Assembly (NCBI GenBank): GCA_040757115.1
Contig: JBFLYA010000033.1
Location: forward strand, 19,724-25,774
DNA: 6,051 nucleotides
Source: a bacterium
GTDB lineage: Bacteria; UBA9089; CG2-30-40-21; SBAY01
Direction: 5' to 3'
Made by a program: the position numbers and the translations under genes. Of this stretch, positions 1 to 6,051 are shown piece by piece. Under the pieces are notes generated by a model. It was not told where the DNA came from, searched no databases, and saw only the letters and a list, made by a program, of their open reading frames with translations. Each line of letters starts with the position of its first letter. Within the stretch, counting starts at the first letter, position 1.

Positions 1-43
1 TTTTTTCTACCTTTTCAGGAATTTAGTTTAATAGAATTTTCTC

Positions 44-73
44 TTGACAATTTTGGCTTCAATGTGTTAAAAT
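44..73 (+). promoter_or_regulatory. Sigma70-type promoter of the hydrogenase maturation protease
   Basis: A perfect -35 box TTGACA lies at 44-49 and a -10 box TAAAAT at 68-73, with an 18-bp spacer and an extended -10 TG at 65-66. Transcription would start near 80, leaving a leader of only about a dozen bases that consists mostly of the ribosome binding site AGAGGG (79-84). The gene therefore appears to be transcribed on its own rather than as the tail of an upstream operon, although only 43 bases upstream are visible. Confidence 0.7.
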
Positions 74-91
74 AAAATAGAGGGTAAAAGA

Positions 92-604
92 ATGGAAGAG
101 CAAAATATAGATTTTGAATATACCCAATCAATACCTTCTGGTCCTAAACCAAAAATAATGATTATTGGATTAGGCAATATCCTGCTTCAAGATGAGGGCA
201 TTGGCGTCCATATAATTAAGGCACTTCAAAAAATGGATATACCGGATAATATAGACCTGGTAGATGGTGGAACCGCTGAGCTTGACCTGATGAATTATAT
301 GAATAAAGGTATAGATAAGGTAATTATAATCGATGCCGTCAAAGGTGGAAGTAAAGCCGGAACTACATTTCGATTAAGTGTAAATGAAATTATGGCGACC
401 ACAAAACATATCTCCTCCCTGCATCAAAAAGAACTAATTGAGGCAATCAAGATGCTTGAATTATTTACCAGAAAACCCCGCGAGATTGTTATTCTCGGTA
501 TCGTGCCAAAAGAAACAGAATGGAGTCTTACACTTAGTCCAGAATTACAAAATAAAATCCCAGAAATTACCCGCATCGTCTTTGATGAAATTGAAAAGAA
601 GTAA
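92..604 (+). CDS. HyaD/HybD-family [NiFe] hydrogenase maturation protease (peptidase M52)
   Basis: This family cleaves the C-terminal peptide of the [NiFe] hydrogenase large subunit in the cytoplasm after nickel insertion, allowing the active site to close. The signature GLGNILLQDEGIGV spans residues 26-39. The three nickel-sensing residues known from E. coli HybD (Glu16, Asp62, His93) match E35, D81 in IIIDAVKGG, and H111 in SSLHQ. The DGGTAELDL motif (58-66) and GIVPKETEWSLTLSPEL (136-152) are also typical. At 170 residues the length is normal, but about 20 polar residues precede the usual N-terminus. The ATG at 92 is preferred because AGAGGG lies 7 bases before it; an internal ATG at 158 would start at the usual family position. 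No hydrogenase structural gene is visible, so the substrate is unknown. The 3' end overlaps the convergent YfhO-like gene by 38 bp. The subgroup (HyaD, HybD, HycI or FrcD type) cannot be fixed by eye. Confidence 0.93.
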   Translation: MEEQNIDFEYTQSIPSGPKPKIMIIGLGNILLQDEGIGVHIIKALQKMDIPDNIDLVDGGTAELDLMNYMNKGIDKVIIIDAVKGGSKAGTTFRLSVNEIMATTKHISSLHQKELIEAIKMLELFTRKPREIVILGIVPKETEWSLTLSPELQNKIPEITRIVFDEIEKK

Positions 605-2744
605 CAGCGTCCGCAACTAATAATAAAATACTAACCAGAGTTATTCCCAAACCTATCTTAAAATTTAATGGGAAATAGACAAACCTCACCTCATGTGTTC
701 CTTCTGGCACAAACACTGCCTTAAAAATATAATTAGCACGATATATCTTTGTTGCCTGACCATTTATAAACGCCTGCCAGCCTGGATAATAGGTTTCACT
801 TATGAATAAAAAACAATCACAAGGCGAAGATACTTTAATAATAATCTTATTGGGTTGATAATCTATAATTTTTGGATTTTTGATTTTGAATTTTTGGTTT
901 TTAAATTCAATATTTTCTTCCAGGATTATCTCTTTTGCCGGGTCAAAGTCTTTTCTCAACATCCGGCGTAAAATATCGTCCCTATCTTTAATAATTACTA
1001 TCTGAGGCACCAGGAATGCCCTTTTAAGACAGGTTGGATTTTCATAGAGCTTTATTTTGCCATCCTTTATTAATCTTAATTCTTCACCGATTAATTTATC
1101 TTTACTAATTATATATTTGATATTCAATAAGTTAAGTAACTTATGTATTTGTCCAACTTCACCTGTTGAGATAATTCTCATCAAATTATTGTAATCTTTT
1201 AAAACTATGCACTCATAGCCATTAGCATCAAATACCTTTTTATGCAATAAACCCAGATTAGGAATCATAGCCTCCTGTGCCAGGGGTAAAATCTCAGGGT
1301 CAATTGGTCCCGAGTGATAATTAAAGAAACCTGAAGTCTTTGGTGATAATAATATCCGATAATAACCCTTGATTAACTTTGATACCGCTGGTTTTTGTTG
1401 GTAGAAACTTTCTTTCACCATAGGATTCAAATCATCATCAGCAATCAATAAATCGTTTAAAATAAGCAAAATGATGGTTATGGAAAGGAAATTTAAGGTG
1501 ATAGATTGTCTTTTTGCCAACAAGACTAATAAACTCATCAGGGCTAATAAAATAGTCTGCACAAAAATATTAACTAATGGAAATCTTATCTGAATTAATA
1601 TCAAGCCGATAAATAAAAGTATTGAAACAACTAAAAATGATTTTATCCTTTTAGACTTAATTAAGTATTCGTATCCAAATCCCGATAATAAAGCCCCGGC
1701 AAATGTGGCGATGGCAAAAAATTTTACCGGAATCTGCATCAAATTAAACCCCGGAATAAATCTATATAACCATTTATAGAGAGGGAAATACTCTCCTGAT
1801 GAAAGCAGGATAAAACTAATGAAGATAAAACCCCAAAATAGCCGACCTGAACATATCCCGATAAATATAAGAGAAAGTGGTATTATTCCGAGATAAATTG
1901 AGTCAATCAGTCCTTGAATATAGTTAAATATGCCAGCTGAGGTCATCGTGTAGGAAAACATAGGGATAAGTAAATCAACAAGCTCATACGGGGCTAACGA
2001 CCAACGGCTTGCCTCTTCAAAACTCATTCCTGAGGCCCTATTTGATTGGGAAACTAATTCTAAAAATGGTAATAATTGAAATGAACTTAAACCCAAAGCA
2101 ATGAATCCAACGAGGATAATTTGAGGTATCCCTCTCTTTTTGAGCAAGATGAGTGAATACAATAGCAAGATTAACATAGTTGCAAAGAGAGTGGTCGGTT
2201 CTCCAGATAGGAATTGCAGACTTATCCCTATGCCAGACCAAATTACATATCGTCCCCCTTTGACAAAAAATAACAAGATAAAAGGAATCCAGGTAATTGC
2301 CGCAAGGACATTCAATATGTCATACACCGAGACAAAATATCCACTAAAGATATAAACAATCCCGGCTATTAATGAAGATTCCTTACTTTGTCCCCAGGCT
2401 TGCATTAAAAAATAGGTAAATAATCCGGCTAAAAATATATGAAGGACAATAAATAATTTTATGCCGAGGTTAATTGGCAGAAAATAGATAATAAATGAAA
2501 AAGGATACAAGACCTGGGATTGGAGAGGGGCTAAAAACGGCATGCCACAAAAGATATAAGGATTCCAGAGGGGGATGATACCTTCTTTTAGACAATGTGA
2601 AGTAAAATATTGGGTTGGATAAAAATATCTAAAGAAGTCTTTAAAATAAAAGATAAAATCACTTAAAAGTAAGGTAGAAAGGAATATAAATATGGATACG
2701 GCTAAAAATAAGATAATTAATAAATCTTGTTTGTCATACTTCAT
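567..2744 (-). CDS. YfhO-like polytopic membrane protein (GT-C-type glycosyltransferase fold)
   Basis: The 725-residue protein fits the YfhO family: polytopic membrane proteins resembling GT-C glycosyltransferases that use polyprenyl-linked sugars. YfhO is implicated in glycosylating lipoteichoic acid in Firmicutes; the substrate here is unknown. A first membrane segment lies at about residues 8-28. The first outer loop has KDFFRYFYP (35-43) with acidic D36, where GT-C enzymes usually carry a catalytic Asp. LWNPYIFCGMPF (59-70) is a family hallmark. About ten hydrophobic segments run to about residue 432, followed by a soluble domain. SETYYPGWQAFINGQ (649-663) and FVPEGTHEVRFVY (678-690) are the classic C-terminal signature, and a last membrane segment lies at 695-712. 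Residues 615-625 look like a low-complexity DNA repeat translated in frame. The ATG at 2744 has no good Shine-Dalgarno, but a promoter lies just upstream. The last 12 residues are encoded opposite the protease end. Confidence 0.88.
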   Translation of the reverse strand: MKYDKQDLLIILFLAVSIFIFLSTLLLSDFIFYFKDFFRYFYPTQYFTSHCLKEGIIPLWNPYIFCGMPFLAPLQSQVLYPFSFIIYFLPINLGIKLFIVLHIFLAGLFTYFLMQAWGQSKESSLIAGIVYIFSGYFVSVYDILNVLAAITWIPFILLFFVKGGRYVIWSGIGISLQFLSGEPTTLFATMLILLLYSLILLKKRGIPQIILVGFIALGLSSFQLLPFLELVSQSNRASGMSFEEASRWSLAPYELVDLLIPMFSYTMTSAGIFNYIQGLIDSIYLGIIPLSLIFIGICSGRLFWGFIFISFILLSSGEYFPLYKWLYRFIPGFNLMQIPVKFFAIATFAGALLSGFGYEYLIKSKRIKSFLVVSILLFIGLILIQIRFPLVNIFVQTILLALMSLLVLLAKRQSITLNFLSITIILLILNDLLIADDDLNPMVKESFYQQKPAVSKLIKGYYRILLSPKTSGFFNYHSGPIDPEILPLAQEAMIPNLGLLHKKVFDANGYECIVLKDYNNLMRIISTGEVGQIHKLLNLLNIKYIISKDKLIGEELRLIKDGKIKLYENPTCLKRAFLVPQIVIIKDRDDILRRMLRKDFDPAKEIILEENIEFKNQKFKIKNPKIIDYQPNKIIIKVSSPCDCFLFISETYYPGWQAFINGQATKIYRANYIFKAVFVPEGTHEVRFVYFPLNFKIGLGITLVSILLLVADAVTSFQFHQRRCG
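869..902 (-). repeat. Degenerate heptad repeat inside the YfhO-like coding sequence
   Basis: Read on the minus strand, this segment is about five 7-bp units of the form NAAAAWN (for example AAAAACC, AAAAATT, CAAAATC, AAAAATC). It is translated as the lysine-rich stretch KNQKFKIKNPK (residues 615-625), between ILEENIEF and IIDYQPNKI, at a variable linker before the conserved C-terminal domain. Seven-bp units read in three frames give a 7-residue protein period, so the reading frame survives. Similar heptad repeats occur in the gene-free island at 2822-3454. I infer a repeat intrusion into a tolerant linker. Confidence 0.55.
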
Positions 2745-2754
2745 AATGATATTA

Positions 2755-2784
2755 AGGTTATCATAAAGATAAAAGAAATGTCAA
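2755..2784 (-). promoter_or_regulatory. Promoter of the YfhO-like gene, giving a nearly leaderless transcript
   Basis: On the minus strand a perfect TTGACA (2779-2784) is followed after 18 bp by TAACCT (2755-2760), with an extended -10 TG just upstream. Transcription would begin near 2748, only about 4 bases before the ATG at 2744. No purine-rich ribosome binding site precedes that ATG, which fits a leaderless message. The -10 box is imperfect, so this is moderately supported. A degenerate copy of the island-end motif, TGAACCGTCTC (2795-2805, minus), lies 10 bp upstream of the -35 box. Confidence 0.55.
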
Positions 2785-2970
2785 GGGAAAAATCGAGACG
2801 GTTCACCCTCCTCAATTCTCATAACTGTTCAGCCACGGATGCACACAGATGAAACACGGAAAATCGGTGGTGTCTGAAAATAACTCTAATAGTGAAATCT
2901 ATGCAGATTTGGTGTCCAAAAGGGATTTCCTCCAAAGAGCAAAATGCAAAAAGCAAATATAAAAATTACA

Positions 2971-3192
2971 TATCAAAATGTAAAATTATCTCTTTCCTTT
3001 CAGCGTTAAAATAGAAATCCTTTTGGGACGGTTCACTTTTGTTTGAAAGATTGCGGATTGAAATTGGAAATTAGGGAAAGAGACAAAAGCCCAATTTCTA
3101 ATTTCCAATTTCCAACAAAAATCATAGGAAAAACGATAAAAGGAACCGTCCCGTCCTTTTTGAAATTTGATTTGTAATTTTGCATTTTGATA
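2971..3192. repeat. Concentric imperfect palindrome within the island
   Basis: Three pairs of inverted repeats share almost the same centre. The outer pair is TATCAAAATGTAAAATTA (2971-2988) with its inverse at 3175-3192 (17 of 18 match). The middle pair is GGGACGGTTC (3025-3034) with GAACCGTCCC (3143-3152), perfect. The inner pair is AAATTGGAAATTAG (3061-3074) with its inverse at 3098-3111, perfect. The middle motif also occurs as GAGACGGTTCAC at 2795-2806. GGGACGGTTC-type palindromes recall REP-like sequences mobilised by Y1 (TnpA-REP) transposases, but no such gene is in this window. Confidence 0.65.
3060..3112. repeat. Central 15-bp hairpin built from heptads
   Basis: The arms at 3060-3074 and 3098-3112 pair perfectly over 15 bp around a 23-base loop. 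The right arm is three 7-bp units (CAATTTC, TAATTTC, CAATTTC; 3092-3112), so the hairpin and the heptad repeat are the same sequence. No T-run follows on either strand, so it is not a standard intrinsic terminator. Confidence 0.6.
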
Positions 3193-3213
3193 TTTAATAT
3201 TTGATATTTGATA
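3186..3213 (+). repeat. Four tandem TTTGATA heptads
   Basis: Units TTTGATA, TTTAATA, TTTGATA and TTTGATA lie at 3186-3192, 3193-3199, 3200-3206 and 3207-3213, followed by a partial TTTATTT. This is one of several places in the window where repeats have a strict 7-bp period. Confidence 0.75.
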
Positions 3214-3284
3214 TTTATTTGTTGTCTCCCTCAAATCCTATTTTGCAGAACCCTATACACTATTTTAACCTTTATGCTAGATTA

Positions 3285-3376
3285 AGACAGCCCCGGAAAA
3301 TCCAGCTAATCGTATTCGGGTCGTGTCTGTAATTTGCCTATAAGGAATCCACCTTCTAATCCCCCGCCAGCGGGGG
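3285..3376. other. Two small stem-loops in the right part of the island
   Basis: At 3285-3328 an imperfect stem pairs AGACA with TGTCT and CCCCG with CGGG around about 20 bases. At 3361-3376 a compact G+C-rich stem (CCCCCG, loop, CGGGGG) stands out from the AT-rich surroundings. Neither is followed by a T-run, and no gene ends nearby, so I see no terminator function. They may be structural parts of the island. Confidence 0.4.
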
Positions 3377-3465
3377 ACATTCGCTTCTAACCTCTGTCCT
3401 CTGCTATTTATATTTATCCGTGCTAATCCGTGTCAATCAATGGCTGAACAGTTACAATAAATTTA

Positions 3466-3516
3466 TTGACAATCTCTGTCGGATATTATATAATATTATT
3501 ATCCGATATATCTGAT
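3466..3516 (+). promoter_or_regulatory. Consensus promoter with operator-like palindromes before the ATPase fragment
   Basis: TTGACA (3466-3471) and TATAAT (3489-3494) are both perfect and 17 bp apart, the ideal sigma70 arrangement; transcription would start near 3501. Two symmetric sequences overlap the promoter and start site. CGGATA (3480-3485) pairs with TATCCG (3500-3505) across the -10 box. ATCCGATATATCTGAT (3501-3516) is a near-perfect 16-bp palindrome. They could bind a repressor; no regulator is identified. The island-end motif TGAACAGTTAC finishes 10 bp upstream of the -35 box. Confidence 0.7.
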
Positions 3517-3534
3517 AATAAGAGGTCTAATTGA

Positions 3535-3822
3535 ATGAATAGCGAGCAAATAATAGAGACTTTACTCTTATGGAATTTTTGGGAGAAGGATATAGATATA
3601 GGTGTGCTCAGGGAAGAGTATCTAACACGGATAAGAAGATATTTATCTACGGATGAAATTGTAGTTGTAACAGGGGTGAGACGGTCGGGTAAAAGCACTC
3701 TTTTGCTTCAGGTAATCTTCGAGTTAATTAAAAATAATCTTCCCAGCATCAATACCCTTTATGTTAATTTTGAGGACCCGAGGTTTTATAATTTTTCGAC
3801 CTGTGAAATAGGAATATTTTGA
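3535..3822 (+). pseudogene. Truncated AAA_14/DUF4143-type ATPase, cut off after Walker A and the following strand
   Basis: The first 88 or so residues match the N-terminus of the AAA_14/DUF4143 family of ATP-binding proteins. The Walker A motif GVRRSGKST is at residues 47-55, preceded by the hydrophobic strand EIVVVT (41-46). The conserved VNFEDPRF follows at 77-84. Intact members are roughly 400 residues, with Walker B, sensor and DUF4143 regions; here the frame ends at residue 95. The last residues come from the 23-bp inverted repeat bounding the GxxExxY cassette (from 3790), so the insertion explains the truncation. None of the three forward frames after the cassette (4351-4420) resumes the ATPase, so the 3' part is missing rather than merely interrupted. 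AGAGGT (3521-3526) lies 8 bases before the ATG, and the promoter is perfect, so a fragment may still be expressed. Function of the family is poorly defined. Confidence 0.82.
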
Positions 3823-3841
3823 TCGTGGTTAGTATAAGAAG

Positions 3842-3874
3842 GGGGATAAGGGGATAAAGGAGATATGGAGATAT
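3842..3874 (+). repeat. Left GGRGATAN octamer array, containing the GxxExxY start codon
   Basis: Four units of 8, 8, 9 and 8 bp (GGGGATAA, GGGGATAA, AGGAGATAT, GGAGATAT) form a 33-bp array. It matches the inverted right array at 4248-4280 in 27 of 33 positions. It supplies both the Shine-Dalgarno AAGGAG (3857-3862) and the ATG (3865-3867), so repeat and translation start are fused. Confidence 0.75.
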
Positions 3875-4248
3875 CAAAAGGATATCAAGAAAATTTACTT
3901 ACTGAGATAATAATTCAATGTATTATTAAGGTACACCAGACATTGGGTCCAGGTTTTCTGGAAAGTATTTACCGCAGGGCAATGGTAATTGAACTTACAA
4001 AACAGGGATTGAGAGTTAAGACAGAGAAAGAAATACTAATCTACTACGAAGGAGAAGAAATTGGGAAACACAGATTGGATATTCTTGTAGAAAGCAAGGT
4101 AATAGTAGAACTAAAAACGGTGGAGGAATTAAGCAAAGCTCATTATGCTCAGGTTCGCTCATATTTAAAAGCTACAGGTGTAAAGGTGGCTATTCTTGTA
4201 AACTTTGCTAAAGAAAAGGCAGATTTTAGAAGAGTGGAATTAGAATAA
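3865..4248 (+). CDS. GxxExxY protein, PD-(D/E)XK nuclease-like
   Basis: The 127-residue product has the full GxxExxY signature: LGPGFLESIY at residues 27-36, with G30, E33 and Y36. A PD-(D/E)XK-like core follows, with D72 in HRLDILV and E82-x-K84 in VIVELKTVEEL; H93YAQVRSYLKATG (93-105) is the usual third block. Length matches the family norm of about 125. The family (PF13366-like) is small, often multi-copy in one genome, and of unproven function; nuclease activity is suggested only by the fold. The start is the ATG inside the octamer array. The Shine-Dalgarno AAGGAG is just 2 bases upstream, unusually close, so translation may be weak or depend on RNA structure. The stop codon abuts the right array, so the gene fills the space between arrays with almost no spare sequence. 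Confidence 0.9.
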   Translation: MEISKGYQENLLTEIIIQCIIKVHQTLGPGFLESIYRRAMVIELTKQGLRVKTEKEILIYYEGEEIGKHRLDILVESKVIVELKTVEELSKAHYAQVRSYLKATGVKVAILVNFAKEKADFRRVELE

Positions 4249-4280
4249 TATCCCCTTATCTCCTTAATCTCCCTATCTCC
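4248..4280 (-). repeat. Right GGRGATAN octamer array, inverted
   Basis: On the minus strand the units read GGAGATAG, GGAGATTA, AGGAGATAA and GGGGATAT. The array begins at the last base of the GxxExxY stop codon. It is the inverted partner of 3842-3874 (27 of 33 positions). The transcript of the gene could therefore fold its 3' end back onto its own ribosome binding site and start codon. Confidence 0.72.
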
Positions 4281-4324
4281 TTTTCTTACACCAAGCAGTG
4301 GAGTATAATTTTGTTTTCCCATGT

Positions 4325-4343
4325 CGACCTATTTCACAGGTCG
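4325..4343. other. Hairpin CGACCT / AGGTCG in the right outer repeat
   Basis: CGACCT (4325-4330) pairs with AGGTCG (4338-4343) around a 7-base loop. The left copy of the outer repeat has only the inner part of this symmetry. No T-run follows, so it is unlikely to be an intrinsic terminator for the GxxExxY gene. It may be a structural end of the cassette. Confidence 0.5.
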
Positions 4344-4387
4344 CAAAATTGTAGGATTTGTTACTATCCTGATTTCCTGGCTGTTAA

Positions 4388-4420
4388 CTGATTGCTGATA
4401 CCTGATGGCTGAACGGTTAC
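4388..4420 (+). repeat. CTGATNN heptads ending in the island-end motif
   Basis: Four 7-bp units of the form CTGATNN (4388-4394, 4395-4401, 4402-4408, 4409-4415) run directly into TGGCTGAACGGTTAC (4406-4420). That sequence matches the right end of the first island (3441-3455) in 14 of 15 positions and has the same orientation. The motif ends 7 bp from the stop codon of the membrane-protein gene that reads toward it. Confidence 0.7.
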
Positions 4421-4427
4421 CAATTTC

Positions 4428-4877
4428 TTATAACCTATTCAAAACCGTCTGCCAGAAAAAACCGTTCTGGAAGGCAAAGATTAAGTTCACTATCACAGGC
4501 GTGCTTTCTCCGATACTTGCATAGACTACACCAAATACTATTGGCGAAACTAACATTGGCCTGAAAAGCTGCCACTTGTTGAGTTCTATCTTTTTGCCTT
4601 CTTCACCAATAGCATCAAAAAAGTATTTAGCCGCCATACCAGCTAACATCAGCAGATAAAGGCTTATTTCCAGGCAGGGGATTTGAGCCAAAAAAGAAGA
4701 TACCCCACGCTGGGTAACATCCGGTGGTTGAAGAAGGAAAAAATCTGCACAAATAAATAGCACTAAACCACCGATTAGTGTGGTTAAGAGGAAGATTATC
4801 TGTCCCTTTTTACTCCATTCTGCTCTCACCACCCAGACAGCCACAATCCCTATAATTGCTAAGGCAATATATGCCAT
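4428..4877 (-). CDS. Small membrane protein of unknown function
   Basis: I do not recognise this 149-residue protein. Hydrophobic segments lie at about residues 2-18, 27-49, 67-87, 107-122 and 126-140, giving four or five membrane passes. A short charged loop, EEGKKIELNKWQ (92-103), follows the third. LLMLAGMAAKYFFDAIGE (75-92) and RPMLVSPIVFGVV (106-118) are the most distinctive stretches for a profile search. The ATG at 4877 is well supported: AGGAGG (4886-4891, minus) lies 8 bases upstream, and an earlier ATG (4884) is followed at once by a stop. No promoter is visible between this gene and the antitoxin, so it is probably transcribed from the promoter at 5347-5375 through the toxin remnant. 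No terminator is visible downstream. Confidence 0.75.
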   Translation of the reverse strand: MAYIALAIIGIVAVWVVRAEWSKKGQIIFLLTTLIGGLVLFICADFFLLQPPDVTQRGVSSFLAQIPCLEISLYLLMLAGMAAKYFFDAIGEEGKKIELNKWQLFRPMLVSPIVFGVVYASIGESTPVIVNLIFAFQNGFFWQTVLNRL

Positions 4878-4881
4878 ACTA

Positions 4882-5013
4882 CATCCCTCCTAAATTTCCT
4901 TCTTCCTATGCCCTAACAGCGTTAAAACGCCGGTGTCTTAATGCAACCGCCAGGGCAGGATAAACATCTTCATCAATGTAAAGTTTTATAGAAGAGGGGA
5001 CGGCAGATACTAT
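4882..5013 (-). pseudogene. Remnant of a DUF5615 (PIN-like) toxin gene
   Basis: The frame encoding SIKLYIDEDVYPALAVAL (from about 4992) and RHRRFNAVRA, ending at a TAG at 4906-4908, matches the N-terminus of DUF5615 PIN-like toxins. These usually begin with a conserved K-x-Y-I-D-E-D strand and run to about 110 residues. Past the TAG the same frame reads EEGNLG (4903-4886), which resembles the family's HE-x-G-N-x-G block, so a single nonsense mutation seems to be followed by loss of the rest. No ATG, GTG or TTG precedes the domain at a sensible place; ATA (5011-5013) sits 8 or so bases after AGGAG and may be a ruined start. The homology ends where the membrane-protein leader begins. The toxin is almost certainly inactive. 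Confidence 0.75.
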
Positions 5014-5284
5014 AGTCTCTTCTCCTGGAAAAGATGTTTTCTCCTCGACGAGAAACCGTCCTTGTAGAGTAAATATCCTCAATAATTTCTTCCGGTGTTC
5101 TCTCATCCTCCCAACCACTGCATCTTTTTAGAAATGATTCCGTAGTTTCTCTACTCCTTTTTTTATCTTCAATAGGGGACTCCTCTTCCAAAAAGGTAAT
5201 GATCACCATGCAACGCTTTGGAAATCTTATCTTCTCTAAAGGAGTTATTTTCCCCTTATCATAAACACCTTTAATAGCAACCAT
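4973..5284 (-). CDS. AF2212-like antitoxin, C-terminus possibly extended
   Basis: The N-terminus, MVAIKGVYDKGKITPLEKI followed by KRCMVIITFLEEE (23-35), is typical of the AF2212-like (DUF104) antitoxins: an AbrB/MazE-like strand pattern used for DNA binding. The C-terminus, SFLKRCSGWEDERTPEEII (50-68) and EDIYSTRTVSRRG (69-81), is the toxin-binding type tail seen beside PIN toxins. ATG at 5284 is chosen because AAGGAGG (5293-5299, minus) lies 8 bases upstream; a longer frame starting at 5341 would begin at the transcription start. The protein is 103 residues, while relatives are nearer 85. Roughly the last 20 residues (SRRRDYSICRPLFYKTLH and neighbours) overlap the toxin remnant in another frame, suggesting loss of the original stop. 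With its toxin wrecked, this is probably a relic antitoxin. Confidence 0.8.
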   Translation of the reverse strand: MVAIKGVYDKGKITPLEKIRFPKRCMVIITFLEEESPIEDKKRSRETTESFLKRCSGWEDERTPEEIIEDIYSTRTVSRRGENIFSRRRDYSICRPLFYKTLH

Positions 5285-5346
5285 AAGTTCCCCCTCCTTG
5301 ACAATCAAGACTGACTCTCTATCCCCTTCACTCCTCAACAATAGCT

Positions 5347-5375
5347 ATTATAACATCATTAAACAAAGTTGTCAA
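5347..5375 (-). promoter_or_regulatory. Consensus promoter of the antitoxin operon
   Basis: On the minus strand TTGACA (5370-5375) and TATAAT (5347-5352) are both perfect with a 17-bp spacer, and a TG precedes the -10 box. Transcription would start near 5340 with a leader of about 56 bases. Antitoxins of this type commonly repress their own promoter, but no clear inverted repeat overlaps this one. The island-end motif TGAACAGTTAC (5385-5395) stops 9 bp upstream of the -35 box. Confidence 0.8.
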
Positions 5376-5384
5376 TAGAAAATT

Positions 5385-5627
5385 GTAACTGTTCACCGCA
5401 GAGACACAGAGACGCAGAGAAAAACACACACCTAATTCCCCTCTCACGAGGGAAAAATCTATGGACAATACGCAGATTAACCAATCTGGCTTGCCTGCTG
5501 AACATTCGGTAAGCAGGTCATAAATATTTCTATGTCTGCACCAATAATCTTTTCTGTTATCTAATTTATTTCTATGTCTTCTCTGTTCCTCTGCGTCTCT
5601 GCGGTAAATTACCACCTGAACGGTTAC
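5385..5627. repeat. Second gene-free island, bounded by GTAACYGTTCA and CGCAGAGAC repeats
   Basis: GTAACTGTTCA at 5385-5395 faces its inverse TGAACGGTTAC at 5617-5627. Just inside, CCGCAGAGACACAGAGACGC (5396-5415) continues to 5420 and has an inverted counterpart at 5580-5604 (21 of 25 match), built from tandem octamers such as GCAGAGAC. The middle holds a CCCTC/GAGGG stem at 5439-5452, a CCTGCT/AGCAGG stem at 5494-5517, and a 12-bp direct repeat ATTTCTATGTCT (5526-5537 and 5568-5579). No gene is supported; open frames on both strands are readings of the octamers. Repeats of the CGCAGAGACGCAGAG kind are widespread in environmental bacterial genomes. Confidence 0.65.
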
Positions 5628-5664
5628 AGAAAATTAAGGATTACGCTTAAATTAGAGTTTTTAT

Positions 5665-5844
5665 CTATCTCTCTTCCCAGTTTTGAATCTTCAAATAAAA
5701 AGGGCATTTTTTACATTCTTGTAAGGTGTGGTTATGACAACAGGCTGGATTTTTTACCTCAAAACAATTCTTACTCTGCCTGTACGCCTCGCACATTAAA
5801 TAGAAACTTGCAGGACAACCTTTGATATTAAAGCATTTATTCAT
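5665..5844 (-). CDS. 59-residue cysteine-rich protein, two-CW-like
   Basis: This short gene reads from ATG at 5844 to TAG at 5665-5667. AAGGAGG (5853-5859, minus) lies 8 bases upstream, an excellent site. The 59 residues include eight cysteines, at 4, 10, 18, 27, 35, 36, 44 and 47, plus H37 and H39. The pattern is MNKCF, then GCPASFYLMCEAY (9-21), KNCFEV (25-30), PACCHNH (33-39) and ECKKCPFY (43-50). This resembles small proteins with repeated C-W-E and C-P-A-Y blocks (two-CW-like), with Phe in place of Trp after C4 and C27. Such spacing suggests binding of zinc or an iron-sulfur cluster, probably in the cytoplasm as there is no signal peptide. Function is unknown. It stands alone between repeat islands, and no terminator follows. 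Confidence 0.8.
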   Translation of the reverse strand: MNKCFNIKGCPASFYLMCEAYRQSKNCFEVKNPACCHNHTLQECKKCPFYLKIQNWEER

Positions 5845-5865
5845 TATCTCTTCCTCCTTTTTAAG

Positions 5866-5907
5866 TAATCGAATTAATCGAATAAAACAAATTCGTAAAA
5901 ATACGAA
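5866..5907. promoter_or_regulatory. Tandem TAATCGAAT 9-mers and TTCGTA hairpin upstream of the cysteine-rich gene
   Basis: Two perfect adjacent copies of TAATCGAAT occupy 5866-5874 and 5875-5883. Further upstream of the gene, TTCGTA (5892-5897) pairs with TACGAA (5902-5907) around AAAA, and a further GAATTCG follows at 5909-5914. The cluster of ATTCG words sits where the promoter of the minus-strand gene should be; no good -35/-10 pair is visible there. Possible operator or promoter of another sigma type; weakly supported. Confidence 0.4.
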
Positions 5908-5924
5908 GAATTCGTTAAGTTTGG

Positions 5925-5935
5925 GTAACCGTTCA
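5925..5935 (+). repeat. Sixth copy of the GTAACYGTTCA motif
   Basis: GTAACCGTTCA is identical in sense to the inverse of the copies at 4410-4420 and 5617-5627. It lies 25 bp before the third octamer array, so it may open another element that continues beyond the window. Confidence 0.65.
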
Positions 5936-5950
5936 AGCTATATATCAAAA

Positions 5951-5993
5951 GTGTAAGAAAGGGGATAAGGAGATAAGAGTGATATGGAGATAA
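5951..5993 (+). repeat. Third GGRGATAN octamer array
   Basis: GTGTAAGAAA (5951-5960) is followed by units of 8, 8, 9 and 8 bp (GGGGATAA, GGAGATAA, GAGTGATAT, GGAGATAA). Over 33 bp this matches the left array of the GxxExxY cassette in 28 positions, including the embedded ATG-GAG-ATA (5984-5992). Here that frame meets a stop after four codons, so no GxxExxY protein starts at this point. Confidence 0.7.
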
Positions 5994-5997
5994 GATA

Positions 5998-6037
5998 ATA
6001 GAAATAGATTGAAATTTATAGAAATAGGTAGAAATTG
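5998..6037 (+). repeat. Four tandem decamers at the right edge
   Basis: Units ATAGAAATAG, ATTGAAATTT, ATAGAAATAG and GTAGAAATTG lie at 5998-6007, 6008-6017, 6018-6027 and 6028-6037. They follow the third octamer array directly. The last 14 bases show nothing assignable. Confidence 0.65.
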
Positions 6038-6051
6038 ATTGTGGAAAACAA

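Follow-up and report, generated by a model that had tools for sequence, protein, structure and literature searches.

Inverted arrays of short repeats frame GxxExxY genes in bacteria and archaea and suggest a minimal selfish cassette

Why would a small gene fit, to the base, between two inverted arrays of short repeats? The question is raised by a 6,051-bp stretch of DNA (hereafter the window), which is part of contig C33 of the 4.3-Mb bacterial genome G000. The gene belongs to GxxExxY, a common multi-copy family for which we know of no established role. As far as we are aware, the family entries (TIGR04256 and PF13366, PDDEXK_3) cover the protein alone and do not include inverted arrays at its flanks. 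We found that most genes of the family across bacteria and archaea are framed by such arrays and that the spelling of the repeat goes with the protein's branch. This suggests that enzyme and repeats form one selfish unit. Here we describe the locus, ask how general its architecture is, and weigh what the arrays may be for.

The block in the window is compact. A left array of GGRGATAN units occupies 3842-3874 on the forward strand (GGGGATAAGGGGATAAAGGAGATATGGAGATAT) and contains both the ribosome binding site and the ATG start codon (3865-3867) of a 127-aa predicted PD-(D/E)XK nuclease encoded at 3865-4248 (forward strand; PF13366 2e-40, TIGR04256 1.2e-40). The right array is inverted and lies at 4248-4280 on the reverse strand, where its reverse complement reads GGAGATAGGGAGATTAAGGAGATAAGGGGATAT; because the stop codon TAA is at 4246-4248, this array starts on the last base of the stop. 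The two arrays are identical at 27 of 33 positions. Outside them lie GTRTAAGAA-type tails, GTATAAGAA on the left (3832-3840, forward strand) and GTGTAAGAA on the right (4283-4291, reverse strand); GTGTAA tails are also found outside GGAGAAA and GGGAAAA arrays. The initial annotation had reported the inverted arrays, the start codon within the left one, the right one beginning on the last base of the stop, and the tails on both sides. Re-measurement returned the same coordinates and the same count of matches, and the placement of start and stop is exact to the base. This layout is not a product of chance, since sister copies of the gene have the arrays too, and over 25 short elements have them with no gene.

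The protein itself is a full member of its family. The window ORF scores 138.5 bits for TIGR04256 (curated cut-off 35) and 138.2 bits for PF13366 (cut-off 22). In an alignment of 55 sequences D72, E82 and K84 are invariant and Q96 is nearly so, and the catalytic D...ExK lies in an alpha/beta core, the arrangement by which the PD-(D/E)XK superfamily is defined and by which we predict a nuclease. An AlphaFold2 model (pLDDT 92.7) has as its best VIA-align match Cas4 SSO0001 (Z 9.6, rmsd 3.1, 99 residues). Lower matches are to Hjc resolvases (Z 7.1) and to further nucleases with this fold, although those below Z 8 may reflect a common arrangement only. Judged by this model, the protein is predicted to be a Cas4/Hjc-like PD-(D/E)XK nuclease. 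It shares the core with Cas4, the Hjc Holliday-junction resolvase and lambda exonuclease; however, it is only 127 aa long, matches them weakly or not at all in sequence, and has no CRISPR genes beside it. The PF01930 (Cas4) score falls under the cut-off (17.4 against 22.7), PADLOC returned weak Cas4-like matches only (best E 7e-4), and no cas genes were found among the window ORFs searched. A sequence search of the PDB gave no match, and no relative of the protein was found in viral contigs. Genome G005 belongs to another family of the same order; its copy of the gene differs from that of the window with a dN of 0.080 and a dS of 0.64 (dN/dS about 0.12), which indicates that the protein is kept by selection.

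Are the arrays a peculiarity of this locus? Other GxxExxY genes in G000 lie between equally tight inverted arrays built of other units, namely CGCAGAGAC, CGCAAAG, CACGAATT, GGAGAAA and GGGAAAA. Beyond G000, we drew on two samples: an independent scan with one genome per species, which gave 80 loci from many phyla including archaea, and a profile search of 242 genomes, with a match in 56. Removal of near-identical proteins left 73 (the multi-phylum set) and 102 non-redundant loci from other genomes. Inverted arms, scored without gaps at +1 per match and -1.5 per mismatch with a threshold of at least 12, surround the gene at 73% of the 73 loci and 75% of the 102. At other places in the same loci the corresponding rates are 1.7% and 1.3%, and with arms swapped between loci they are 12% and 6%; among 30 genes for ParE toxins, also a small multi-copy family, none has arms. 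The arms are close to the gene, with a median of 20 bp from the left arm to the start of the domain and 9 bp from the stop codon to the right arm. About a quarter of GxxExxY loci have no detectable arms. The expectation that the arrays would be conserved around relatives of the gene is borne out for the architecture but not for the unit, as GGRGATAN belongs to one subfamily and others carry other units. Outside the window's phylum, genome G159 holds two tandem GxxExxY copies between the same two genes that flank one copy in G246 and none in G247 and G251; this is a presence/absence case in which divergence of the intergenic DNA hides the exact borders. The head-to-tail copies in G159 (L407, 13680-14523; L409, 1743-2690) carry CGCAGATT arrays and measure about 472 bp per unit.

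What determines the spelling of the unit? Proteins with an LGxGL motif have AG-type units (C[AG]C[ACGT][AG]AG, for example CACAGAG, CGCAAAG or CACGAAG) at 95 loci and GAT-type units at 3. Those with an LGxGF motif have GAT-type units at 16 loci, GGA-type units (the class of the window) at 4, the AAT type at 1 and the AG type at 0; the remaining loci could not be classed. The association has a Fisher value of 2e-20, without correction for descent. Mapped on the protein tree, the type of unit switches 7 times, compared with a mean of 26 and a minimum of 22 when labels are shuffled. Within the six genomes that hold several unit types there are 3 changes, against 12.3 with shuffling, and 0 of 1000 shuffles was as low. 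Because changes on the protein tree are few even within these multi-type genomes, host composition does not explain the type of unit. The finer variant of the unit, CAC or CGC, is almost free on the tree, with 21 changes compared with 29 after shuffling. Units are spaced 8-10 bp apart in the AG type, 9-10 bp in the GAT type and mostly 8-9 bp in the GGA type. Common descent of gene and array together probably accounts for part of the pattern. Nevertheless, arrays under no constraint should not stay recognisable between proteins at 35-65% identity, and a unit that follows the clade of the protein rather than the host fits a GxxExxY protein that acts on its arrays. One relative deserves mention in its own right: the copy in G005 (L110, contig C393), 85% identical to that of the window, has an expanded 5' array of many near-perfect GGAGATAA units.

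How does the block move? The initial annotation had overlooked a further pair of terminal inverted repeats, 16 bp long and lying outside the arrays: CGACCTGTGAAATAGG at 3797-3812 (forward strand) and CCTATTTCACAGGTCG at 4328-4343 (reverse strand), each the exact inverse of the other. These tips enclose the array-gene-array block in an element of 547 bp (3797-4343), which is MITE-like in its terminal inverted repeats, its short length and its several near-identical copies. Between the tips there is no match to a transposase family and GxxExxY is the sole gene, so the element is not an autonomous insertion sequence. Sequence searches of G000, from which all genome-wide counts derive, found near-identical full-length copies on contigs C218 (98%) and C76 (96%), together with contig-end pieces and internal-deletion derivatives of 362, 304 and 237 bp. 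Perfect 8-bp target duplications lie directly outside the CGACCTGT tips at five sister copies, the whole-gene copy on C218 included, and gene-bearing copies with such perfect duplications are found on contigs C218, C16 and C7. The window copy, flanked by TAATTTTT and CAAAATTG, has no target duplication and has apparently lost its own. Its left end truncates an AAA_14-type ATPase gene, of which the 5' part remains at 3535-3796 (forward strand; AAA_14 1.7e-10), and the sequence on the element's right-hand side adjoins, in the sister genome G001, the 3' part of an apparent AAA_14-type ATPase gene. Relative to G001 the left flank has apparently been deleted, and another small element stands at that place in G001; together these hide the precise site at which the window element inserted. 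The comparison suggests that the left side of the window copy lost the 3' part of the ATPase gene along with part of a small neighbouring element.

Array copies without the gene outnumber gene-bearing copies in G000, and the arrays therefore persist without the gene in cis. Several of these short elements retain remnants of the ends of the GxxExxY gene, and from their sequences they look like internal-deletion derivatives. This bears on the observation that the initial annotation had said would count against a unit of gene and arrays, namely arrays scattered through the genome with no link to GxxExxY genes: the scatter is real, but the link survives in the remnants. The ends of the arrays themselves show no clear excess of target duplications over swapped flanks (121 elements, across genomes), and the movement of gene and arrays that we observed is by transposon tips. 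The proposal of a minimal transferable unit thus needs to be redrawn. Gene plus inverted arrays does recur, far beyond G000, but within G000 it moves inside transposon tips, of the CGACCTGT or the GTAAC type, with 8-bp target duplications. Two gene-bearing elements, L058 and L062, sit inside GTAAC-type tips with the duplications TTATACAC and GATAGGTG, and therefore the transferable unit seen in G000 is tip-array-gene-array-tip.

We hold with moderate confidence that the arrays are the GxxExxY protein's own sites and that gene and arrays form a selfish cassette, riding here in DDE-type transposons, with the protein presumably binding and cutting the arrays. On this view a minimal predicted PD-(D/E)XK nuclease is encoded exactly between two arrays, inverted and made of short units (8 bp here) with a core specific to its subfamily. 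It would recognise its own units at both ends and nick or cut there, and repair of the breaks, or recombination between arrays, would copy or homogenise the cassette. In G000, cassettes and their array-only derivatives are carried in short non-autonomous DDE-type transposons of the MITE-like kind. The association of array and clade could partly reflect descent of the whole cassette. A broader version is possible, and we offer it tentatively: GxxExxY genes and, in parallel, PF05635 genes would be unrecognised minimal selfish elements that cross phyla, with inverted arrays of their own recognition unit at both ends, the length and core of the unit being set by the protein family. The protein would spread or protect the arrays, and dispersed array pairs would be its non-autonomous offspring.

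Could gene and arrays instead be inert cargo of MITE-like elements, mobilised in trans by transposases of the IS66-like and other kinds? The arrays would then be subterminal sites for the transposase, or neutral inverted ends that gene conversion keeps alike. IS66 elements end in GTAA and make 8-bp target duplications. A second tip in G000, GTAACCGTTCAGG, occurs in 360 exact copies against 1 for the reversed control; paired GTAAC-type tips with 8-bp duplications (searched with at most 1 mismatch, nearly all listed cases being perfect) enclose many elements, gene-bearing ones included; and a locus for an IS66-family transposase is bounded on both sides by the same tips. All of this is what such a passenger would look like. 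However, GTAAC tips enclose GGRGATA, GGAGAAA, GGGAAAA and CGCAGAG arrays as well as those of four-helix-bundle genes, and GGRGATAN arrays are enclosed by tips of at least three types (CGACCTGT, GTAAC and GGTGGTGTCTGA). This free combination of array and tip argues against the arrays being sites of the tip transposase, an assignment we rejected. Moreover, across genomes the type of array follows the cargo protein, which is under purifying selection. We consider inert passage unlikely. Less probable again is autoregulation, in which the arrays would be operators or translational control sites for the GxxExxY protein or another factor and array-only copies would be dispersed operators or decoys. 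The ribosome binding site and start codon inside the left array, and arms a few bases from the start and stop codons at many loci, are what regulation would predict, but it leaves unexplained an equally strong inverted array past the stop codon, the same unit variant in both arms, and the conserved active site of a nuclease.

The PF05635 family of four-helix-bundle proteins, named after the intervening sequences of 23S rRNA, brings in a further reading, that the arms form a hairpin in the RNA, with the element trimmed by RNase III so that insertions are tolerated. Its genes share the architecture: inverted arms are present at 36 of 42 loci (L078-L099, L338-L366), with a best period of 7 bp in 26 of the 36, compared with units of 8-10 bp around GxxExxY genes. 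In Coxiella burnetii, an intervening sequence described as selfish carries GACAGAT heptamers in tandem directly ahead of the S23 start codon, a 28-bp terminal inverted repeat that encloses the ORF, and excision by RNase III (PMC4990558). For GxxExxY, pairing in RNA would favour G-U over A-C mismatches between the arms, but no such excess is seen (133 against 123, p 0.57). The likeness of the arms is thus not maintained by pairing in RNA, and the order of units is often not mirrored between them. The arms of one element do resemble each other closely, with a cosine of unit variants of 0.76 compared with 0.21 between elements. We regard the hairpin as very improbable for the GxxExxY arrays.

The selfish cassette that we favour has to be placed among known systems. 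Like a 23S rRNA intervening sequence, it is a small gene between inverted ends built of short direct repeats. It differs in its predicted nuclease fold, in units of 8-10 bp rather than 7 bp, and in the lack of any sign of selection for RNA pairing; the window ORF is PF13366 and not an S23 four-helix bundle, and the element truncates an ATPase gene, with no match to a known RNA family of Rfam in the window, so it does not lie in an rRNA gene. By analogy, the GxxExxY cassette appears to be the equivalent of an intervening sequence in which a nuclease replaces S23. In REPIN-RAYT systems (TnpA-REP with REP), a single gene is likewise flanked by short inverted repeats and many gene-less inverted pairs are scattered through the genome; however, the RAYT protein belongs to the Y1 HUH transposases and each REP is a single palindrome, whereas here the protein is PD-(D/E)XK by Pfam and NCBIfam and the ends are iterated 8-bp arrays. 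MITEs and other non-autonomous DDE elements with IS66-like ends resemble the elements of G000 in being short, with terminal inverted repeats, 8-bp target duplications and many copies. Unlike them, some copies here carry an intact predicted nuclease gene and nearly all of those examined have inner arrays specific to their class, as do nearly all elements at sampled GTAAC tips, which contain short inverted arrays of some class. In addition, the tips of the window copy are CGACCTGT and not the GTAA terminus of the IS66 type.

In the open-access literature we found no account of arrays flanking GxxExxY genes, an absence that is not proof. One paper that names GxxExxY mentions it solely as a gene beside a reverse transcriptase, with nothing on its flanks. 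Another paper that names GxxExxY, judged by its title, reportedly deals with an algal virus genome. Among related repeats, TAACTGA heptamers have been described in Beggiatoaceae (PMC4679880). Array-framed GxxExxY genes resemble minimal selfish genes with inverted repeat ends, such as intervening sequences and REPIN-RAYT, and since we infer their function we do not call them categorically new. Why do they matter? The link between class-specific inverted arrays and GxxExxY gives the protein a directly testable function, the binding or cutting of its own array, and would explain one widespread class of intergenic repeat (CACAGAGRCACAGAG, CACGGATTNACACGGATT, CGCAAAGRCGCAAAG and similar). The parallel with four-helix-bundle genes, whose units are 7 bp, extends the picture to 23S rRNA intervening sequences, which have long been known. 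By analogy it points to independent use of one architecture by two unrelated small proteins.

The window and its genome hold several further small elements. At 5385-5627 lies a MITE-like element with GTAAC tips, CGCAGAGAC arrays and the target duplication AGAAAATT. A third kind, at 2866-3294, has the ends GGTGGTGTCTGA...TAAGACAGCCCC, a perfect 8-bp duplication (GGAAAATC) and an exact empty site in G001; it holds AAATTGGAAATTAG inverted repeats and is itself nested in an outer element (2822-3456) with TAACTGTTCAGCCACGGAT ends and CACGGAT-type arrays. The last part of the window, 5925-6051, is the start of a 237-bp gene-less GGRGATAN element. Its family is present in many copies in both G000 and G001 and carries a second, inner pair of inverted arrays of the AGAAATTGAT type. 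Finally, GGRGATAN arrays lie in a hybrid element elsewhere in G000 (L025, contig C3, 48500-51000, at 1187-1311 of that locus) whose two tips differ, one being GTAAC and the other of the CGACCTGT type, as would result from an exchange of tips through the arrays.
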